A stretch of 64,000 nucleotides of DNA from Marinomonas sargassi (GTDB taxonomy: Bacteria; Pseudomonadota; Gammaproteobacteria; Pseudomonadales; Marinomonadaceae): positions 186,001 through 250,000 of the forward strand of contig NZ_JAOVZB010000002.1 in the NCBI RefSeq assembly GCF_025716875.1. Reading direction: 5' to 3'. Below are positions 1 to 64,000 of this stretch, piece after piece. Below the pieces are notes generated by a model that worked only from the letters and a program-made list of their open reading frames with translations, was not told where the DNA came from and ran no database searches. A program made the position numbers and the translations under genes. The stretch's first letter is position 1, and the number at the start of each line of letters is the position of its first letter.

Positions 1-892
1 GAGCAACTAAGCCAAATGTTTGCCCATCAAACTCACAGCACTCTCCCAAAGCATAAACGTCTTGGTGAGAGGTTTGCATCTTATCATCAACTAAAATAGC
101 TTGCTGTACCTCTAGACCAGACACTTTTGCCAGTTCAACTTCAGGTACAATGCCCACTGCCATAACAACCAAGTTAGCATCTATTTTATCGCCACTTTTA
201 CAAATTGCATGGGTAACCACTCCGTTTTCGGACTGAATAAACTCTGTGGGCGAATCCTCTAGGCGGAATTCAATTCCCATTTGCTCCATGCGCTTTAATA
301 AAAGGCTTGCAGATTCCTCATCCAGCTGCCGATTCAGCAACCATTCGGCAAGGTGGAAAACAGTCACTTTATGACCTTGTTTTACCAAGCCTACTGCTGC
401 CTCTAAACCTAATAAACCACCACCAATCACACTGACCGATTGTTGGCCTGCAAGGTTTATCATTGCATCAACATCTTCCCATGTTCGAAACCCCATTACA
501 TTTGGGGCATCTGATCCGGGAATTGGCAACATTCTAGATCGAGAACCTGTGGCCATCACTAGCTTGTCATAGGAGACAATACGGCCACTTTCCAGACGAA
601 TACATTTCGCTTCTATATCTATATTGACGGCGCCATCACCGGAGATAATGTTCACGCCTTCATCTTGCATTTTGCTTGTATCAACTAAGGCCATTTCATC
701 ATTGGTGATGTTTTGAGCCAATAGCGACGACAACATGATGCGATTATAACCTACCTGAGCCTCTTCTCCGATCAAGGTTACAGAATAACGAGCATTTCCC
801 TCCTGTATTAGGTCATGGGCAAGCTTACTGCCTGCCATGCCTGCACCAATAATAACAAGGTGTTCGCTGTCAGAAGGAAAACTATTAAGCAC
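1..892 (-). CDS. FAD/NAD(P)H oxidoreductase of nitrate/nitrite assimilation (NirB/NasC type), N-terminal part only
   Basis: The gene is cut by the window edge; about 297 N-terminal residues are visible. They show a FAD-binding Rossmann motif (IIGAGMAG, residues 14-21), an ATGSR motif near residue 112 and a second NAD(P)-binding motif (VIGGGLLG, near 150), as in the N-terminal half of nitrite reductase large subunits and the related NasC-type electron-transfer subunits of nitrate reductase. The start is a GTG at 890-892 preceded by GAGAAGG. It overlaps the end of the upstream ABC ATPase gene by 8 nt, so the two are probably translationally coupled. In Klebsiella the gene after the nitrate ABC transporter encodes NasC; elsewhere it is nirB. 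The missing C-terminus (sirohaem/4Fe-4S domain or not) would decide. Confidence 0.85.
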   Translation of the reverse strand, partial: MLNSFPSDSEHLVIIGAGMAGSKLAHDLIQEGNARYSVTLIGEEAQVGYNRIMLSSLLAQNITNDEMALVDTSKMQDEGVNIISGDGAVNIDIEAKCIRLESGRIVSYDKLVMATGSRSRMLPIPGSDAPNVMGFRTWEDVDAMINLAGQQSVSVIGGGLLGLEAAVGLVKQGHKVTVFHLAEWLLNRQLDEESASLLLKRMEQMGIEFRLEDSPTEFIQSENGVVTHAICKSGDKIDANLVVMAVGIVPEVELAKVSGLEVQQAILVDDKMQTSHQDVYALGECCEFDGQTFGLVA

Positions 893-1730
893 TCGCCTTC
901 TCACCCTTATCAGATGCCTTAGCGTCTTTACCAGCAGCAATAGGCTCTACTTTACGCTGTTTCTCATACAAGAAGGTCAATACTTGAGCACGATAATCAA
1001 CGTATTTAGGGTCACTTGCTAAAGCTAGACGGTCGCGAGGACGCTCCAGATCAACATGAAGGATTTCACCTACTGTCGCTGCTGGACCATTTGTCATCAT
1101 CACAATTCGATCTGATAGCAGTACGGCTTCATCAACATCATGGGTGATCATAATGACCGTGTTATTTAGATCTTTTTGAATTTCCATCAAAGAGTCTTGC
1201 AGGTGCGCTCGTGTCAAAGCATCCAAGGCACCAAAAGGCTCATCCATTAATAGAACACTTGGTTCCATTGCCAATGCTCGAGCAATACCCACACGCTGTT
1301 TCATACCACCAGATATTTCATCTGGGCGCTTATCTGCTGCATGTGTCATATGCACCAACTCTAAGTTATGCATTATCCAATCATGCATTTCTTTTTTCGA
1401 TTTAGTCTTATTAAAAACCTGCTTAACTGCAAGCTCTACATTCTGGTAAGAGGTCAACCAAGGCAATAGTGAATGGTTTTGAAAAACAACCGCTCGCTCA
1501 GGACCTGGACCTTGTATTTCTTTTCCATCTAACAGCACTCCACCTTCCGTTGCATCATATAAGCCAGCAACAATATTCAATACGGTGGATTTACCACAAC
1601 CAGAGTGACCAATCAAAGAAACAAATTCACCCTTGTTAATCTTTAAACTCACATCATTCAGAGCGCGAAATGGCCCTTTTGGAGTAGGAAAATCAATAGA
1701 AACTTTACTAATATTAAGATGCGTTTGCAT
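885..1730 (-). CDS. nrtD: Nitrate ABC transporter ATP-binding protein
   Basis: This is the cytoplasmic ATPase that powers nitrate/nitrite uptake with the permease and binding protein encoded just upstream. The 281-residue protein has Walker A (GHSGCGKST, 41-49), a Q-loop (VFQNHSLLPW, 82-91), the ABC signature (ISGGMKQR, 139-146) and Walker B (VLLMDEP, 159-165). It resembles NrtD/NasD and the sulfonate/taurine SsuB/TauB group. The neighbouring nitrate-type binding protein decides for nitrate. It lacks the extra NrtA-like domain found in cyanobacterial NrtC. The permease gene ends 11 nt upstream, and the next gene overlaps it by 8 nt. The symbol nasD is used in Klebsiella. Confidence 0.93.
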   Translation of the reverse strand: MQTHLNISKVSIDFPTPKGPFRALNDVSLKINKGEFVSLIGHSGCGKSTVLNIVAGLYDATEGGVLLDGKEIQGPGPERAVVFQNHSLLPWLTSYQNVELAVKQVFNKTKSKKEMHDWIMHNLELVHMTHAADKRPDEISGGMKQRVGIARALAMEPSVLLMDEPFGALDALTRAHLQDSLMEIQKDLNNTVIMITHDVDEAVLLSDRIVMMTNGPAATVGEILHVDLERPRDRLALASDPKYVDYRAQVLTFLYEKQRKVEPIAAGKDAKASDKGEKASA

Positions 1731-1741
1731 GCCGCTCTCCC

Positions 1742-2713
1742 TTAACGTAATACTTGTGTTTTATCCCAAGAGACAAAACGTTGAATAGTCAGCATGACTC
1801 TGTCTAATAGAAAACCGATAAAACCGATCATCAAGACTGCAACCATGATTCGCCCTAAAGAGTTAGAGCTACCATTTTGGAACTCATCCCATACAAATTT
1901 CCCTAAACCTGGGTTTTGCGCCAACATTTCTGCCGCAATCAATACCATCCAAGCGATACCAAGAGAAAGTCTCAAACCTGTAAACATAAGAGGAATAGCA
2001 GACGGGATAACAATTTTAATAACGTGTGTCATCCAATTAAGACGCAACACTTTAGAAACATTTAACAAATCTTTTTCGACAGCAGCCACACCAACAGCAG
2101 TGTTAATTAACGTGGGCCACATACAACACAAGGTCACGGTGAACATAGAAGTTAAAAAGGACTTTGAGAACATAGGGTCAGCAGACACGTAAGTCGCACT
2201 TACCACCATGGTAACCAAAGGCAACCATGCAAGAGGAGATACTGGCTTAAACACCTGAATAATTGGGTTAAGCGCACTGTACACAGAACCATTCAGGCCT
2301 ATTAAGATACCTATTGGAATAGCTAATACGCTAGCCAAAATAAAACCAGCCAATACTGTGTATAAGCTAGTAAAAATTTGATCAAAAAACGTCGGTTTAC
2401 CTGTATAGCTTCTTATTTTACCTACATAGCTTGGGTCTTTGGCTTGACGTGCTTCTATTCGTTTATATTGGCGCTCATAGAATTTATCTTCTTTTAAACG
2501 CTCATCTTGGTGCTCTTGAACCAGCCCATTCCATTGTTGGTAGACAATAGTTGGCCCTGGAAACACACCCAATGAAGTATTAACTCGGCTCGCACCGACT
2601 TGCCATAACAAAATAAAAACAACAATACCGAAAAGAGGAAACAAAAGACTCTTAATAGAAAAGTTTTCGATTCTATCTTTCAAAGACGCCATAAATAGGC
2701 TTGGTATATTCAT
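1742..2713 (-). CDS. nrtB: Nitrate ABC transporter permease
   Basis: This is the inner-membrane permease of the nitrate/nitrite ABC transporter. The 323-residue protein has a first membrane helix near residues 24-42, a long hydrophilic charged stretch (about 60-110) and then five more hydrophobic segments. A cytoplasmic EAA-type loop lies around AAVEKDLLNVSKVLRLNWM. This matches the BPD_transp_1 fold of NrtB/NasE/SsuC proteins. The charged insert after the first helix is typical of proteobacterial NrtB. It lies between nrtA and nrtD on the same strand. A perfect 12-bp hairpin separates it from nrtA, so it is probably expressed at a lower level than the binding protein. Confidence 0.92.
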   Translation of the reverse strand: MNIPSLFMASLKDRIENFSIKSLLFPLFGIVVFILLWQVGASRVNTSLGVFPGPTIVYQQWNGLVQEHQDERLKEDKFYERQYKRIEARQAKDPSYVGKIRSYTGKPTFFDQIFTSLYTVLAGFILASVLAIPIGILIGLNGSVYSALNPIIQVFKPVSPLAWLPLVTMVVSATYVSADPMFSKSFLTSMFTVTLCCMWPTLINTAVGVAAVEKDLLNVSKVLRLNWMTHVIKIVIPSAIPLMFTGLRLSLGIAWMVLIAAEMLAQNPGLGKFVWDEFQNGSSNSLGRIMVAVLMIGFIGFLLDRVMLTIQRFVSWDKTQVLR

Positions 2714-2760
2714 ATATCAATTCTCACTACTCAATAAAATAAGGCTATATATCATTAATA

Positions 2761-2789
2761 ATAAGGTGGCCATTATGTGGCCACCTTAT
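2761..2789 (-). other. Intercistronic stem-loop between nrtA and nrtB
   Basis: A perfect 12-bp stem (ATAAGGTGGCCA / TGGCCACCTTAT) with a 5-nt loop lies just after the nrtA stop codon. No U-tract follows on the minus strand, so it is unlikely to be an efficient intrinsic terminator. Such hairpins often protect the 3' end of binding-protein mRNA and set a high ratio of binding protein to permease. That role is an inference here. Confidence 0.75.
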
Positions 2790-2800
2790 ACATACCTTAC

Positions 2801-4207
2801 TTAAATTTGGTCATCGCCTTTCAGACCAATTTTAAAGCTTTTCAGGTAATCATTCGGACGCTTACCGTCATAAGTAACGCCATCAATGAAGTCACTTGTT
2901 GCAGGTTTAAATCCATCTTCTGTGTCGAAGTTAGGGAATTCAGACGCATCCATCAAACCTTCTTCGATTAGAGATTGTGCTGCTTGAGCATAGATATCTG
3001 GGCGGTAAACCTTCTTCGCAGTTTCCATGAACCACTCATCAGATTTAGGCTCAGCAATTTGTCCCCAACGACGCATTTGAGTTAGGTACCAAATGGCATC
3101 ACTGTAGTATGGGTAAGTTGCGTTGTAGCGGAAGAATACGTTGAAATCAGGAATCTCACGCTTATCACCTTTCTCATACTCAAAAGTACCCGTCATACTG
3201 TTAGCAATTACGTCGTAATCGGCACCAACATATTGACTTTTAGCAAGGATCTTAACGGCTTCAGGACGGTTAGCATTGTTATTCTCATCCAACCATTTTG
3301 CAGCACGAATCATAGCTTTAACGACACGAATGTGTGTATTCGGGTATTTTTCAGCCCATGACTTACTCACACCAAATACTTTCTCTGGGTTGTTTTTCCA
3401 GATTTCATAATCGGTAATAACTGGAACACCAATGCCTTTAAATACAGCTTGCTGGTTCCAAGGTTCACCTACACAGTAGCCATGGATAGTACCGGCTTCC
3501 ATAGTGGCAGGCATTTGTGGTGGAGGTGTTACAGAAAGCAATGCATCTGCATCAATTTGCCCACTTGTATCACCTTTAGCAGGAGCGTAATAACCTGGGT
3601 GGATGCCACCAGCTGCTAACCAGTAACGTAACTCGTAGTTGTGTGTAGAAACTGGGAATACCATACCCATTTTGAATGGCTTACCTTCCGCTTTAAGCTC
3701 ATCAACAACAGGCTTCAATGAAGAGGCACTAATTGGGTGAACAGGCTTGCCGTCAGCACCGTTTGGAATGTGCTTTTTCATTTTCGCCCAGATGTCATTT
3801 GAAACAGTAATACCGTTACCGTTCAAGTCCATGCTGAAAGCTGTAATGATGTCAGCTTTAGTACCGTAACCGATCGTTGCACCAATAGGCTGACCAGCCA
3901 ACATGTGCGCACCATCAAGTTGACCATCAATCACTCGGTCTAAAAGAACCTTCCAGTTTGCTTGCGCTTCAATTGAAACGTACAAGCCTTCATCTTCAAA
4001 ATAACCGTTCTCGTATGCAATCGCCAATGGCGCCATATCAGTCAGTTTAATGAAACCAAACTTCAACTCTTCTTTTTCTGGGTAACCCAACTCAGCATGG
4101 GAGATACCAGACAAAAATGCAGAACCTACCAATAAAGAAACACCAACTTTCCTTGTCGATAACGCTAATTCCGATAGTGAAAACACTGATTTCAAAGACC
4201 TATACAT
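2801..4207 (-). CDS. nrtA: Nitrate/nitrite ABC transporter substrate-binding protein
   Basis: This is the periplasmic or lipid-anchored nitrate-binding protein that delivers substrate to NrtBD. I chose the ATG at 4205-4207 because GGAG precedes it at good spacing and a signal peptide follows: basic start MYRSLK, hydrophobic core, ISHAE cleavage region. The frame is open 19 codons further upstream, but that stretch lies inside the leader terminator. The 468-residue product contains the NrtA-family blocks [41 protein letters not shown] and [12 protein letters not shown]. It is paralogous to NasS encoded upstream, which lacks a signal peptide. Expression is probably controlled by sigma-54 and by NasT-dependent antitermination in the leader. 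Confidence 0.95.
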
Positions 4208-4245
4208 AGTTACGCTCCGCTTAAGATAAATACAACAAAAACAAA

Positions 4246-4290
4246 AAAGGCGCATACAGATCACAAATTAATGTGTCTGTAGGCGCCTTT
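4246..4290 (-). terminator. Leader (attenuator) terminator of the nrtA operon
   Basis: On the minus strand AAAGGCGC-C-TACAGA pairs with TCTGTA-T-GCGCCTTT around a 15-nt apex that itself holds a CACA/TGTG mini-stem. The run TTTGTTTTTG follows. It sits between the sigma-54 promoter and nrtA, 39 nt before the start codon, so it would block the operon by default. Read-through would need an antiterminator, most simply NasT encoded upstream. Confidence 0.9.
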
Positions 4291-4301
4291 GCCATTTCTA
4301 A

Positions 4302-4359
4302 GTAACTCTTCATCAAGTTACCAAATAATGAGTTCGAATAAGTTGGCGTCATTGCCAAC
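4302..4359 (-). promoter_or_regulatory. Two-hairpin ANTAR target in the nrtA leader RNA
   Basis: Two stem-loops precede the leader terminator. P1 is GTTGGC-AATGAC-GCCAAC (4359 down to 4342): a six-bp stem with a hexaloop that has A at position 1 and G at position 4, the known signature of ANTAR-bound RNA. P2 is GTAACT-TGATGAAG-AGTTAC (4321 down to 4302). If its T-G wobble closes, the loop is the hexamer GATGAA, with G at position 4. Paired hexaloop hairpins before a terminator are the established ANTAR target. The P2 loop departs from consensus at position 1. Confidence 0.82.
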
Positions 4360-4385
4360 CTTTCTAAAATGTATTCATCTATTTG

Positions 4386-4403
4386 AAAGCATTTACCATG
4401 CCA
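4386..4403 (-). promoter_or_regulatory. Sigma-54 (-24/-12) promoter of the nrtA operon
   Basis: The minus strand reads TGGCATGGTAAATGCTTT, with the required GG and GC separated by exactly ten bases. The predicted transcription start is near 4377, giving a leader of about 170 nt that carries the two hairpins and the terminator. Sigma-54 control is the known arrangement for nas operons under NtrC. Confidence 0.85.
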
Positions 4404-4474
4404 AAAACTACAAACCATTGTTAAACATAGCTTTTGCCATACAAAAAGAACAAAAAGTGATATTTAACTTACTT

Positions 4475-4514
4475 TTTGTGCACAAAGATAGTCATCTTGC
4501 ACCACTAGAGCACA
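4475..4514 (-). promoter_or_regulatory. Possible NtrC binding sites upstream of the sigma-54 promoter
   Basis: A 17-mer at 4498-4514 reads TGTGCTCTAGTGGTGCA on the minus strand. Its right half matches the NtrC half-site TGGTGCA and the left half is weak. A perfect 12-bp palindrome TTTGTGCACAAA lies at 4475-4486. The two sites lie roughly 75 to 110 bp upstream of the -24 element, the usual distance for enhancer sites. Assignment to NtrC is an inference. Confidence 0.45.
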
Positions 4515-4522
4515 CAAAACGA

Positions 4523-5704
4523 CTATCGAAATCCCTTAAGTATTCCATCCGAGTGCAAACACACATTCCCACAAGCGACATCAGCCAACCACTTCTCCTC
4601 TCTATTGGCATTCAAACGCCAGCTATCATCTTGATCCGAAGGTAAGCCGAGTGCTTTATAGTACAAATCTTCTCTATAGACCTGTTCAGCAACTGAATTC
4701 AATGAATCAACCTGACTCAATTGTTGCCAACGAAACATTTGCCCCATTATCCATAGAGCATAACTAGGCAATGGCTTATTAATCTCGCCGCCAGAAAAGC
4801 GCTGATATGCTTCCATTGGCCAATCAAACAACCCCTTAGGCTTAATGACACTAAAGCCATAAATAAGCTGTTCAACAGTACAATTTAAATAATCAGGGTG
4901 GCTTAAAATGCTCAGCAACTCCTTCTGGTTCGCTTCATCATCAACCCAAACACACGCTTTCTCTAGCGCCCTAATAATAGCGAGGTGAGATGACTCATTG
5001 CTCTCAGCCCATTTTGAGTTAACGCCGAAGACCTTCTCGGGAGTGCTTCCCCAAATCTCATAACCCGTTACGAGCATATGGCCAACACCCTGCTCTACAG
5101 CAAGACTATTCCAAGGCTCACCAACACAATAACCGTCGATATCCCCCTCTTTTAGTGCATCTACCATCTTTACAGGCGGGACAACCACTATTTGCACATC
5201 TCGGTCTGAATCAATACCAGCCTGACTAAACCAGTCTCGCAATTGGTAATTATGAGATGAATATGGGTAAACGATAGCAAAACGTAAAGGTGTCGTTTTA
5301 CCTTGGCGAGCGTCAATAAACCTTTTTAGAGCAACGCCTGTGCGAATATCAACTGATGACTCTGCATACTTCTCCAGCTCCTTATACAAAGCATTGCCAA
5401 TGGTTATACCGTTACCATTATGACTAACAGTAAAGCTTGTTTGCATTGGCATTTTCAAGGTGCCAACTCCCAAACTTGCTGCAATTGGCATAGAAGCAAG
5501 CATGTGAGCACCATCTAATAAATTAAAAGCCACCTTATCCCTAATACTCGCCCATGAAGCCTCTTTGGAGAGCACAACATCAATGCCCTCATTCTTAAAA
5601 AAGCCTTTTTCTTGGGCAATAACAAAAGGGGCGCAATCAATAAGTGGGATAAAACCAATACGCACGGATGCAGAACTTAAAGAACCTGGAGTAACTAAGC
5701 TCAT
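4523..5704 (-). CDS. nasS: Nitrate/nitrite sensor protein NasS (cytoplasmic NrtA-like)
   Basis: This is the NrtA-family protein that, in the NasS-NasT systems of Azotobacter, Paracoccus and Bradyrhizobium, binds nitrate or nitrite and releases NasT from an inactive complex. The 393-residue product begins MSLVTPGSLSSASVRIGFIP without any signal peptide and keeps the NrtA blocks [42 protein letters not shown] and [14 protein letters not shown]. It is shorter than NrtA. Its ATG overlaps the nasT stop codon (ATGA), indicating translational coupling and a 1:1 partner. A periplasmic role is unlikely because there is no export signal. Confidence 0.9.
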   Translation of the reverse strand: MSLVTPGSLSSASVRIGFIPLIDCAPFVIAQEKGFFKNEGIDVVLSKEASWASIRDKVAFNLLDGAHMLASMPIAASLGVGTLKMPMQTSFTVSHNGNGITIGNALYKELEKYAESSVDIRTGVALKRFIDARQGKTTPLRFAIVYPYSSHNYQLRDWFSQAGIDSDRDVQIVVVPPVKMVDALKEGDIDGYCVGEPWNSLAVEQGVGHMLVTGYEIWGSTPEKVFGVNSKWAESNESSHLAIIRALEKACVWVDDEANQKELLSILSHPDYLNCTVEQLIYGFSVIKPKGLFDWPMEAYQRFSGGEINKPLPSYALWIMGQMFRWQQLSQVDSLNSVAEQVYREDLYYKALGLPSDQDDSWRLNANREEKWLADVACGNVCLHSDGILKGFR

Positions 5705-6306
5705 TTTGGATCCCCCATCAATTCCATCACGGATATGATGTTTCTAGCCACATCCGTCATTCTTTGACTACGATCCATAGCAAGCTTCCTTAGTGCTTGA
5801 TAGGCAGCAGGCTCATCACATTTTTGATGCTTCATTATCAAACCTTTGGCTTTATCTATTAATTTTCTATCTTCTAATTGTGTTTTTACGGATTCTAATT
5901 CAGAGCGAAGGGCGTGGAACTCTCTAAAACGTGCAATAGCAACTTGCATAATCGCTTTGACGCTGCTGCTATTCACCCCATCAACCACATAAGCACTCAC
6001 ACCCGCTCTAATAGCGGCTTCAACATGCCTAGAGTCATCTTCTTCAGCAAACATCACAATAGGACGGGGATTATCTTGCGTAAGCCTAGACATATTCTCT
6101 AATACGTCGCGATCTGGCGACTCAATATCAATAATGACCATGTCAGGCTGAAACTGATTAACTGCTTCCGTTAAATATTTTGCATTCTCCAACTTTCTAA
6201 TAACTCGATAACCACTATCTTTCATAGCCTGTTCAACAATGGCCGCTCGTGCAGGCTCATCATCTACAAGCATGACGGTTAATTCTTTAACTGGGGGAGG
6301 AGACAT
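5701..6306 (-). CDS. nasT: ANTAR-domain response regulator / antiterminator NasT
   Basis: This RNA-binding antiterminator is predicted to act on the nrtA leader. The ATG at 6304-6306 was chosen because AGGGAA precedes it and the receiver domain starts shortly after; the frame runs 18 codons further upstream. The 201-residue protein has a receiver domain at about 8-125 with the acidic DDE cluster at 15-17 and phospho-acceptor Asp60 (VIIDIE). A helical linker and an ANTAR domain follow at about 135-196 (KLIDKAKGLIMKHQ, AYQALRKLAMDRSQRM). In known systems the receiver is not phosphorylated by a kinase but held by NasS. The presence of nasS, nasT and the hairpin target makes the circuit complete in this window. 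Confidence 0.92.
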   Translation of the reverse strand: MSPPPVKELTVMLVDDEPARAAIVEQAMKDSGYRVIRKLENAKYLTEAVNQFQPDMVIIDIESPDRDVLENMSRLTQDNPRPIVMFAEEDDSRHVEAAIRAGVSAYVVDGVNSSSVKAIMQVAIARFREFHALRSELESVKTQLEDRKLIDKAKGLIMKHQKCDEPAAYQALRKLAMDRSQRMTDVARNIISVMELMGDPK

Positions 6307-6498
6307 AGAACATTCCCTAAAAGCATAAATAAGTACGTAACTACTACAACGAGCATTCAAAACGCATCATTTTAGAGCGCAATAAAAATATATTATCAAA
6401 TGCAGAGAACAATGCGTAACAATCTTTCACAAAAGATTAAAGAGCAAAACATCATTAGCTGAGTGGATAAGTTTGCTCTTAGCTATACGCTATCAAGA

Positions 6499-7137
6499 CT
6501 AATCGGGGAAGTAAGATTGCGCCAACAGCGCAAGAGACAATCTATCTTTGGTATGAGTTTTTTTAAAAATCGAGGTCATATGCGCTTTGACTGTTCGTTC
6601 AGTAATATCCATATCAATAGCGATTTGTTTATTAGAAAAGCCTTTGGCAATAAGACGTGCAACATCCAACTCACGCTCAGATAAATCTTGAAGCTGATTA
6701 TCTTCTGGCTTCTCATCAAAAACAGCGTTTGCAGATGACTGGGATATAAGTTGTTGAATAAATGCTTTCCCGCCCCAGATCTCACCAGAATTAACAACAG
6801 ATAAAACCAAGCCAAGCTGCTCTTCGCCAATGTAAGGAGCACATTGTCCATTAACACCTACAGCAAACAACCTAAGTGCTGAACTCTGATCTAACTGGTA
6901 TGGGAATACAATAATTTTTAAGTTCGAGTATTTAGAACGTAAAGCAATGACTTCTTCGACCTGCTGAGAAAAGTTTTTTTCTGGCAGATAAATAAAACAA
7001 TACTGAAAAACGGAGTTTTCAAGCGTTTCTAGTAGTGCAGGATAGCTATTCACTCGAACTAAAGACGACTCTTCACTACTCACTTGGCTCCAATGTTTCC
7101 ATACAGCATCATCAGTGTTCCAGCACAAAATTTTCAA
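6499..7137 (-). CDS. LuxR-type regulator with a degenerate receiver domain
   Basis: A DNA-binding transcription factor of 212 residues. The C-terminal 65 residues form a GerE/LuxR helix-turn-helix (LSERELDVARLIAKGFSNKQIAIDM, then TERTVKAHMTSIFKK). The N-terminal 120 residues have the size and alternating pattern of a receiver. However, the segment where the phosphorylatable Asp should lie reads FIYLPE (48-53) and the acidic pocket is not recognisable, so phosphorylation is unlikely. It follows the exporter genes on the same strand after about 128 nt, and no kinase is adjacent. A role in adhesin or exporter expression is only suggested by position. Confidence 0.8.
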   Translation of the reverse strand: MKILCWNTDDAVWKHWSQVSSEESSLVRVNSYPALLETLENSVFQYCFIYLPEKNFSQQVEEVIALRSKYSNLKIIVFPYQLDQSSALRLFAVGVNGQCAPYIGEEQLGLVLSVVNSGEIWGGKAFIQQLISQSSANAVFDEKPEDNQLQDLSERELDVARLIAKGFSNKQIAIDMDITERTVKAHMTSIFKKTHTKDRLSLALLAQSYFPD

Positions 7138-7265
7138 ACCAGTCTCGCCTTTTCAAATACTACAATTAAATTATCAAAGAAAACCTTAGGCCAAGAAGTA
7201 CATCACAAAGACAAAATGTAACAAAGAGCCTAACTGTTAACATTTGTTATCATAACTATTTATAA

Positions 7266-8597
7266 CTACCTTTCTCGCAAGGCATTATTCTTCGCTTTCA
7301 GAATAGGCTTAAGCATATAATCTAACAAAGTTTTTTTACCGGTAAGAATATCTACGGTCGCCTGCATACCAGGAATGATTGATAGTTTCGCATCTTCAGG
7401 GCCCAAATAGTTTTTGTCCGTTCTTACCCTTACGAGATAAAAGCTATTACCCTCCTCATCAAGAATAGTATCGGCACTAATATTCTCAACATTGCCTCGT
7501 AAGCCGCCAAATATTGCAAAGTCATAAGCCGACAATTTTACTACTGCATTAAACCCAGGCTGAATAAAGCCAATATTTTCTGGTCGAACTTTTGCTTCAA
7601 TCAACAATGAATCTTCGATAGGGACAATTTCCATCATATTCACACCAGGTTTAATAACGCCACCCACGGTATTTGTTTGGATTTGTTTTACTATCCCTTT
7701 TACTGGAGAACGAACTTGTGTCCGAGAAACCTTATCCTCTAAAGACACCGTGGCTTCTTTCAATTGGTCTAACTTACTTCGCACATTAGTCAGCTCTTCC
7801 TGAGCCTCGGTACGGAAAGTCGCCTCACTTTCAGCCAGTTTACCTTCCACTTCACGTAATGCAGAACGAGCTCTAGGAATTGCCAACTCAGTAGCACTCA
7901 AGTCGCCTTTTAGCTGATTCACTTCTCGCTCTAACTGAAGCATTTCTACTTTAGATACCGCCCCTTGCTGGAAAGCAGGTCGTGTTAAATCAAGCTCTTC
8001 TTTTGAAAAGCCGTAACTCTGCCTTAAGTTTTCCAACTTGGCTTGCAGCTCAACAATCTCTTGTTTCTTTTGCTCAATTTGCTGCTGAAAACTCACCTGA
8101 GTTGCACGCAAGGATTCCACCCTGTTCTTATAGAGATCTAACTCACGATTAATAACTAAGGGATAATCCTTCACCTCATCGGTATCGAATTTAGGCGCTT
8201 CACCATAAGACTCTGCCTGTAAACGGATCGCTCTAACTTGCAAGTTAATATACTCTGCCTGCTGTTCACGCAACGAAGATAAGGCTTCAGTATTTTCGAT
8301 CGTCATTAGGATTTGGCCTTTATCGACCACCTGACCTACTTGAGCATTAATTTCCTTAAGTATCCCCCCCTCGAGGTTTTGAATTTGTTGCACTTGACTC
8401 GATGGGATAACTTTACCGTCGCCGACAGTAACTTCATCTAAAGAGGTATAATTTGCCCACACTAAAGCGGTAGCGACAAAAATAAAAATAACCCAAAGTA
8501 TGATACGCCCACCTCTCGGTGTTTTAAGCATAAGCGCGGCATTTCGATCGGTTAAATAATCCAAGTCGGTTTGGGAAATCTGGCTATTACTGCTCAT
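7266..8597 (-). CDS. lapC: Type I secretion membrane fusion protein (LapC/HlyD family)
   Basis: This is the periplasmic adaptor that connects the ABC exporter to a TolC-like outer-membrane channel. The 443-residue protein has a short cytoplasmic N-terminus and one membrane helix at about 32-52. A biotinyl-lipoyl-like half (QNLEGGILKEINAQVGQVVDKGQ) follows, then a long coiled coil at about 130-275 rich in Q, E and L, and the second lipoyl/beta-barrel half (VRSPVKGIVKQIQTNTVGGV). The C-terminus ILTGKKTLLDYMLKPILK is typical of HlyD/LapC. Its start is 2 nt from the exporter gene stop, so the two form one operon. No lapE (tolC) gene is in the window. Confidence 0.9.
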   Translation of the reverse strand: MSSNSQISQTDLDYLTDRNAALMLKTPRGGRIILWVIFIFVATALVWANYTSLDEVTVGDGKVIPSSQVQQIQNLEGGILKEINAQVGQVVDKGQILMTIENTEALSSLREQQAEYINLQVRAIRLQAESYGEAPKFDTDEVKDYPLVINRELDLYKNRVESLRATQVSFQQQIEQKKQEIVELQAKLENLRQSYGFSKEELDLTRPAFQQGAVSKVEMLQLEREVNQLKGDLSATELAIPRARSALREVEGKLAESEATFRTEAQEELTNVRSKLDQLKEATVSLEDKVSRTQVRSPVKGIVKQIQTNTVGGVIKPGVNMMEIVPIEDSLLIEAKVRPENIGFIQPGFNAVVKLSAYDFAIFGGLRGNVENISADTILDEEGNSFYLVRVRTDKNYLGPEDAKLSIIPGMQATVDILTGKKTLLDYMLKPILKAKNNALRER

Positions 8598-8599
8598 AA

Positions 8600-10996
8600 T
8601 TAACTAACCTTCAACTTACCTTGACGAAGTGCTTCATGTACTTGAGCTTTTGGTCCGTCAGCTATCAAGCGCCCATTATCCATTACGATAATACGATCAA
8701 CCATGTCCAACATGGATGCTTTATGAGTAATCAGTATTAAGGTTTTATCTTCTACACAGTTCATAAGACGACGTTTCATACGAGTCTCAGTGGTATTGTC
8801 CATTGACGCTGTAGGCTCATCCAAAATAAGAATCGGCGGATCAAACAGTAGAGCCCTAGCAATAGCAATACTTTGCCTTTGGCCACCTGAAAGTAACGCA
8901 CCACGTTCGCCCACTGAACTATCTAAACCGCTCGGTTTACGGTTAGCAAATTCAGAAACTCCTGAAAGCTCAGCCGCACGAATGATCGCCTCATCTTCCA
9001 TGTAAGGAACGCCCATTACTATATTGTCTTTTATTGAGCCATAACAAAGGTTCACATCTTGAGACACAGAACCTATGTTACGCCTTAAGTCAGTTGGGTT
9101 AACTTGACGAATATCCACCCCATCAATACGAATAGCGCCACTAGCAGGGGTGTATAAGCCAGTCATTAGCTTACCTAAAGTCGACTTACCTGAACCTATA
9201 CGGCCGATAATGGCCACCTTCTCACCCTGTTTGATATTAATATTTATATCACTAATTGCAGACTGCTCTTGCTCAGGGTATGCAAAGTTGATCGAATCGA
9301 ACTGAAAGTTTCCTTTAAATGCTGGGCGGTGAACAAATTTAACATCGTCAGGGTTTTCTACAGGAGAGGCCATGATTTCATTAAGTGAAGCGAATGAAGA
9401 CTTAGCTTGGTTATAGCGTGTCGCTAAGCTTGCTACTTGAGCCATAGGGCCAAGAGCACGCCCAGTAAGCATAACCGTTGCAATCAAGGCCCCCATACTC
9501 ATTAAACCTTCTGATATTTGATAAACCCCCACTACGACAATGACAACAGTAGTTAACTGTTGAGCCACCATAGCAAAAGCAGAACATGACTGAGATAGCT
9601 GGCGAGTTTTCACCCCCCAATCAGCAATGTTTCCGACTGCATTTTCCCATTGTGTCTGAAATACACCTTCTGCATTGTTTAGTTTAACGCTTTCAGCGTT
9701 GTAGAGACTTTCAATCAGTACAGCATTCTTTTGAGAAGCCGTTTTCTGACCTTCCTCTATCGATTTGCGCAAGGGTATTTGAATAATCAGGCTATACATA
9801 ATAATCAAGCCGACAGTCACTAAAGGAATGTAACCAACAGGCCCGCCAATCATCCAAATCACAGCAATGATCAAAAACATAAAGGGGATATCGACAAGAG
9901 TCGTGACCGACGCTGACGTTATAAAATCTCGAATACTCTCAAACTCTTGGAGGTTTTTCGCAAAAGCCCCTATCGATTGAGGTCTGGAAGCCATAGTAAT
10001 ATTATTTACTTTCGAAAAAATGGCTGCAGAAATAAGAATATCTGATTTTTTTCCTGCTATATCAATAAAGTAAGACCTCAGAGTTCTCAGCAAGAAATCA
10101 AATAAATAAACGACTGACGCCCCTATTGCCAACACCCATAAGGTATCAAAAGCATTATTAGGCACGACCCTGTCATAAACGTTCATCACGAATAAAGGAC
10201 TGGCGACTGCAAAGATATTTATAATTAATGAGGCGATAAAAACGTCACGATAAATACGCCACGATTGCGAAATAGTTCCCCAGAACCAATGACCTTTTTT
10301 CGCTTTCTCATGGTGCTTTTCAGAACGCTTATCAAAACGGTAGACAGGTCTAACAAAGAAACAATAGCCAGTATAGGACTCAGATAACTCATCAAGAGAT
10401 AAGGTGACTTCACCCTCACCAGACTCAGAGCGTAAAATTTTCGCAATATTTTTTTTACGATCTACCTCAACTAATACGCAAGCTTGCTTGTCTTTAAGCA
10501 ACAATACAGCAGGCAAGATCATATCTGGAATTTTATTAAACGATCTTTTAACAAAACGAGTGTTAATGCCAATACGCTTTGCCGCACGACTGAAAAGCTC
10601 AGGGGTCATGCCTTGCTCGTTAATAGGCAAGCCTGACGCCACACCATCCGCACTATAAGGATTGTGGAAAATTTTACTTAATAGCACTAAACAATCTAAA
10701 AGTGGGTTGGGGTATTCCAAATGGATAGTTTCTGTATCCCACTCCTGTTGTTCCGATACATCTTGCTCTTTAGAAACATCTTGCTCTTTAGAAACACCTT
10801 GCTCTTTAGAAACACCTTGCTCTTTAGAAACACCTTGTTCTTGCGCTCCTGCTTGCTGTTTAGGCGCGACTTTCTCTTTTGACGCATCACTGGCCAATGC
10901 GTCGGGTGCTTTAGCCTTAGCAGCTACCTTTTCTTTTGAGGGGTCAGCTTTGATGGGAGAGCGAGAATCCTGTTTCTGTTGCTTAGAGTCAGACAT
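8600..10996 (-). CDS. lapB: Type I secretion ABC exporter (LapB-like) with repeat-bearing N-terminus
   Basis: This inner-membrane ATPase/permease probably exports a large RTX or repeat adhesin. Of its 798 residues, 1-90 form a charged Lys/Glu/Gln-rich tail with hexapeptide repeats. A C39-like domain without the catalytic cysteine follows (about 95-220). Then come five or six membrane helices (about 250-530) and an ATPase domain with Walker A (GRIGSGKST), signature (LSGGQRQSIAIARAL) and Walker B (ILILDEPTASMD). LapB proteins usually begin near the C39-like domain at about 700-720 residues, so the extra tail is unusual. A degenerate C39 domain fits adhesins that are not cleaved during export. 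It is co-oriented with lapC. lapD and lapG lie about 0.6-3.2 kb upstream, also on the minus strand. Confidence 0.9.
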   Translation of the reverse strand: MSDSKQQKQDSRSPIKADPSKEKVAAKAKAPDALASDASKEKVAPKQQAGAQEQGVSKEQGVSKEQGVSKEQDVSKEQDVSEQQEWDTETIHLEYPNPLLDCLVLLSKIFHNPYSADGVASGLPINEQGMTPELFSRAAKRIGINTRFVKRSFNKIPDMILPAVLLLKDKQACVLVEVDRKKNIAKILRSESGEGEVTLSLDELSESYTGYCFFVRPVYRFDKRSEKHHEKAKKGHWFWGTISQSWRIYRDVFIASLIINIFAVASPLFVMNVYDRVVPNNAFDTLWVLAIGASVVYLFDFLLRTLRSYFIDIAGKKSDILISAAIFSKVNNITMASRPQSIGAFAKNLQEFESIRDFITSASVTTLVDIPFMFLIIAVIWMIGGPVGYIPLVTVGLIIMYSLIIQIPLRKSIEEGQKTASQKNAVLIESLYNAESVKLNNAEGVFQTQWENAVGNIADWGVKTRQLSQSCSAFAMVAQQLTTVVIVVVGVYQISEGLMSMGALIATVMLTGRALGPMAQVASLATRYNQAKSSFASLNEIMASPVENPDDVKFVHRPAFKGNFQFDSINFAYPEQEQSAISDININIKQGEKVAIIGRIGSGKSTLGKLMTGLYTPASGAIRIDGVDIRQVNPTDLRRNIGSVSQDVNLCYGSIKDNIVMGVPYMEDEAIIRAAELSGVSEFANRKPSGLDSSVGERGALLSGGQRQSIAIARALLFDPPILILDEPTASMDNTTETRMKRRLMNCVEDKTLILITHKASMLDMVDRIIVMDNGRLIADGPKAQVHEALRQGKLKVS
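10745..10843 (-). repeat. 18-bp in-frame tandem repeat in the 5' part of the lapB-like gene
   Basis: About five and a half copies of an 18-bp unit encode SKEQGV or SKEQDV repeats (residues about 52-84). The DNA copies are nearly identical, so the copy number may change by slippage without breaking the frame. Two related SKEKVA units lie earlier, near residues 20 and 39. Confidence 0.9.
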
Positions 10997-11129
10997 ACTC
11001 TATATTTCTCCTAAACTAAAATTTTTCTCAATCAATGTAATAATGCCTCTAGATCAAGACCTTATTTATTTAGTACCATGGAATTAATAAGCCTGTTCGA
11101 TACTATTCCACGCATAAAAGGAAATCAAC

Positions 11130-11492
11130 ATGTTATACGCAAAAGTAAACGGGGAAGGAAAGATACTAGATGTCGCAACAGAGCAATCTGACGACTACAA
11201 GTTACTAGTTGCCCCTGACGAACCCGCTGTTGCAGCTATTCTAGAAAAGAAATTTGCGTCGACAACCGCAGACACGCAGGAAATGCTATCGAATTCAGAC
11301 TCTGACATGCTTCGTATCATAGAAGACCTTATCGATCTTCTTACTGAAAAACGTTTGATCCGTTTCACTGAACTTCCTATACCTGCGCAGAAAAAGCTTC
11401 TTAGTAGAAAATGGGTACGTAATGTTCATAGCGGCTTCGATGACACACTAATTTCAGACGATGAAGATATTGATGGTGACTCTTTAATCTAA
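11130..11492 (+). CDS. Conserved small acidic protein of unknown function
   Basis: A 120-residue protein, rich in Asp and Glu at its C-terminus, with the conserved core SDMLRIIEDLIDLLTEKRLIRFTELPIPAQKKLL. I recall this core from short Pseudomonas and Oceanospirillales proteins that databases label as tryptophan-synthase-beta-like. That label carries no known enzymatic meaning, and no catalytic motif is visible. The start follows AAAGGAAATCAAC. The gene stands alone on the plus strand between the divergent lapB-like gene and the convergent lapD-like gene. Function unknown; the family recollection could not be checked. Confidence 0.75.
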   Translation: MLYAKVNGEGKILDVATEQSDDYKLLVAPDEPAVAAILEKKFASTTADTQEMLSNSDSDMLRIIEDLIDLLTEKRLIRFTELPIPAQKKLLSRKWVRNVHSGFDDTLISDDEDIDGDSLI

Positions 11493-11576
11493 TTTACATG
11501 CCCATATTTTATTTAATCATCTGTGTATAAGAGTCACCGCTAACCACTACATTAAAGTCCTTTAAGAGGGCTTTAA

Positions 11577-13532
11577 TTACATTTCTTCTGCTCGCCCGAT
11601 ACAGTACCCCTGCCCACCCACAACATCAAAACTCGCTAGGGCTTTAAGTTGAGCGGGCTTCTCAATGCCCGTTGCAATTACTTCAATATTCAAACTATTA
11701 AAGACTTTACATAGCGTATGCATAAAGAAGGCTTCAGATTCTTTACCAGCAGCCATGCGTGTATAGGACGAATCAATCTTCACATAATCTGGCATGAGTA
11801 CCTGTAAATATTGGAAAGCAGATATTTGCTTGCCCACATTATCGATACCAAAAGCTATTTGATGGGACTTAAGCAGATCAACCAAAACTTTTGTTTGATC
11901 CTCTTCTGCTAGAACACCTTGCTCAGACATCTCAAACATGAGCTTACTTTTTACATCGCTCGTAAGCCCATTTAAAACTCCACCTAACCAATCAATAAAA
12001 TCAGGTTTAGCAAATGAGGAAGCAGATAAATTCACCGTAAGTGGCGCAGATTGATGCTTAGACTTGAGCCAATCTATCACCCTCTCGATAATCACTTGAT
12101 CTAATTGACTAATTAAATCAAATTGACCAGCTAAGCCGATAAAGTGGCCTGCATGGTACTGTTTATCCCCATGAGCTAGCCCAATAAAAACTTCTTCATG
12201 CAGAACAGACTCACCACCATCAATCAAAGACGCTACTTTCTGTTTTTTGAGATAAAAAGAACGACGCTCTATGGCCTGCTCGAGAATTCCTTTCCAATCT
12301 GTCCGGCTAATAGCCACACTACGCCCAACAGCCTGCAGGTCAATAATATTGGTTGAGTTCTCACCTTGACGCTTAGCCTCCCGTAAAGCCTCATCAGCTT
12401 GTGACATCGCATTTGAGCGCTCAACACCTGCATCAATAATAACCGCTCCAATATTAGCCACTGCAGACGAATAGCTAATACTTGCCGTATGCAGCTCTAG
12501 AAGCTCCTTCATTATTTCAGACAATACCAATTCAAACTGGTTACGCCCAAAGTTTGGAATAAGAACAACGAAGTCCGCACCCGACAACCGAGCCAAGATA
12601 GCAAAAGAAGAAATAGCGGATATTTTTTTAGATAAGATTTCAGCTGCGGACTGGATAAACATATCCGCTGATTCATAGCCTCTTTCGTTGTTTAGCTTTG
12701 CTAAGTCTGCAAGACTAATCAGCGCCAATGCATCTTGCCCGCGTTCTGGCTCAGCAAAATGAGACTTCATTTGACTCTCGAAGAAATTACGATTGCCTAA
12801 GCCACTAACAGAATCCCTAAAAGCTTTCTGCTGTAGCCATTCCGCTGTCTGCACTTCTGATGCAAACTCTTTTTCAAGTTTCTCTGCCATGCGATTCATA
12901 GACAGAACAACCGATCGTAACTCCCGGGTCTTCGGTATGTTCGTCATTTTTATAAAGCGTCTTTGCTGAATGGCTTCTGCCTGCTTTTCTAACTCGGATA
13001 AGGGCTTAAACAAATAGCGAAGGGCAATACTACCTAAAACAAGCGTGATAGCTCCAATAGCAAAAAACCAGATAAGGAGATCTCGTGTCGCCAACCACAA
13101 CTGATTGTACCCGTATCCTGCACTACCAGTTATATACACCTGACCAAGCTCACTCCAGCCGTTAGAGATAATGGCTTTAGCAACAGGCACATCAAAATCA
13201 ATAAGGTCAACAAACCAAGATGGCACCCCTACAATATGAGTCTTATTACTACGGACAATATCAGACTCCGTATTGTAGACATGCACTTTGACTTCAGAAA
13301 AATAACCGCTATCAAAAACAGCATTAATGCTGCTCTCAACAGACGCATAATCTTCCAAAGCCATAAAATCAGAAACAGACATACTTAATGATGTCGCTGA
13401 ATCTTGAGTGGTCGATTCTAACTGCCCAATCAAATACCCTTTCGTAGTATTAAAATTGATTGCCATAACAACCGCTAGCATCAATGAAAAGATAGCTATA
13501 ATTGTCAACATCAACTGGCGAAACAGTGTCAT
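11577..13532 (-). CDS. lapD: LapD-like transmembrane c-di-GMP receptor with degenerate GGDEF and EAL domains
   Basis: In Pseudomonas fluorescens LapD binds c-di-GMP in its EAL domain and sequesters the protease LapG in the periplasm, so the surface adhesin is retained. The 651-residue protein shows a membrane helix (8-28), a periplasmic LapD_MoxY-type domain (about 29-150), a second helix (about 151-171), HAMP, GGDEF (about 236-400) and EAL (about 410-651). The GGDEF signature is SGADF, and the EAL segment reads EEVF where EALL is expected. IDDFG is changed to IDNVG. Neither domain should be catalytic, as in LapD. The lapG-like gene ends 10 nt upstream, so both are one operon. Confidence 0.92.
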   Translation of the reverse strand: MTLFRQLMLTIIAIFSLMLAVVMAINFNTTKGYLIGQLESTTQDSATSLSMSVSDFMALEDYASVESSINAVFDSGYFSEVKVHVYNTESDIVRSNKTHIVGVPSWFVDLIDFDVPVAKAIISNGWSELGQVYITGSAGYGYNQLWLATRDLLIWFFAIGAITLVLGSIALRYLFKPLSELEKQAEAIQQRRFIKMTNIPKTRELRSVVLSMNRMAEKLEKEFASEVQTAEWLQQKAFRDSVSGLGNRNFFESQMKSHFAEPERGQDALALISLADLAKLNNERGYESADMFIQSAAEILSKKISAISSFAILARLSGADFVVLIPNFGRNQFELVLSEIMKELLELHTASISYSSAVANIGAVIIDAGVERSNAMSQADEALREAKRQGENSTNIIDLQAVGRSVAISRTDWKGILEQAIERRSFYLKKQKVASLIDGGESVLHEEVFIGLAHGDKQYHAGHFIGLAGQFDLISQLDQVIIERVIDWLKSKHQSAPLTVNLSASSFAKPDFIDWLGGVLNGLTSDVKSKLMFEMSEQGVLAEEDQTKVLVDLLKSHQIAFGIDNVGKQISAFQYLQVLMPDYVKIDSSYTRMAAGKESEAFFMHTLCKVFNSLNIEVIATGIEKPAQLKALASFDVVGGQGYCIGRAEEM

Positions 13533-13542
13533 CTACATTCTC

Positions 13543-14229
13543 CTAATTGGTAACCGTATTTAAACGGTTATTCAAATCTGTCCATAAGCTCAATCTTGAT
13601 GAGCCTCCGACTAACACACCACGCCCTTTTTCTTTCGACAACCACAAATTCTCAGCATTGAAAGAGTAAATAGGCAACAAGTCTCTACGCTTGGACGTAG
13701 GCTTCAGTTCTTTATCAAGGTTATCCAAAACAACAGGGATAGAAGTGGGTTTATGATAGTAGGCAACAACCATATGGTGCTGGTTTAAACTTAATGCTTT
13801 AACATACACTAAACGCAACTTTTCATCTGGAACGCCCAACTCTCTTAAAGTGAAATACTTAGCAATGGTATAGTCTTCACAATCACCCGCTTGCATTCCT
13901 AAGAATTCAATAGGGGTCGCCCAATAATCCTCTTTCCCCCACAAATCGATGTCGTTCACAAATTCCATCTGATTAAAAAAATCATTAACAGCTTTCAACT
14001 TCTGCGCGACCGTAAAAGACTGAGACTCATTAATAAGCTGACGCCAAGCTAAAACACGCTGTTCCGCACTCCCACCATAAACTGTACCTGCCTGTTTTGC
14101 CAATTGTTGATATTTACTTGAAATATTCGCAGAAAGATACACAGGCAAAACTAACAGCATAAAAAGCATACAAACCAAAAGCCTGTATGCTTTTACAAAA
14201 CCAAAAGATGAAAGCAGCCAACTTTTCAT
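13543..14229 (-). CDS. lapG: LapG-like periplasmic transglutaminase-fold cysteine protease
   Basis: Predicted to cleave the N-terminal retention module of a large adhesin and release it from the surface when c-di-GMP is low. The 228-residue protein has an N-terminal hydrophobic export segment (about 13-34) and the bacterial transglutaminase-like protease fold. The triad appears as Cys117 in AGDCEDY, a His at 151-152 in HHMVVAY and Asp169 in VLDN. The Asp and Glu flanking the cysteine match the calcium-binding positions of LapG. It is immediately upstream of the lapD-like gene. Its target adhesin is not in this window. Confidence 0.92.
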   Translation of the reverse strand: MKSWLLSSFGFVKAYRLLVCMLFMLLVLPVYLSANISSKYQQLAKQAGTVYGGSAEQRVLAWRQLINESQSFTVAQKLKAVNDFFNQMEFVNDIDLWGKEDYWATPIEFLGMQAGDCEDYTIAKYFTLRELGVPDEKLRLVYVKALSLNQHHMVVAYYHKPTSIPVVLDNLDKELKPTSKRRDLLPIYSFNAENLWLSKEKGRGVLVGGSSRLSLWTDLNNRLNTVTN

Positions 14230-14236
14230 CTACTAG

Positions 14237-14530
14237 TTACTTACCAGTAACCATTTTACTATTAAACTCTGCAAGTTGCTGAGCCGTTGCTTTAGGCTGA
14301 TGTTTAACCTTCCACGACTCGTACGGCTCACCATAAACAAACTCTCGAGCCTTATCATATGATACATCCACATTCCGCTCTTGAGCCTCTGCCACATACC
14401 ATTTACTCAAACAGTTACGACAAAAGCCTGCTAGATTCATCAAATCAATGTTCTGCACATTTTTATTTTCATCTAAATGTTTAAGCAAACGACGAAAAAC
14501 AGCCGCTTCTATCTCAGTTTGATTATCCAT
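14237..14530 (-). CDS. DUF1244 family protein
   Basis: A 97-residue cytoplasmic protein with the DUF1244 hallmarks: an N-terminal helical block (AAVFRRLLKHL), the FCRNCLSKWY cysteine pair and the EFVYGEPYESWK motif. The family is widespread in proteobacteria and structurally characterised, but its function is unsettled. The CxxC could bind a metal. The gene ends 7 nt before lapG and starts after a 36-nt gap from the DTW gene, so it may share their transcript. Confidence 0.88.
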   Translation of the reverse strand: MDNQTEIEAAVFRRLLKHLDENKNVQNIDLMNLAGFCRNCLSKWYVAEAQERNVDVSYDKAREFVYGEPYESWKVKHQPKATAQQLAEFNSKMVTGK

Positions 14531-14566
14531 ATAACCCTCTAAATCATTTGTTATTTAAGACAAAAG

Positions 14567-15178
14567 TTAGGAATGCTTATGCGCTGCCGGCTGTTTTCGC
14601 CATTGCCAGCTTTGCGATTTACTCATAAATACACGTAACGCTTCCATATCCTCGCCTGCAATTTTCTCTATAGCATAAGCACAAGCTTCTAATGTTGATA
14701 AGGATTGAGCATCCGGTGATTTTCGAATGACATAATTACCTGCAGGAGCAGAAGTAAACTCAATGGACTTAAATAATTGTAGACTAGGCTCTGTAATATA
14801 CATTTTCTTTGCCTTCCGCCATGTAGCATCTAGCAATACAACCCCTTTCATCTGCTTCAATTCGGATTCCTTTACGGTCTCGATTGGTGTAGATCTATCG
14901 CAAGGAAACACCAAATACCAATAGCCTTTATCTAAGCTGTTTAGAGTACTCCTAACGCTACTCGTGTCTTTTATTGAAATACACTTTACTTGCGGTAAAG
15001 CTAAACGCAATAGAGAAACTGTGTTTTTTGCATTTTTAGCCTCTCTCTCATCTTGCAAAATAATTATGTCTAACTTTGTCGCCAGATCTGGCAGCCACTT
15101 ACACACACACTGGCTCACCAAAAAATCACATCGTGAGCATTTTTGCCTTTTACAATGATGTATATCTTCAGGCATCAC
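14567..15178 (-). CDS. DTW domain protein (tRNA acp3U modification family)
   Basis: A 203-residue member of the DTW family, which in E. coli (TapT and its paralogue) transfers the aminocarboxypropyl group from SAM to uridine in tRNA. An N-terminal cysteine cluster (CKRQKCSRCDFLVSQCVC) probably binds zinc. The family signature is LDATWRKAKKMY. The C-terminal segment has RKSPDAQSLSTLEACAYA. The start is GTG at 15176-15178, or the ATG right after it. The sequence TAGTGATG fuses the pdxJ stop with this start, so the genes are coupled. Which tRNA is modified cannot be told. Confidence 0.85.
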   Translation of the reverse strand: MMPEDIHHCKRQKCSRCDFLVSQCVCKWLPDLATKLDIIILQDEREAKNAKNTVSLLRLALPQVKCISIKDTSSVRSTLNSLDKGYWYLVFPCDRSTPIETVKESELKQMKGVVLLDATWRKAKKMYITEPSLQLFKSIEFTSAPAGNYVIRKSPDAQSLSTLEACAYAIEKIAGEDMEALRVFMSKSQSWQWRKQPAAHKHS

Positions 15179-15918
15179 TACGCCAGCTTATTTAGATACG
15201 CTTTTACAACATTATCCCAACCGTAATTTAAAGCCTCAACTGTCAATGCATGACCAATGGACACTTCAGCGATGCGTCCAGATTCACATAATGCTTGTAC
15301 ATTATCCAAATCTAAATCATGACCAGCATTAACTTCTAAGCCAGCATCCAATGCGGCTTGTGCCGCTTCCTGATATTGGTTGAGCACGTCAGTCGAACCT
15401 TCTTTACCATATGAATTCGCGTAAGCCTCCGTATAAAGTTCAACACGGTCTGCTCCAACTTCTTTCGCTATAGCCATATTTTCAGCCACAGGATCCATAA
15501 ACAGAACAACACGAATTCCTTTCTCTTTAAGTTTTGCTATAACAGGCCTTAGGGCATCTTGATCTCTTGCAACATTCCAGCCGTGGTCGGATGTAAGTTG
15601 ATTAGGGTCATCTGGCACCAATGTGCATTGATGAGGCTCAACCTCTAAAACGACTGAAAGAAATTGAGCATCTGGAAAGCCTTCTATATTCAATTCAGCT
15701 TCTGGGTATCGCTTCATCAATTCTTTTAGATCATAAGCGTCCTGATAAGTTGCATGCCTTTGATCAGGTCTTGGATGAATCGTGATTCCAAACGCACCCA
15801 ACTTCAATGTTCGCTCAGCCATATCGACTAAGTTTGGGTAATCTCTACCCCGTGAGTTTCTCAACAAGCCAATCTTATTTAGGTTCACACTTAAATGTGT
15901 CATTATTTTCTTACTCAA
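15178..15918 (-). CDS. pdxJ: Pyridoxine 5'-phosphate synthase
   Basis: Condenses 1-deoxyxylulose 5-phosphate with 3-amino-2-oxopropyl phosphate, the last ring-forming step of DXP-dependent vitamin B6 synthesis. The 246-residue TIM-barrel protein has the N-terminal LSVNLNKIGLLRNSRG, the phosphate-binding ITIHPRPDQRH, and the conserved NIEG, TLVPD, VELYTE and VNAGHDLDLDN motifs. It may start at MSKKIMTHL or at the internal MTHL. It is not next to recO or acpS as in enterics but heads the run pdxJ-DTW-DUF1244-lapG-lapD. Confidence 0.95.
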   Translation of the reverse strand: MSKKIMTHLSVNLNKIGLLRNSRGRDYPNLVDMAERTLKLGAFGITIHPRPDQRHATYQDAYDLKELMKRYPEAELNIEGFPDAQFLSVVLEVEPHQCTLVPDDPNQLTSDHGWNVARDQDALRPVIAKLKEKGIRVVLFMDPVAENMAIAKEVGADRVELYTEAYANSYGKEGSTDVLNQYQEAAQAALDAGLEVNAGHDLDLDNVQALCESGRIAEVSIGHALTVEALNYGWDNVVKAYLNKLA

Positions 15919-16038
15919 TTCAATTATTTATCTGCATTATAAAGTAACTCTATCAGCAGCAAAACAACAAAGAACTCTGCGAGCCTGCAACTATTAAAGA
16001 CCTTATGATAAACTTCATTCTGCCCCAAGGAGTCAGCA

Positions 16039-16713
16039 ATGCAATACGAACCGTTCGAAACCATCTATCAACGTGCCGTTATACGCCATGGCGGAATACA
16101 GCAACTAGAAGCAACTCTTATAAAGCCTCTCACTAAAGAAAAGCTCCTCCAACATAAAGATGACAGATGGCTAGCGGCTTTTTCTCAAAAAATATTTCAA
16201 TCCGGTATTAGCTGGCAAGTGGTACGTAATAAATGGCCTGCCTTCGAGGAAGTATTCTTTAATTTTGATATAGAGAAAATGTTACTCCTTCCTGATGAAG
16301 TATGGGAGAAAAAAGCTCAAGACCCTCGTATCATTCGACATTTTGGCAAAGTTCTGACCATAAAAGAAAACGCTTTCATGATTCATAACCGCCAAAAAAA
16401 TCACTCTTCTTTTAGTCAATTCATCGCTGACTGGCCTGTTAATGATATTGTGAACTTATGGGCTTACCTAAAAAAGAGTGGAGCTCGCTTAGGCGGTAAT
16501 ACTGGCCCCTATACATTACGAGTTATGGGAAAAGACACATTTCTATTAACTAAAGATGTTGAAAGGTATTTACGCCAGCATGGAATAATAACCACAGGAA
16601 AAAACACTTTATCTGCATTAAACTGTGCCCAAGACGCCTTCAATCACTGGCATAAAGAAAGTGGACGGTCCTTAACTGAAATCAGCCAATGCATTGCATT
16701 TAGCGTCAACTAA
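16039..16713 (+). CDS. DNA-3-methyladenine glycosylase I family protein (Tag-like)
   Basis: Predicted base-excision repair glycosylase of 224 residues. It has the Tag-type segments AAFSQKIFQSGISWQVVRNKWPAFEEVF, ILTIKENA-like VLTIKENAFM and FWAYLKKSGARLGGNTGPYTLR-like LWAYLKKSGARLGG. The zinc-binding Cys/His set of E. coli Tag (N-terminal Cys, C-terminal HxxxC) is not seen, so it belongs to the divergent 3-methyladenine glycosylase I group. It is followed 29 nt later by the FrnE-like gene on the same strand and is probably co-transcribed. Substrate range is not predictable. Confidence 0.82.
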   Translation: MQYEPFETIYQRAVIRHGGIQQLEATLIKPLTKEKLLQHKDDRWLAAFSQKIFQSGISWQVVRNKWPAFEEVFFNFDIEKMLLLPDEVWEKKAQDPRIIRHFGKVLTIKENAFMIHNRQKNHSSFSQFIADWPVNDIVNLWAYLKKSGARLGGNTGPYTLRVMGKDTFLLTKDVERYLRQHGIITTGKNTLSALNCAQDAFNHWHKESGRSLTEISQCIAFSVN

Positions 16714-16742
16714 TCTTAAAAACATATTTACTTGGAGAAACC

Positions 16743-17390
16743 ATGGCCGATCTTCGCATCGACATCATTGCAGACGTAACCTGCCCTTGGAGTTACCTAG
16801 GATACACTCGTTTAAAACAAGCCATCGATCAGCTAGGTGATGACTATCGCATCGACATACGCTGGCAACCCTTTGAATTGCATCCTGAGGTTTCCCCTAC
16901 TGGAGAAGACAGAGAAACCTATTTAGCTAAAAAATTTGGCAGCCCTGAGAAACTGAATGAAGCGACTCATGCATTACAACAAGTTGGTATCGAAGCTGGA
17001 ATAGAGTTTAACTTTTCAGAAAAAGACCGTATTCCAAACACAAGGTTAGCGCACCAATTTATTTTAGCGGCAACCAAATCAAGTTTAGCCACACCATTTT
17101 CAACAGCGCTTTATCGCGCCTACTTTACTGATGGCAAAGATATTGGTTCAAACAGTATTCTTACAGAAGTGGCGTTGAGTATTGGGATGAAGGAAACAGA
17201 TATTGAATATGCTCAGACCGAGAAAGCAAAATCTATTGTGGAAAAAAAATTAGAACGTTTGCATCAATTGGATATTAAGTCTGCACCAACTTATGTAATC
17301 AACGACAAATATATGGTTCACGGTGCCCATGATCCGGAATCTTTTCTAAAAGTTCTTACAGACATTGCTACAAAAGACAGTCCAAAGTAG
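16743..17390 (+). CDS. DsbA-family thioredoxin-fold protein, FrnE type
   Basis: A 215-residue cytoplasmic protein without a signal peptide. The DsbA/FrnE fold is shown by the N-terminal IDIIADVTCPWSYLGY, the helical insertion and the cis-proline region KSAPTYVINDKYMVHGAHDPE. The redox motif is CPWS rather than CxxC, which is common in FrnE-like and 2-hydroxychromene-2-carboxylate isomerase-like proteins. It suggests glutathione- or mono-thiol chemistry rather than disulfide formation. It ends in a strong hairpin terminator shared with the glycosylase gene. Confidence 0.87.
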   Translation: MADLRIDIIADVTCPWSYLGYTRLKQAIDQLGDDYRIDIRWQPFELHPEVSPTGEDRETYLAKKFGSPEKLNEATHALQQVGIEAGIEFNFSEKDRIPNTRLAHQFILAATKSSLATPFSTALYRAYFTDGKDIGSNSILTEVALSIGMKETDIEYAQTEKAKSIVEKKLERLHQLDIKSAPTYVINDKYMVHGAHDPESFLKVLTDIATKDSPK

Positions 17391-17433
17391 TAATTCTCTC
17401 ACTGCAATCTATTCTATAAAAAAATCTTTTTTC

Positions 17434-17473
17434 AAGAAAACAGATATGGAAGCAACTCCATATCTGTTTTCTT
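17434..17473 (+). terminator. Hairpin terminator after the FrnE-like gene
   Basis: A perfect 17-bp stem (AAGAAAACAGATATGGA paired with its complement) with a 6-nt loop lies 44 nt after the stop codon. The 3' arm ends in TTTTCTTAT, a modest U-tract. Confidence 0.8.
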
Positions 17474-17524
17474 ATATCGCGTAAATCATCTTTTTAAACT
17501 TACTAATAAAATAATAAGAGATAA

Positions 17525-17543
17525 ACTATTGATAATCATTCCT
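17525..17543 (+). promoter_or_regulatory. Fur box upstream of bfd
   Basis: The 19-mer contains TTGATAATCATT, matching 13 of 19 positions of the Fur consensus GATAATGATAATCATTATC. A second GATAAT follows nearby. It lies about 50 nt before bfd, a gene known to be iron-repressed through Fur in many gammaproteobacteria. Confidence 0.75.
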
Positions 17544-17594
17544 ATTGATAATAGAATCAAAAAATCGGAACATTAGCGCGAGTGATTTTCATTT

Positions 17595-17789
17595 ATGTAC
17601 ATATGCATATGTAATCAGGTATCAGATAAAGACATTAAAGCTTCAATCCAAGAAGGCCTGACTTCCATGCGTGAACTATACAAAGAACACAGCATAGGAA
17701 GCCAGTGCGGAAAATGCTGTCAGTGCACTAAAAAACTACTAAATAGTGAACTAATTAAAATTGCAGAAGTTCAAGTTCAAGTGGCTTAA
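17595..17789 (+). CDS. bfd: Bacterioferritin-associated ferredoxin
   Basis: A [2Fe-2S] protein that reduces bacterioferritin to mobilise stored iron. The 64-residue product has the diagnostic cysteine pattern CIC (4-6), then CGKC (38-41), and the BFD-like core NQVSDKDIKASIQEG. It is preceded by a Fur box and converges with the two bacterioferritin genes, which end 19 nt away on the opposite strand. Induction in iron starvation would allow release of iron from the ferritin encoded next to it. Confidence 0.95.
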   Translation: MYICICNQVSDKDIKASIQEGLTSMRELYKEHSIGSQCGKCCQCTKKLLNSELIKIAEVQVQVA

Positions 17790-17808
17790 TGCATTCACCC
17801 TCAACAAA

Positions 17809-18276
17809 TTACATATTTGATTGTAAATAATTCTCCAATCCTGAGCTCTTAATTAAGTGCTGCTGTGTTTCAAGCCAATCAATTTGCTCTTCTTGCTCTT
17901 CTAAGATTTTCTCAAGCGCATCTCGACTCATAAAATCTTTTTTCTGTTCACACAAATCAATTGCTGCTTTTAGAGCAGGCAAAGTGTCCAATTCAAATTC
18001 CAGATTAGCAGAGATCATCTCTTCACTTGTCTCACCGATGCGCAAACGACCTAAGTCCTGCAGGTTTGGCAAGCCTTCTAAAAATAGCACTCGCTCAATT
18101 AGCCTGTCGGCATTTTTCATTTTCTGAATCGATGTTTTGTAATCCGCTTTATCTAAAGCTTCAAAGCCAAAATCTTTAAACATGCGTGCATGTAAAAAAT
18201 ACTGGTTAATACCAACAAGTTCATTTGCCAATACTTTATTTAAGCTAGCAACTACTTCAAGATCACCTTTCATCAT
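17809..18276 (-). CDS. bfr: Bacterioferritin, haem-binding subunit lacking a ferroxidase centre
   Basis: A 155-residue subunit of the 24-mer iron store. The haem ligand corresponding to E. coli Met52 is kept (Met53 in QKMKN). The ferroxidase ligands are changed: E. coli Glu51 is Lys, His54 is Asn, Glu127 is Gln and His130 is Gln; only Glu18 and Glu94 remain. Alone it should bind haem but oxidise iron poorly. The neighbouring subunit shows the opposite pattern, so a mixed shell like that of Neisseria BfrA/BfrB is likely. The two genes are 10 nt apart. Confidence 0.93.
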   Translation of the reverse strand: MMKGDLEVVASLNKVLANELVGINQYFLHARMFKDFGFEALDKADYKTSIQKMKNADRLIERVLFLEGLPNLQDLGRLRIGETSEEMISANLEFELDTLPALKAAIDLCEQKKDFMSRDALEKILEEQEEQIDWLETQQHLIKSSGLENYLQSNM

Positions 18277-18286
18277 AGCCTCCTAA

Positions 18287-18760
18287 TTAGTTAGCCATTT
18301 GAGATTGATGGTAATTCTGAATACCAATTTTTTCGATCAAGCCAAGCTGCTTCTCTAACCAATAAACATGGTCTTCTTCAGTATCGAACAACAACTTCTC
18401 TAATGTTTCACGAGTTTGGTAGTCACCTTCTGACTCACAAATGGCAATGGCATTACGCACGCTTTCAACCACTTCCAATTCAAGTGTTAAATCATTAGAC
18501 ATCATAGATTTAACATCTGAACCAACAAGAAGGTCACGGCGTTTCGTCATGCAAGGAACACCCTCTAAAAACAAAATTCGCTTAATAAGCCAATCTGAGT
18601 GTTGAGTCTCTTCTTCCATCTCATGGTTGAGGCGTTCATATAATTTATCTAAGCCCCAATCATCATACATACGAGAATGAATGAAATATTGGTCGATCGC
18701 CGCTAACTCATTTGCCAACAGTGCATTTAAACTGTCTATTACCTTTTGACTGCCCTTCAT
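18287..18760 (-). CDS. bfr: Bacterioferritin, ferroxidase-active subunit without the haem ligand
   Basis: A 157-residue bacterioferritin subunit that keeps the di-iron ligands Glu18, Glu51, His54, Glu94 and the EEDH segment (E. coli Glu127, His130). At the haem position the Met52 equivalent is Thr52 (EEETQH), so it should oxidise Fe(II) but not ligate haem. It is the upstream gene of the pair. Co-assembly with the haem-binding partner would restore both functions in one shell and let Bfd deliver electrons through haem. Confidence 0.93.
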
Positions 18761-18797
18761 TTTTATTTCCTCTTATTGAAACGAACATCCACAATCA

Positions 18798-18826
18798 GCT
18801 TCTATGCCTAAACGCCACATAGAAGC
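18798..18826 (-). other. Stem-loop between parC and the bacterioferritin genes
   Basis: A perfect 9-bp stem (GCTTCTATG/CATAGAAGC) with an 11-nt loop in the 100-bp gap after parC. No U-tract follows on either strand, so a terminator role is doubtful. Confidence 0.45.
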
Positions 18827-18860
18827 CTTACTTGTACTTTAAAACTCTCCTGACTTCTCT

Positions 18861-21158
18861 TTAAAGTAAGTCAAGTTTAGGTGTTAAATCCCCTTTCGAC
18901 AATTTACCTTCCCCAACTTTCACTTCAAGGCGATCTATTCTCTGGAAGCCTCTTGAAAGCTTCAGACCTCTACGGCCTCGCTCTCCCATATATTCTTCTA
19001 AGTCTTTCTCTGTAAAAGACATGAAACGCTTACCGACATAAGCTGTTAATAAGTCATTTGGTTGCACACAAGCCATAGCAACAACCAACTCTTCTCGCTC
19101 TGCCGCTCTTGATGCAGGGATATTAATCATCTTATTTCCCTTACCCTTTGCCATTTTAGGCAGAGAAGCCACTTGAAAGGCCAACATGCGCCCTTCATTG
19201 GATACCACGGCGACACGACCCTCTTCAGGGTTTTCAACCAATACTGGAGGTATCACTCTTGCGCCAGAAGGAAGGGTTAGTGTTGCTTTACCTGCTTTGT
19301 TTTTAGCATAAAGATCTTTCAACTGGGCCACAAAGCCATAACCTGCATCACTGGCTATAAGGCAATAGGAGTCATCACTATTGAGCATAGCGGCCACAAT
19401 AGTACAGCCCTTATCTAATGATATACGCCCAGTAATAGGTTCACCTTGTCCACGAGCAGAAGGCAAAGTATGCGCTTTTATAGAATACGTACGACCATTT
19501 GAAGCAAGTAATACTAATGTTTGATTAGAGCGGCCTTTCGTACTAATGGAGAATTCATCCCCTGATTTATAACTCAGGCCTTGAACATCAATTTCATGAC
19601 CTTTTGCTGCTCGAATCCAACCTTGTTTAGATATAATGACAGTAATTGGATCATTAGATAGTAAATCTTCTTCACTAAACGCCTGAGCATCCTTTCGAGC
19701 AACAATAGGGGTACGCCTATCATCACCAAATAGATCAACCGCTTCTTGTATTTCATCAGTAATGAGCTTTTTCAGCTTTTTATCTGAAGATAATAAACCT
19801 TCAAGGCTTTTTCGTTCTTTATCTAACTCATCCTGCTCACCCTTGATACGCATCTCTTCGAGCTTAGCAAGGTGACGAAGTTTTAACTCTAGGATAGATT
19901 CAGCCTGTTTATCCGTTAAACCAAAACGCGAAATTAACTCAAGCTTTGGCTTCTCTTCTGTACGGATAATATCGATAACCTCATCAATATTTAGATAGGC
20001 AATCAACAAACCTTCTAAAATATGCAGGCGGTCTAACACTTTATCCAAACGAAATTGTAGACGACGACGAACGACATCGATGCGGAATTTTAGCCATTCA
20101 GTTAAAAAGTTCTTTAGCGGTTTAACCTGTGGTAAACCATCTAGGCCAATGACATTCATATTGACGCGATAAGATTTTTCTAAATCAGTCGTAGCAAATA
20201 AATGTGTCATAACTGCTTCGATATCGACACGATTCGACTTAGGCACAATAACTAAACGCGTCGGGTTTTCATGATCGGATTCATCTCGAAGATCAACAAT
20301 CATTGGCAGCTTTTTCGATTGCATTTGTGCTGCAATTTGCTCGAGAACCTTGCTTCCCGATACTTGATGAGGAAGTTCATTAACGACAATTTCACCTTCT
20401 TCCAAGGTGTATCGCGCCCTTGACTTGATTTGGCCCTTACCCGTTTCATAGAGTTTTACGATGTCACTCTTTGGGGTAATAATTTCGCCACCGGTAGGAA
20501 AATCAGGCCCTTGCACAAACTCCAACAAGTCTTCTAACTCAGCGTTTGGGTTATTTAAAAGATGAATACAAGCACTGCCTATTTCACGTAGGTTATGGGG
20601 CGGAATATCCGTCGCCATACCAACAGCAATACCTGTTGTACCATTTAACAGCAGATTGGGAAGTCGTGAAGGTAAAACGGATGGCTCTTGAATCGTGCCA
20701 TCAAAATTGGGAACCCAATCAACCGTGCCTTGGCTAACTTCTTTTAAGAGTACATCTGCATATTTTGATAAACGGGATTCCGTATAACGCATCGCAGCAA
20801 AGGACTTAGGGTCATCTGGAGCCCCCCAGTTACCTTGACCATCAACTAAAGGGTAGCGATATGAAAAAGGTTGAGCCATCAAAACCATGGCTTCATAACA
20901 AGCGCTATCACCATGTGGGTGAAACTTACCTAACACATCACCCACAGTACGTGCGGATTTTTTATATTTGGCTGTCGCCTTCAAACCCAGTTCACTCATG
21001 GCATAGACGATACGCCTTTGAACTGGTTTCAAACCGTCACCTATGTGGGGTAATGCTCGATCTAGAATTACGTACATGGAGTAATTGAGGTACGCTTTTT
21101 CGGTGTAGTCTTTTAATGAAAGGGTTTCATTAGACTCAAAATTTGACAACTCACTCAA
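18861..21158 (-). CDS. parC: DNA topoisomerase IV subunit A
   Basis: Decatenates daughter chromosomes together with ParE. The 765-residue length fits ParC, compared with 891 for GyrA in this window. The catalytic Tyr is in AAMRYTE (Tyr125). Quinolone-determining residues are wild type: Ser85 and Glu89 in [10 protein letters not shown] correspond to E. coli Ser80 and Glu84. The C-terminal beta-propeller is the short, degenerate ParC type without a GyrA box (QRRGGRG), which the gyrA product has. parE is not in the window. Confidence 0.96.
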
Positions 21159-21343
21159 GGAAGATTTCCTTCTATCAACATTTGCATGTATAAATAAAAC
21201 AATACAAGTATATTCTCAAATTATTACAATACCTTAAACATTTGACACAATGTTTATAGGCCAGAAAACTGTCTATAAGATTACCATGAAAATAAGTATA
21301 TTAACCCCTTTCGATAGGGACTGCTCAAAAAAGGTTTACTCAT

Positions 21344-22045
21344 ATGCAGGAAGATAATCCAATAACGCCCAAGCCAATTCGCTACAGTTTAGGTGAACCA
21401 AGCGAACGCGTTATTATCCTTCAAGATGATGAACTCTATATCACTCACGAATACCTATACCAAACCGCAACCCCTACACGCTTCTACCAGTATGAAAAAG
21501 ATACATTCTGCTTTGTGATTAAAGGGTCTATCTACTTAAAACAAAATGACAAAGAAACAGCCTTAAAGGAGCAACAAGGTGTCTGGCTAGGAGCGCGAGA
21601 GCTCAACATTGCCACTCTTCTCTCTCCGAGCACAGAGATCTGCCTCATTCAATTTAAAAAAAGTCATTCAAACAATGCCGCAATCCCACTGCAAAAGGTC
21701 TCTTCTGGGACAGTGGAGTCCGTTGTAGGTCGAAATCACACTCAATCCTGGCCACTATGGCAAGGGCAGTTAGGCAGAATCTCATTAGAGCTTTACCCAC
21801 CCCATTACACAGAGCCACTTTATTATCAAAAAGAAGCAACCCAATACCTTCTACCTCTAAATGGAAAGGTCTTAATTTCCGACAAAAAAACAAAGATGGA
21901 AGAATGCGATGCACTAGGAAAAGTATTTTTCAAAAAAGTCGCAAGAGCAATAGCGAACCAGAGCACCACAAGCGTTATTGCACTTTCTATCACAACAAGC
22001 CAACGCTCATCAAAAGGTCGGGTACTGATTCTAAAAAGACCTTGA
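21344..22045 (+). CDS. Two-domain cupin-like protein of unknown function
   Basis: A 233-residue protein, probably cytoplasmic. Two beta-rich halves resemble small cupin barrels: about 25-105 (FCFVIKGSIYLKQND, then EQQGVWLGARE) and about 135-215 (YQKEATQYLLPLNGKVLISDKK, ALGKVFFKKVARAIAN). The usual metal-binding His/Glu set of cupins is not clear, so an enzymatic role is not supported. The ATG lies about 10 nt after AAAAAAGGTT. It converges with the next gene with a 9-bp gap and faces away from parC. I do not recognise a named family. Confidence 0.6.
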   Translation: MQEDNPITPKPIRYSLGEPSERVIILQDDELYITHEYLYQTATPTRFYQYEKDTFCFVIKGSIYLKQNDKETALKEQQGVWLGARELNIATLLSPSTEICLIQFKKSHSNNAAIPLQKVSSGTVESVVGRNHTQSWPLWQGQLGRISLELYPPHYTEPLYYQKEATQYLLPLNGKVLISDKKTKMEECDALGKVFFKKVARAIANQSTTSVIALSITTSQRSSKGRVLILKRP

Positions 22046-22054
22046 AAGTACTCT

Positions 22055-22942
22055 CTAATCTAATATTAAAGACGTTAAAATATGGTCTTCCCATACTCCA
22101 TTTATTTTTAAGTAGTCCCTAGCTCGACCTTCTTTCTCGAACCCTAAATTATTCAGCACAGAGGCACTTTTTTCATTACGTGGCATATAGCTGGCTTGGA
22201 TACGATGCATATGGCACTTTTGCTGTAAGTATTTAATTCCTTCTTCAAGTGCTTCTTTCATCAAGCCTTTTCCTTGCTCCTTTTCACGTAAGCTATAACC
22301 TAAATTACAAGCATGAAACACACCGCGGACAAAGCCTGAGTAGTTTGTATAGCCCAGCATTTTGCTTTCATCAGGAGATAAAAAGCAAAATGTGACAGCC
22401 TTATCCTCAAGAAAATCTCGACGCATTTCCTTAACTCTTAACAGACATGTACCCAAGGAATAATAACCTTCATCACGGAATGGCTCCCAAGGTGCGAGAA
22501 AGGCTTTTTCTTCATTAACGTATTCATGTAATAAATGAGCTTGCGATTCATTCAGGATAGTGAGAACGCCACGTGGAGTAATAAGTTTTGGATAACGCCC
22601 TCCATGCGGATCAATCGAAGTATTTTTAAATTCGCTAGACTCTAAAACCTCAACAAGCTTCACTGAGTAACTTTGATACCAGACATTTTCTCCTATTGAG
22701 AGCACCCTTCTAAGAGTCGGATGATTTATCCAAGCCTGCGCCGCCTCTTTCGTCCGCCAATAGGTATTTACAAAACCCACTTCTCCGCCGCCACTTTCAA
22801 GACCAAGAAAGCCATCTTGCTCTGTCGCTAGCTGAAGCATTTTTTCAAGTAAAATTCGGTATGTAATATCTTCGATTATCAAGCAACTAGATAGACTAAC
22901 AGCGTAGTACGGAGCTTTTTCTGGAGAACTAAATATGGTCAT
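22055..22942 (-). CDS. ABM-like domain fused to a GNAT acetyltransferase
   Basis: A 295-residue protein with two modules. Residues about 12-115 resemble an antibiotic-biosynthesis-monooxygenase (dimeric alpha-beta barrel) domain (LLEKMLQLATEQDGFLGLES, YWRTKEAAQAWINHP). Residues about 120-295 are a RimJ/RimL-type GNAT domain with the acetyl-CoA loop region YSLREKEQGKGLMKEAL, HRIQASYMPRNEKSASVLNNLGF and a C-terminal WEDHILTSLI. The GNAT part probably N-acetylates a protein or small molecule. The ABM part may bind a ligand or support dimerisation. The start ATG is the only clear one before the ABM domain. Confidence 0.8.
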   Translation of the reverse strand: MTIFSSPEKAPYYAVSLSSCLIIEDITYRILLEKMLQLATEQDGFLGLESGGGEVGFVNTYWRTKEAAQAWINHPTLRRVLSIGENVWYQSYSVKLVEVLESSEFKNTSIDPHGGRYPKLITPRGVLTILNESQAHLLHEYVNEEKAFLAPWEPFRDEGYYSLGTCLLRVKEMRRDFLEDKAVTFCFLSPDESKMLGYTNYSGFVRGVFHACNLGYSLREKEQGKGLMKEALEEGIKYLQQKCHMHRIQASYMPRNEKSASVLNNLGFEKEGRARDYLKINGVWEDHILTSLILD

Positions 22943-23034
22943 AAAAACTCTAAGTATGAAAAAGTATTAGATAAAAATAGCCATTTAGGCACTCTTTTTG
23001 AACTTTAGGACTATAGTTAATGTCTAGAATATTA

Positions 23035-23063
23035 TGGACAGGCCTATACTGACAAATTATAGA
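23035..23063 (+). promoter_or_regulatory. Candidate sigma-70 promoter of the small RNA before lipA
   Basis: TGGACA (23035-23040, 5/6 to consensus) and TATAGA (23058-23063, 4/6) are separated by exactly 17 bases. The predicted start is near 23070, upstream of two hairpins and a terminator. Confidence 0.5.
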
Positions 23064-23069
23064 CATCGA

Positions 23070-23238
23070 AACTTATTCTGTGAATGAACTCCACCTCATA
23101 AAAACAGACTGTCAGAGTAAAACACCTTTTATTTTAGGAAAAGTACCAAGTATTGAAATAGGTCTACCTGATTATTTGCCCCTTAATAATCAGGGATATG
23201 GATAGCTTTTATGCCCGCCTCCTTAGCGGGTTTTTTTT
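23070..23238 (+). ncRNA. Candidate small RNA with intrinsic terminator, between the GNAT gene and lipA
   Basis: The interval has no convincing protein gene, yet it holds a promoter-like element, a perfect 10-bp stem-loop (CCTGATTATT/AATAATCAGG, 23167-23194) and a strong terminator (CCCGC/GCGGG plus eight T, 23214-23238). Both flanking genes point left, so the plus-strand terminator serves neither of them. An RNA of about 170 nt is the simplest reading. A 42-codon frame starting with GTG at 23080 exists inside it but has no clear ribosome-binding site. I do not recognise a known sRNA family. Confidence 0.5.
23214..23238 (+). terminator. Intrinsic terminator of the candidate sRNA
   Basis: GC-rich stem CCCGC-CTCCTTA-GCGGG followed by TTTTTTTT on the plus strand, with no annotated plus-strand gene upstream within 1.1 kb. 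Confidence 0.85.
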
Positions 23239-23264
23239 ATCTAAAATAAGCCCCCCATAAATAA

Positions 23265-23298
23265 AAAAACGGAGTTAAGTTTCCTTAACTCCGTTTTT
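23265..23298 (-). terminator. Terminator of the mrdA-lipA gene run
   Basis: A perfect 15-bp stem (AAAAACGGAGTTAAG and complement) with loop TTTC lies 18 nt after the lipA stop codon. The flanking A/T runs let it act in both directions. Confidence 0.88.
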
Positions 23299-23315
23299 AG
23301 CAATAACAAATTAAA

Positions 23316-24275
23316 CTATGAAACTCGCTCACCATGGGCTTGCTTATCTGCATGGTAAGAAGAACGAACAAGAGGGCCACATGCGGCATGTGTAAAGCCT
23401 AACTCTTTTGCCACTTCTTCATAACGAGCAAATTCTTCTGGCGGAACAAAGCGATCCATAGGGAAGTGATGTTTAGAAGGCTGCAAATACTGACCAATCG
23501 TCAACATATCGACATTATGGGCTCTCAGGTCTTTCAATACTTCCACAATCTCTTCGAAAGTTTCACCCATACCAACCATCAAACCTGATTTTGTTGGTAC
23601 ATCAGGACAACGATCTTTAAAGTTTTTCAACAAATCCAAAGACCACTGATAGTCCGAGCCTGGTCGAACTTGACGGTATAAACGTGGTATAGACTCAAGG
23701 TTATGGTTAAAAACATCTGGTGGAGCCATCTGTAAAGTATCTACAGCTACATCCATACGCCCTCTAAAGTCTGGCACTAGTGTCTCTATCTCTATATTTG
23801 GGCTCGCTGCACGAGTTTCATTGATACAATCAACAAAGTGCTGAGCACCACCGTCACGTAAGTCATCTCGGTCAACAGAAGTAATAACAACATATTTTAA
23901 CTTCATGTCTCTAATTGCCGCTGCCAGTTCTTTTGGCTCGTCTGGGCTTAATGGATTTGGTCTACCATGGGCAACATCACAAAAAGGACAACGACGAGTA
24001 CAAATCTCACCCATTATCATGAAGGTGGCAGTACCATTACTAAAGCACTCACCTAAGTTAGGACAATTAGCTTCTTCACATACAGAGGCCAGTTTATGCT
24101 CACGTAAAGTACTTTTTATACGAGCAATTTCTGGTGATGCAGGCATTCTAACTCGTAACCAATCCGGCTTACGTGGAATCTCTTCTGTAGGAATAATTTT
24201 AATTGGGATACGTGCCATCTTTTCAGCGCCACGTAGTTTTTCCCCTTGAACAACGCGTTTGCGTTCTGCTGTCAT
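23316..24275 (-). CDS. lipA: Lipoyl synthase
   Basis: Radical-SAM enzyme that inserts two sulfurs into octanoyl-carrier proteins made by LipB. The 320-residue protein has both [4Fe-4S] sites: the auxiliary [12 protein letters not shown] and the radical-SAM CTRRCPFC, plus the C-terminal RSSYHAD serine motif of the family. The ATG at 24273-24275 follows AAGGGTGG at good distance and the lipB stop by one base. The frame extends 12 codons into lipB, which is unlikely to be used. It is the last gene before the strong terminator. Confidence 0.96.
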
Positions 24276-24276
24276 T

Positions 24277-24921
24277 CTATTTCCACCCTTGTTGGATCGT
24301 CGGATTTTCAAATCCGAGTTGTTCAGCTAGCTGCTTAGCCAGTTGAACTTTAATATTCTGTAGTTTGACCTCTTTATTAAAAGAAGCCATTTGCACCATC
24401 TGCAAACCTTGATAACCACATGGATTAATACGATTAAACGGTGAAAGATCCATATCCACATTTAATGCTAAACCATGGAATGAGCACCCACGACGGACAC
24501 GCAAGCCTAAAGAAGCGATTTTATGTCCATCAACATAAACACCTGGGGCATCTGGTTTAGGATAAGCTTCTATATTATGGATAGATAAAGTACTAACTAT
24601 GGCGTTTTCTAACGCTGTTACTAAATCTCGAACACCAATCCCAAGCCTTTTTAAGTCAATTAGGACATAAGCCACTAATTGACCTGGGCCATGGTAGGTC
24701 ACCTGACCACCACGGTCGACTTGCACAACAGGAATATCACCAGGAGCAAGAAGATGCTCGGCTTTTCCTGCTTGACCTTGGGTAAATAAAGGCGGGTGCT
24801 CTAACAACCATATTTCATCGGCATCTTCTTTAGTCCGAGTTTGTGTAAACTCTTTCATCCGTTGCCATGTTTCCGAGTATTCAATTGTCCCTAAATCTCG
24901 GCAAACCAAATTTAATGCCAT
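24277..24921 (-). CDS. lipB: Octanoyl-[acyl-carrier-protein]:protein octanoyltransferase
   Basis: Moves octanoate from acyl carrier protein to lipoyl domains, feeding LipA. The 214-residue protein has the family motif [16 protein letters not shown], the lysine region [22 protein letters not shown] (catalytic Lys) and the thiol motif INPCGYQ (catalytic Cys). Its ATG overlaps the last base of the ybeD homologue, and lipA follows immediately: a tightly packed operon. Confidence 0.96.
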
Positions 24922-25226
24922 TACATGACCATCTTAACAGCTTCAATAGACATTAGGTCACTATGTAGTGCTGCGAGCTGTTTCTCACTTTGCGCTACGA
25001 TACGAAAACTAAAGCTAATAAAACGACCTTTGCTGGAACGGTTAACTTTAATTGCACTCACATCCATCTCTGGAGCATGAACTAACAAGCAATTAGTAAT
25101 ACTAGATTGAATTCCTTCTAGGTCCTGAGAAACTACTTTGATCACATAATTCTCACAAGGAAACTCTATTTTAGGTGCATCCTCAGCATTCGCTGCTTGA
25201 TCACCATTTTTTGTAATTAATGCCAT
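24921..25226 (-). CDS. ybeD: YbeD/DUF493 family regulatory protein
   Basis: A 101-residue ACT-like fold protein of the DUF493 family. The conserved core is [14 protein letters not shown] at the start, [17 protein letters not shown] in the middle and a helix [14 protein letters not shown] at the end, as in E. coli YbeD. An N-terminal extension of about 20 residues is less conserved. It lies between dacA and lipB as in enterics. The function is not established; an allosteric role in lipoate synthesis is proposed from context. Confidence 0.9.
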
Positions 25227-25249
25227 TACCTATATTTACTCGCTAAGAC

Positions 25250-26398
25250 CTAAAACAAATTCATAAAGAAAAGTTTAATATTATCGAAGAGTCGCTTAAA
25301 AAATCCGCCTTCTTCAACCGCTTCTAATGCAACAACAGAGCGTTCCACTAGAACATCACCATCAACTCCTACAACAATTTTCCCTAGAACATCACCAACA
25401 GCGATAGGAGCTGTGATCTCTTTATTCAATTCAAGTGATGCAGGAACTGAGTCACTTTGTTGGCGAGGCATAGTAACCAACACATCTTCAGCAAAACCAA
25501 CTTTCACACTGTTTGCACTGCCACCCCAAACATGGGCATTACTAATGACTTGTCCACGGCTATATAGTTTGCGTGTTTGGAAGTATCTAAAACCATAATT
25601 AAGTAGTTTTTGCGACTCTGCTGCACGAGCTTTATCTGAATTTGTTCCCATAACAACAGATATTAAGCGTGTGCCATTACGTATCGCAGAAGCGGCCAAA
25701 CAATAACCTGCTTCTTCTGTATGACCCGTTTTTAGACCATCTACTGTTTTGTCTTGCCATAACAGTTTATTTCGATTCGTCTGGCGAATATTGTTATAGG
25801 TAAACTCTTTTTCAGAGTACATTTTATAGTTCTCAGGGAACTGTAGTATTTTTGCTCTGGATAATTTTGCAATGTCACTGGCACTAGAATAGTGCCCTTC
25901 AGCAGGAAAACCTGTTGAGTTCACAAAATAAGTATTTGTCATTCCAAGTAATTGCGCATGTTGATTCATCAAATCAGCAAATGCCGACTCACTACCTGCA
26001 ACATATTCAGCCATAGCAACACTAGCATCATTGCCCGATTGAATAACAATGCCTCGCAGCAGATCTTCTACGGAGACTTGAGTCCCTTCACGTATAAACA
26101 TACGTGAGCCCTTCATTCTCCATGCCTTCTCACTAATACGCACTTTATCGGCTAAAGTAATATTGCCACGCGCTAACTCATATTCAATGATATAGGCCGT
26201 CATCAACTTAGTAATACTAGCTGGAGGCAAAGCCGTGTTTGCATTGTGCTCCACCAATATTTCACCCGTGTAGGCATCCATCAATATATAACTACTAGCA
26301 GATAATTGAGGTGGCGCAGGAATAAGTGAAACAGCAGAAAAAACTGAACTACTCGCTATGCTGAATATAAAAAATAGAACAAGCCAAATTTTTTTCAT
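25250..26398 (-). CDS. dacA: D-alanyl-D-alanine carboxypeptidase (PBP5 family)
   Basis: Trims the terminal D-Ala from peptidoglycan pentapeptides on the periplasmic side. The 382-residue protein has a signal peptide (cleavage near VFSAVS), the active-site SITK (61-64), the second motif SGN (121-123) and the KTG box (DGLKTGHTEEAG). A C-terminal beta domain and a final amphipathic helix (FFKRLFDNIKLFFMNLF) anchor it to the inner membrane. It stands between rlpA and ybeD in the conserved cell-wall cluster. Confidence 0.96.
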   Translation of the reverse strand: MKKIWLVLFFIFSIASSSVFSAVSLIPAPPQLSASSYILMDAYTGEILVEHNANTALPPASITKLMTAYIIEYELARGNITLADKVRISEKAWRMKGSRMFIREGTQVSVEDLLRGIVIQSGNDASVAMAEYVAGSESAFADLMNQHAQLLGMTNTYFVNSTGFPAEGHYSSASDIAKLSRAKILQFPENYKMYSEKEFTYNNIRQTNRNKLLWQDKTVDGLKTGHTEEAGYCLAASAIRNGTRLISVVMGTNSDKARAAESQKLLNYGFRYFQTRKLYSRGQVISNAHVWGGSANSVKVGFAEDVLVTMPRQQSDSVPASLELNKEITAPIAVGDVLGKIVVGVDGDVLVERSVVALEAVEEGGFFKRLFDNIKLFFMNLF

Positions 26399-26473
26399 AT
26401 TAAAAATGTCATCGATTAAAAAGTTGCTAAATAATACTAGAGAGAGACCTTAATCTCTAGTCCATAGGTCACG

Positions 26474-27415
26474 TTAGTTGGGCAATAAAGCCACTCGTAC
26501 TGGTTTTCCAAAACCGTCTAACTCAAGTTTTTCTTGCCATTGAGTTAGATCACCTAGTTCCTCAAACGGGCCAACCAATACTTTATACAAGTTGTCATTT
26601 TGTTTATTAATAAAGACTTTCACTTGCATGTCATAGGCTTCAAACAGTCGATTTTTAAGTCTACTAGCCGATTCATCTGAGCTAAATGCCCCTAACTGAA
26701 GGTGACTGAAAACCATGTTCGCAGAGCTATTACTGGCCGTACTTGATATTGGCTCTTGTGCAGGCAAAACGGCAGGGGAAGTTTGGCTGGTACTCTCATT
26801 ACTTTTTACAATAGACTGAGTAGGCGTATAAGTTTCATTTGGTTCAGGGGTAATAGCTTCGATTTTGACCCGAGCCAAACCTTTTTTGTGATAATCCAAA
26901 CGCGCAGCAGCAGCATAAGATAAATCAATCAGACGATCACCGTGAAAAGGCCCTCTATCATTAACCCTGACAATAATCGTTCGCTGGTTATCTAAATTAG
27001 TCACCTTTAAATACGTTGGTATAGGTAAAGATTTATGTGCTGCTGAAAAAGCATACATATCATAAATTTCACCATTTGAAGTTTTGTGGCCATGGAACTT
27101 TTTACCGTACCAAGATGCCGTACCTTCTGCTACATAACCTTTAGCAGAGTCCAACACCCAATATTTTTTCCCCCAAACTTCATATGGGTTTTTATTACCG
27201 CCACGACTTTTTGGCTCCCATTTGGGGACTAGATCTGGTAAATGGTCGACTTTAATATCGCCTGATGGTGCATGGTCTTGCAAAATGGAATATCGACCTC
27301 CACCAGATGCCTTATCATAATCAATATTTTTCTTACCTAGCACATGCTCTGTACTCATACAGCCACTCAACATAATACAGGCAAAAATTACACAGATTAG
27401 ATTACAATTCTTCAT
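26474..27415 (-). CDS. rlpA: Septal-ring lytic transglycosylase RlpA, lipoprotein with SPOR domain
   Basis: Lipoprotein acting on denuded glycan strands at the division site. The ATG at 27413-27415 puts the lipobox LSGC right after a short hydrophobic signal; a 7-codon longer frame overlaps mltB. A double-psi beta-barrel RlpA domain (GTASWYGKKFHGHKTSNGE, then RVNDRGPF with the catalytic Asp) is followed by a Pro/Ser/Thr-rich linker and a C-terminal SPOR domain (LQLGAFSSDESASRLKNRL). About 313 residues, usual for the family. It follows mltB by 4 nt. Confidence 0.94.
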   Translation of the reverse strand: MKNCNLICVIFACIMLSGCMSTEHVLGKKNIDYDKASGGGRYSILQDHAPSGDIKVDHLPDLVPKWEPKSRGGNKNPYEVWGKKYWVLDSAKGYVAEGTASWYGKKFHGHKTSNGEIYDMYAFSAAHKSLPIPTYLKVTNLDNQRTIIVRVNDRGPFHGDRLIDLSYAAAARLDYHKKGLARVKIEAITPEPNETYTPTQSIVKSNESTSQTSPAVLPAQEPISSTASNSSANMVFSHLQLGAFSSDESASRLKNRLFEAYDMQVKVFINKQNDNLYKVLVGPFEELGDLTQWQEKLELDGFGKPVRVALLPN

Positions 27416-27419
27416 TAAT

Positions 27420-28457
27420 TCAAATACTCTCAGCAAGCTCTAAAACTGACATGGCATATCGTCTACTCGGGTTATAATCCATAATAGTAAAAAAATTCTC
27501 GTAGGCTAACCAATACGAAACGATGTCTTCTTCGGTTCTTAATGCGATCAAGCCACTTTTCTCTTCGCTTGGACTTTGAAGAGGTAATACTCCCAATGAA
27601 GACCAAGCAGTGATTTTTTGACTAGGGCTACGACCTCTGTTTATATATTCTTTCACTTTCTCTGGTTCAGTAACACTTGCTATTACTCCCCACGGCTGCC
27701 CAGTTTGCCAGCCATGGTGCTTAAGATAATTTGCAATACTGCCAATCGCATCTGCATTGGAGCCCCACAAATCTACCTTACCATCTTGATCATAATCAAT
27801 CGCCAAAGTTCGATAGTTACTGGGCATAAACTGGGTCATTCCCATTGCACCACTATACGACCCCTTTGTCTCGCCAATGTTCCACCCATTTTCTCGCACG
27901 AGCAATAAATAAGCTTCCAACTCGCTTTGGAAATAGGTTTTACGTCTTGGGTAATCAAAGGCAAGTGTCGTCAAAGAGGTGAAAACATCTTTTGAGCCAG
28001 TAATTCGCCCGTAATAAGTCTCAACCCCAAGCAAAGCAACGATTACGTTTTGGTCGACACCAAATTCAAGCTCTGCTTTTTTTAACCAACTTTCATTTCT
28101 CTTAGTAAAATTCACTCCCGCCTTTATGCGAGATTCATTTACGAAGCGTTTTTTATATTCGTAATAAGGCGTGATTACTTCTGGTTGATTATTAGATTTT
28201 TCAATGACTTTAGGGCGCTGTTTAATATAAGAAAAAGCTTGTTCAAGCTGATGCCTATCATATTCATGGACACTTTCCATGCGATCTATAAAAGCCTGTA
28301 CTTCCGAGTTAGACGCATAAGACCCAGACCAATCACTAGGCTGTTCAACCAGTAGAGATGAGCTAACACCTGCAGGTAAAGTATTACCTTTCTGTCCAGA
28401 CCCACTGCATGCGGCCAAACCAAGCACAACAAATATTGAGGAGATTATCCTAATCAT
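27420..28457 (-). CDS. mltB: Membrane-bound lytic murein transglycosylase B
   Basis: Cleaves glycan strands to make 1,6-anhydro ends. The 345-residue lipoprotein has the lipobox LAAC and the SLT family-3 core: the catalytic Glu in LLGVETYYGRITG, then GAMGMTQFMPSNYRTLAIDYDQDGKVDLW and SIANYLKHHGW. Its ATG overlaps the end of rodA, in the standard order mrdA-rodA-mltB-rlpA-dacA. Confidence 0.95.
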   Translation of the reverse strand: MIRIISSIFVVLGLAACSGSGQKGNTLPAGVSSSLLVEQPSDWSGSYASNSEVQAFIDRMESVHEYDRHQLEQAFSYIKQRPKVIEKSNNQPEVITPYYEYKKRFVNESRIKAGVNFTKRNESWLKKAELEFGVDQNVIVALLGVETYYGRITGSKDVFTSLTTLAFDYPRRKTYFQSELEAYLLLVRENGWNIGETKGSYSGAMGMTQFMPSNYRTLAIDYDQDGKVDLWGSNADAIGSIANYLKHHGWQTGQPWGVIASVTEPEKVKEYINRGRSPSQKITAWSSLGVLPLQSPSEEKSGLIALRTEEDIVSYWLAYENFFTIMDYNPSRRYAMSVLELAESI

Positions 28458-29578
28458 TATCTAGCTCTTTTATGCGTTTGTATTGACATTAAAATCCCAA
28501 ATGTCGCCATGATAGTAATAATTGAAGTACCACCATAGCTGATCAAAGGTAAGGGTACACCAACAACAGGTAAGATACCTGACACCATACCAATGTTTAC
28601 AAACATATACACAAAGAAGGTCAAGGTCAGACTGCCTGCGAGTAGCCGAGCGTAATTATCCTCAGCATTTGCTGCTATGTATAAACCGCGGGCTATAACC
28701 AGCAAATAAGACAGAATTAGCACACTGCAACCAATCAACCCGAATTCTTCCGCAAATACGGCAATAATAAAGTCTGTATGACTTTCAGGTAAGAAATCCA
28801 GTTGTGCTTGTGTACCTTCCAGCCAACCTTTCCCTTGCACCCCACCAGAACCTATGGCTGTCTTAGACTGGATAATATTCCAACCAGAGCCCAGTGGGTC
28901 ACTTTCAGGGTTTAAAAAAGTCATAACCCGTTGTTTTTGATAATCATGCATTACCTGCCATAAACTGTAACCAGCAATGGGGGCTAATGCGGCAGCGCCT
29001 AAAATGTATCGCCAACCTAAACCTGCAAGGAAAAGTACAAAAATTCCAGACACAGCGACTATTAGTGACGTACCTAAGTCTGGCTGCTTAGCAATCAGCA
29101 AAACAGGCGTCGCAATCAAAACTAAGACAACCAAAATTTGTTTAAAGCTGGGAGGTAATGGACGATCAGAAAAGTACCAAGCAATCATCATCGGCATAAA
29201 AATCTTCATTAACTCTGAGGGCTGAAACCTAAGGCCACCAGGTAAAGACAACCACCGTTGAGCCCCTTTCGCACCAACCCCAAACAACAACACCCCTATT
29301 AATAACATGGTGATAAACACGAACAAAATAGGCGAGGCTCTACGCATATATTTGGGGGGTAATTGTGCAAGGGCTAAGCAAAAAAGCATCCCCAAGCCTA
29401 AACGAAACACCTGACGTTCAACCATGGCTTCGTTCTGACCTGAAGCTGAGTACAAAACAAACAAGCCACCGCCAATAAGCAATAACAATGAGCCAATTAA
29501 CAACACATCTATATGGGTCAACTGCCATAAACGTGCATTGGTAAAAGCTAATGCTCGGCTATATAAGCTACCTCTCAT
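28457..29578 (-). CDS. rodA: Rod-shape peptidoglycan glycosyltransferase RodA
   Basis: SEDS-family polymerase that works with PBP2 in lateral wall synthesis. The 373-residue protein shows about ten hydrophobic segments and the SEDS hallmarks GAKGAQRW, the KQPDLGTS loop, AVFAEEFGLIG and the C-terminal GVPLPLISYGGTS. The catalytic Asp is in the KQPDLG loop. It overlaps mrdA by 4 nt and mltB by one base, so all three are translationally linked. Confidence 0.96.
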   Translation of the reverse strand: MRGSLYSRALAFTNARLWQLTHIDVLLIGSLLLLIGGGLFVLYSASGQNEAMVERQVFRLGLGMLFCLALAQLPPKYMRRASPILFVFITMLLIGVLLFGVGAKGAQRWLSLPGGLRFQPSELMKIFMPMMIAWYFSDRPLPPSFKQILVVLVLIATPVLLIAKQPDLGTSLIVAVSGIFVLFLAGLGWRYILGAAALAPIAGYSLWQVMHDYQKQRVMTFLNPESDPLGSGWNIIQSKTAIGSGGVQGKGWLEGTQAQLDFLPESHTDFIIAVFAEEFGLIGCSVLILSYLLVIARGLYIAANAEDNYARLLAGSLTLTFFVYMFVNIGMVSGILPVVGVPLPLISYGGTSIITIMATFGILMSIQTHKRAR

Positions 29579-31449
29579 TCTGCTTTACCCTTTAGATAAT
29601 TATATTTTTCTGGATAGTCGTCATATAAGTAAGCGTCGAACAACTTTTTACTGAGGTCTGCTGGTTTGGAGCTTTTACCACCATTCTCAAAAATGGCAAA
29701 AACAGTAATTTTAGGTTTCTCAGCGGGAGCGAACCCGATAAACAATGCATGGTCATGGAGCTTTTTCGCTAGCGCATCTGCATCGTATTCTTCATCTTCT
29801 TGTAGACTAAAAACCTGCCCCGTACCGGTTTTACCAGCAATATCGTATTGTGTGCCCTGCAAACGTCTTGCGGTTCCCTTTGAATCTGTAATGACCTTTT
29901 TCATAGCCACTACCATTTTTTCCCAGTTACGCGAGTCTTTCAGTTGAATTTTTTTCTCTTCACCCGCACCTTCAAAATTAACTGATTCGTCCCCTATTGT
30001 ATCCACCATGCGAGGCTGATAATAACGCCCTCGCCCAGCCAAAGCAGATGTCGCAGCAGCAACTTGAACAGGCGTCGCGACCATATACCCCTGCCCAATA
30101 CCAATATTTAAAGAATCTCCCGTGTACCAAGGTTCATTATATTTGGCTTTTTTCCACTCATTCGAAGGTAATAAGCCAACACTGCCACCGTGTAAATCAA
30201 GCAAAGTTGTCTGCCCAAAACCAAAACGGGATAAGAAATTATGAATGGGGGTGATTCCCATTTTATGAGCTAATTGATAATAATAAGTATCGACTGATTC
30301 AATGATCGAGCGCTCTAAGTCAATTAAACCATGCCCCTCTCTTTTCCAGTCTCGGTAACGACGACCACCTGGGTTGATTTGGTAATACCCTCCGGCAAAA
30401 TAACGCTCAGACCAACTCGCAAAGCCGTATTCCAGACCGGACAGTGCCATAAAAGGTTTTATTGTCGATGCAGGGGGATAACCACCACGTAATGCCCTAT
30501 TAAATAGAGGCAACTTTGGTGAGTTACGCAACAGAGAGTAGTTTTTTGAAGAAATACCACGGACAAACCAATTGGGGTCAAAGCCCGGCTTAGAAACTAA
30601 AGCAAGCACACCGCCAGTGGAAGGATCCAGCGCGACCACAGACCCAACATAGTCTCCTAGTAAGTCATAGGCATATTGTTGTAGTCGAGCATCAAGGTGA
30701 AGATGCAAATCTTTACCCGGCGTAGGGTTCTGACGTCCAAGCTCAGACATAATACGACCACGGGCATTTACCTCAACCTTACTTAACCCCGGACTACCAA
30801 AGAGCTCGTCTTCATAAAAGCCTTCAACACCGGTTTTACCAATAAATAAAGCCCCTTGATAAGCCTGCTGATCAACCTTTTCTAAGTCTTTCTTGGTAAT
30901 TCGACCCACATAACCAATAGCATGAACAAAGGCTTCACCGTGGGGATAAAAGCGAGTTAATTGATCTTCAACGCGAACGCCATCAAGCTTATAAAGATCA
31001 ACTGAAATTTTGGCCCACTCTTCATCAGTAAGCTGAGACTTTAGTGTGATGGATTGATAAGGGCGACGGTATTCTTTAAGGCGGTTATGGAAGCTTTCCC
31101 ATTCGGCATCAGAAATTTCGATAATATTCTGCAGTGTAAGTTTCAGCTCATCGAAACTTTTCACTCGCTCAGGGATGACAGTCAGACTATGTATAGCCCG
31201 ATTATCGGCTAGCACCACGCCATTACGGTCATATATCAAGCCCCGTGGTGGTGGCTCAGTGACTAACATCACCCGATTTTCATCGGCCTTGGTTTGATAA
31301 AGCTCATGCTCTACCACTTGCAGAAAAAACAAACGAGCTATCAAGACACCAGAAAGCACCAAAACAAAAAGAAAAGCAGCTAGCAAACGAAATTTCGTTA
31401 AACGCTGCTCCTGATGGTAATTTCTAAAGTGTTGGTACCTAGCCTTCAC
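29575..31449 (-). CDS. mrdA: Penicillin-binding protein 2
   Basis: Elongation-specific transpeptidase, partner of RodA. The 624-residue protein has a single N-terminal membrane helix (about 22-42), the PBP dimerisation domain starting PPRGLIYDRNG, and the transpeptidase domain with the nucleophile Ser328 in STIK (328-331). The SVD motif (IESVDTYYYQLA) and the KTGT box (IAGKTGTGQ) follow. Order rlmH-mrdA-rodA as in E. coli. It starts 10 nt after rlmH. Confidence 0.97.
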   Translation of the reverse strand: MKARYQHFRNYHQEQRLTKFRLLAAFLFVLVLSGVLIARLFFLQVVEHELYQTKADENRVMLVTEPPPRGLIYDRNGVVLADNRAIHSLTVIPERVKSFDELKLTLQNIIEISDAEWESFHNRLKEYRRPYQSITLKSQLTDEEWAKISVDLYKLDGVRVEDQLTRFYPHGEAFVHAIGYVGRITKKDLEKVDQQAYQGALFIGKTGVEGFYEDELFGSPGLSKVEVNARGRIMSELGRQNPTPGKDLHLHLDARLQQYAYDLLGDYVGSVVALDPSTGGVLALVSKPGFDPNWFVRGISSKNYSLLRNSPKLPLFNRALRGGYPPASTIKPFMALSGLEYGFASWSERYFAGGYYQINPGGRRYRDWKREGHGLIDLERSIIESVDTYYYQLAHKMGITPIHNFLSRFGFGQTTLLDLHGGSVGLLPSNEWKKAKYNEPWYTGDSLNIGIGQGYMVATPVQVAAATSALAGRGRYYQPRMVDTIGDESVNFEGAGEEKKIQLKDSRNWEKMVVAMKKVITDSKGTARRLQGTQYDIAGKTGTGQVFSLQEDEEYDADALAKKLHDHALFIGFAPAEKPKITVFAIFENGGKSSKPADLSKKLFDAYLYDDYPEKYNYLKGKAE

Positions 31450-31459
31450 GTCCTAACCT

Positions 31460-31927
31460 TTATCTGTGATATGGGTGGTTATTCATTAAGGTCCATGCTC
31501 GGTAAATTTGCTCGGATAACAAGACCCGCACCATAGGATGCGGTAAAGTCAGACGAGACAAGGACCACTTCTGATCAGCTCGTGCCGAGCAACGAGGGTC
31601 AAGCCCATCAGGCCCGCCCACTAGCAAACTCACATTATAACCGTCCATTCGCCATGTCTCTGTTTGCTTAGCTAGCTGCTCTGTCGACCACTCTTTACCT
31701 AGCACTTCCATGGCAATCACCTTATCCCCTGCTGGAATCGCATCTAGCATGGCATCACCCTCTTTACGAATTGCTTTTGCTATATCCGTATTTTTACCTC
31801 GAGGAGACATGGGAATTTCGATCAATTCTAAGGCAAAGTCTTTAGGCAAGCGTTTCGCATAATCTTCATATCCTTCCGTAATCCATTTTGGCATTTTCAC
31901 ACCAACAGCAATCAAACGAATTCGCAT
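31460..31927 (-). CDS. rlmH: 23S rRNA (pseudouridine1915-N3) methyltransferase
   Basis: SPOUT methyltransferase that modifies m3Psi1915 on assembled 70S ribosomes. The 155-residue length, the SAM-knot motif LLVGGPDGL and the C-terminal [22 protein letters not shown] with NHPYHR match the family fully. It is between rsfS and mrdA, its usual place. Confidence 0.97.
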
Positions 31928-31952
31928 GATATGAAACCTTCACTTTCCAAAA

Positions 31953-32306
31953 TTAAATAGACTCGTGCTTAATATCCCAAAGTTTTTCTAGGTCATAAAA
32001 AGCACGGGCTTCCTCTGTCATAACATGAACCACTACATCATGCAGGTCCACTAACACCCAATCGCTTCCCATGCCACGACCTTCAGAACCTAACGGCTGC
32101 ATTCCATGCTGCTTTAGATGTTCGAAAACGTTTTGGCCTAATGCATTTACATGCCTTTTAGATGTACCTGTACAAATAATCATGTGATCCATCATGTCGG
32201 TTAATTCACCCACATTTAGCACTGTAATTTTATCGCCTTTTACGTCTTCTAATGCCTCAACAGCAAGAGTCAAAATTTGGTCAGCGGTAAGGTTCTGCTC
32301 ACTCAT
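31953..32306 (-). CDS. rsfS: Ribosomal silencing factor RsfS
   Basis: Binds ribosomal protein L14 and blocks joining of the subunits in slow growth. The 117-residue protein has the conserved MMDHMIICTGTSKRHVNAL, GRGMGSDWVLVDLHDVVVHVMTEEARAFYDLEKLW. It follows nadD by 14 nt and precedes rlmH, as in most gammaproteobacteria. Confidence 0.96.
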   Translation of the reverse strand: MSEQNLTADQILTLAVEALEDVKGDKITVLNVGELTDMMDHMIICTGTSKRHVNALGQNVFEHLKQHGMQPLGSEGRGMGSDWVLVDLHDVVVHVMTEEARAFYDLEKLWDIKHESI

Positions 32307-32320
32307 ATAATTCGGTTATC

Positions 32321-33001
32321 CTATTGGTATAATTTATTTCGCTCTATATATTGCTGAACGGATTCAGGCAACAAATAAGCAATTGATCTATGCTGAAATG
32401 CCAGCTTTCTTATCATGCTAGAAGAAACAGCCAAGGGCGTTAACGTTTCAAGCCAAACCAGCCCTGATGGCGCGCATTGTAGCGCATCAGAAGAAGGGGC
32501 ACGATGGTTTTCGTAAAAGCTTTCTAGTTCAGAAATGAAGTCTGGCTCCCAGCCGGGGCGAGAAACCACAAGCAAATGAGCATATTGAATAAGCTCTTGC
32601 CACTTATGCCAAGTCGATAGAGATAAAAAACTATCCATCCCTAACACCATAATAATCGGTTCATCTGGCCCAACCTCTTCGCGGATTTCTTTCAGCGAAT
32701 CAACACTATAGCTGGGACCTTGCCGTTCTATTTCACGAGAATCAACCGCTATTTTTGAGCAACTATTTGCAGCTAAAGCAACCATATCCAAACGCTGGGA
32801 AGGCGAAGCACTAGGGCTATTTTTGTGAACAGGTTGAAAACAGGGCAAGAGGCGTATTGATGAGAACTCAAATTTCTCCAATACTTCCACCGCGGTACGT
32901 AAATGGCCATTATGAATAGGATTAAAGGTCCCTCCCATAATGGCCACTCCTGAGCCTTTTGTAACAGCCGATTCCTTAATTGTCACGGGTATGACCGTCA
33001 C
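32321..33001 (-). CDS. nadD: Nicotinate-nucleotide adenylyltransferase
   Basis: Adenylates nicotinate mononucleotide in NAD synthesis. The nucleotidyltransferase motif [13 protein letters not shown] lies at the N-terminus and SSSMIRKL (SSTxIR-like) near the C-terminus. The longest frame begins with GTG at 33001 and overlaps proA by 26 nt. A GTG at 32947, preceded by AAAGG and giving MAIMGGTF, fits the family length (about 208 residues) at least as well and avoids the overlap. The start is therefore uncertain. Confidence 0.94.
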
Positions 33002-34235
33002 CTAATACAATATATTTCTGGCTCGTTAGTCCCAACAAACCTACTGGTCCACGAGCATGAATTTTATCGGTCGAAATACCGATTTCCGCGCCAAATCCAT
33101 ATTCAAAACCATCAGCAAATGCCGTTGAAGCGTTAACCATAACAGAAGCAGAGTCCACTTCCGTCATAAAAGCACGAGCTTTAGTGTAATCTTGCGATAC
33201 GATAGCGTCAGTATGGTGAGAGCCATATTTATTAATATGTGCAATGGCTTCATCCATATTATCAACGACTTTCACGGACAACTTAGGCGCATGATATTCC
33301 GTATACCAATCCTCTTCCGTTGCTGGAGAAATAGAGCTAACAACCGCTTGAGATTGCACACAGCCCACTAGCTCAACACCTTTTTCTTCTAGTGCTGAGG
33401 CAAGTACAGGAAGCTGCTGGTTAACCACCTCTTTGTGAATCAATAAAGACTCCATAGCGTTACACACACCATAGCGACGTGTTTTCGCGTTCAACACAAT
33501 TTTCAGAGCTTTAGCTTCATCCGCTTCGTTATCGACATAAACATGGCAATTACCATCTAAATGCTTAATCACTGGCACTCGGGCATCCTTACTGATTCTT
33601 TCAATAAGGCTTTTACCACCACGAGGAACAATGACGTCAACGTATTCAGGCATAGTGATCAGTTGACCGACGGCTTCACGGTCTGTGGTATTAATAACTT
33701 GCACCGCTTCAGGAGGTAAACCTGCAGCAGACAAGCCTTCGCTAATAGCCAACGCAATTGCTTGATTTGAATAGAAGGCTTCCGAGCCGCCACGTAAAAT
33801 GGTTGAGTTACCAGACTTTAAACATAAGCTTGCAGCATCGATTGTCACATTAGGACGAGACTCATAAATAATCCCGATTACACCCAATGGCACACGCATT
33901 TGTCCACGCTGAATGCCAGAAGGTAAATACTCCATACCTGTAATTTCACCAATTGGGTCAGGTAAAGTTGCGACCTGCTTCAACCCCTCAATCATGCCAT
34001 CAATACGGGCATCATTAAGCAGTAAGCGATCTAGCATGGCTGCATCTAAGCCTTTTTCTTTGCCGTTTTGCATGTCCTTTAGATTTTCTTCTATCAACCT
34101 AGGTCGAGCGGTTTCCAACGCATCAGCCATAGCCAATAGAGCCATGTTCTTTTGTTGTGTAGACGCTTTCGCAAGTAAACGAGAAGCCGCCCTTGCTTGT
34201 TGACCAATTTGATTCATATAAGATTCTAAAGACAT
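32976..34235 (-). CDS. proA: Gamma-glutamyl phosphate reductase
   Basis: Second step of proline synthesis, NADPH-dependent reduction of gamma-glutamyl phosphate. The 419-residue aldehyde-dehydrogenase-fold protein shows [35 protein letters not shown] and the catalytic cysteine in [14 protein letters not shown] chose the ATG at 34233-34235 (MSLESYM); the frame runs 16 codons further without RBS support. proB is not adjacent. Confidence 0.96.
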
Positions 34236-34371
34236 GTTCAATCTCAAAATAAAAGTAAAAGAATAAAAGCAGCAGAGACTCAAATAAGTCTGCGGCCAAT
34301 TTATCGAAGACGTTATACTAACATAATATTTTCATTCATTTAGTGCCCTTTTATACGAATAAGGAAGACAA

Positions 34372-35118
34372 GTGCCAACCCATAATCCATATACTTTCTC
34401 TCCTATTGGCATAGTACACTCTTGCTACAAAGAAAAATTTGGCATCCCTAGGCAACCTGGTGTCGTAACCGCTGCCACAGCACGCTTAGAGCTTATCGCC
34501 CCATACAACCGACTCGACACATTAGATGGACTAGAGGACATCTCGCATATTTGGATCCAATTTGTTTTTCATGCAACACTCTCTGAAAAATGGAAAGCCA
34601 AAATTCGCCCACCAAAACTAGGTGGCAAAAAAAAGCTAGGGGTTTTTGCCACACGCTCAACACACCGCCCAAACCCCATAGGCCTTTCCGCCGTTAAAAT
34701 CGGCAAAATTCACCATGAGAACAACCGTGTTTTTATAGATTTATATGGGGCCGATCTTTTGGATGGCACCCCAGTGCTGGATATCAAACCTTACCTACCT
34801 TATTCAGACAACATAAAAGAAGCGACGGAAGGCCAAGTGCCAACACCTAATAAAATAGTCCTTAAACCCGTCCGTTTTTCAGAACAAGCTCTACGCAAAG
34901 GAAAAGACTTTCAACAACAAACCAAACAAAATGCCCTACTATTAATAGAGCAAGTTATTGGGCAAGACCCTAGACCATCGTACTTATCCGATCAAACAGA
35001 CAGAGTCCACGGAATCCAGCTTTGGGACTTAAATATTAAATGGTGTGCAAGGGAGGATCACTTTGAAGTCATTGAAATAGAAGACAGAAGAGCTGAGCAC
35101 GAGGGACAAATTATATGA
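34372..35118 (+). CDS. trmO: tRNA (adenine37-N6)-methyltransferase
   Basis: Methylates t6A37 in tRNAs that read ACY codons. The 248-residue TsaA/TrmO beta-barrel protein has FSPIGIVHSCYKEKFGIPRQPG, the SAM-site THRPNPIGLSAVKI and GADLLDGTPVLDIKPYLPYSD. The start is GTG at 34372-34374 after AAGGAAGAC. The next small gene overlaps its end by 4 nt. Confidence 0.93.
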   Translation: MPTHNPYTFSPIGIVHSCYKEKFGIPRQPGVVTAATARLELIAPYNRLDTLDGLEDISHIWIQFVFHATLSEKWKAKIRPPKLGGKKKLGVFATRSTHRPNPIGLSAVKIGKIHHENNRVFIDLYGADLLDGTPVLDIKPYLPYSDNIKEATEGQVPTPNKIVLKPVRFSEQALRKGKDFQQQTKQNALLLIEQVIGQDPRPSYLSDQTDRVHGIQLWDLNIKWCAREDHFEVIEIEDRRAEHEGQII

Positions 35119-35363
35119 ATAAAAAGCAGTTTTTGAATACCTACAAAAAAATAGGTGCCCTTCATAAAAAACAAGAAAACGAAGTAGAGAAGCCATCACT
35201 GTACAAAACAGAGCATGATGAAAAACTTATCAAAGACTTTCACTTTGCCCAGTTCCAAAAGAACCGCGATCAACTACAGGACAACCCAGACTTCAAAGCA
35301 CTTACCGATAAAGATGAGTGGACAGAAGAAGACGTTCAAACCCTATTAAAAACTTTAAAATAA
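35115..35363 (+). CDS. Small charged protein of unknown function, coupled to trmO
   Basis: An 82-residue, highly charged, helical protein (many Lys, Asp, Glu, Gln) with a DFHFAQFQKNRDQLQDNPDF core. The ATGA overlap with trmO points to translational coupling, and an intrinsic terminator follows 7 nt after the stop codon. No motif or family is recognised. A role linked to tRNA or ribosomes is only guessed from position. Confidence 0.7.
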   Translation: MNKKQFLNTYKKIGALHKKQENEVEKPSLYKTEHDEKLIKDFHFAQFQKNRDQLQDNPDFKALTDKDEWTEEDVQTLLKTLK

Positions 35364-35370
35364 GCCATAA

Positions 35371-35397
35371 AAAAAGCGGGCTTAAAGCCCGCTTTTT
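35371..35397. terminator. Bidirectional terminator between trmO operon and rpsA
   Basis: AAAAAGCGGGC-TTAAA-GCCCGCTTTTT: a GC-rich 6-bp core extended by A/T runs on both sides. It lies between convergent genes and suits both. Confidence 0.93.
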
Positions 35398-35415
35398 ACC
35401 AAACTAAAATGTATC

Positions 35416-37098
35416 TTAGTTTTGGTTATCTAACTGTGCTTTGATCAAATCACCGATAGTGGTAGGACCGTTTGCTTCAGTTTGTTGTTTCTCTGCGTGA
35501 GATTTCAATGCAGCTTTCTCTTCAGAAGCAGCTTTCTGCTTAACAGAGATAGCGATTGTACGCGCTTTACGATCAACGTTTGTGATTACCGCTTCAACTT
35601 CATCACCTACGTTCAATACAGCACTTGCATCTTCAACGCGGTCACGGCTGATTTCAGAAACTTTCAAAGAAGCTTCAACGCCTTCAGCAAGAGTTACAAC
35701 AGCACCTTTCGCATCAACTTCAGATACGGAACCAGTTACGATTGCACCTTTGTCGTTTTCAGCTGCATAAGCAAGGAAAGGATCTTCTTCTAGTTGTTTA
35801 ACACCTAGAGAGATACGCTCACGCTCAGCATCGATAGACAATACAACTGTTTCTAGCATATCGCCTTTCTTGTAGTTGCGTACTGCGTCTTCACCAGCTT
35901 CATCCCAAGATAGGTCAGAAAGGTGAACCAAACCATCAATACCACCGTCAAGACCGATGAATACACCGAAGTCAGTGATAGATTTGATTGCGCCAGAGAT
36001 CTTATCGCCTTTGTTGAAAGACGTAGCGAACTCTTCCCATGGGTTCATAGTACATTGCTTGATACCCAAAGAAATACGACGACGCTCTTCATCAATATCA
36101 AGAACCATAACTTCAACTTCTTCACCGATCTGAACTACTTTAGATGGGTGAATATTTTTGTTAGTCCAATCCATTTCAGAAACGTGAACAAGACCTTCAA
36201 CACCTAGCTCAAGCTCTGCGAAACAACCGTAGTCTGTCAAGTTAGTGATCTTAGCAGTAACTTTGGTGTTCTCTGGGTAACGAGCCTTGATAGCAACCCA
36301 TGGATCTTCACCCAATTGCTTAAGACCAAGAGACACACGGTTACGCTCACGATCAAACTTAAGTACTTTAACGTCGATTTCATCACCAACAGCAATGATT
36401 TCGCTTGGGTGCTTGATGCGCTTCCAAGCCATATCAGTGATGTGTAGAAGACCATCAACACCACCAAGGTCAACGAATGCACCGTAATCAGTAAGGTTCT
36501 TAACGATACCTTTAACTTCTTGACCTTCTTCAAGAGAAGCCAACAAGTTTTCACGTTCAGCGCTGTTAGTCGCTTCCATAACGGCGCGACGAGATACAAC
36601 AACGTTGTTACGTTTTTGATCAAGCTTAATAAGTTTGAATTCTAAGTCTACACCTTCCAAGTGAGTCGTATCGCGGATTGGGCGAACGTCTACCAAAGAG
36701 CCTGGCAAGAAGGCACGGATGTTACCGATATCAACAGTGAAACCACCTTTAACTTTACCGTTGATAACACCGTTAACGATGGCATTTTCTTCGTAAGCTT
36801 TCTCAAGTACTAACCAGCTCTCAGAGCGCTTAGCTTTTTCACGAGATAACTTAGTTTCACCGAAACCATCTTCAACAGCGTCAAGTGCAACTTTAACTTC
36901 GTCACCGATGTTTAAGTCGAACTCACCACTATCCGTTAGGAACTGAGAACGAGGAATTACGCCTTCAGATTTAAGACCTGCATGAACAGTTACCCATTCG
37001 CTGTCGATATCAACAACAATACCGGTAACAATTGAACCTGGTGACATATCTACTGTTAACAGGCTTTCTTCAAACAGTTCTGCGAAGCTTTGAGTCAT
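35416..37098 (-). CDS. rpsA: 30S ribosomal protein S1
   Basis: Binds mRNA and helps the ribosome unfold and start on structured messages. The 560-residue protein has six S1 OB-fold repeats, seen as recurring GxVxxIxDFGxFVxL-type blocks such as [24 protein letters not shown] and [13 protein letters not shown]. This number is usual for gammaproteobacteria. It follows cmk after 164 nt, with leader hairpins that may serve feedback control. No ihfB gene follows; the convergent trmO operon is there instead. Confidence 0.98.
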
Positions 37099-37118
37099 TG
37101 TATTTCCTATATATTGGG

Positions 37119-37161
37119 GTTAGTAAAAACTAAGCCCTAACCGTATTACCAGCGAATACGG
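37119..37161 (-). promoter_or_regulatory. Leader hairpins upstream of rpsA
   Basis: Two short stems, CCGTATT/AATACGG (37141-37161) and GGTTAG/CTAACC (37119-37142), share two bases at their boundary. They lie just before the rpsA ribosome-binding site. The E. coli rpsA leader uses folded hairpins for autoregulation by S1; similar use here is an inference. Confidence 0.45.
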
Positions 37162-37262
37162 GACAGTTTTATGAATGATGCGATAAAGCTCTGCTGGTTC
37201 TTTATCGACTTTGAACAATATCCGATCTATTTTAGCACAATCTCATGCTAAAAAAGAACCTA

Positions 37263-37946
37263 TTAGATGAGTCCTGCCTTGACTATTTCAGACATAATTT
37301 CATCCACAACGCCTTCAATCGTTAAATCCGTACTATCGATCACTAAAGCACCTGCGGCAGGCACCAATGGCGCTACTGGCCTATTGGCATCTCGCTCATC
37401 GCGCTCTTTTATCGTAGCAACCAATTCTTCTAGATCGACCGTGTCGCCTTTTTGCTGCAATTGCTGAAAACGTCGTTGCGCACGCTCTTCAGCAGACGCG
37501 GTTAAAAACACCTTAACTTGAGCCGCTGGAAACACCACTGTACCCATGTCGCGACCATCCGCCACCAAACCAGGCATCTGTGAAAACGCTCTTTGACGAA
37601 CTAACAAACCTTCTCGAACTTCAGGAATAGCCGCTAACTTAGAAGCAAAGTTACCGACCTCTTCTGTTCTCAATGCTTGAGTCACGGTTTCCCCTTCAAG
37701 GATGATGTCAATTTTCCCTTCTGGAGTTTGTTCAAACTGAATATCCAAATGCTCAGCTAACACCTTTAATGTTTCAGCATCTTCAAAAGACATACCGTGA
37801 TGAGTAACAGCCAGTGCTAGTAAGCGATATAAAGCACCACTATCAAGAATGTGCCACCCCAGCTTATCCGCAACTAATTGACTTACCGTCCCTTTACCCG
37901 CGCCACTCGGGCCATCAATAGTTATTACTGGGCCTTGATTGATCAT
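37263..37946 (-). CDS. cmk: Cytidylate kinase
   Basis: Phosphorylates CMP and dCMP. The 227-residue protein has the P-loop [11 protein letters not shown], the CMP-binding region LDSGALYR and [13 protein letters not shown], and the lid [11 protein letters not shown]. The ATG at 37944-37946 follows AGAGG at 8 nt. A longer frame of 12 codons reaches into the tyrA-aroA gene and is less likely. Order aroA-cmk-rpsA is conserved. Confidence 0.96.
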
Positions 37947-37963
37947 AGTTAATCCTCTTAAAA

Positions 37964-40186
37964 CTACTGAGCCACTAGACAACGAAAACCTAATTGCCTA
38001 GCAACACTCTCCAATTCATTAAATTCTTCTAATAATTTTTGACAGTCATTTACTTTTATAACGGATTGAGATCTTGCCCCTAACGCCAACAAAGCAAGAG
38101 CGAGCTTATCGTCACCCGCACAATCCAACTCACCGCCACTCGGCACCCCACCCTGAACGGAAAGCTCACCATTCGAGTAAGAGCACTTAATATTCATTTG
38201 CTCTAGCGCCTCTACCACTGCCAACACTCTATCTTCATGATGATAAGGCAAAGCATTCAGACCTTTTAACTGACTCTCACCCATTGCATAGGCGGCAGCA
38301 ACGCAAAGTAAAGGCAGCTCATCCCTAAATTGATAACTCTGCTCTGCCGTTAAAGAGAAGCCTTTAAACTCAGCAAATCCTGCTTCAACTCGCCCCCCAT
38401 ATATACCCAGCTCATTTTTAGCAGGGAGCGCTAAGTTGCCACCGATCGACTGTAAAAATGACATAAAGTCATAGGACACTGAATCAAGACCTACATTAGC
38501 AATCATCAACTCAGAGCCCGGTAAAAGGTTTGCTAACAAAACTAACCAAGAGGACGCATACTCATCACCAGACAGCAGCATATCTTTTGCAACTAGAGGG
38601 CCCGATGACACAGTAAAGCCATCGCTAGCCAAATCTACTTTCGCCGAAAAATATCGCAACAGCACTTCACAATGAGACACACCACCGAATAGTGGAACAA
38701 CATTCCCCATTGTTGGTGCATACAAAGAGGCAAGAAAAGCCGCCATTCGTAAAGGCTCGGAGCCACTTTCTAAACGTATCGATATATCTTTAGGTTCACT
38801 TGGTGATAGAGAAATAGGCAAACAATCCCCTACTTCAGAGCGCACTTCGCCCCCCATTTCACGTACCAGAGCTAACAACTCATTCATTGGCACATTCAGC
38901 AGGTTATCTTCCGCAATAACCGTCACAGAAAATGACTGACCAGCGAGCACGGGCAATAACAAATACAAACTCTCTCGGGAGGTGTGTACATTAATCGGCC
39001 CAATAGGCGCTTTTAACCCGCGCAAACCGACACCATGTACACGCAATTGATTCTCAGCCAGAGCTTCAATCACCACACCCATATCGCGCAAAGCCTGAAT
39101 GGTCACTTTGACATCAGAACCTAGGTTGATATTACGAAGGTTACTCACCCCTTCAGAAAGCGCAGCTATGGTAATCACTTTATGTGACAGAAATTTGTCG
39201 CCCAATAAAGAAATTCCACCCTGCACTGCTGAGGCAGGCAACAGAGAAACAGAAACAGGCTTCACTTCTTTTTCCGCAACACCAGTACGAGACTCTAACA
39301 GCCTCAGGAAATGATCTCGGGCAGATTTAGCACGGGTAAAGACCCCAAACATGCTTGCCCCATCTCCTGATTCTATGGCCTTACGCATATCAGCCAGTCG
39401 ATCGGTAAAATGATCTAACGTTTCTAATGTGGCTTCTTTATTCGCAAGAAATACATCTCGCCACATGACAGGGTCACTGGACGCAATGCGGGTAAAGTCC
39501 CTAAAACCACCTGCTGCAAACTTAAATATATCTTGATTCCGCTCACCATTCGCCAAAGCATCCACCAAGGTGTAAGCCAGCAAATGGGGTAAATGACTAG
39601 AAGACGCGAGCACATGGTCATGATGCTCCACATCCATACTCACTACATCCGCCCCAACAGCACGCCATAGGCGATGTAATCGATCAAGCAACACAGGGTT
39701 ACTATCAACCAGCGGCGTAACGATCGCCATATGCTTTTCAAATAAATGTGGGTTAGCCGCCAAGACGCCACTTTTTTCAGCCCCTGCAATAGGATGACCA
39801 GGAATAAAGTTCTTTGGCACATGGCCAAACACTTGTTGAGCAGCAGCAACCACACTACCTTTTGTCGAGCCGACATCGGTCACCAAGGTAGTACTGGATA
39901 GGAAAGGTTTTAGTTCCGAGAGGACTAATGCCATTGCTCTCACAGGGGTAGCAAGAACAATAACATCCATTTTACCTACGGTTTCTGCATTTAACTCTGC
40001 AGCAAAATCAATAACTCCAGTAGAGACACCTAGCGTAAGCTCGCCTTGGCGCCTATCTACACCGTATAAAGTTGCTAAACCTTTAAGCTTTAACGCTTTG
40101 GCAAAAGAACCACCAATCATGCCAAGACCAACGATCATGACATTACCAAATTGATTTTTTTCTTGCGATACGGTTGTTGCAGTCAC
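37964..40186 (-). CDS. tyrA: Prephenate dehydrogenase fused to a degenerate EPSP-synthase-like domain
   Basis: Residues about 14-300 form a complete prephenate dehydrogenase: NAD(P) motif GLGMIGGS (20-27), [13 protein letters not shown] (128-140) and [10 protein letters not shown] (197-205). Residues about 310-740 align in order with EPSP synthase, as in the Pseudomonas TyrA-AroA fusion, but most substrate-binding residues are altered. GDKSxSHR has become GDKFLSHK, the NAGT site reads HTSR, and SAQ is SEP. KES is HHE and DHR is DDK. Only the first Lys and Asp622 are plainly kept. The tyrosine-pathway half should work; the AroA half is probably not an active synthase. The gene lies between pheA and cmk. 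Confidence 0.92.
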
Positions 40187-40222
40187 AAACAGCTACTCTT
40201 TAAAAATTGAAACAAGGCAAAA

Positions 40223-41347
40223 TTACAATACAGCGATAGGGTATGAACCAAGCACCTTCACTTCCGATGCTCTCTCGCACAACTCATTTATAACTGCTGC
40301 ACTTTGCTCATCTGAGTGATGTCCCAAGAAGTCTATATAGAAAATATAACCCCAGCGACTCATGAGAGATGGCCTTGTTTCTAGGCGAGTCATATCTACC
40401 TTGTGGCGCTCAAAAGCTTCCAGCAAGCGATACAATGCACCAGGCTCATTTTTCGCACTTACCAATAGAGACGTTTTATCTTTACCACTCGCTGGCACTT
40501 CTTGATTACCAACAATTAAGAATCGAGTGGTATTATCAGGGTGATCCTCAATATTGGCAGATAGCGTTATAAGGCCATATAGCTCACACGCCACATCACC
40601 CGCAATAGCAGCCACTGCACGACCACTGCGACCTGCATCAGCCGCTAGTCGAGCCGCTTCCGCATTTGAGCTTACTGCCACTCTTTCAACATGTGGCCAG
40701 TAGCGATCTAGCCAAGCGCGACATTGAGCCAACGACTGTTGATGAGAATAAATATGGGTAACATCGTCCGCATTAATATTTGGGCTAACAAGCAGATGAT
40801 GATGAATTCTTTCTTCAACTTCACCACAGATTTTTAAGCGCGAATCTCTAAAGGTATCCAGTGTGTGATTAACAACACCTTCCGTAGAGTTCTCAACGGG
40901 CACAACACCATAATTTGCCGCCCCAGACTCCACTTCACGGAACACTTCATCAATTGCCGCCATAGGCGCACTAATCACAGACTTACCAAAGTGCTTAATT
41001 GCCGCCTGCTGAGTAAAAGTCCCTTCAGGTCCTAAAAAGGCAATACGCATTGGTTTTTCAAGCGCTAAGCATGAAGACATGACCTGACGAAAAATCTTCG
41101 CCATCTCTTCGTTACCAAGTGGCCCTTCGTTACGCTCCATAACGCGGCGCAATACTTGCGCTTCACGCTCTGGACGATAAAACACAACCGCTTCATCGCC
41201 TTGTTCAGCCAACTTCACATCGGCTACTTTTTGAGCACATCTGGCACGCTCGTTAATGAGGCTTTGTATTTGAGAATCTATAGAATCGATACGGTCTCTT
41301 AGTAAAGGCAACGTATCTGGCACTGACTGCTTATTAGAGTTCGACAT
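40223..41347 (-). CDS. pheA: Bifunctional chorismate mutase / prephenate dehydratase (P-protein)
   Basis: Makes phenylpyruvate from chorismate in two steps. The 374-residue protein has an AroQ-type mutase domain (about 14-95; LRDRIDSIDSQIQSLINERARCAQ), a prephenate dehydratase domain (about 97-275; FLGPEGTFTQQAA, ENSTEGVVNHTLD, NTTRFLIV) and a C-terminal ACT domain (about 288-372; SLLVSAKNEPGALYRLLEAF) for phenylalanine feedback. No leader-peptide attenuator was evident. It lies between serC and tyrA-aroA. Confidence 0.97.
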   Translation of the reverse strand: MSNSNKQSVPDTLPLLRDRIDSIDSQIQSLINERARCAQKVADVKLAEQGDEAVVFYRPEREAQVLRRVMERNEGPLGNEEMAKIFRQVMSSCLALEKPMRIAFLGPEGTFTQQAAIKHFGKSVISAPMAAIDEVFREVESGAANYGVVPVENSTEGVVNHTLDTFRDSRLKICGEVEERIHHHLLVSPNINADDVTHIYSHQQSLAQCRAWLDRYWPHVERVAVSSNAEAARLAADAGRSGRAVAAIAGDVACELYGLITLSANIEDHPDNTTRFLIVGNQEVPASGKDKTSLLVSAKNEPGALYRLLEAFERHKVDMTRLETRPSLMSRWGYIFYIDFLGHHSDEQSAAVINELCERASEVKVLGSYPIAVL

Positions 41348-41354
41348 CTTTTTA

Positions 41355-42434
41355 TTACCCGTGACGCTTTTCGAAGGCGCTCATAAAATCAATTAAAGCT
41401 AAAACACCTTCCATTGGCATTGCATTATAAATACTGGCTCTCATGCCACCAACCGAGCGGTGACCGGCTAAAGTGCGTAAGCCTGCCGCTTCAGACTCTT
41501 CAAGGAATAAAGACTCCAGAGACTTATCCGCCAATGTAAAAGGCACATTCATACGAGACCTATAGGCAGGTTCAATAGGGTTAGCATAAAAATCACTTGA
41601 ATCAATAAAGTCATATAACGCTTTGGCTTTTTGAATATTGACCGCTTCCATTGCATCAACACCACCTTGCTCTTCTAGCCATTCAAAAACCAGATCAGCC
41701 AAGTAAATAGCAAATGTTGGCGGTGTATTGATCATGGAATCATTAGCAGCGAGGTTTGCAAAACTCCACGTAGAAGGAAGATTGTCACCACTACGAGCCA
41801 ACAGGTCTTTACGAATGATGCAGATCACTACGCCAGCAGGGCCAACGTTTTTCTGGGCACCAGCGTAAATCATGCCGTATTGAGAAACATCAATCTTTCT
41901 TGAAAGAATGGTCGAAGACAGATCGGCAACGATTGGCAAATCTGTTTTAGGCAACCCTGAGAACTCCACACCACCAATAGTTTCATTTGGGCAGATATGC
42001 AAATAAGCCGCACTTTCATCTAGAGGCAAAGTATCTAGGTTTGGTACTGTGATGTAATTAACATCTTTCGATGAGCCTACCAGGTTCACATCAAGGTATT
42101 TCTTCGCCTCTTTAATTGCCTTTGTTGACCAAACACCAGTATCAAGATAACAAGCAGAATCATAGCCATTCGCCAAGTTGGCTGGAATTTGAGAAAACAG
42201 AGTCGACGCGCCACCTTGAGCAAACAAGATTTCATAATCGTCATTAATATTGAGTAATCGAGCCAAGCGCGCTTTTGCAGAAGCCAATATAGACATAAAC
42301 TCAGTACTACGGTGACTCATTTCCATTACAGAAACACCAGTACCATGCCAATCTAACATTTCCGCTTGCGCTTTTTTCAACACAGCTTCAGGAAGCGCTG
42401 CTGGACCAGAACAAAAATTATATACTCGGCTCAT
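41355..42434 (-). CDS. serC: Phosphoserine aminotransferase
   Basis: PLP enzyme for serine synthesis, also used in vitamin B6 synthesis. The 359-residue protein begins with the typical FCSGPAALPEAVL, has the PLP lysine in YAGAQKNVGPAG and the ending GHRSVGGMRASIYNAM. It ends 8 nt before the pheA start. The pdxJ product in this window uses material derived from the same SerC-dependent route. Confidence 0.97.
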   Translation of the reverse strand: MSRVYNFCSGPAALPEAVLKKAQAEMLDWHGTGVSVMEMSHRSTEFMSILASAKARLARLLNINDDYEILFAQGGASTLFSQIPANLANGYDSACYLDTGVWSTKAIKEAKKYLDVNLVGSSKDVNYITVPNLDTLPLDESAAYLHICPNETIGGVEFSGLPKTDLPIVADLSSTILSRKIDVSQYGMIYAGAQKNVGPAGVVICIIRKDLLARSGDNLPSTWSFANLAANDSMINTPPTFAIYLADLVFEWLEEQGGVDAMEAVNIQKAKALYDFIDSSDFYANPIEPAYRSRMNVPFTLADKSLESLFLEESEAAGLRTLAGHRSVGGMRASIYNAMPMEGVLALIDFMSAFEKRHG

Positions 42435-42522
42435 TCCGCTGATAACCTCTATATTTTCAATACTTATCTACGAAAGCGACGCACCTAGGTGCGCCGCTTT
42501 ATTAATGATATTCAATTACTAA

Positions 42523-45198
42523 TTAGGATTCAGAAGAGCCTTCGTCAGCCTCAGTCGGCTTTTCAGCGACTTCCGCCTCACTAGTTTCAGCCTGCTCCTC
42601 ATCAAGAATCTCTTCTTCATCGTCTTCAACGACACGTTCAATACCCACCAAGCGCTCTTCATTGGTTAGACGAATCAGAGTTACACCCTGAGTATTTCGA
42701 CCTTGACAAGATACTTCGGTAACACGAGTACGCACTAGAGTCCCCTGATCAGTGATCAAAATAATTTCGTCTGTTTCATCTACCTGTACAGCACCCACTA
42801 CTGGGCCATTACGTTCAGAAACTTGAATACCAATCACACCTTGACCACCACGCCCATAAACTGGGAAGTCGTCTACAGAAGTTCGTTTACCGTAACCGTT
42901 TTCACAAGCAAACAAGACTGCCGCGTCATCATGAGGAACAATAAGCGATACGACTTTAGCGCCATCAGCCAAGCGAATTCCTCGAACACCTGCAGCAGTA
43001 CGACCCATTGGGCGTACATCACCTTCTTTAAAGCGAATAGTCTTACCGGCAGACGACACTAGCATAATGTCATCGTCGCCGTTGGTGACACAAACACCAA
43101 CCAACTCATCCGTTTCATCTAGGCTAAGAGCAATTAAGCCAGTAGAACGTGGTCGAGCAAAGTTTTCCATTGCGGTTTTCTTCACAGTACCGTTCGCTGT
43201 CGCCATGAAGATATAACTACTAGACTCTTCAGCAACGTCTTCAGAGGACTCTTCGCCCTCTGCTGTTTCACCTGATTCAACCACAGGCAAAGGCAACAAT
43301 GCAGAAATAGACTCACCTTCGCTAAGCGGCAATAGGTTAACAATAGGTCGACCTTTGGCATTACGACTCGCTACAGGGATATCAAAAACGCGCAACCAAT
43401 ATACTTTACCGAAGTTACTGAAAAGCATGATGGTGTCATGACTACTAGTCACTAATAGGTGCTCAATATGATCTTCTTCTTTCATGCTTGCTGAAGACTT
43501 ACCACGACCACCACGGCGTTGAGCTTGATACTCTTCCAAAGGCTGAGATTTAGCATAACCAGTGTTAGAAATTGTCACTACCATTGGCGCTTCATCAATC
43601 AAGTCTGCCATGGTTAAGTCTTGGCGCGACGTCAAAATTTCAGTACGGCGTACGTCACCAAAACTATCACGAACTTCTTCCAACTCTTCACGGATCACTT
43701 CCATCAAACGCGTAGGGTTAGAAAGGATATTAAGTAGTTCAGCAATCAAATCGATTAGCGTTTTATACTCACCTAGCAGCTTCTCATGCTCTAGACCAGT
43801 TAAGCGGTGAAGACGCAAATCAAGAATGGCTTGAGCTTGGTCTGGTGACAAGTGATAAGCACCACCAACAAAGCCATAACCTTCATCAAGATCATCTGGG
43901 CGACAAGCGTCAGCGCCAGCACGTTCTAACATAGCGACTACGTTACCCGGCTGCCAAGACTCGCTTACCAACTTCTCTTTCGCTTCTGCTGAAGTTGGAG
44001 AAGTTCTAATCAATTCAATGACACGGTCAATATTGGCAAGAGCAACCGCAAGGCCTTCAAGAATATGACCACGCTCTCGCGCTTTACGTAATTCAAAAAT
44101 TGTTCTGCGGGTAACCACTTCACGACGGTGCTTAACGAAGCACTCAAGAATTTGTTTCAGATTCAATAGCTGTGGGCGACCATCAACCAAGGCCACCATA
44201 TTCATACCGAATACAGACTGAAGCTGTGTTTGCGAGAAAATGTTATTCACTACAACTTCTGGGTTTTCACCACGGCGCAGTTCAATAACAATACGCATGC
44301 CGTCTTTATCGGACTCATCACGCAACTCACTGATACCTTCCAGCTTCTTCTCTTTAACCAGCTCCGCAATTTTCTCAATTACTCTAGCTTTATTTAGCTG
44401 ATAAGGGATTTCTGTAAAGACGATGGACTGGCGATTGCCTTTTTCCATATCTTCAACATGGTGGCGAGCACGCATATAGATGCGACCACGGCCTGTTTTG
44501 TATGCTTCAACGATACCTGCGCGACCATTGATGTAAGCGCCGGTTGGAAAGTCTGGACCCGGGATATGCTCAATCAACTCATCGACCGTAATATCTGCAT
44601 TATCAATTACCGCTAGACAACCATCGATTACTTCACCCAAGTTGTGTGGCGGAATGTTCGTCGCCATACCCACCGCAATACCAGCGGAGCCATTAACAAG
44701 AAGGCCGGGCACTCGAGCAGGTAAAACTTCTGGCATGAATTCAGTGCCATCGTAGTTAGGCACAAAATCTACGGTTTCTTTCTCAAGATCCATCAATAAA
44801 TGATGAGAGATTTTAGCCATACGAATTTCGGTATAACGCATTGCTGCCGCGCTGTCTCCGTCGACAGAACCGAAGTTACCTTGACCATCTACCAAGGTGT
44901 AACGCATTGAAAAAGGCTGGGCCATACGTACGATAGTATCGTATACAGCAGAATCACCATGTGGGTGATATTTACCGATGACATCACCAACGATACGAGC
45001 CGATTTTTTGTATGGCTTATTCCAATCGTTCTTAAGTTCATTCATCGCAAATAGAACGCGACGGTGAACAGGTTTTAGTCCGTCACGTACATCAGGTAAT
45101 GCTCGACCTACAATTACACTCATTGCGTAATCTAGATAAGATCCCTTAAGTTCATTTTCGATACTGACGGGAGTAATTTCTTTGGCTAGTTCACCCAT
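42523..45198 (-). CDS. gyrA: DNA gyrase subunit A
   Basis: Introduces negative supercoils with GyrB. The 891-residue protein has catalytic Tyr122 (AAMRYTE). The quinolone-determining region is wild type with Ser83 and Asp87 ([11 protein letters not shown]). The GyrA box QRRGGRG near residue 560 separates it from ParC. The C-terminus ends in an acidic tail ([10 protein letters not shown] onward), a usual regulator of DNA wrapping. An inverted repeat GAAGCTT/AAGCTTC at 45224-45240 lies in the 5' region. Confidence 0.98.
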
Positions 45199-45493
45199 AG
45201 ATACAATCGATCCTTATGCCTCGGAAGCTTTATAAGCTTCACCATCTCTTTTTATAAGCGCAGCATTGTAACATAAGCAAATAAATAACACCCCTTCCAA
45301 AATGCATGTTTTCTTGACTACAAACACCAAACCGTCACCCCATCCACTTTAGATCCAAATATCAAAAGAAATCGTATTAATAACAAGCCAATAGCTAATC
45401 ATTTAACTATTGGTCTGCCATATAGATACCGCTATACTAAATCCATTAAACATTCGAATTTTATCGCCATACAGACAATACGGAAAACAACCA

Positions 45494-46210
45494 ATGACCG
45501 ACCAACAACAAACCAATGTAGATTTAAATGAAGTCGCTAAATTTGAAGCACTTGCAAGCCGTTGGTGGGATACAGAAAATGAATTTAAGCCCCTACATGA
45601 CATCAACCCATTACGTACAGGGTATGTAGATGAACGCTGCGAAGGCTTAAAAGGCAAGAAAGTCATTGATGTTGGTTGTGGCGGGGGAATTCTATCTGAA
45701 GCCATGGCTAAGCTCGGTGCTCAGGTAAAAGGCATTGATATGGGCGAAGCGCCTCTTGCCGTTGCCAAGTTACACAAGCAAGAGTCTAACCTTGATATCG
45801 ACTACGAAAAAATCACTGCTGAAGAAATTGCTGCTCGCGAAGCAGGCCAATACGATGTAGTAACATGCCTAGAAATGCTAGAGCACGTTCCCGACCCATC
45901 TTCAGTGATCAAAGCCTGTATGACACTTGTAAAACCGGGCGGCCATGTTTTTTTCTCGACCATTAACAGAAACCCCAAAGCCTATCTATTTGCCATTGTC
46001 GGCGCAGAGTACATTCTCAACATGCTCCCCAAAGGCACTCACGATTACGCTAAGTTCATTCAACCTGCTGAGCTGTGCAATTACGCAAGACAAGCCGGTC
46101 TAGAAACACACCATATGACGGGGATGACCTATAATCCATTCACTAAGGTATACAAGCTAAACGATAAAGATGTATCCGTTAATTACTTGATGCATACTCA
46201 AAAACTCTAA
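45494..46210 (+). CDS. ubiG: Ubiquinone biosynthesis O-methyltransferase
   Basis: Carries out both O-methylations of ubiquinone synthesis. The 238-residue SAM methyltransferase has [21 protein letters not shown], motif [14 protein letters not shown] and the conserved [12 protein letters not shown] chose the ATG at 45494-45496 (MTDQQQT) because the typical UbiG N-terminus begins there; the frame is open 28 codons upstream. It is divergent from gyrA, the usual neighbour, and yciK follows after 26 nt. Confidence 0.96.
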
Positions 46211-46236
46211 GCCAGACAAAGGCACAAGGAGAAGAT

Positions 46237-46980
46237 ATGTTTGACTATCAAGCGCCAAAACAACTACTTAAAGATAAAATCGTATTGGTAACAGGAGCCG
46301 GAGACGGCATAGGAAAAACAGCTGCCATCACCTATGCGGAACATGGCGCCACGGTTATCTTATTGGGCCGCACAACAAAAAAGCTAGAGGAAGTTTACGA
46401 CGAAATTGAACAGAAAAAACTTCCACAAGCTGCCATAGTACCGCTCAATTTAGATGGCGCAGCAGAGCACGATTTTTTAGAGCTCGCCAACACCATCGAA
46501 TGCGAATTTGGACGACTTGACGGCATACTACACAATGCCAGCATGCTTGGTGAAAGAGAGCCAATCAGTAGCTACGACCCCGTTCTGTTTGAGCAAGTTA
46601 TGAGGGTTAATGTAACCAGCCAACTTATTCTTACTCAGGCACTGCTTCCTCTTTTAAAGAAAGCGAATCATGCCTCTGTGGTTTTTACCTCTTCAGGCGT
46701 CGGCAAGACAGCAAAAGCCAACTGGGGCGCCTATGCCGTGTCAAAATTTGCCACTGAAGCCATGGTGCAATTGTTTGCTAACGAATCAGCAGAGTTCACT
46801 CCTACTGTACGCACCAACGCAATCAACCCAGGTGCAACCCGAACCAAGATGAGAGCTACTGCTTACCCTAGTGAAGACCCAAATACACTGGCAACGGCAA
46901 GCGACATAATGCCTGCTTACTTATATTTGATGGGTGACGATAGCTTGGAGATCAACGGCCATTCTATTAATGCCCAATAA
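46237..46980 (+). CDS. yciK: Short-chain dehydrogenase YciK
   Basis: A 247-residue Rossmann-fold oxidoreductase. Cofactor motif TGAGDGIGK (near 20-28), the active-site Ser in TSSGVGKTAKANWGAYAVSK with the YxxxK pair, and the N-terminal FDYQAPKQLLKDKIVLVTGAG match E. coli YciK. The Arg in LGRTT suggests NADP. The natural substrate is not established. It follows ubiG, probably in one transcript, and ends at a hairpin. Confidence 0.93.
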   Translation: MFDYQAPKQLLKDKIVLVTGAGDGIGKTAAITYAEHGATVILLGRTTKKLEEVYDEIEQKKLPQAAIVPLNLDGAAEHDFLELANTIECEFGRLDGILHNASMLGEREPISSYDPVLFEQVMRVNVTSQLILTQALLPLLKKANHASVVFTSSGVGKTAKANWGAYAVSKFATEAMVQLFANESAEFTPTVRTNAINPGATRTKMRATAYPSEDPNTLATASDIMPAYLYLMGDDSLEINGHSINAQ

Positions 46981-47007
46981 GGCAGTTTTCTACACCACAA
47001 AATAATA

Positions 47008-47033
47008 AGGCAGGTCACAACAATGACCTGCCT
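47008..47033 (+). terminator. Hairpin terminator after yciK
   Basis: Perfect 10-bp stem AGGCAGGTCA/TGACCTGCCT with a 6-nt loop, then ATTTC. The U-tract is weak. It lies between convergent genes. Confidence 0.7.
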
Positions 47034-47074
47034 ATTTCAAACTTCTCAGCGCTAGAATCGCAATTAATATCAAA

Positions 47075-47599
47075 TCAATTCGTACCCGAAGGTGTATCGC
47101 GGCCTATTGGGGCAAATGATCCTACATCTGGAGCCTCGGTTGATGAACTCTCAGAAGAGCTCGCCCCACTCCCCCCAAATACATCTTCGGCACTAACATC
47201 GGTATCGTCCGCTTTCTCTCTTAAGCCGAAGTCAGGCATGACCCTTAAACGTTTCTCTTGAATCTCTTCGGGTATGTGCCCCGTAAACAAAACAGTAAAA
47301 GGCGACTCTTTCGTCCTTTTGTTTACCTCTTCGTATATTGCCTGTTCGCGTTCAGCAATTTTACCTTCTTCCACATAAGATACTGAGCCACTGCCGCCTA
47401 ACACAATATGCTGATCGAGTTTTTTCTCTTGCCTCTCAACAGGGATAATGGAAACCTCTTCCGGAGAGCTCTCAACCACTTGATGCTGAGACCGTATCAC
47501 CTCTTCACCATAGTAAATATCAATTTCTCTAAGCTCAATAGACTGCCCTATAACAAAAAATGGCATCCATAAGACCAACCACAAAAAGTATCTCATCAC
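47075..47599 (-). CDS. Secreted protein of unknown function
   Basis: A 174-residue protein with an N-terminal signal peptide (MMRYFLWLVLWMPFFVIG, cleavage near GQS) and a mature part rich in Glu. The C-terminal 45 residues are low-complexity and rich in Ser, Gly, Asp and Pro (GGSGASSSESS). No lipobox, membrane helix or known domain is seen. The block GKIAEREQAIYEEV followed by SPFTVLFTGHIPEE may be a folded core. It lies alone between yciK and fabV. Confidence 0.72.
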   Translation of the reverse strand: MMRYFLWLVLWMPFFVIGQSIELREIDIYYGEEVIRSQHQVVESSPEEVSIIPVERQEKKLDQHIVLGGSGSVSYVEEGKIAEREQAIYEEVNKRTKESPFTVLFTGHIPEEIQEKRLRVMPDFGLREKADDTDVSAEDVFGGSGASSSESSSTEAPDVGSFAPIGRDTPSGTN

Positions 47600-47649
47600 T
47601 TCTCCTGAGTATGAATAGATTAACTATAAGAGAAAAAGAGCCAATAAAA

Positions 47650-47679
47650 AAGGGAGTTCAAACTATCTTGAACTCCCTT
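47650..47679 (-). terminator. Terminator after fabV
   Basis: Stem AAGGGAGTTCAA/TTGAACTCCCTT with a 6-nt loop, 20 nt past the fabV stop codon. It is followed on the minus strand by a short T-run. Confidence 0.88.
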
Positions 47680-47699
47680 CAGTAACACCATGCTAACTT

Positions 47700-48902
47700 T
47701 TAAAGCGTGATCACTTCAAAATCAGCAACTGGATTTGCATCAGCCTCGTAGTCGACACCTTCAACACCAAATCCAAACAACTTCAAGAACTCATCTTTAT
47801 ACAACTGATAGTCCGTTTCAGAGAACAGGTTTTCATCAGTAATTGTCGGCCATAGATCACGACAAGCTTGCTGAACATCCTCACGCAATTCCCAATCATC
47901 TAAACGCAAACGGTTAGAATCATCTACCAATTCTGCAATAGTATTGTTGTTGTATAAACGCTCAGAGAACATGCGATAAATCTGATCCATACAACCTTCA
48001 TGGATATTTTTCTCACGCATTACTTTAAAGACCATTGCTAAGTACAAAGGCATAACAGGAATAGCAGAAGACGCTTGAGTAACAACAGACTTCAGAACAG
48101 CAACGTTGGCACCACCACCAAGAGAAGACAATTGCGTATTGATTGCGCTAGACGCACGATCCAAATCTTCCTTCGCTTTACCTAATGCACCATGCCAGTA
48201 GATAGGCCAAGTAATATCAGAACCTATGTACGAGTAAGCAACAGTACGAACACCTTCAGCCAATACACCAGCTTCTTGTAGAGCAGACATCCAAAGCTCC
48301 CAATCCTGACCACCCATCACGGTTGTCGTAGCGGCAACTTCTTCTTCAGTCGCTGGCTCGATTTCGGCTTCGATGATGACATCTTTATTGGTATCAATGG
48401 CTGTTGAGCGGTAAGGTTCGCCAATAGGCTTTAATACAGAACGAATGACTTCACCAGTCTCAGGCAATTTACGCACTGGAGATGCCAAGGAGTAAACCAC
48501 CATATCGATTTGACCAAGATCTTCTTTAATTAGATCAATAACACGGTCACGGGCTTCATTAGAGAAAGCATCACCGTTGATACTTTTTGAGTACAAGCCT
48601 TCTTCTTTTGCTGCTTTATCAAACGCTGCGGCATTATACCAACCTGCTGTACCTGTCTTTCTTTCTGTACCAGGTTTTTCAAAGAAAACACCAATAGTTG
48701 CTGCACCAGAACCAAATGCCGCGGCAATTCGAGAAGATAATCCATAACCACTAGAAGCACCAATAACTAGTACTTTTTTAGGTCCGTTTTCAACTTGCCC
48801 TTTCGCTTTAGTGAAAGCAATTTGTTCTCTGACATTTTGCTCACAACCTACAGGGTGAGTCGTTGTACAGATAAATCCTCGAATTTTTGGCTTAATGATC
48901 AT
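47700..48902 (-). CDS. fabV: Trans-2-enoyl-CoA/ACP reductase
   Basis: NADH-dependent last step of fatty-acid elongation, a triclosan-tolerant replacement of FabI. The 400-residue length and the motifs [19 protein letters not shown] (cofactor), [12 protein letters not shown] and [25 protein letters not shown] (Tyr-x8-Lys catalytic pair) are those of FabV. The N-terminus [20 protein letters not shown] is typical. It stands alone with its own terminator. Confidence 0.96.
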
Positions 48903-49066
48903 AATTTTTTCTCAACGTCATGTTTTTCTAACGTATTGCCAAGCAATCCCTGAAATGAAGCTAGCAACACAAATCTGTTCGCCATGATACAATAGCCAGC
49001 AGAATATGTCCTAATTCTTATTCAAATCACCATTTTTTAAACCCACTTTAATCCTGAGATTTTACT

Positions 49067-50299
49067 GTGCACCTTCTTGTTATAGGTTACGTCTGGCCCG
49101 AACCCAATTCTTCTGCAGCGGGCAGCAGAATGATGCAATTACTCAATTGTTTCCACAAACAAAAGTGGCAGATCTCTTTTGCCAGTCCGGCCCAAGAAAC
49201 CGAACATATGGCTGACCTTTCAAAACTTGATATTCAGTGCGATAAAATCGAACTTAACAACACGTCATTCGATCAATATATCGCACAAAAGAAACCAGAC
49301 ATTGTTATGTTTGACCGTTTTATGATGGAAGAACAGTTCGGCTGGCGAGTAGAAAAACACAGCCCAGATTCCCTTAGAGTATTAAACACTGAAGATTTAC
49401 ACTCACTTAGACAAGCACGAGAAAAAGCAGTCAAACAGGATCGTTCATTCCAAATTAATGACCTACATTGTGATCATGGCATTAGGGAAATTGCCGCTAT
49501 CCATAGATCAGATTTAACATTAATGATCTCTTCTACAGAGACTAAACTCCTCATAGATCATTTTAATGTGCCAGAAACACATCTACTCCACCTTCCCTTT
49601 ATGCTAGATAAGCCACCTGAGCTCGACTCACTGCTCCCCTTCGAGCAAAGAGAACACTTCATTAGCATTGGCAACTTTCGCCATGCCCCCAACTGGGATG
49701 CGGTTTTGCAGTTAAAAACTCAAATCTGGCCCAAAATTCGTAAGCGACTCCCAAAAGCAGAACTGCATATCTATGGCGCTTACCCCCCACCAAAAGCCAC
49801 CCAGCTAAATAATGCAAAAGAAGGTTTCTTAGTGAAAGGTTGGGCTGAAGACGCCAAAGAAGTCATGGAGAAAGCACGAATATGCTTAGCTCCTCTTCGT
49901 TTTGGGGCAGGCATAAAAGGCAAATTGGTTGAAGCCATGCAAACTGGTACCGCAAGTATTACAACCTCAATTGGTGCCGAATCTATGCACCAGCCTTTAC
50001 CATGGAATGGTGTCGTAACTGACGACTTCAACACCCTTGCGGACGCTGCCGTTTCCTTATATCAAAATAAGACCGACTGGCAGCTAATGCAGAACAATGG
50101 CATGCAAATCCTCAATACTCACTACCAAGCATCAGAATGGGAGCCCAAACTCATTCAAAGGCTCGCGTTGCAAGTTCAGTTAAAAGACACCCTCAGAAAG
50201 AAGCACTTCTTAGGGTTAATGATGAGGCACCATAGCTTAAAAAGCACTCAATACATGTCCCAATGGATCGAGCTCAAAAACACCATTACAGACAAATAA
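49067..50299 (+). CDS. Glycosyltransferase, family 4 like
   Basis: A 410-residue GT-B fold protein. The N-terminal half begins HLLVIGYVWPEPNSSAAGSRM. The C-terminal half has FISIGNFRHAPNWDAV, the donor-binding KGWAEDAKEVMEKARICLAPLRFGAGIKGKLVEAM with the family E(x)7E-like region, and NTHYQASEWEP. The start is GTG at 49067-49069, about 8 nt after TGAGA. No other polysaccharide genes are near, so donor and acceptor are unknown; a role in envelope glycans is likely. Confidence 0.85.
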   Translation: MHLLVIGYVWPEPNSSAAGSRMMQLLNCFHKQKWQISFASPAQETEHMADLSKLDIQCDKIELNNTSFDQYIAQKKPDIVMFDRFMMEEQFGWRVEKHSPDSLRVLNTEDLHSLRQAREKAVKQDRSFQINDLHCDHGIREIAAIHRSDLTLMISSTETKLLIDHFNVPETHLLHLPFMLDKPPELDSLLPFEQREHFISIGNFRHAPNWDAVLQLKTQIWPKIRKRLPKAELHIYGAYPPPKATQLNNAKEGFLVKGWAEDAKEVMEKARICLAPLRFGAGIKGKLVEAMQTGTASITTSIGAESMHQPLPWNGVVTDDFNTLADAAVSLYQNKTDWQLMQNNGMQILNTHYQASEWEPKLIQRLALQVQLKDTLRKKHFLGLMMRHHSLKSTQYMSQWIELKNTITDK

Positions 50300-50300
50300 A

Positions 50301-50336
50301 AAATGCCCTGAGCGATTGAAGCCGCTCAGGGCATTT
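50301..50336. terminator. Bidirectional terminator between glycosyltransferase and YebC-family genes
   Basis: Stem AAATGCCCTGAGCG/CGCTCAGGGCATTT with an 8-nt loop, flanked by A- and T-runs, between convergent genes. Confidence 0.92.
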
Positions 50337-50370
50337 TTATAGATAACATTAATTCGATAAAAACGGAGAA

Positions 50371-51087
50371 TTAAAACTCAGCGTTGTGGTAAACACGCTG
50401 CACGTCATCAAGATCGTTCAATAGATCTAAGAAACGTTCGAATTGCTCTACATCTTCACCTGATATTTCAGTTGTTGTTTGTGGTACAAACTGAATCTCA
50501 TCAATATCAAATTCAATATCACCAAAAGCTTCTGTAATAGCAGCTTTGGCTTTACCGTACTCAGTATTCGGCGCGAAAACAGTTACCTTGCCGTCATCCA
50601 ATTCAATATCGGTAACATCCACGTCAGCCATCATTAGAGCTTCTAGAACCGCTTCTTCGTCGTCACCAGCGAAAACAAAGATAGCGCTGTGGTCAAACAT
50701 ATGACTCACACTACCTTGACCACCGATCTTAGATTTCACCTTGTTGAAACAAGTACGAACATCACCAAAAGTACGGTTAGGATTATCAGATAAGCAATCC
50801 ACTATGACCATAGTATTACCTGGGCCAAAACCTTCATAACGGGCAGTATCAAAATCTTCACCACCACCGCCTTTAGCCTTATCAATCGCCTTATCGATGA
50901 CGTGGGTTGGAACTTGGTCCTTCTTCGCTCTATCAATTAATGAACGAAGGGCTAAATTACCGTTAGGATCAATGCCACCAGATTTTGCGCAAACATATAT
51001 TTCACGGCCATATTTACTGTATACCTTGGCTTTTTGATCTGACGTTTTCGCCATGGACTCTTTGCGGTTTTGAAAGGCTCTGCCCAT
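50371..51087 (-). CDS. YebC/PmpR family regulator (YeeN type)
   Basis: A 238-residue protein with the three YebC domains: [22 protein letters not shown] at the start, [28 protein letters not shown], and [23 protein letters not shown]. The family was first seen as DNA-binding regulators (PmpR) and more recently as helpers of translation through polyproline. The start MGRAFQNRK marks the YeeN subgroup rather than the ruvC-linked YebC. It is monocistronic. Confidence 0.92.
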
Positions 51088-51201
51088 TAGATATTCCTAT
51101 TCTTTAAAATCTTAAAACGCCGATTCTAACGTGTCCCCTAAAAAGAAGGAACCTATTCAGTTAGATAAATCGCTTATTCAAATCTATAAATAACCTATCT
51201 T

Positions 51202-52380
51202 TTACCCCACCCTATCGACTGATAGCCCTTTTACCACCAAAGACAAGGTATAAATTGCCCTATCTAAATCTTCTTCATTAACGCGGGTAAAGTTCAATCT
51301 TAAATAAGCATCATCTAACATGTGATCCGAGGAGAAAAACGGTTTTCCGGGTAACACCAAGACTTGCTCTTGCAAAGCGCGCTCCATCACTAGCATGGAG
51401 GAAACACCCTCTGGCAATCTAACCCAAAAGAACATGCCACCCGCTGGAATGCGATACGAAATCTGATTGCCCAAATATTTCAACAAGGCATCCGCCATAG
51501 CATCACGCTTTTTCTTATACACAGCTTTCAGTTTAGCTATATGAAGGAGGTACTGACCTGAACCTAAGAAATGGCTCACCATCATTTGTGCAAGACGATT
51601 AGTATGCAAGTCAGTTGCCTGCTTCACTTTCTCAAAATAAGGCATTAACTCTTCATCGCATGCCATATAGCCCACCCTTAAACCGGGCCAAAGCACTTTT
51701 GAAAAACTCCCCAAATACACCCAAGAAGAAGTTTTTAACATACTTGATATAGGGGGCAATTTAATCTCTTCATAACAAAGCTCACCATAAGGGTCATCCT
51801 CTATAAGCAAAACGTTCTTTTTTTCTAGTAACGAGGCAATTTCTTTACGTCTTTCTAGACTGTAACAATGGCCAGAAGGATTCTGGAAATTAGGGATCAT
51901 ATAGACAGCTTTTGGTTTGTACTCTTCCAGCTTTTCCTCAAAATCCTTTACAGACATACCAAATTCATCGGAAGTAACTCCCTGAATATTGGCACCTTGC
52001 AACCTAAATACCTGACAGGCCGCCAAGTAAGTCGGCTGCTCAGTAAGTATCGTGGCGCTGTTATCCAATACTGAGCGACTCACAATATCCAAGCCTTGCT
52101 GCGAACCATTTGTTACTAAGACTGCTTTCTGCCGATCAAGCCCCCGTCCAGCCAATATCTGAGCGATGTGTTGCTGCAAAACCGCCTCGCCATCGCTCGC
52201 CCCATACTGTCGACTATCTAGCAATTGATTAACATCTGGATACGCAGGCATCAAAGCATCGTCTGGCAAGCCACCCGCTAAAGAAATGATGTTTGGTTGC
52301 TGGCTATAATGTAATAATTCACGAACCAAGGATGGTTCCATATTTGAAACTGAGGAATTTAAAAGATGTGAAATATCCAT
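51202..52380 (-). CDS. PLP-dependent class I/II aminotransferase
   Basis: A 392-residue fold-type I aminotransferase. PLP Lys is in YLGSFSKVLWPGLRVGYM, the cofactor Asp/Tyr region in IEDDPYGELCYE, and the N-terminal LLHYSQQPNIISLAGGLPDD is typical of LysN-like and MocR-related enzymes that act on 2-aminoadipate, branched-chain or aromatic amino acids. There is no N-terminal DNA-binding domain, so it is an enzyme rather than a MocR regulator. The substrate cannot be fixed from sequence. Confidence 0.87.
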   Translation of the reverse strand: MDISHLLNSSVSNMEPSLVRELLHYSQQPNIISLAGGLPDDALMPAYPDVNQLLDSRQYGASDGEAVLQQHIAQILAGRGLDRQKAVLVTNGSQQGLDIVSRSVLDNSATILTEQPTYLAACQVFRLQGANIQGVTSDEFGMSVKDFEEKLEEYKPKAVYMIPNFQNPSGHCYSLERRKEIASLLEKKNVLLIEDDPYGELCYEEIKLPPISSMLKTSSWVYLGSFSKVLWPGLRVGYMACDEELMPYFEKVKQATDLHTNRLAQMMVSHFLGSGQYLLHIAKLKAVYKKKRDAMADALLKYLGNQISYRIPAGGMFFWVRLPEGVSSMLVMERALQEQVLVLPGKPFFSSDHMLDDAYLRLNFTRVNEEDLDRAIYTLSLVVKGLSVDRVG

Positions 52381-52690
52381 ATAAAAGGAGACCTTATTGA
52401 TAAATAACAGCCACTAAAATCTCCTATATTTAGTGAGCAAAAAAGACACAGATCATGCTTTTCCGCACCATACAGAAAGCCTTCAGACTAAATGAGTATG
52501 AATAACTAAAGGCTTCTAAATAGTTCCTTATTTTTTGCACCAGCAAGAATAGCCAGCTTTCATTAATAAAATGTATAGTGAGTAAAATATGGAAAACGAT
52601 TAAAAGATGAGCCTCTAACTCATTAATTGATATATTCTAAAGCACGCTCCGAAACAGCTTTATCTCCAACAAACAGGAATCCTCTTTATT
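52381..52690. other. 310-bp intergenic region between divergent genes
   Basis: It carries the start regions of the aminotransferase (minus) and the BaeS-like kinase (plus). Two weak stem-loops are visible: CACTAAA/TTTAGTG (52412-52435), and AGAAAGCCTT with AAGGCTTCT (52474-52517, one bulge), the latter followed by TTATTTTTTG. No convincing small gene or named motif was found. Confidence 0.5.
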
Positions 52691-54097
52691 ATGTTGCCAT
52701 TAAAAGGCTTGAAAATTCGTCATAAGCTTTTTGCCGTCTTTGTATTAAGCAACGTTTTACTTATTGTATCTATGTGGCAGGTCTTTCAATGGAGCTTTGA
52801 CCGAGGCTTCGCTTCTTACGCAACAGAGCGGGATCGTGATTTTTTACAACAAATGGCCAACCGTACTGCCAACCGCTATTTCTTATTTAATGACTGGTCC
52901 GTTCTCATAAAAGAAAGCCAGCAAGAAAAAAAGTGGTACAAGGCTAAGCTAGATAATTTGCAAGATTTAATACCGCCTCCTAGCACCCCAAACTTGGATT
53001 TGATATACCCATCACAATACTACCGTCAGCGTTTTATTCTTTATGATGAGGATAAAAAAATTCTGATTGGTAAGGGGCGTTTTTCCGAAACAGAAACTCA
53101 CCCAGTCACCATTAACAACCAAACCGTAGGCTATGTTGGGCTTCGTTCAATTAGGGATATTGTTCAAGATCAGACTCTGCGTTTCGTTCGACAGCAAGGT
53201 GAAGCCTTTTTATTAATTTCAATATTCATGCTTGCCATCGCAGCCTTACTAACTTGGCCCTTAGCACAATGGTTATGCAAACCTTTATGCTCGATGCAAA
53301 GAGCGACAAAGAAATTAGCTGCTGGTCAATTTGACACCCGCATACCGGTTAAAGGCTCTGATGAACTTTCAGACTTAAGCTGTAATTTCAACCGGCTGGC
53401 CTGTACTTTAGAAAGCTCTCGAGAAGCCAGAAAGCGCTGGATTGCCGATACTGCCCATGAATTGCGCACTCCTGTAGCTATCTTACGAGGTGAAATTGAA
53501 GCCATGCAAGATGGCATCATCAAACCTAGCAATGAGAGCTTAGCGTCGCTACACCATGAAACACTGCATATTGCCCGTCTTATTGATGATTTAAACCAAC
53601 TGTCTATGCATGATATTGGCAGCTTGAACTATGAGATGGAAAGCTTAGCCATTACCGACATTATTGATCAAGTAAGCGGCTCTATGTTACTGCCGTTTAA
53701 AGAAGCAAACATTGAATTAAAGGTCATCAATAAACTAACAAAATCGGCTAAGGTTCTAGGGGATGGAGACAGACTGCATCAGCTATTTACCAATTTAATG
53801 AATAACTCATTGAAATACACTAATGCTCCGGGCTGTCTCACTATACACTCCTATAAGCAAAATAAAAAAATTATCGTTACCTTTGAGGATTCAGCTCCAG
53901 GGGTAAGAGAAGAAGAAAAAGACAAAATCTTTGAACAATTTTATCGAGTTGAAAACTCTCGTAACAGAGCAACCGGTGGACGCGGTTTAGGTCTATCAAT
54001 ATGCTCGAGCATAGTGGACGGACACCAAGGTAATATTTCTGCCTATGACTCCCAAGATGGGGGCCTAGGCATCAAAATCGAATTCCCATTACGTTAG
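52691..54097 (+). CDS. baeS: Sensor histidine kinase, BaeS-like
   Basis: Inner-membrane sensor for envelope stress in the BaeSR family. The 468-residue protein has a first membrane helix (about 13-33), a periplasmic domain (about 34-172), a second helix (about 173-195) and HAMP. HisKA follows with the H-box WIADTAHELRTPVAILRGEIEAMQ (BaeS signature), then the ATPase boxes (LFTNLMNNSLKYTN, DSAPGV, GRGLGLSI). The response-regulator gene follows after 17 nt. The mdtABC/acrD-type pump genes usual for BaeSR are not in the window, so its regulon is unknown. Confidence 0.85.
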   Translation: MLPLKGLKIRHKLFAVFVLSNVLLIVSMWQVFQWSFDRGFASYATERDRDFLQQMANRTANRYFLFNDWSVLIKESQQEKKWYKAKLDNLQDLIPPPSTPNLDLIYPSQYYRQRFILYDEDKKILIGKGRFSETETHPVTINNQTVGYVGLRSIRDIVQDQTLRFVRQQGEAFLLISIFMLAIAALLTWPLAQWLCKPLCSMQRATKKLAAGQFDTRIPVKGSDELSDLSCNFNRLACTLESSREARKRWIADTAHELRTPVAILRGEIEAMQDGIIKPSNESLASLHHETLHIARLIDDLNQLSMHDIGSLNYEMESLAITDIIDQVSGSMLLPFKEANIELKVINKLTKSAKVLGDGDRLHQLFTNLMNNSLKYTNAPGCLTIHSYKQNKKIIVTFEDSAPGVREEEKDKIFEQFYRVENSRNRATGGRGLGLSICSSIVDGHQGNISAYDSQDGGLGIKIEFPLR

Positions 54098-54114
54098 ATG
54101 GACACACAAAAACT

Positions 54115-54792
54115 ATGAACAAAGTATTAATCATCGAAGACGAACCAAAACTAGCGGAACTTATGGCAGCTTACCTAGCACAAGCAGGGTATGAACATCA
54201 CCATTTAGACAGAGGCGACATTGCGGTTGATTATATCAAGAACAACCCTATCGACTTAATCCTCTTAGACCTCATGCTGCCTGGCTTAGATGGCGTGGAA
54301 ATTTGCAAACAAGTCCGTCAGTTTAGCGCTGTCCCTATTATTATGGTGACCGCGAAAGCGGAAGAAATTGACAGATTAATCGGTCTAGAAATGGGCGCAG
54401 ATGACTATGTATGCAAACCCTTCAGCCCTCGCGAGATCGTTGCCCGTGTAAAAGCTAACCTTCGACGCGTACAACTTGATCAAGAAGAAGCTCCCCGAAA
54501 CGATGGTTTTGAGCTAGACACTAACCGCTTAAGAGTGACTTACAAAGGTGAGTTAATTGACTTAACAACAGTAGAGTTTCAACTATTTCAATTACTGATA
54601 GCTGAACCCGGTCGAGTATTTGGTCGAGATCACATTATGAAAAGTATATACTCCGATAGCAGAGTGGTTAGCGATAGAACAATCGACAGCCATATAAAAA
54701 AGCTACGTAAGAAAATTGCAGCCGTAGCGCCAGAGCTAAATGCCATACACTCAGTCTATGGTGCAGGCTATCGATTTGAGAACATCGACTAA
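54115..54792 (+). CDS. baeR: OmpR-family response regulator, BaeR-like
   Basis: Partner regulator of the preceding kinase. The 225-residue protein has a receiver domain (1-118) with acidic pair EDE (8-10), phospho-acceptor Asp in LILLDLMLPG and Lys in VCKPFSPRE, and a winged-helix DNA-binding domain (about 130-223; VEFQLFQLLIAEPGRVFGRDHI, DRTIDSHIKKLRKKI). A MITE-like element begins 3 nt after its stop codon, so its natural 3' end may have been altered. Confidence 0.9.
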   Translation: MNKVLIIEDEPKLAELMAAYLAQAGYEHHHLDRGDIAVDYIKNNPIDLILLDLMLPGLDGVEICKQVRQFSAVPIIMVTAKAEEIDRLIGLEMGADDYVCKPFSPREIVARVKANLRRVQLDQEEAPRNDGFELDTNRLRVTYKGELIDLTTVEFQLFQLLIAEPGRVFGRDHIMKSIYSDSRVVSDRTIDSHIKKLRKKIAAVAPELNAIHSVYGAGYRFENID

Positions 54793-54794
54793 CC

Positions 54795-55028
54795 TTAAGG
54801 AAGGTGAGAATAAGTCTTCTGAGCTTCAGTCTTATCAGAGAAACGGTCTATAACTCTTAACACCGAGAGGCCATTTCTCTGAAAGACCCGAAGGGCGTGG
54901 GCTAAGCACTTTTTATTCTTTGTTAAGCTTCTTGCAAATATGTTCAATATTGGACGGCGAAGCCTGCCTCGAATAATAAAGGTTTATCCACACGCTGAAG
55001 CCAGTGGACTTATGCGTACCTTCCTTAA
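54795..55028. mobile_element. MITE-like element with imperfect ~35-bp terminal inverted repeats and TTAA target duplications
   Basis: The left end reads TTAAGGAAGGT, four unmatched bases, ATAAGTC, then CTG and GCTTCAG. The right end, read on the other strand, gives the same series: TTAAGGAAGGT, ATAAGTC, CTG, GCTTCAG, with a few mismatches and one gap. TTAA at both outer edges (54795-54798 and 55025-55028) may be the target duplication, which fits the YTAR targets of part of the IS5 family. The about 226-bp interior has no transposase and contains several small hairpins, such as CAGAGAAA/TTTCTCTG. No intact parent IS is in the window. Confidence 0.75.
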
Positions 55029-55063
55029 TAGACTGGTTTATGCACCTTCTATTTATTAAGGAA
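55021..55063 (+). promoter_or_regulatory. Stem that would mask the ribosome-binding site of the AEC transporter gene
   Basis: TTCCTTAATA (55021-55030, the right edge of the MITE) is perfectly complementary to TATTAAGGAA (55054-55063), which contains the ribosome-binding site for the GTG at 55068. The same strand at the MITE right end also pairs with its left end over 11 bp, so two exclusive folds are possible if transcription crosses the element. Confidence 0.5.
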
Positions 55064-55067
55064 AGAT

Positions 55068-56018
55068 GTGAATAACTTCTTAGATGTACTAGCGTTTTCT
55101 TTTTCGATCACCATGCCGATTTTTTTAATACTGGGGCTAGGTGTGGTGCTTTATCGAATAAAACTCATCAATGATAACTTCATTGATACTGCATCTAAGT
55201 TAGTATTTAACGTTACCCTTCCCGCTTTACTCTTTATCAGTATTTCAAAAACCAGTTTCAGTAGTGACACCAACTTTTCTCTGGTTCTTTATGCCATGGC
55301 AGCGGTATTTGCCACCTACCTTTTTTTAGAGTTTTTCATGAGGTACCTCGAAAAAGACAAAGCAGACCGCGCCGTCTTAATACAAGGTGCTTTCCGCTCA
55401 AACATGGGAATAATAGGCCTTGCTTATTGTGTTAACGCCTATGGCGATGGCGTTTATGCTGTTGCCTCTGTTTATCTAGGTGGAGTAACAGTACTTTTTA
55501 ACATCCTTTCGGTAATTGGTTTAAGTAGAGGACTTGGGGGAGATATAAACACCTTAGGCATTATTAAAAACATCGCTAAGAACCCTCTTATCATCGCCAT
55601 TGTGGCAGCGTTTGTGATGTCTCTTGCCTCTTTAAAACTGCCCGAAACTCTTTTTAGAGCTGGGGATTATTTTGCGCAAATGACACTACCTTTAGCCCTA
55701 CTATGCGCTGGTGCCTCACTTAACTTTAACTCTCTTAAGAAGGGGATTTTCGGGGCTCTTATCGCCTCTTTTGGAAAACTCGTCTTCATCCCCATCACTT
55801 TGACATTTGGCGGCTATTTACTTGGTTATCGTGATATGGAACTTGGCGTTCTCTTCTTGATGGCATCGGCACCAACCGCATCAGCCAGCTATATTATGGT
55901 CAGAGCAATGAAAGGAAATTCAGAGTTAGCAGCAAATATTATTGTCATCACCACAATTGCTTCCTTGATTACCACCAGCATCGGAGTTACTTTGTTGAGA
56001 GCTATGAACCTAATCTAA
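55068..56018 (+). CDS. AEC (auxin efflux carrier) family transporter
   Basis: A 316-residue inner-membrane permease with about ten hydrophobic segments and the AEC-family duplications (LILGLGVVLYRIKLI, AFRSNMGIIGLAYC, LALLCAGASLN, SAPTASASYIMVRAM). Bacterial relatives move malate, malonate or similar organic acids, direction uncertain. The start is GTG at 55068-55070; the ATG two bases upstream runs into a stop. The DctB/DctD-like genes follow after 43 nt, so it may be part of a dicarboxylate-responsive unit. Confidence 0.87.
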   Translation: MNNFLDVLAFSFSITMPIFLILGLGVVLYRIKLINDNFIDTASKLVFNVTLPALLFISISKTSFSSDTNFSLVLYAMAAVFATYLFLEFFMRYLEKDKADRAVLIQGAFRSNMGIIGLAYCVNAYGDGVYAVASVYLGGVTVLFNILSVIGLSRGLGGDINTLGIIKNIAKNPLIIAIVAAFVMSLASLKLPETLFRAGDYFAQMTLPLALLCAGASLNFNSLKKGIFGALIASFGKLVFIPITLTFGGYLLGYRDMELGVLFLMASAPTASASYIMVRAMKGNSELAANIIVITTIASLITTSIGVTLLRAMNLI

Positions 56019-56061
56019 ATACCCACAGTGTTTACATAATAATAAAAGGCCTAGTGATCAC

Positions 56062-58143
56062 TTGTTTTCTAAATTAAATCAAAACCGCCTTCTTTCTCTA
56101 TTATATGGATTAGGGTTACTCACTCTGATCTTTCTCGGCGTTCACTCCATCGCTTATCAATTTCTGATTATTGATAAGCATTCCGAGGGGCAAAATAGGC
56201 TTCTCGACTATGTGGTAGAGCTACGCGAAGAGTTAAAGACCTATCAAATCCTTCCTTATGCTCTTACCGACAACCCTTCTTTACTATCCTATATAAAATA
56301 TCCTGATAACCCTGTACTCGCCGACCGATTAAAACGTCACTTAGAAGACCTCACTCAAGTCTCCAAAACACAAGGCTGGTTTATTTTCTCTAAACAAGGA
56401 GGGCTACTTCTTTCCAACGAGCAATCCTCTAATTTTGTCTTTAGTGATTATTTCGACGAAGCACTATTTAGTAAGCGCCTGAAAGAACATCAAGGAGAAC
56501 ATCTACTGCTTGCTGGAAGAAGCCTCACCAACCAAGAGACCATTCATTTAGCCCTTGCCCCTGTTTACAATACTAGTGGGTTAGTGGGTGCCGTTGGTGT
56601 CCGTATTAATATTGACCAGTTGATAGATAGGTGGAACCTATTCCATGAGCTCGCTGCCATTACAGATAATCAATCTCGGGCCGTCTTCTCCCACAAATCC
56701 AATTATGATTTAAATTCAGATTGGTTAAGCAAAAAGAAAAACATTCGTTTTTTAGATGGCACGCAAGCGGAAGTCTACCAAACCCAGAAAGAGTACTTCC
56801 TACTACAAAGCGTTTTATTGGATGATTTGCAGTGGGAAATCCACCTCTTTGCCGATATGAGAAGCACCCAAACAGAAGCTCGACAAATCGCCTCTTTTGC
56901 CCTCGCATTATGCGCTCTTGCTTCATTATTTTGGCTTTACCGCCGTGAACGCGCCTTAAAAATCGCTTCCAAGAAAGAAAATAAAATCTTGATTGAAGAC
57001 AGTGCTCAGCGACAACGAGCCCTAATAGAAAATACTCATGTGGGCCTAATGCAGCTCACAAGATACGGTGAAATCTCTTTTGTTAACCCTATGGGGTTAC
57101 GTTATTTAGGTCAGAATAAACAACTACACAATCACCGACTTACCGATTTCTTACCAAATCTGGAAGAGAACACATTCGTTCGCTCTTTCATCTTAGAACT
57201 AAAGAAACAACAAAGACCTCCTGCTCACTTAGCTACAGACTTTATTGAACAAGAAGTCACCCTTCAAAAAGGCGACCATACCTATTTCCCTGCTTTGCTG
57301 TCTATTTCGGCTCTAGAATGGAGTGACTCTCAAGGCTATCTGGTCACTTTTATCAACATCAGTAAACGGAAAAAAGCTGAATTGAGTTTAGTGGAAGCTA
57401 ATAGTCGACTAGAAGAAAGAGTTCTCGAAAGAACAAGAGCCTTAGAAGACACCCAACAAGAATTATTAAGAGCAGAAAAGTTAGCAGCAATCGGAAAAAT
57501 GTCGACAGCCATTACCCATGAAATCAATCAACCTTTAACTGGTATCAAAAACCTCGCTTACACCACAGAACTATTACTAAAGAGAAAAAATATCGAGCAA
57601 GCCTTAAGCACCTTACCCGATCTAATCTCTTTGGTTGGCAGAGTGCAGACACTCACCAATGGGCTCAAAGTATTTGCTTATCAAAGACCTGAACACCTAT
57701 CTGCCATTTCCATCAAAAAATCCATCATGGTTGCTATCGAAAACTTAGGTGACGAGGCCCAGAATGCCAATTGGAACATTCAAATAAACGAGACTGATAA
57801 AGTCATTGCAGAGGCCACACGGTTAGAAAGGATCTTCTCAAACTTAATTAGTAATTCTTTACAAGCCTGCCAAGAAGCAGATATTCCACCTTCAATTAGT
57901 CTATTTTCAAAAAGCAATGAAAAGCAGATTACCATTTACTACCAAGATAACGGCCCTGGCATACAAGCAGAGAAGTTAAGCCATATTTTCGAACCATTTT
58001 TTACCACTAAGCCAATCGGTAAAGGGCTAGGGCTTGGATTAGCCATTAGCGCGAATTTAGCTAAGGATATGAATGGTTCATTAACCGCTTATAATAACTC
58101 ATCCTCCGAGCTGGTCTTCCAACTGACATTATTTAAGGCCTAG
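56062..58143 (+). CDS. dctB: DctB-like sensor histidine kinase
   Basis: Membrane kinase expected to sense an organic acid and phosphorylate the next gene's product. The 693-residue protein shows a helix (about 12-32), a large periplasmic double-PAS-like region (about 33-285), a second helix (about 288-306) and a cytoplasmic PAS domain (about 320-440). A coiled coil (SRLEERVLERTRALEDTQQELL), HisKA with ITHEINQPLTGIKN, and ATPase boxes (ERIFSNLISNSLQAC, DNGPGI, GKGLGLGLAI) follow. The start appears to be TTG at 56062-56064; no nearby ATG or GTG is in frame. Confidence 0.87.
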   Translation: MFSKLNQNRLLSLLYGLGLLTLIFLGVHSIAYQFLIIDKHSEGQNRLLDYVVELREELKTYQILPYALTDNPSLLSYIKYPDNPVLADRLKRHLEDLTQVSKTQGWFIFSKQGGLLLSNEQSSNFVFSDYFDEALFSKRLKEHQGEHLLLAGRSLTNQETIHLALAPVYNTSGLVGAVGVRINIDQLIDRWNLFHELAAITDNQSRAVFSHKSNYDLNSDWLSKKKNIRFLDGTQAEVYQTQKEYFLLQSVLLDDLQWEIHLFADMRSTQTEARQIASFALALCALASLFWLYRRERALKIASKKENKILIEDSAQRQRALIENTHVGLMQLTRYGEISFVNPMGLRYLGQNKQLHNHRLTDFLPNLEENTFVRSFILELKKQQRPPAHLATDFIEQEVTLQKGDHTYFPALLSISALEWSDSQGYLVTFINISKRKKAELSLVEANSRLEERVLERTRALEDTQQELLRAEKLAAIGKMSTAITHEINQPLTGIKNLAYTTELLLKRKNIEQALSTLPDLISLVGRVQTLTNGLKVFAYQRPEHLSAISIKKSIMVAIENLGDEAQNANWNIQINETDKVIAEATRLERIFSNLISNSLQACQEADIPPSISLFSKSNEKQITIYYQDNGPGIQAEKLSHIFEPFFTTKPIGKGLGLGLAISANLAKDMNGSLTAYNNSSSELVFQLTLFKA

Positions 58144-58145
58144 AC

Positions 58146-59516
58146 ATGAACCAAAATATAGAAAAGAACATCGAAGTTTGGCTATTAGATGACGATGATA
58201 CCGTGAGGTCAACTACCGCCCAATGGCTAAGATTATCTGACTACCACGTAAAAGAATTTAAAGATGCCAATGCTCTTTTACAAGAATATAAAACAGGCGT
58301 TGCCAGTATTATTGTCAGTGATATCAGAATGGAGCCAATGGATGGACTCACATTAATGCACGCTTGTCTGAAGGAAGAAAAAAGCTTTCCTTTTTTACTT
58401 ATCACCGGACACGGCGATGTTGATACCGCCGTCAACGCCTTACGTGATGGTGCTTTCGATTTTTTAGAAAAGCCCTTTGACCCAAATAGGTTAATACAAA
58501 CCGTTGAAAAAGCCATTCAGCTAAGACGTGTACAACTGCAGCATGCGAACCAAACCTCATATCTTGGTGATCTGCACGGATTAGAAGAAGTCATTATTGG
58601 CCAAGACGAACACATGGTAAGAGTCAGGCAACAAATCTATACCTTTGCCAATATGGATACCCACGCCATTGTTTACGGTAAAACCGGCTGCGGTAAGGAG
58701 CTCGTTGCTAAAGCACTTCACGATTGCAGCCCCCGCAGAGGCAGTCCCTTTGTTGCGATAAACTGTGCAGCCATCCCTGCTGACTTATTTGAAAGTGAAC
58801 TATTCGGGCATGAGGCTGGCGCCTTTACTAGCGCAAATAAAAGGCGTATCGGAAAATTGGAATACGCTAGCGGTGGCACACTATTTTTAGATGAAATTGA
58901 AAGCATGCCACTCGCCATGCAAATTAAACTCTTAAGAGTATTACAGGAGAATCAACTTGAGCGTATTGGTAGTAACACCACAATCAATATTGACTTGCGA
59001 GTTGTTGCTGCCGCTAAAAGCGATTTACAAACCCTAGAGAACTTTCGCCAAGATTTATACTATCGACTCAACGTCTCTCAGATACACTTACCTGACCTAC
59101 GCCATAGAGGAAATGACATCCCTCTTTTGTTTGAACACTTTTGCCGGATTGCCGTTAAAGAACGTGGCGGTGAGTTCACCTCCCTCAGCCCCATAGATCA
59201 TGAAACATTGACGCTTTATGGGTGGCCCGGAAACGTTAGGGAACTAAGAAATGTGGCGCTAAGGTACACTCTTGAACCTAATACCAGTATTGCCAAAATA
59301 TTGGCAGGCTACCAAGCTCAGGAAGACACCCATTCCATATCCCCCCTACCTTTAAGTGTAAAGGTTCAAGATTTTGAACGCAGTTTAATTGAAGCTAGCA
59401 TAAAGCAACATAAGGGCAATATTCAGCTTGTCTTGGAACAACTTCAGTTACCCCGTCGCACACTAAACCAAAAAATGCAGAAATACGGCTTAAATCGCAT
59501 AGATTATCTTAAGTAA
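58146..59516 (+). CDS. dctD: DctD-like sigma-54 activator with a GAFTSA variant loop
   Basis: Response regulator that activates sigma-54 promoters. The 456-residue protein has a receiver (1-125; phospho-acceptor Asp59 in IIVSDIRM), an AAA+ domain (about 148-375; Walker A YGKTGCGKEL near 178-185, Walker B TLFLDEIESM) and a C-terminal Fis-type helix-turn-helix (GNIQLVLEQLQLPRRTLNQKM). The sigma-54-contacting loop reads GAFTSA (225-230) instead of GAFTGA. It starts 2 nt after dctB. Target promoters are not visible upstream of the AEC gene, so they probably lie elsewhere. Confidence 0.9.
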   Translation: MNQNIEKNIEVWLLDDDDTVRSTTAQWLRLSDYHVKEFKDANALLQEYKTGVASIIVSDIRMEPMDGLTLMHACLKEEKSFPFLLITGHGDVDTAVNALRDGAFDFLEKPFDPNRLIQTVEKAIQLRRVQLQHANQTSYLGDLHGLEEVIIGQDEHMVRVRQQIYTFANMDTHAIVYGKTGCGKELVAKALHDCSPRRGSPFVAINCAAIPADLFESELFGHEAGAFTSANKRRIGKLEYASGGTLFLDEIESMPLAMQIKLLRVLQENQLERIGSNTTINIDLRVVAAAKSDLQTLENFRQDLYYRLNVSQIHLPDLRHRGNDIPLLFEHFCRIAVKERGGEFTSLSPIDHETLTLYGWPGNVRELRNVALRYTLEPNTSIAKILAGYQAQEDTHSISPLPLSVKVQDFERSLIEASIKQHKGNIQLVLEQLQLPRRTLNQKMQKYGLNRIDYLK

Positions 59517-59585
59517 CGACAATCCAAAGTAATTAGTAACTAAGGTAACCACCGCTAGAGTCTCCCCCCCCAAATCAACCAAAGT

Positions 59586-59615
59586 ACAGTGGCCTGAGCT
59601 GTAAAGCGCCACTGT
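59586..59615. repeat. Short inverted repeat downstream of dctD
   Basis: ACAGTGGC/GCCACTGT with a 14-nt loop, 69 nt after the dctD stop codon. There is no U-tract, so a terminator is not clearly supported. Confidence 0.45.
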
Positions 59616-59683
59616 AAAGCACCTCCAAAATAAGAATTTAATTTTTTTAATGGGAATCACTTGCATTAGGAAGAAAAAAGATC

Positions 59684-59702
59684 TTTAATGATAACCATTA
59701 TC
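59684..59702 (+). promoter_or_regulatory. Fur box upstream of the AraC-type regulator gene
   Basis: TTTAATGATAACCATTATC matches 16 of 19 positions of the Fur consensus. It lies 20 nt before the start codon. It implies iron repression of the regulator and perhaps of the flavodoxin gene that follows. Confidence 0.88.
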
Positions 59703-59721
59703 AAGTTAGAGGCGATATGCA

Positions 59722-60609
59722 ATGCAAGTTCACATGCATGATGTATATGAAAAGACAGGCAAGGTTAACCAAAATATGGCCAAGCATATCGTCGGTCATA
59801 AACACCATGTTGCTTTATTGCCTAACTTGTTTTTACTAAATCAACACATAAAAAGTCGCAGTGACTTATCCATTATTGAAGAAGCAGACGCCGGGTTATA
59901 TTTTTCTTTTATCGGTGGTCAGGCCATTCAATCCATTGACGACATAGACTCTGTACAAATCTCTTATTTACCGAGAAAACTACAAGGTGAATTAGAATTT
60001 ACAAAAGGTGAGCAGGTAGGTTTGCTTCAAATGAAGATTTCCTCAGCACACCTAGCCACAACATTAGGCGAAAACGAAGACCAAATCATTCAGCACTTCA
60101 GAATGATGAAAGAGAAACTAGGTAACGATAATGGAATTATTGAATTACCTTTTACTGAAAAGCTCGCTAGCTTGTGTGAACCAGTATTAACTCATACGGG
60201 TCATTCCATTAGCTTAGCTGGCCATATTTACGCAGTAATTTTTAATTTAATAGAACAATTGCAGATGTTGAGCCATTTATCTCAATGTGAAGACTGTCAA
60301 AGCAAACTATTCAATGCACAAAACCGAATAGAAATGTTAAATTATGAAGTGCTGGATATTAAGCAGTTATCTCAGCAAGTAGGATTAAACCCAGAAGCAT
60401 TAGAAATTGGCTTCAATCTTATTGTCGGTCAGCCCATTAGAAGTTATTGGACTCTCACAAGAGTCAAATCGGCTGCTGTTAGATTAAGGGAAAATCCTAC
60501 TAATAAAGGGAGTATTCTTGCTCAAAGCGGTCTTTCAGAAGAGCAATTTGAAGCAGCCTTCCTTCAACATTTTGGTGTCAGTAGTCACCATTATGGACAA
60601 ATTCATTAG
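59722..60609 (+). CDS. AraC-family transcriptional regulator, divergent, iron-controlled
   Basis: A 295-residue protein. The C-terminal 100 residues align with the double helix-turn-helix of AraC regulators (LDIKQLSQQVGLNPEALEIGFNLIVGQPIRSYW, then ILAQSGLSEEQFEAAFLQHFGVSSHHYG), though several consensus positions are replaced. The N-terminal 190 residues resemble PchR-like ligand domains and end in a CEDC cysteine pair that could bind metal or sense redox state. A near-consensus Fur box precedes it and the flavodoxin gene follows within about 20 nt, so a role in iron-limited gene control is likely. Confidence 0.78.
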   Translation: MQVHMHDVYEKTGKVNQNMAKHIVGHKHHVALLPNLFLLNQHIKSRSDLSIIEEADAGLYFSFIGGQAIQSIDDIDSVQISYLPRKLQGELEFTKGEQVGLLQMKISSAHLATTLGENEDQIIQHFRMMKEKLGNDNGIIELPFTEKLASLCEPVLTHTGHSISLAGHIYAVIFNLIEQLQMLSHLSQCEDCQSKLFNAQNRIEMLNYEVLDIKQLSQQVGLNPEALEIGFNLIVGQPIRSYWTLTRVKSAAVRLRENPTNKGSILAQSGLSEEQFEAAFLQHFGVSSHHYGQIH

Positions 60610-60631
60610 ACGATAGGATTTATTGCAGAAC

Positions 60632-61168
60632 ATGGCTCAATCATCTATAGCCCTTATATACGGTACTGATACAAACAACACAGAAGAAGTTGGAAACAAA
60701 ATAGCGAAGCAGTTTGAAGAATTAGGTGAAACGGTTGATATCTTCAATATTAAAGATATTGAACCTAGCTTACTTGAAAGCTACGGCACTCTAATTCTTG
60801 GTATCCCTACTTGGGACTTTGGTGGCATCCAGTCTGACTGGGAAGACATCGAAGACAGCTTAACAGCTCTATCTTTAGACAATACAGTAGTAGCTCTATA
60901 CGGATTGGGAGACCAGTTTGGCTACGGTGACTACTTCATTGACGCGGTGGGTTGGTTATATGAAAAGTTACTTCCAACAAAAGCAAAATTCGTAGGCCAA
61001 TGGTCAACGGAAGGTTACGAGTTCGAAGCATCTCGTGCATGTGTTGAGAACAAAGAAAATTTCATTGGTCTTGCGATCGATGAAGACCAACAATTTGAAC
61101 TCACTGATGAACGTATCGAGCAGTGGGTTATACAAGTTTACGCGGAGAGAGCAGTAGAATTAGCATAG
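60632..61168 (+). CDS. Long-chain flavodoxin
   Basis: FMN-binding electron carrier, usually made in iron shortage in place of ferredoxin. The 178-residue protein has the phosphate loop YGTDTNNTEEVGNKIAKQ, the FMN loop PTWDFGGIQSDWED and the YGLGDQFGYGDYFIDAVG loop of long-chain flavodoxins (FldA/FldB). The ATG at 60632 gives a standard N-terminus (MAQSSIALIYG). A TTG three codons earlier has an AGGA at closer spacing and could be used. Its pairing with the Fur-controlled regulator supports an iron-starvation role. Confidence 0.92.
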   Translation: MAQSSIALIYGTDTNNTEEVGNKIAKQFEELGETVDIFNIKDIEPSLLESYGTLILGIPTWDFGGIQSDWEDIEDSLTALSLDNTVVALYGLGDQFGYGDYFIDAVGWLYEKLLPTKAKFVGQWSTEGYEFEASRACVENKENFIGLAIDEDQQFELTDERIEQWVIQVYAERAVELA

Positions 61169-61185
61169 GTTATCACCTGACTGAC

Positions 61186-61264
61186 CATTAAATAGAAGTT
61201 AACGACTAAAATTTGGGTCCACACATTCGCTGCCCCGAATGCCAAATTTACATTCTATTTAATG
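61186..61264. repeat. Nested three-tier stem-loop after the flavodoxin gene
   Basis: Three consecutive perfect stems nest: CATTAAATAGAA/TTCTATTTAATG (12 bp), AAATTTGG/CCAAATTT (8 bp) and CATTCG/CGAATG (6 bp), closing a 79-nt hairpin. No U-tract follows. It lies 17 nt past the flavodoxin stop codon. It may be a 3' mRNA stabiliser, a processed RNA or a small repeat element. Confidence 0.8.
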
Positions 61265-61301
61265 AGATAATAATGCTTATTGCTTTCAGAAGTGTAAAGA
61301 A

Positions 61302-61353
61302 CGTGACTATCTCCCCTTCTCTCCTGCTTGGAGGTAGTCACGCATTTCTTTTT
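61302..61353 (+). terminator. Intrinsic terminator downstream of the flavodoxin region
   Basis: CGTGACTATCTCC pairs with GGAGGTAGTCACG (13 bp, one G-T) around a 15-nt loop, followed by CATTTCTTTTT. It probably ends the flavodoxin transcript, which would then carry the nested hairpin in its 3' untranslated region. Confidence 0.82.
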
Positions 61354-61405
61354 CCCATCAATGTTGGTTATGATTAGTTTTCAATAACTCAACAGCTGTC
61401 TTTTT

Positions 61406-61720
61406 ATGCATATAGAACTTTTCGATCTTTTTATACTCACCTTTGTTTTTATTATTGTTTACGCTTGGTGGCGCAATATAGCTATAAGAGAGATGGCACT
61501 CGCCCGCACTAAGAAGCATTGTCAATCACTCGATTTACAACTATTAGATGAGAGCATTGCTGGTACAAAGTGGCTACCTACCTGGCATCAAGGCCAAATA
61601 AAAATACGTCGACACTACCGCTTTGAATTTACTTCTAGTGGCCTAACTCGCTATTCAGGAAAAATTCAATATATTGGTAACCAACAAGAAAATATATGGT
61701 TAAGCCCCCACGACTTTTAA
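61406..61720 (+). CDS. DUF3301 family membrane protein
   Basis: A 104-residue protein with one N-terminal membrane helix (about 7-22) and a cytoplasmic part carrying the DUF3301 features ARTKKHCQSLDLQLLDESIAG, KIRRHYRFEFTSSGLTRYSGKI and a final hydrophobic IWLSPHDF. The family is common in gammaproteobacteria and without known function. It stands alone between the flavodoxin terminator and the chemoreceptor. Confidence 0.85.
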   Translation: MHIELFDLFILTFVFIIVYAWWRNIAIREMALARTKKHCQSLDLQLLDESIAGTKWLPTWHQGQIKIRRHYRFEFTSSGLTRYSGKIQYIGNQQENIWLSPHDF

Positions 61721-61938
61721 CTTCTTACCTGTATAAAAACAGCCCTACCTAATACCCAAATAAACAATTTTCACTAACAAAAATTAACTTCCATACACAT
61801 TTATTTGCATAGCTACAATAGTTAACAATAGAATGAAGTCATGGTGGCTCTTTAGCTATTTTAATCGCTACCTACGCTAGTACTGGATATACATATAATA
61901 CTTTGACTACCAAAGTAGAATTTAGCGAGGCATAATTT
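61721..61938 (+). other. 218-bp region upstream of the chemoreceptor gene
   Basis: AT-rich, no ORF of note. A 7-bp stem-loop TACTTTG/CAAAGTA (61901-61919) lies just before the ribosome-binding site. I did not see a sigma-28 flagellar promoter. Confidence 0.4.
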
Positions 61939-63825
61939 ATGTTAGAAAATCTCAGTTTTAGGACTAAACTGTTTTCATTACTTATCGCCGCAGTTTTCGG
62001 CTTTGTGGTAGTAACACTGGTTGCTTTAAAAGGGTTAAAAGCGCAAGACGAATCATCCTCAAAATTTGACGCCTTAACCGCCGTAGATAAAAACCTAGCA
62101 ACTCTTGCCATTACCCTAATGGAAGAATACGAATCCCTCTCTTCACTGACAGACGCAAAATTTGCACCATTTGTCGACCAACTGAATGCAAACCATCAAA
62201 CCTTTATTTCAACACTGCAAACGGATGCCAATAACATTCAAGACCCTCAGGCCAAAAGCCACCTTGCCGAGATATCTACTCTACTATCTCAATATAATGG
62301 GGCGTTAACTCGACTCTTAATAGAAAAACAGAAAATTGGTCTGGGCAGTGATGCAGGCGTCAAGGGTAAGATTGCCAACCTAGGTGAAGTCGTCATGAAC
62401 GAAATATCCTTTTTGGGCCTGCTAAAACAAGATTTTTTACCTGTTCGCGAAGCGGAAACCTCCTTTATTTTTGAACCCACTCCAGAAAATAAAAGCTTAT
62501 TTCTGCAGCACTATGAGAAATTTTATAATAGCGTTATTGATTTTGGACTGGTTGAGCGCTTTGGCCCTAATATACATGCCTACGCTGATGCAATGAAAGA
62601 CTTTGAAGCAGAAGTCACGAAAGTAGACTCACTACAGAAAAACTTTCTAGCGACCAGAGCACAATTAAATGAAGCACGCTCTGTAGCTGTAAATCATATG
62701 CAAAATGCAGTTATTGACGCACGAGAGCAAGCTTCCGCAAGCTCTCAGCAAGCAAGTATTACACTTATTATTGTCAGTATTCTTGTCGCTGCTGCGGCGG
62801 CTATCATGATAATGGGGATTATCAAAAGTGTGAGCAGCACCCTATCTCAAATCATGAAAGACTTAGAAAAAGTTAAAAATGGTGATTTGACGGCACGGTT
62901 ATCGGTTAATCAAAAACGTAATGATGAATTTGATGTGCTTTGTAGTTCCGTTAATGAGATGACTACTGGTCTAAACTCTGTCATCGGTGAAGTCATTGAA
63001 ACGACTCGTGGCGTTAATAACATGGTGTCCGAACTCAACACCTCTGTTAGCAATATTACCCAGAGCAACCATTTAGTAACGGAACAAACCAATTCTTTGG
63101 CAACAGCAACAGATGAGATATCTAATACTATTTCAAATATTTCTGATGTGACGAAAGATTTGAGTAACCAATCCCAGAACACTTATCAATCAGCTAAAAT
63201 GGGCTCAGGAACAATTAAAGAAGTTCTATCTAATTTGTCTGACACCATTAATGTCGTTAACAACACTAGCTCTCAGCTTGATGAGCTGGGCAAGCTATCT
63301 AAAGACATTGATAACGTTATCAGTATGATCAACGACCTTGCTAACCAGACTAACCTACTTGCTCTTAATGCGGCTATTGAAGCCGCACGGGCAGGCGAAG
63401 CTGGAAGAGGCTTCTCAGTTGTGGCCGACGAAGTACGTTCGTTAGCAGAGAAAACCGTTGATGCCACTTCTCGAATAACCGATATCGTTGGTACCATTCA
63501 AACATCCACCCAAACAGCCATTACCACTATGCAAGATGGACAGAAAAGTCTGCACGCGATTGAGGAGTTTAGTGAGAAAGCCGATGTGGCTATTCAAGAA
63601 ATTGAACAGAATGCCCAAACCAGTTCATCTTCTTCTATTGCAATGGCGCAATCCATACAAGAAGTGGCTGAAACAGCCATTCATATGAGTGCCGAGATGG
63701 ATAAGATAGCTCAGCAGTTACAAAGTGACTCTGGCAACATCAAAAATATCGAAGGCAATACTGGCGACATATATAACCAAGTGAATAGCTTAGATAGTAA
63801 AACAAGCGTCTTTAAAACGAACTAG
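61939..63825 (+). CDS. Methyl-accepting chemotaxis protein
   Basis: A 628-residue transmembrane chemoreceptor. First helix about 11-31, a periplasmic helical ligand domain (about 32-270), second helix about 273-294, HAMP (to about 350) and a long cytoplasmic signalling domain. The hairpin tip [41 protein letters not shown], which docks CheA/CheW, is intact. There is no C-terminal CheR/CheB-binding pentapeptide. The ligand is unknown. It is monocistronic with its own terminator. Confidence 0.95.
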
Positions 63826-63841
63826 GTATTCTGATGAATAT

Positions 63842-63869
63842 AAAAAAACCGGCAGCAGCCGGTTTTTTT
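63842..63869. terminator. Terminator after the chemoreceptor gene
   Basis: AAAAAAACCGGC-AGCA-GCCGGTTTTTTT, 16 nt after the stop codon. Symmetric runs allow action in both directions. The remaining about 130 bp to the window end show no further gene. Confidence 0.93.
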
Positions 63870-64000
63870 ATAACGTTTTTGTAGCAAGCCATTAAATTTG
63901 AACAAATTCGTTTTACCAAATCTAAGCTTCTTTTTCCGATGGACACTTAATATATGGACAATTAACGGGGACAATTTTGTTAAGCCCTTAACATTTTCAA

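Follow-up and report, generated by a model that had tools for sequence, protein, structure and literature searches.

What becomes of an enzyme domain within a fused protein when another gene takes over its reaction? This question is raised by a tyrA-aroA gene of the gammaproteobacterium Marinomonas sargassi, in which TyrA is joined to an EPSP-synthase (AroA) half with most of the expected substrate and catalytic residues replaced. The gene lies in a stretch of 64,000 nucleotides (contig NZ_JAOVZB010000002.1 of assembly GCF_025716875.1, positions 186,001 to 250,000, forward strand). We call this whole stretch the window and give all coordinates of the locus in it.

The fused gene and its EPSP-synthase half

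Positions 37964-40186 of the minus strand form a single open reading frame of 740 codons (740 amino acids) with a GTG start and zero internal stops; the initial annotation was right in calling the frame intact. The gene, its parts and its neighbours are listed below.

37964..40186, minus strand: fused tyrA-aroA coding sequence, 740 aa, GTG start, stop codon included
39293..40186, minus strand: TyrA half, residues 1-298 (PF02153 and PF20463; genome search)
39254..39292, minus strand: inter-domain linker, residues 299-311 (AlphaFold2 pLDDT < 50 at residues 299-305)
37967..39253, minus strand: EPSP-synthase domain, almost certainly inactive, residues 312-740 (PF00275; predicted fold; 4 of 18 active-site positions)
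37263..37946, minus strand: cmk (cytidylate kinase), downstream neighbour; start taken at the ATG at 37946, no overlap with the fused gene
40223..41347, minus strand: aroQ-pheA, upstream neighbour (conserved gene order)

We take the two neighbours to be cmk and aroQ-pheA on the basis of established knowledge. The cmk start is located 17 bases past the stop codon of the fused gene. A search of the window against Rfam gave zero matches. The hisC gene (hisHb), which is adjacent to tyrA in several relatives (e.g. L066-L069), is missing from the cluster: no histidinol-phosphate/aromatic aminotransferase is present between pheA and tyrA within 37263-42434 of the window. The gene order here is gyrA-serC-pheA-tyrA.aroA-cmk-rpsA, and this order was described as the ancestral gamma-proteobacterial supraoperon (Song et al. 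2005, PMC1173090).

Residues 27-181 and 186-281 of the TyrA half match the prephenate dehydrogenase domains PF02153 and PF20463 (NAD-binding and dimerisation) with 118.8 and 96.3 bits, respectively, over the Pfam cut-offs, and the conserved catalytic region is present. The predicted fold of this half is close to that of TyrA 4wji (Foldseek, TM 0.91 of the target), and the genome search detected no clear TyrA besides the fused gene. Judging by these domain matches, the TyrA half is an intact prephenate dehydrogenase.

The C-terminal half was initially annotated as a homolog of the fused EPSP synthase, and this holds: residues 318-717 match the EPSP_synthase family (PF00275, 130 bits, E 1.2e-37), which is not a similarity expected by chance. 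Together with homologous open frames in 48 of 48 genomes of the Marinomonas clade, this E-value rules out a chance similarity or misread frame, as well as a sequencing error in a single genome. The sequence evidence indicates that the domain is a descendant of the class II EPSP synthase, as found fused to TyrA in pseudomonad relatives. However, the protein scores below both curated cut-offs, with 151 bits against 287 for the TIGR01356 aroA equivalog and 878.4 bits against 902 for the bifunctional TyrA-AroA model NF011381. The latter is nevertheless its top NCBIfam match, so an annotation by best match would misassign EPSP-synthase activity to this protein.

The active site was assessed in an alignment of the domain with 20 unfused class II EPSP synthases and with 60 fused proteins from this order that are intact. 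We scored 18 positions that we take to be substrate-binding or catalytic from what is established about the structures of the E. coli and CP4 EPSP synthases: K, S and R of GDKSxSHR; NSGT; R of RPM; SAQ; D of IDE; K, E and R of KESDR; and HR of DHR. All 60 intact fused proteins and 19 of the 20 unfused ones have the ancestral residue at 18 of 18 positions. The window protein retains four, and the other 47 Marinomonas proteins retain from three to eight; thus the residues that define a working class II EPSP synthase are mostly absent. R408, R508, K649, E650 and H693 are found in none of the 48 Marinomonas proteins. K331 is retained in 46 and R653 in 47 of the 48. The altered motifs are as follows.

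39179..39202, minus strand: GDKFLSHK (ancestral GDKSISHR); K331 kept, S332F, R336K
38972..38986, minus strand: HTSRE, residues 401-405 (ancestral GNSGT substrate loop, lost; from the alignment)
38885..38893, minus strand: VPM, residues 432-434 (ancestral RPM, R432 lost; from the alignment)
38753..38764, minus strand: GSEP, residues 475-478 (ancestral ASAQ, A477 and Q478 lost; from the alignment)
38228..38242, minus strand: HHEDR, residues 649-653 (ancestral KESDR); K649 and E650 lost in 48 of 48, R653 kept in 47 of 48, new E651 in 48 of 48
38105..38113, minus strand: DDK, residues 692-694 (ancestral DHR); H693 lost in 48 of 48

The initial annotation had named these replacements, and the alignment bears out GDKFLSHK for GDKSISHR, VPM for RPM, SEP for SAQ, HHE for KES and DDK for DHR. 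It was one residue off at NAGT (NSGT in this family), which corresponds to TSRE at 402-405 and not to HTSR. The active-site positions have not been lost preferentially (4 of 18 retained against 60 of 157 other EPSP-synthase-invariant positions, p 0.21), so a large share of the decay seems to be general relaxation.

Structure prediction indicates that the fold is preserved, as had been proposed. AlphaFold2 gave pLDDT 90 and pTM 0.76 with an alignment of 50 fused relatives (with low confidence at linker residues 299-305), and pLDDT 91.6 and pTM 0.90 with 11 inactive sequences only. The predicted domain resembles class II EPSP synthases with TM about 0.83-0.93, including about 0.9 for the Acinetobacter enzyme (Foldseek), so that predicted fold and sequence (PF00275) both place it by descent among class II EPSP synthases. 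As AlphaFold2 knows the EPSP-synthase fold, these models are weak proof of it. A predicted fold that is kept while catalytic residues are lost is what one would expect of a pseudoenzyme.

A class I AroA and the fates of the fused domain

If the fused domain is inactive, the genome should encode another AroA, and finding one had been set beforehand as a test of the initial annotation. The genome search detected a separate class I AroA (G000:C7:47388-48614, 482 bits) with intact motifs, which rules out a genome lacking any other AroA; the same genome also encodes MurA. No difference occurs in the nine EPSP-synthase motifs among the 46 Marinomonas class I AroA proteins that we examined. The class I AroA scores over the cut-off in 47 of 48 genomes of the Marinomonas clade, and the lone exception is a genome that is 77% complete. 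In one genome (G011) the class I aroA (G011:C45:84070-85298) is split into two frames, by either a frame break or an assembly error. As the fused domain of G011 is dead too, a real break would be expected to leave this strain dependent on aromatic amino acids.

The fused domain might in principle still be an active EPSP synthase with unusual residues, given its predicted fold and its top match to the bifunctional enzyme. This is hardly credible: K649, E650, H693, R408 and R508 are absent in all 48 Marinomonas proteins, the scores fall under both curated cut-offs, and an intact class I AroA is present. From the aligned residues, EPSP-synthase catalysis has almost certainly been lost in the fused domain.

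The decayed state is genus-wide and old. In all 48 genomes of the Marinomonas clade the fused frame is open over 731-772 codons without a nonsense mutation, and the aroA half scores 129-203 bits against the TIGR01356 cut-off of 287. We extended the survey to 126 sampled genomes of the order; class I AroA was called at a score of at least 460 bits, which by our reading gives 21 genomes. The carriers of class I AroA differ in what has become of the fused domain:

intact, 18 of 18 active-site positions: G030 (L030), G138 (L067) and G100 (L070)
partly decayed, 14 of 18: G082 (L066), G092 (L068) and G145 (L069), in which HSAT or QSAT replaces NSGT
dead but of full length: Marinomonas
dead and shortened: G089 (L074) and G144 (L079), family f43, with proteins of 626 and 636 aa whose heavily decayed remnants retain one and three of the 18 positions
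deleted: eight genomes, with TyrA of about 295-337 aa

Among the 126 genomes of the order, every decayed fused domain seen was accompanied by a class I AroA. Since decayed domains occur only alongside class I AroA, it is probably the latter that made the fused domain redundant. The half-decayed domains of G082, G092 and G145 are intermediates suited to timing the loss of activity. In G107 (L073) the class I aroA adjoins a stand-alone tyrA, as if the class II gene had been replaced in place.

In the TyrA tree, Marinomonas joins the f6 genomes G092, G145, G168 and G028 (UFboot 100), followed by G138 (76). G089 and G144 are placed far from Marinomonas, and G082 and G112 are near Amphritea, which means that decay occurred more than once; that of G089 and G144 is an independent parallel case. 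For class I AroA, Marinomonas falls together with G138, G082 and G112 (support 99). The likely history is that class I AroA was gained, the fused domain became redundant, and its fate then differed between lineages. Neither the genus-wide state nor these multiple fates after the arrival of class I AroA had been noticed in the initial annotation, whose claims of a second AroA, of selection and of a predicted fold stand.

Constraint on the inactive domain and its possible role

Purifying selection on the domain, which had been suggested from the sequence of one gene, was confirmed by dN/dS. Among 55 close Marinomonas pairs, which share branches and so are not independent, the median NG86 omega is 0.049 for the TyrA half, 0.100 for the inactive domain and 0.022 for the class I AroA. 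A codon model for 16 species gave 0.031, 0.085 and 0.025, respectively. Values of 0.085-0.10 rule out a pseudogene under neutral decay and are those of a pseudoenzyme under purifying selection. In intact fused genes the EPSP-synthase half is the more constrained one (omega 0.087 against 0.129 for TyrA). Thus the constraint on the domain in Marinomonas has fallen relative to TyrA and is still strong. The domain also evolves faster, with a mean pair identity of 53% against 83% for TyrA. Constraint differs along the domain, with conservation at residues 328-417, 643-656 and 685-736 and near-drift at 463-600.

One could suppose that the frame is kept solely for the translation of cmk and rpsA downstream, or for their distance, as the conserved gyrA-serC-pheA-tyrA.aroA-cmk-rpsA order and the short interval before cmk might suggest. 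We regard this as very improbable, because selection acts on amino acids and not merely on the open frame, and because cmk still directly follows tyrA in sister lineages that deleted the domain.

Selection on a dead domain suggests that a former enzyme has been turned into a helper part. We consider it quite probable that selection maintains some non-catalytic role of the domain, and, with somewhat less assurance, that the domain serves TyrA as a structural or regulatory part, which is the specific reading with the best support. The step of the shikimate pathway would have passed to the class I AroA encoded at another locus. The Marinomonas fused domain would then have lost its substrate and catalytic residues while its fold and open frame stayed, and it would now be maintained as a part of TyrA. 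The regulatory or scaffolding role for the dehydrogenase proposed in the initial annotation fits these sequence data. Part of them would also be accounted for if misfolding of the fused TyrA were selected against, and folding constraint alone could hold omega below 1.

The chief rival to a role as a part of TyrA is selection for foldability alone, by which the domain would be a passive relic with no function of its own, kept since its misfolding would harm the attached TyrA. The domain is two to three times less constrained than TyrA, its middle stretch (463-600) varies almost freely, its active-site positions were not lost preferentially, and related lineages deleted it, so that TyrA as a family does not need it. 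However, it is kept at full length without a nonsense mutation in 48 of 48 genomes, even though sister lineages survive with the domain cleanly deleted. Folding alone also does not predict the newly fixed residues or their location near the old motifs. On balance we think a passive relic rather unlikely.

These residues come from 45 positions that are at least 90% conserved in Marinomonas and different or variable in intact proteins. Among them, new polar or special residues N352, R382, N399, P412, R621 and E651 are fixed at 96-100%. Measured by distance along the sequence, 20 of the 45 positions lie within five residues of an active-site position against about 11 expected (p 0.002, random draw), and none of 427 circular shifts gave as high a number.

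Ancestral residues, in turn, are concentrated elsewhere. Of the conserved ancestral positions, 14 of 22 are retained in residues 358-387 and 38 of 229 in the rest of the domain (p 5e-6), and the most retained stretch is a helix-strand of 11 residues:

39065..39097, minus strand: helix-strand, residues 364-374; Q364, D368 and V372 are typical of fused and not of unfused class II proteins

Together with P397, these three residues are near-invariant both in intact fused proteins and in the dead Marinomonas ones, and not in unfused EPSP synthases. Such a pattern would fit contact with TyrA; residues common to fused proteins only may also reflect shared ancestry rather than contact. If the domain is a part of TyrA, it would most likely pack on the dehydrogenase via the helix-strand of residues 358-387, and its former active-site cleft would have been rebuilt, perhaps as an effector pocket that still contains K331 and R653. 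We infer the contact with TyrA, the effect on TyrA and any ligand from these patterns.

Two more specific readings of the rebuilt cleft can be considered. The domain may have become a new allosteric module of tyrosine biosynthesis, in which the cleft binds a pathway metabolite and controls the dehydrogenase; we offer this as a tentative idea that is doubtful at present. Alternatively, the old cleft could bind or convert some other anionic metabolite in a role unrelated to TyrA regulation. The near-universal K331 and R653 and the clustering of newly fixed residues by the old motifs would agree with such a role. Yet the domain no longer has the general acid/base residues for enolpyruvyl transfer, and the residues at the old motifs differ between species, which makes such a role distinctly improbable.

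Significance and relation to known systems

The order provides a natural series for the decay and reuse of a redundant domain, with both enzymes intact, a half-decayed domain, a dead one that is kept, a shortened one and a deleted one, all in the presence of class I AroA. It makes testable whether a dead fusion domain becomes a regulator, as suggested earlier (Song et al. 2005, PMC1173090). Should the domain be an allosteric module, this would be a natural conversion of an enzyme domain into a sensor after gene replacement, with intermediates visible in relatives. For annotation, EPSP-synthase activity should not be assigned to Marinomonas TyrA-AroA proteins; the separate class I gene is the one on which to base predictions about this step, among them the herbicide response expected from the enzyme class. 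A literature search found no report of the Marinomonas case or of an EPSP-synthase pseudoenzyme; an earlier mention is possible.

The TyrA-AroA of Pseudomonas aeruginosa and P. stutzeri (NF011381; TyrA.AroF in Jensen's nomenclature) has the same domain order and neighbourhood, an intact TyrA half and a homologous full-length C-terminal half. In contrast to it, the EPSP-synthase half in M. sargassi lacks the active site and the scores are below the model cut-offs, and an unlinked class I AroA replaces it. The nearest solved relatives by sequence and predicted fold are the class II EPSP synthases of Coxiella (3roi/3slh), Acinetobacter (5buf) and Agrobacterium CP4 (2gg6), which retain the substrate and catalytic residues that the Marinomonas domain mostly lacks.

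The closest precedent is P. syringae, in which the EPSP-synthase (AroF) domain of the TyrA fusion was truncated after the gain of a free-standing EPSP-synthase gene, and the leftover part was suggested to have the potential to turn into a new regulatory domain (Song et al. 2005, PMC1173090). In both cases a fused EPSP-synthase domain was inactivated after such a gain. However, the P. syringae event is recent, is confined to one species and deleted about 200 residues, whereas the Marinomonas domain has decayed by substitution at full length in a whole genus. Unlike the former, the latter has measured purifying selection and newly fixed residues.

Dead enzymes that regulate an active relative are known from the trypanosome AdoMetDC prozyme (PMC5201418) and from a pseudoenzyme in eudicot indole synthesis (PMC12727527). 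As in Marinomonas, a dead relative of a metabolic enzyme is kept under selection there. In those systems the effect has been demonstrated, whereas in Marinomonas we infer it, and the Marinomonas dead part differs from both in being covalently attached to an enzyme of the same pathway to which it is not homologous.
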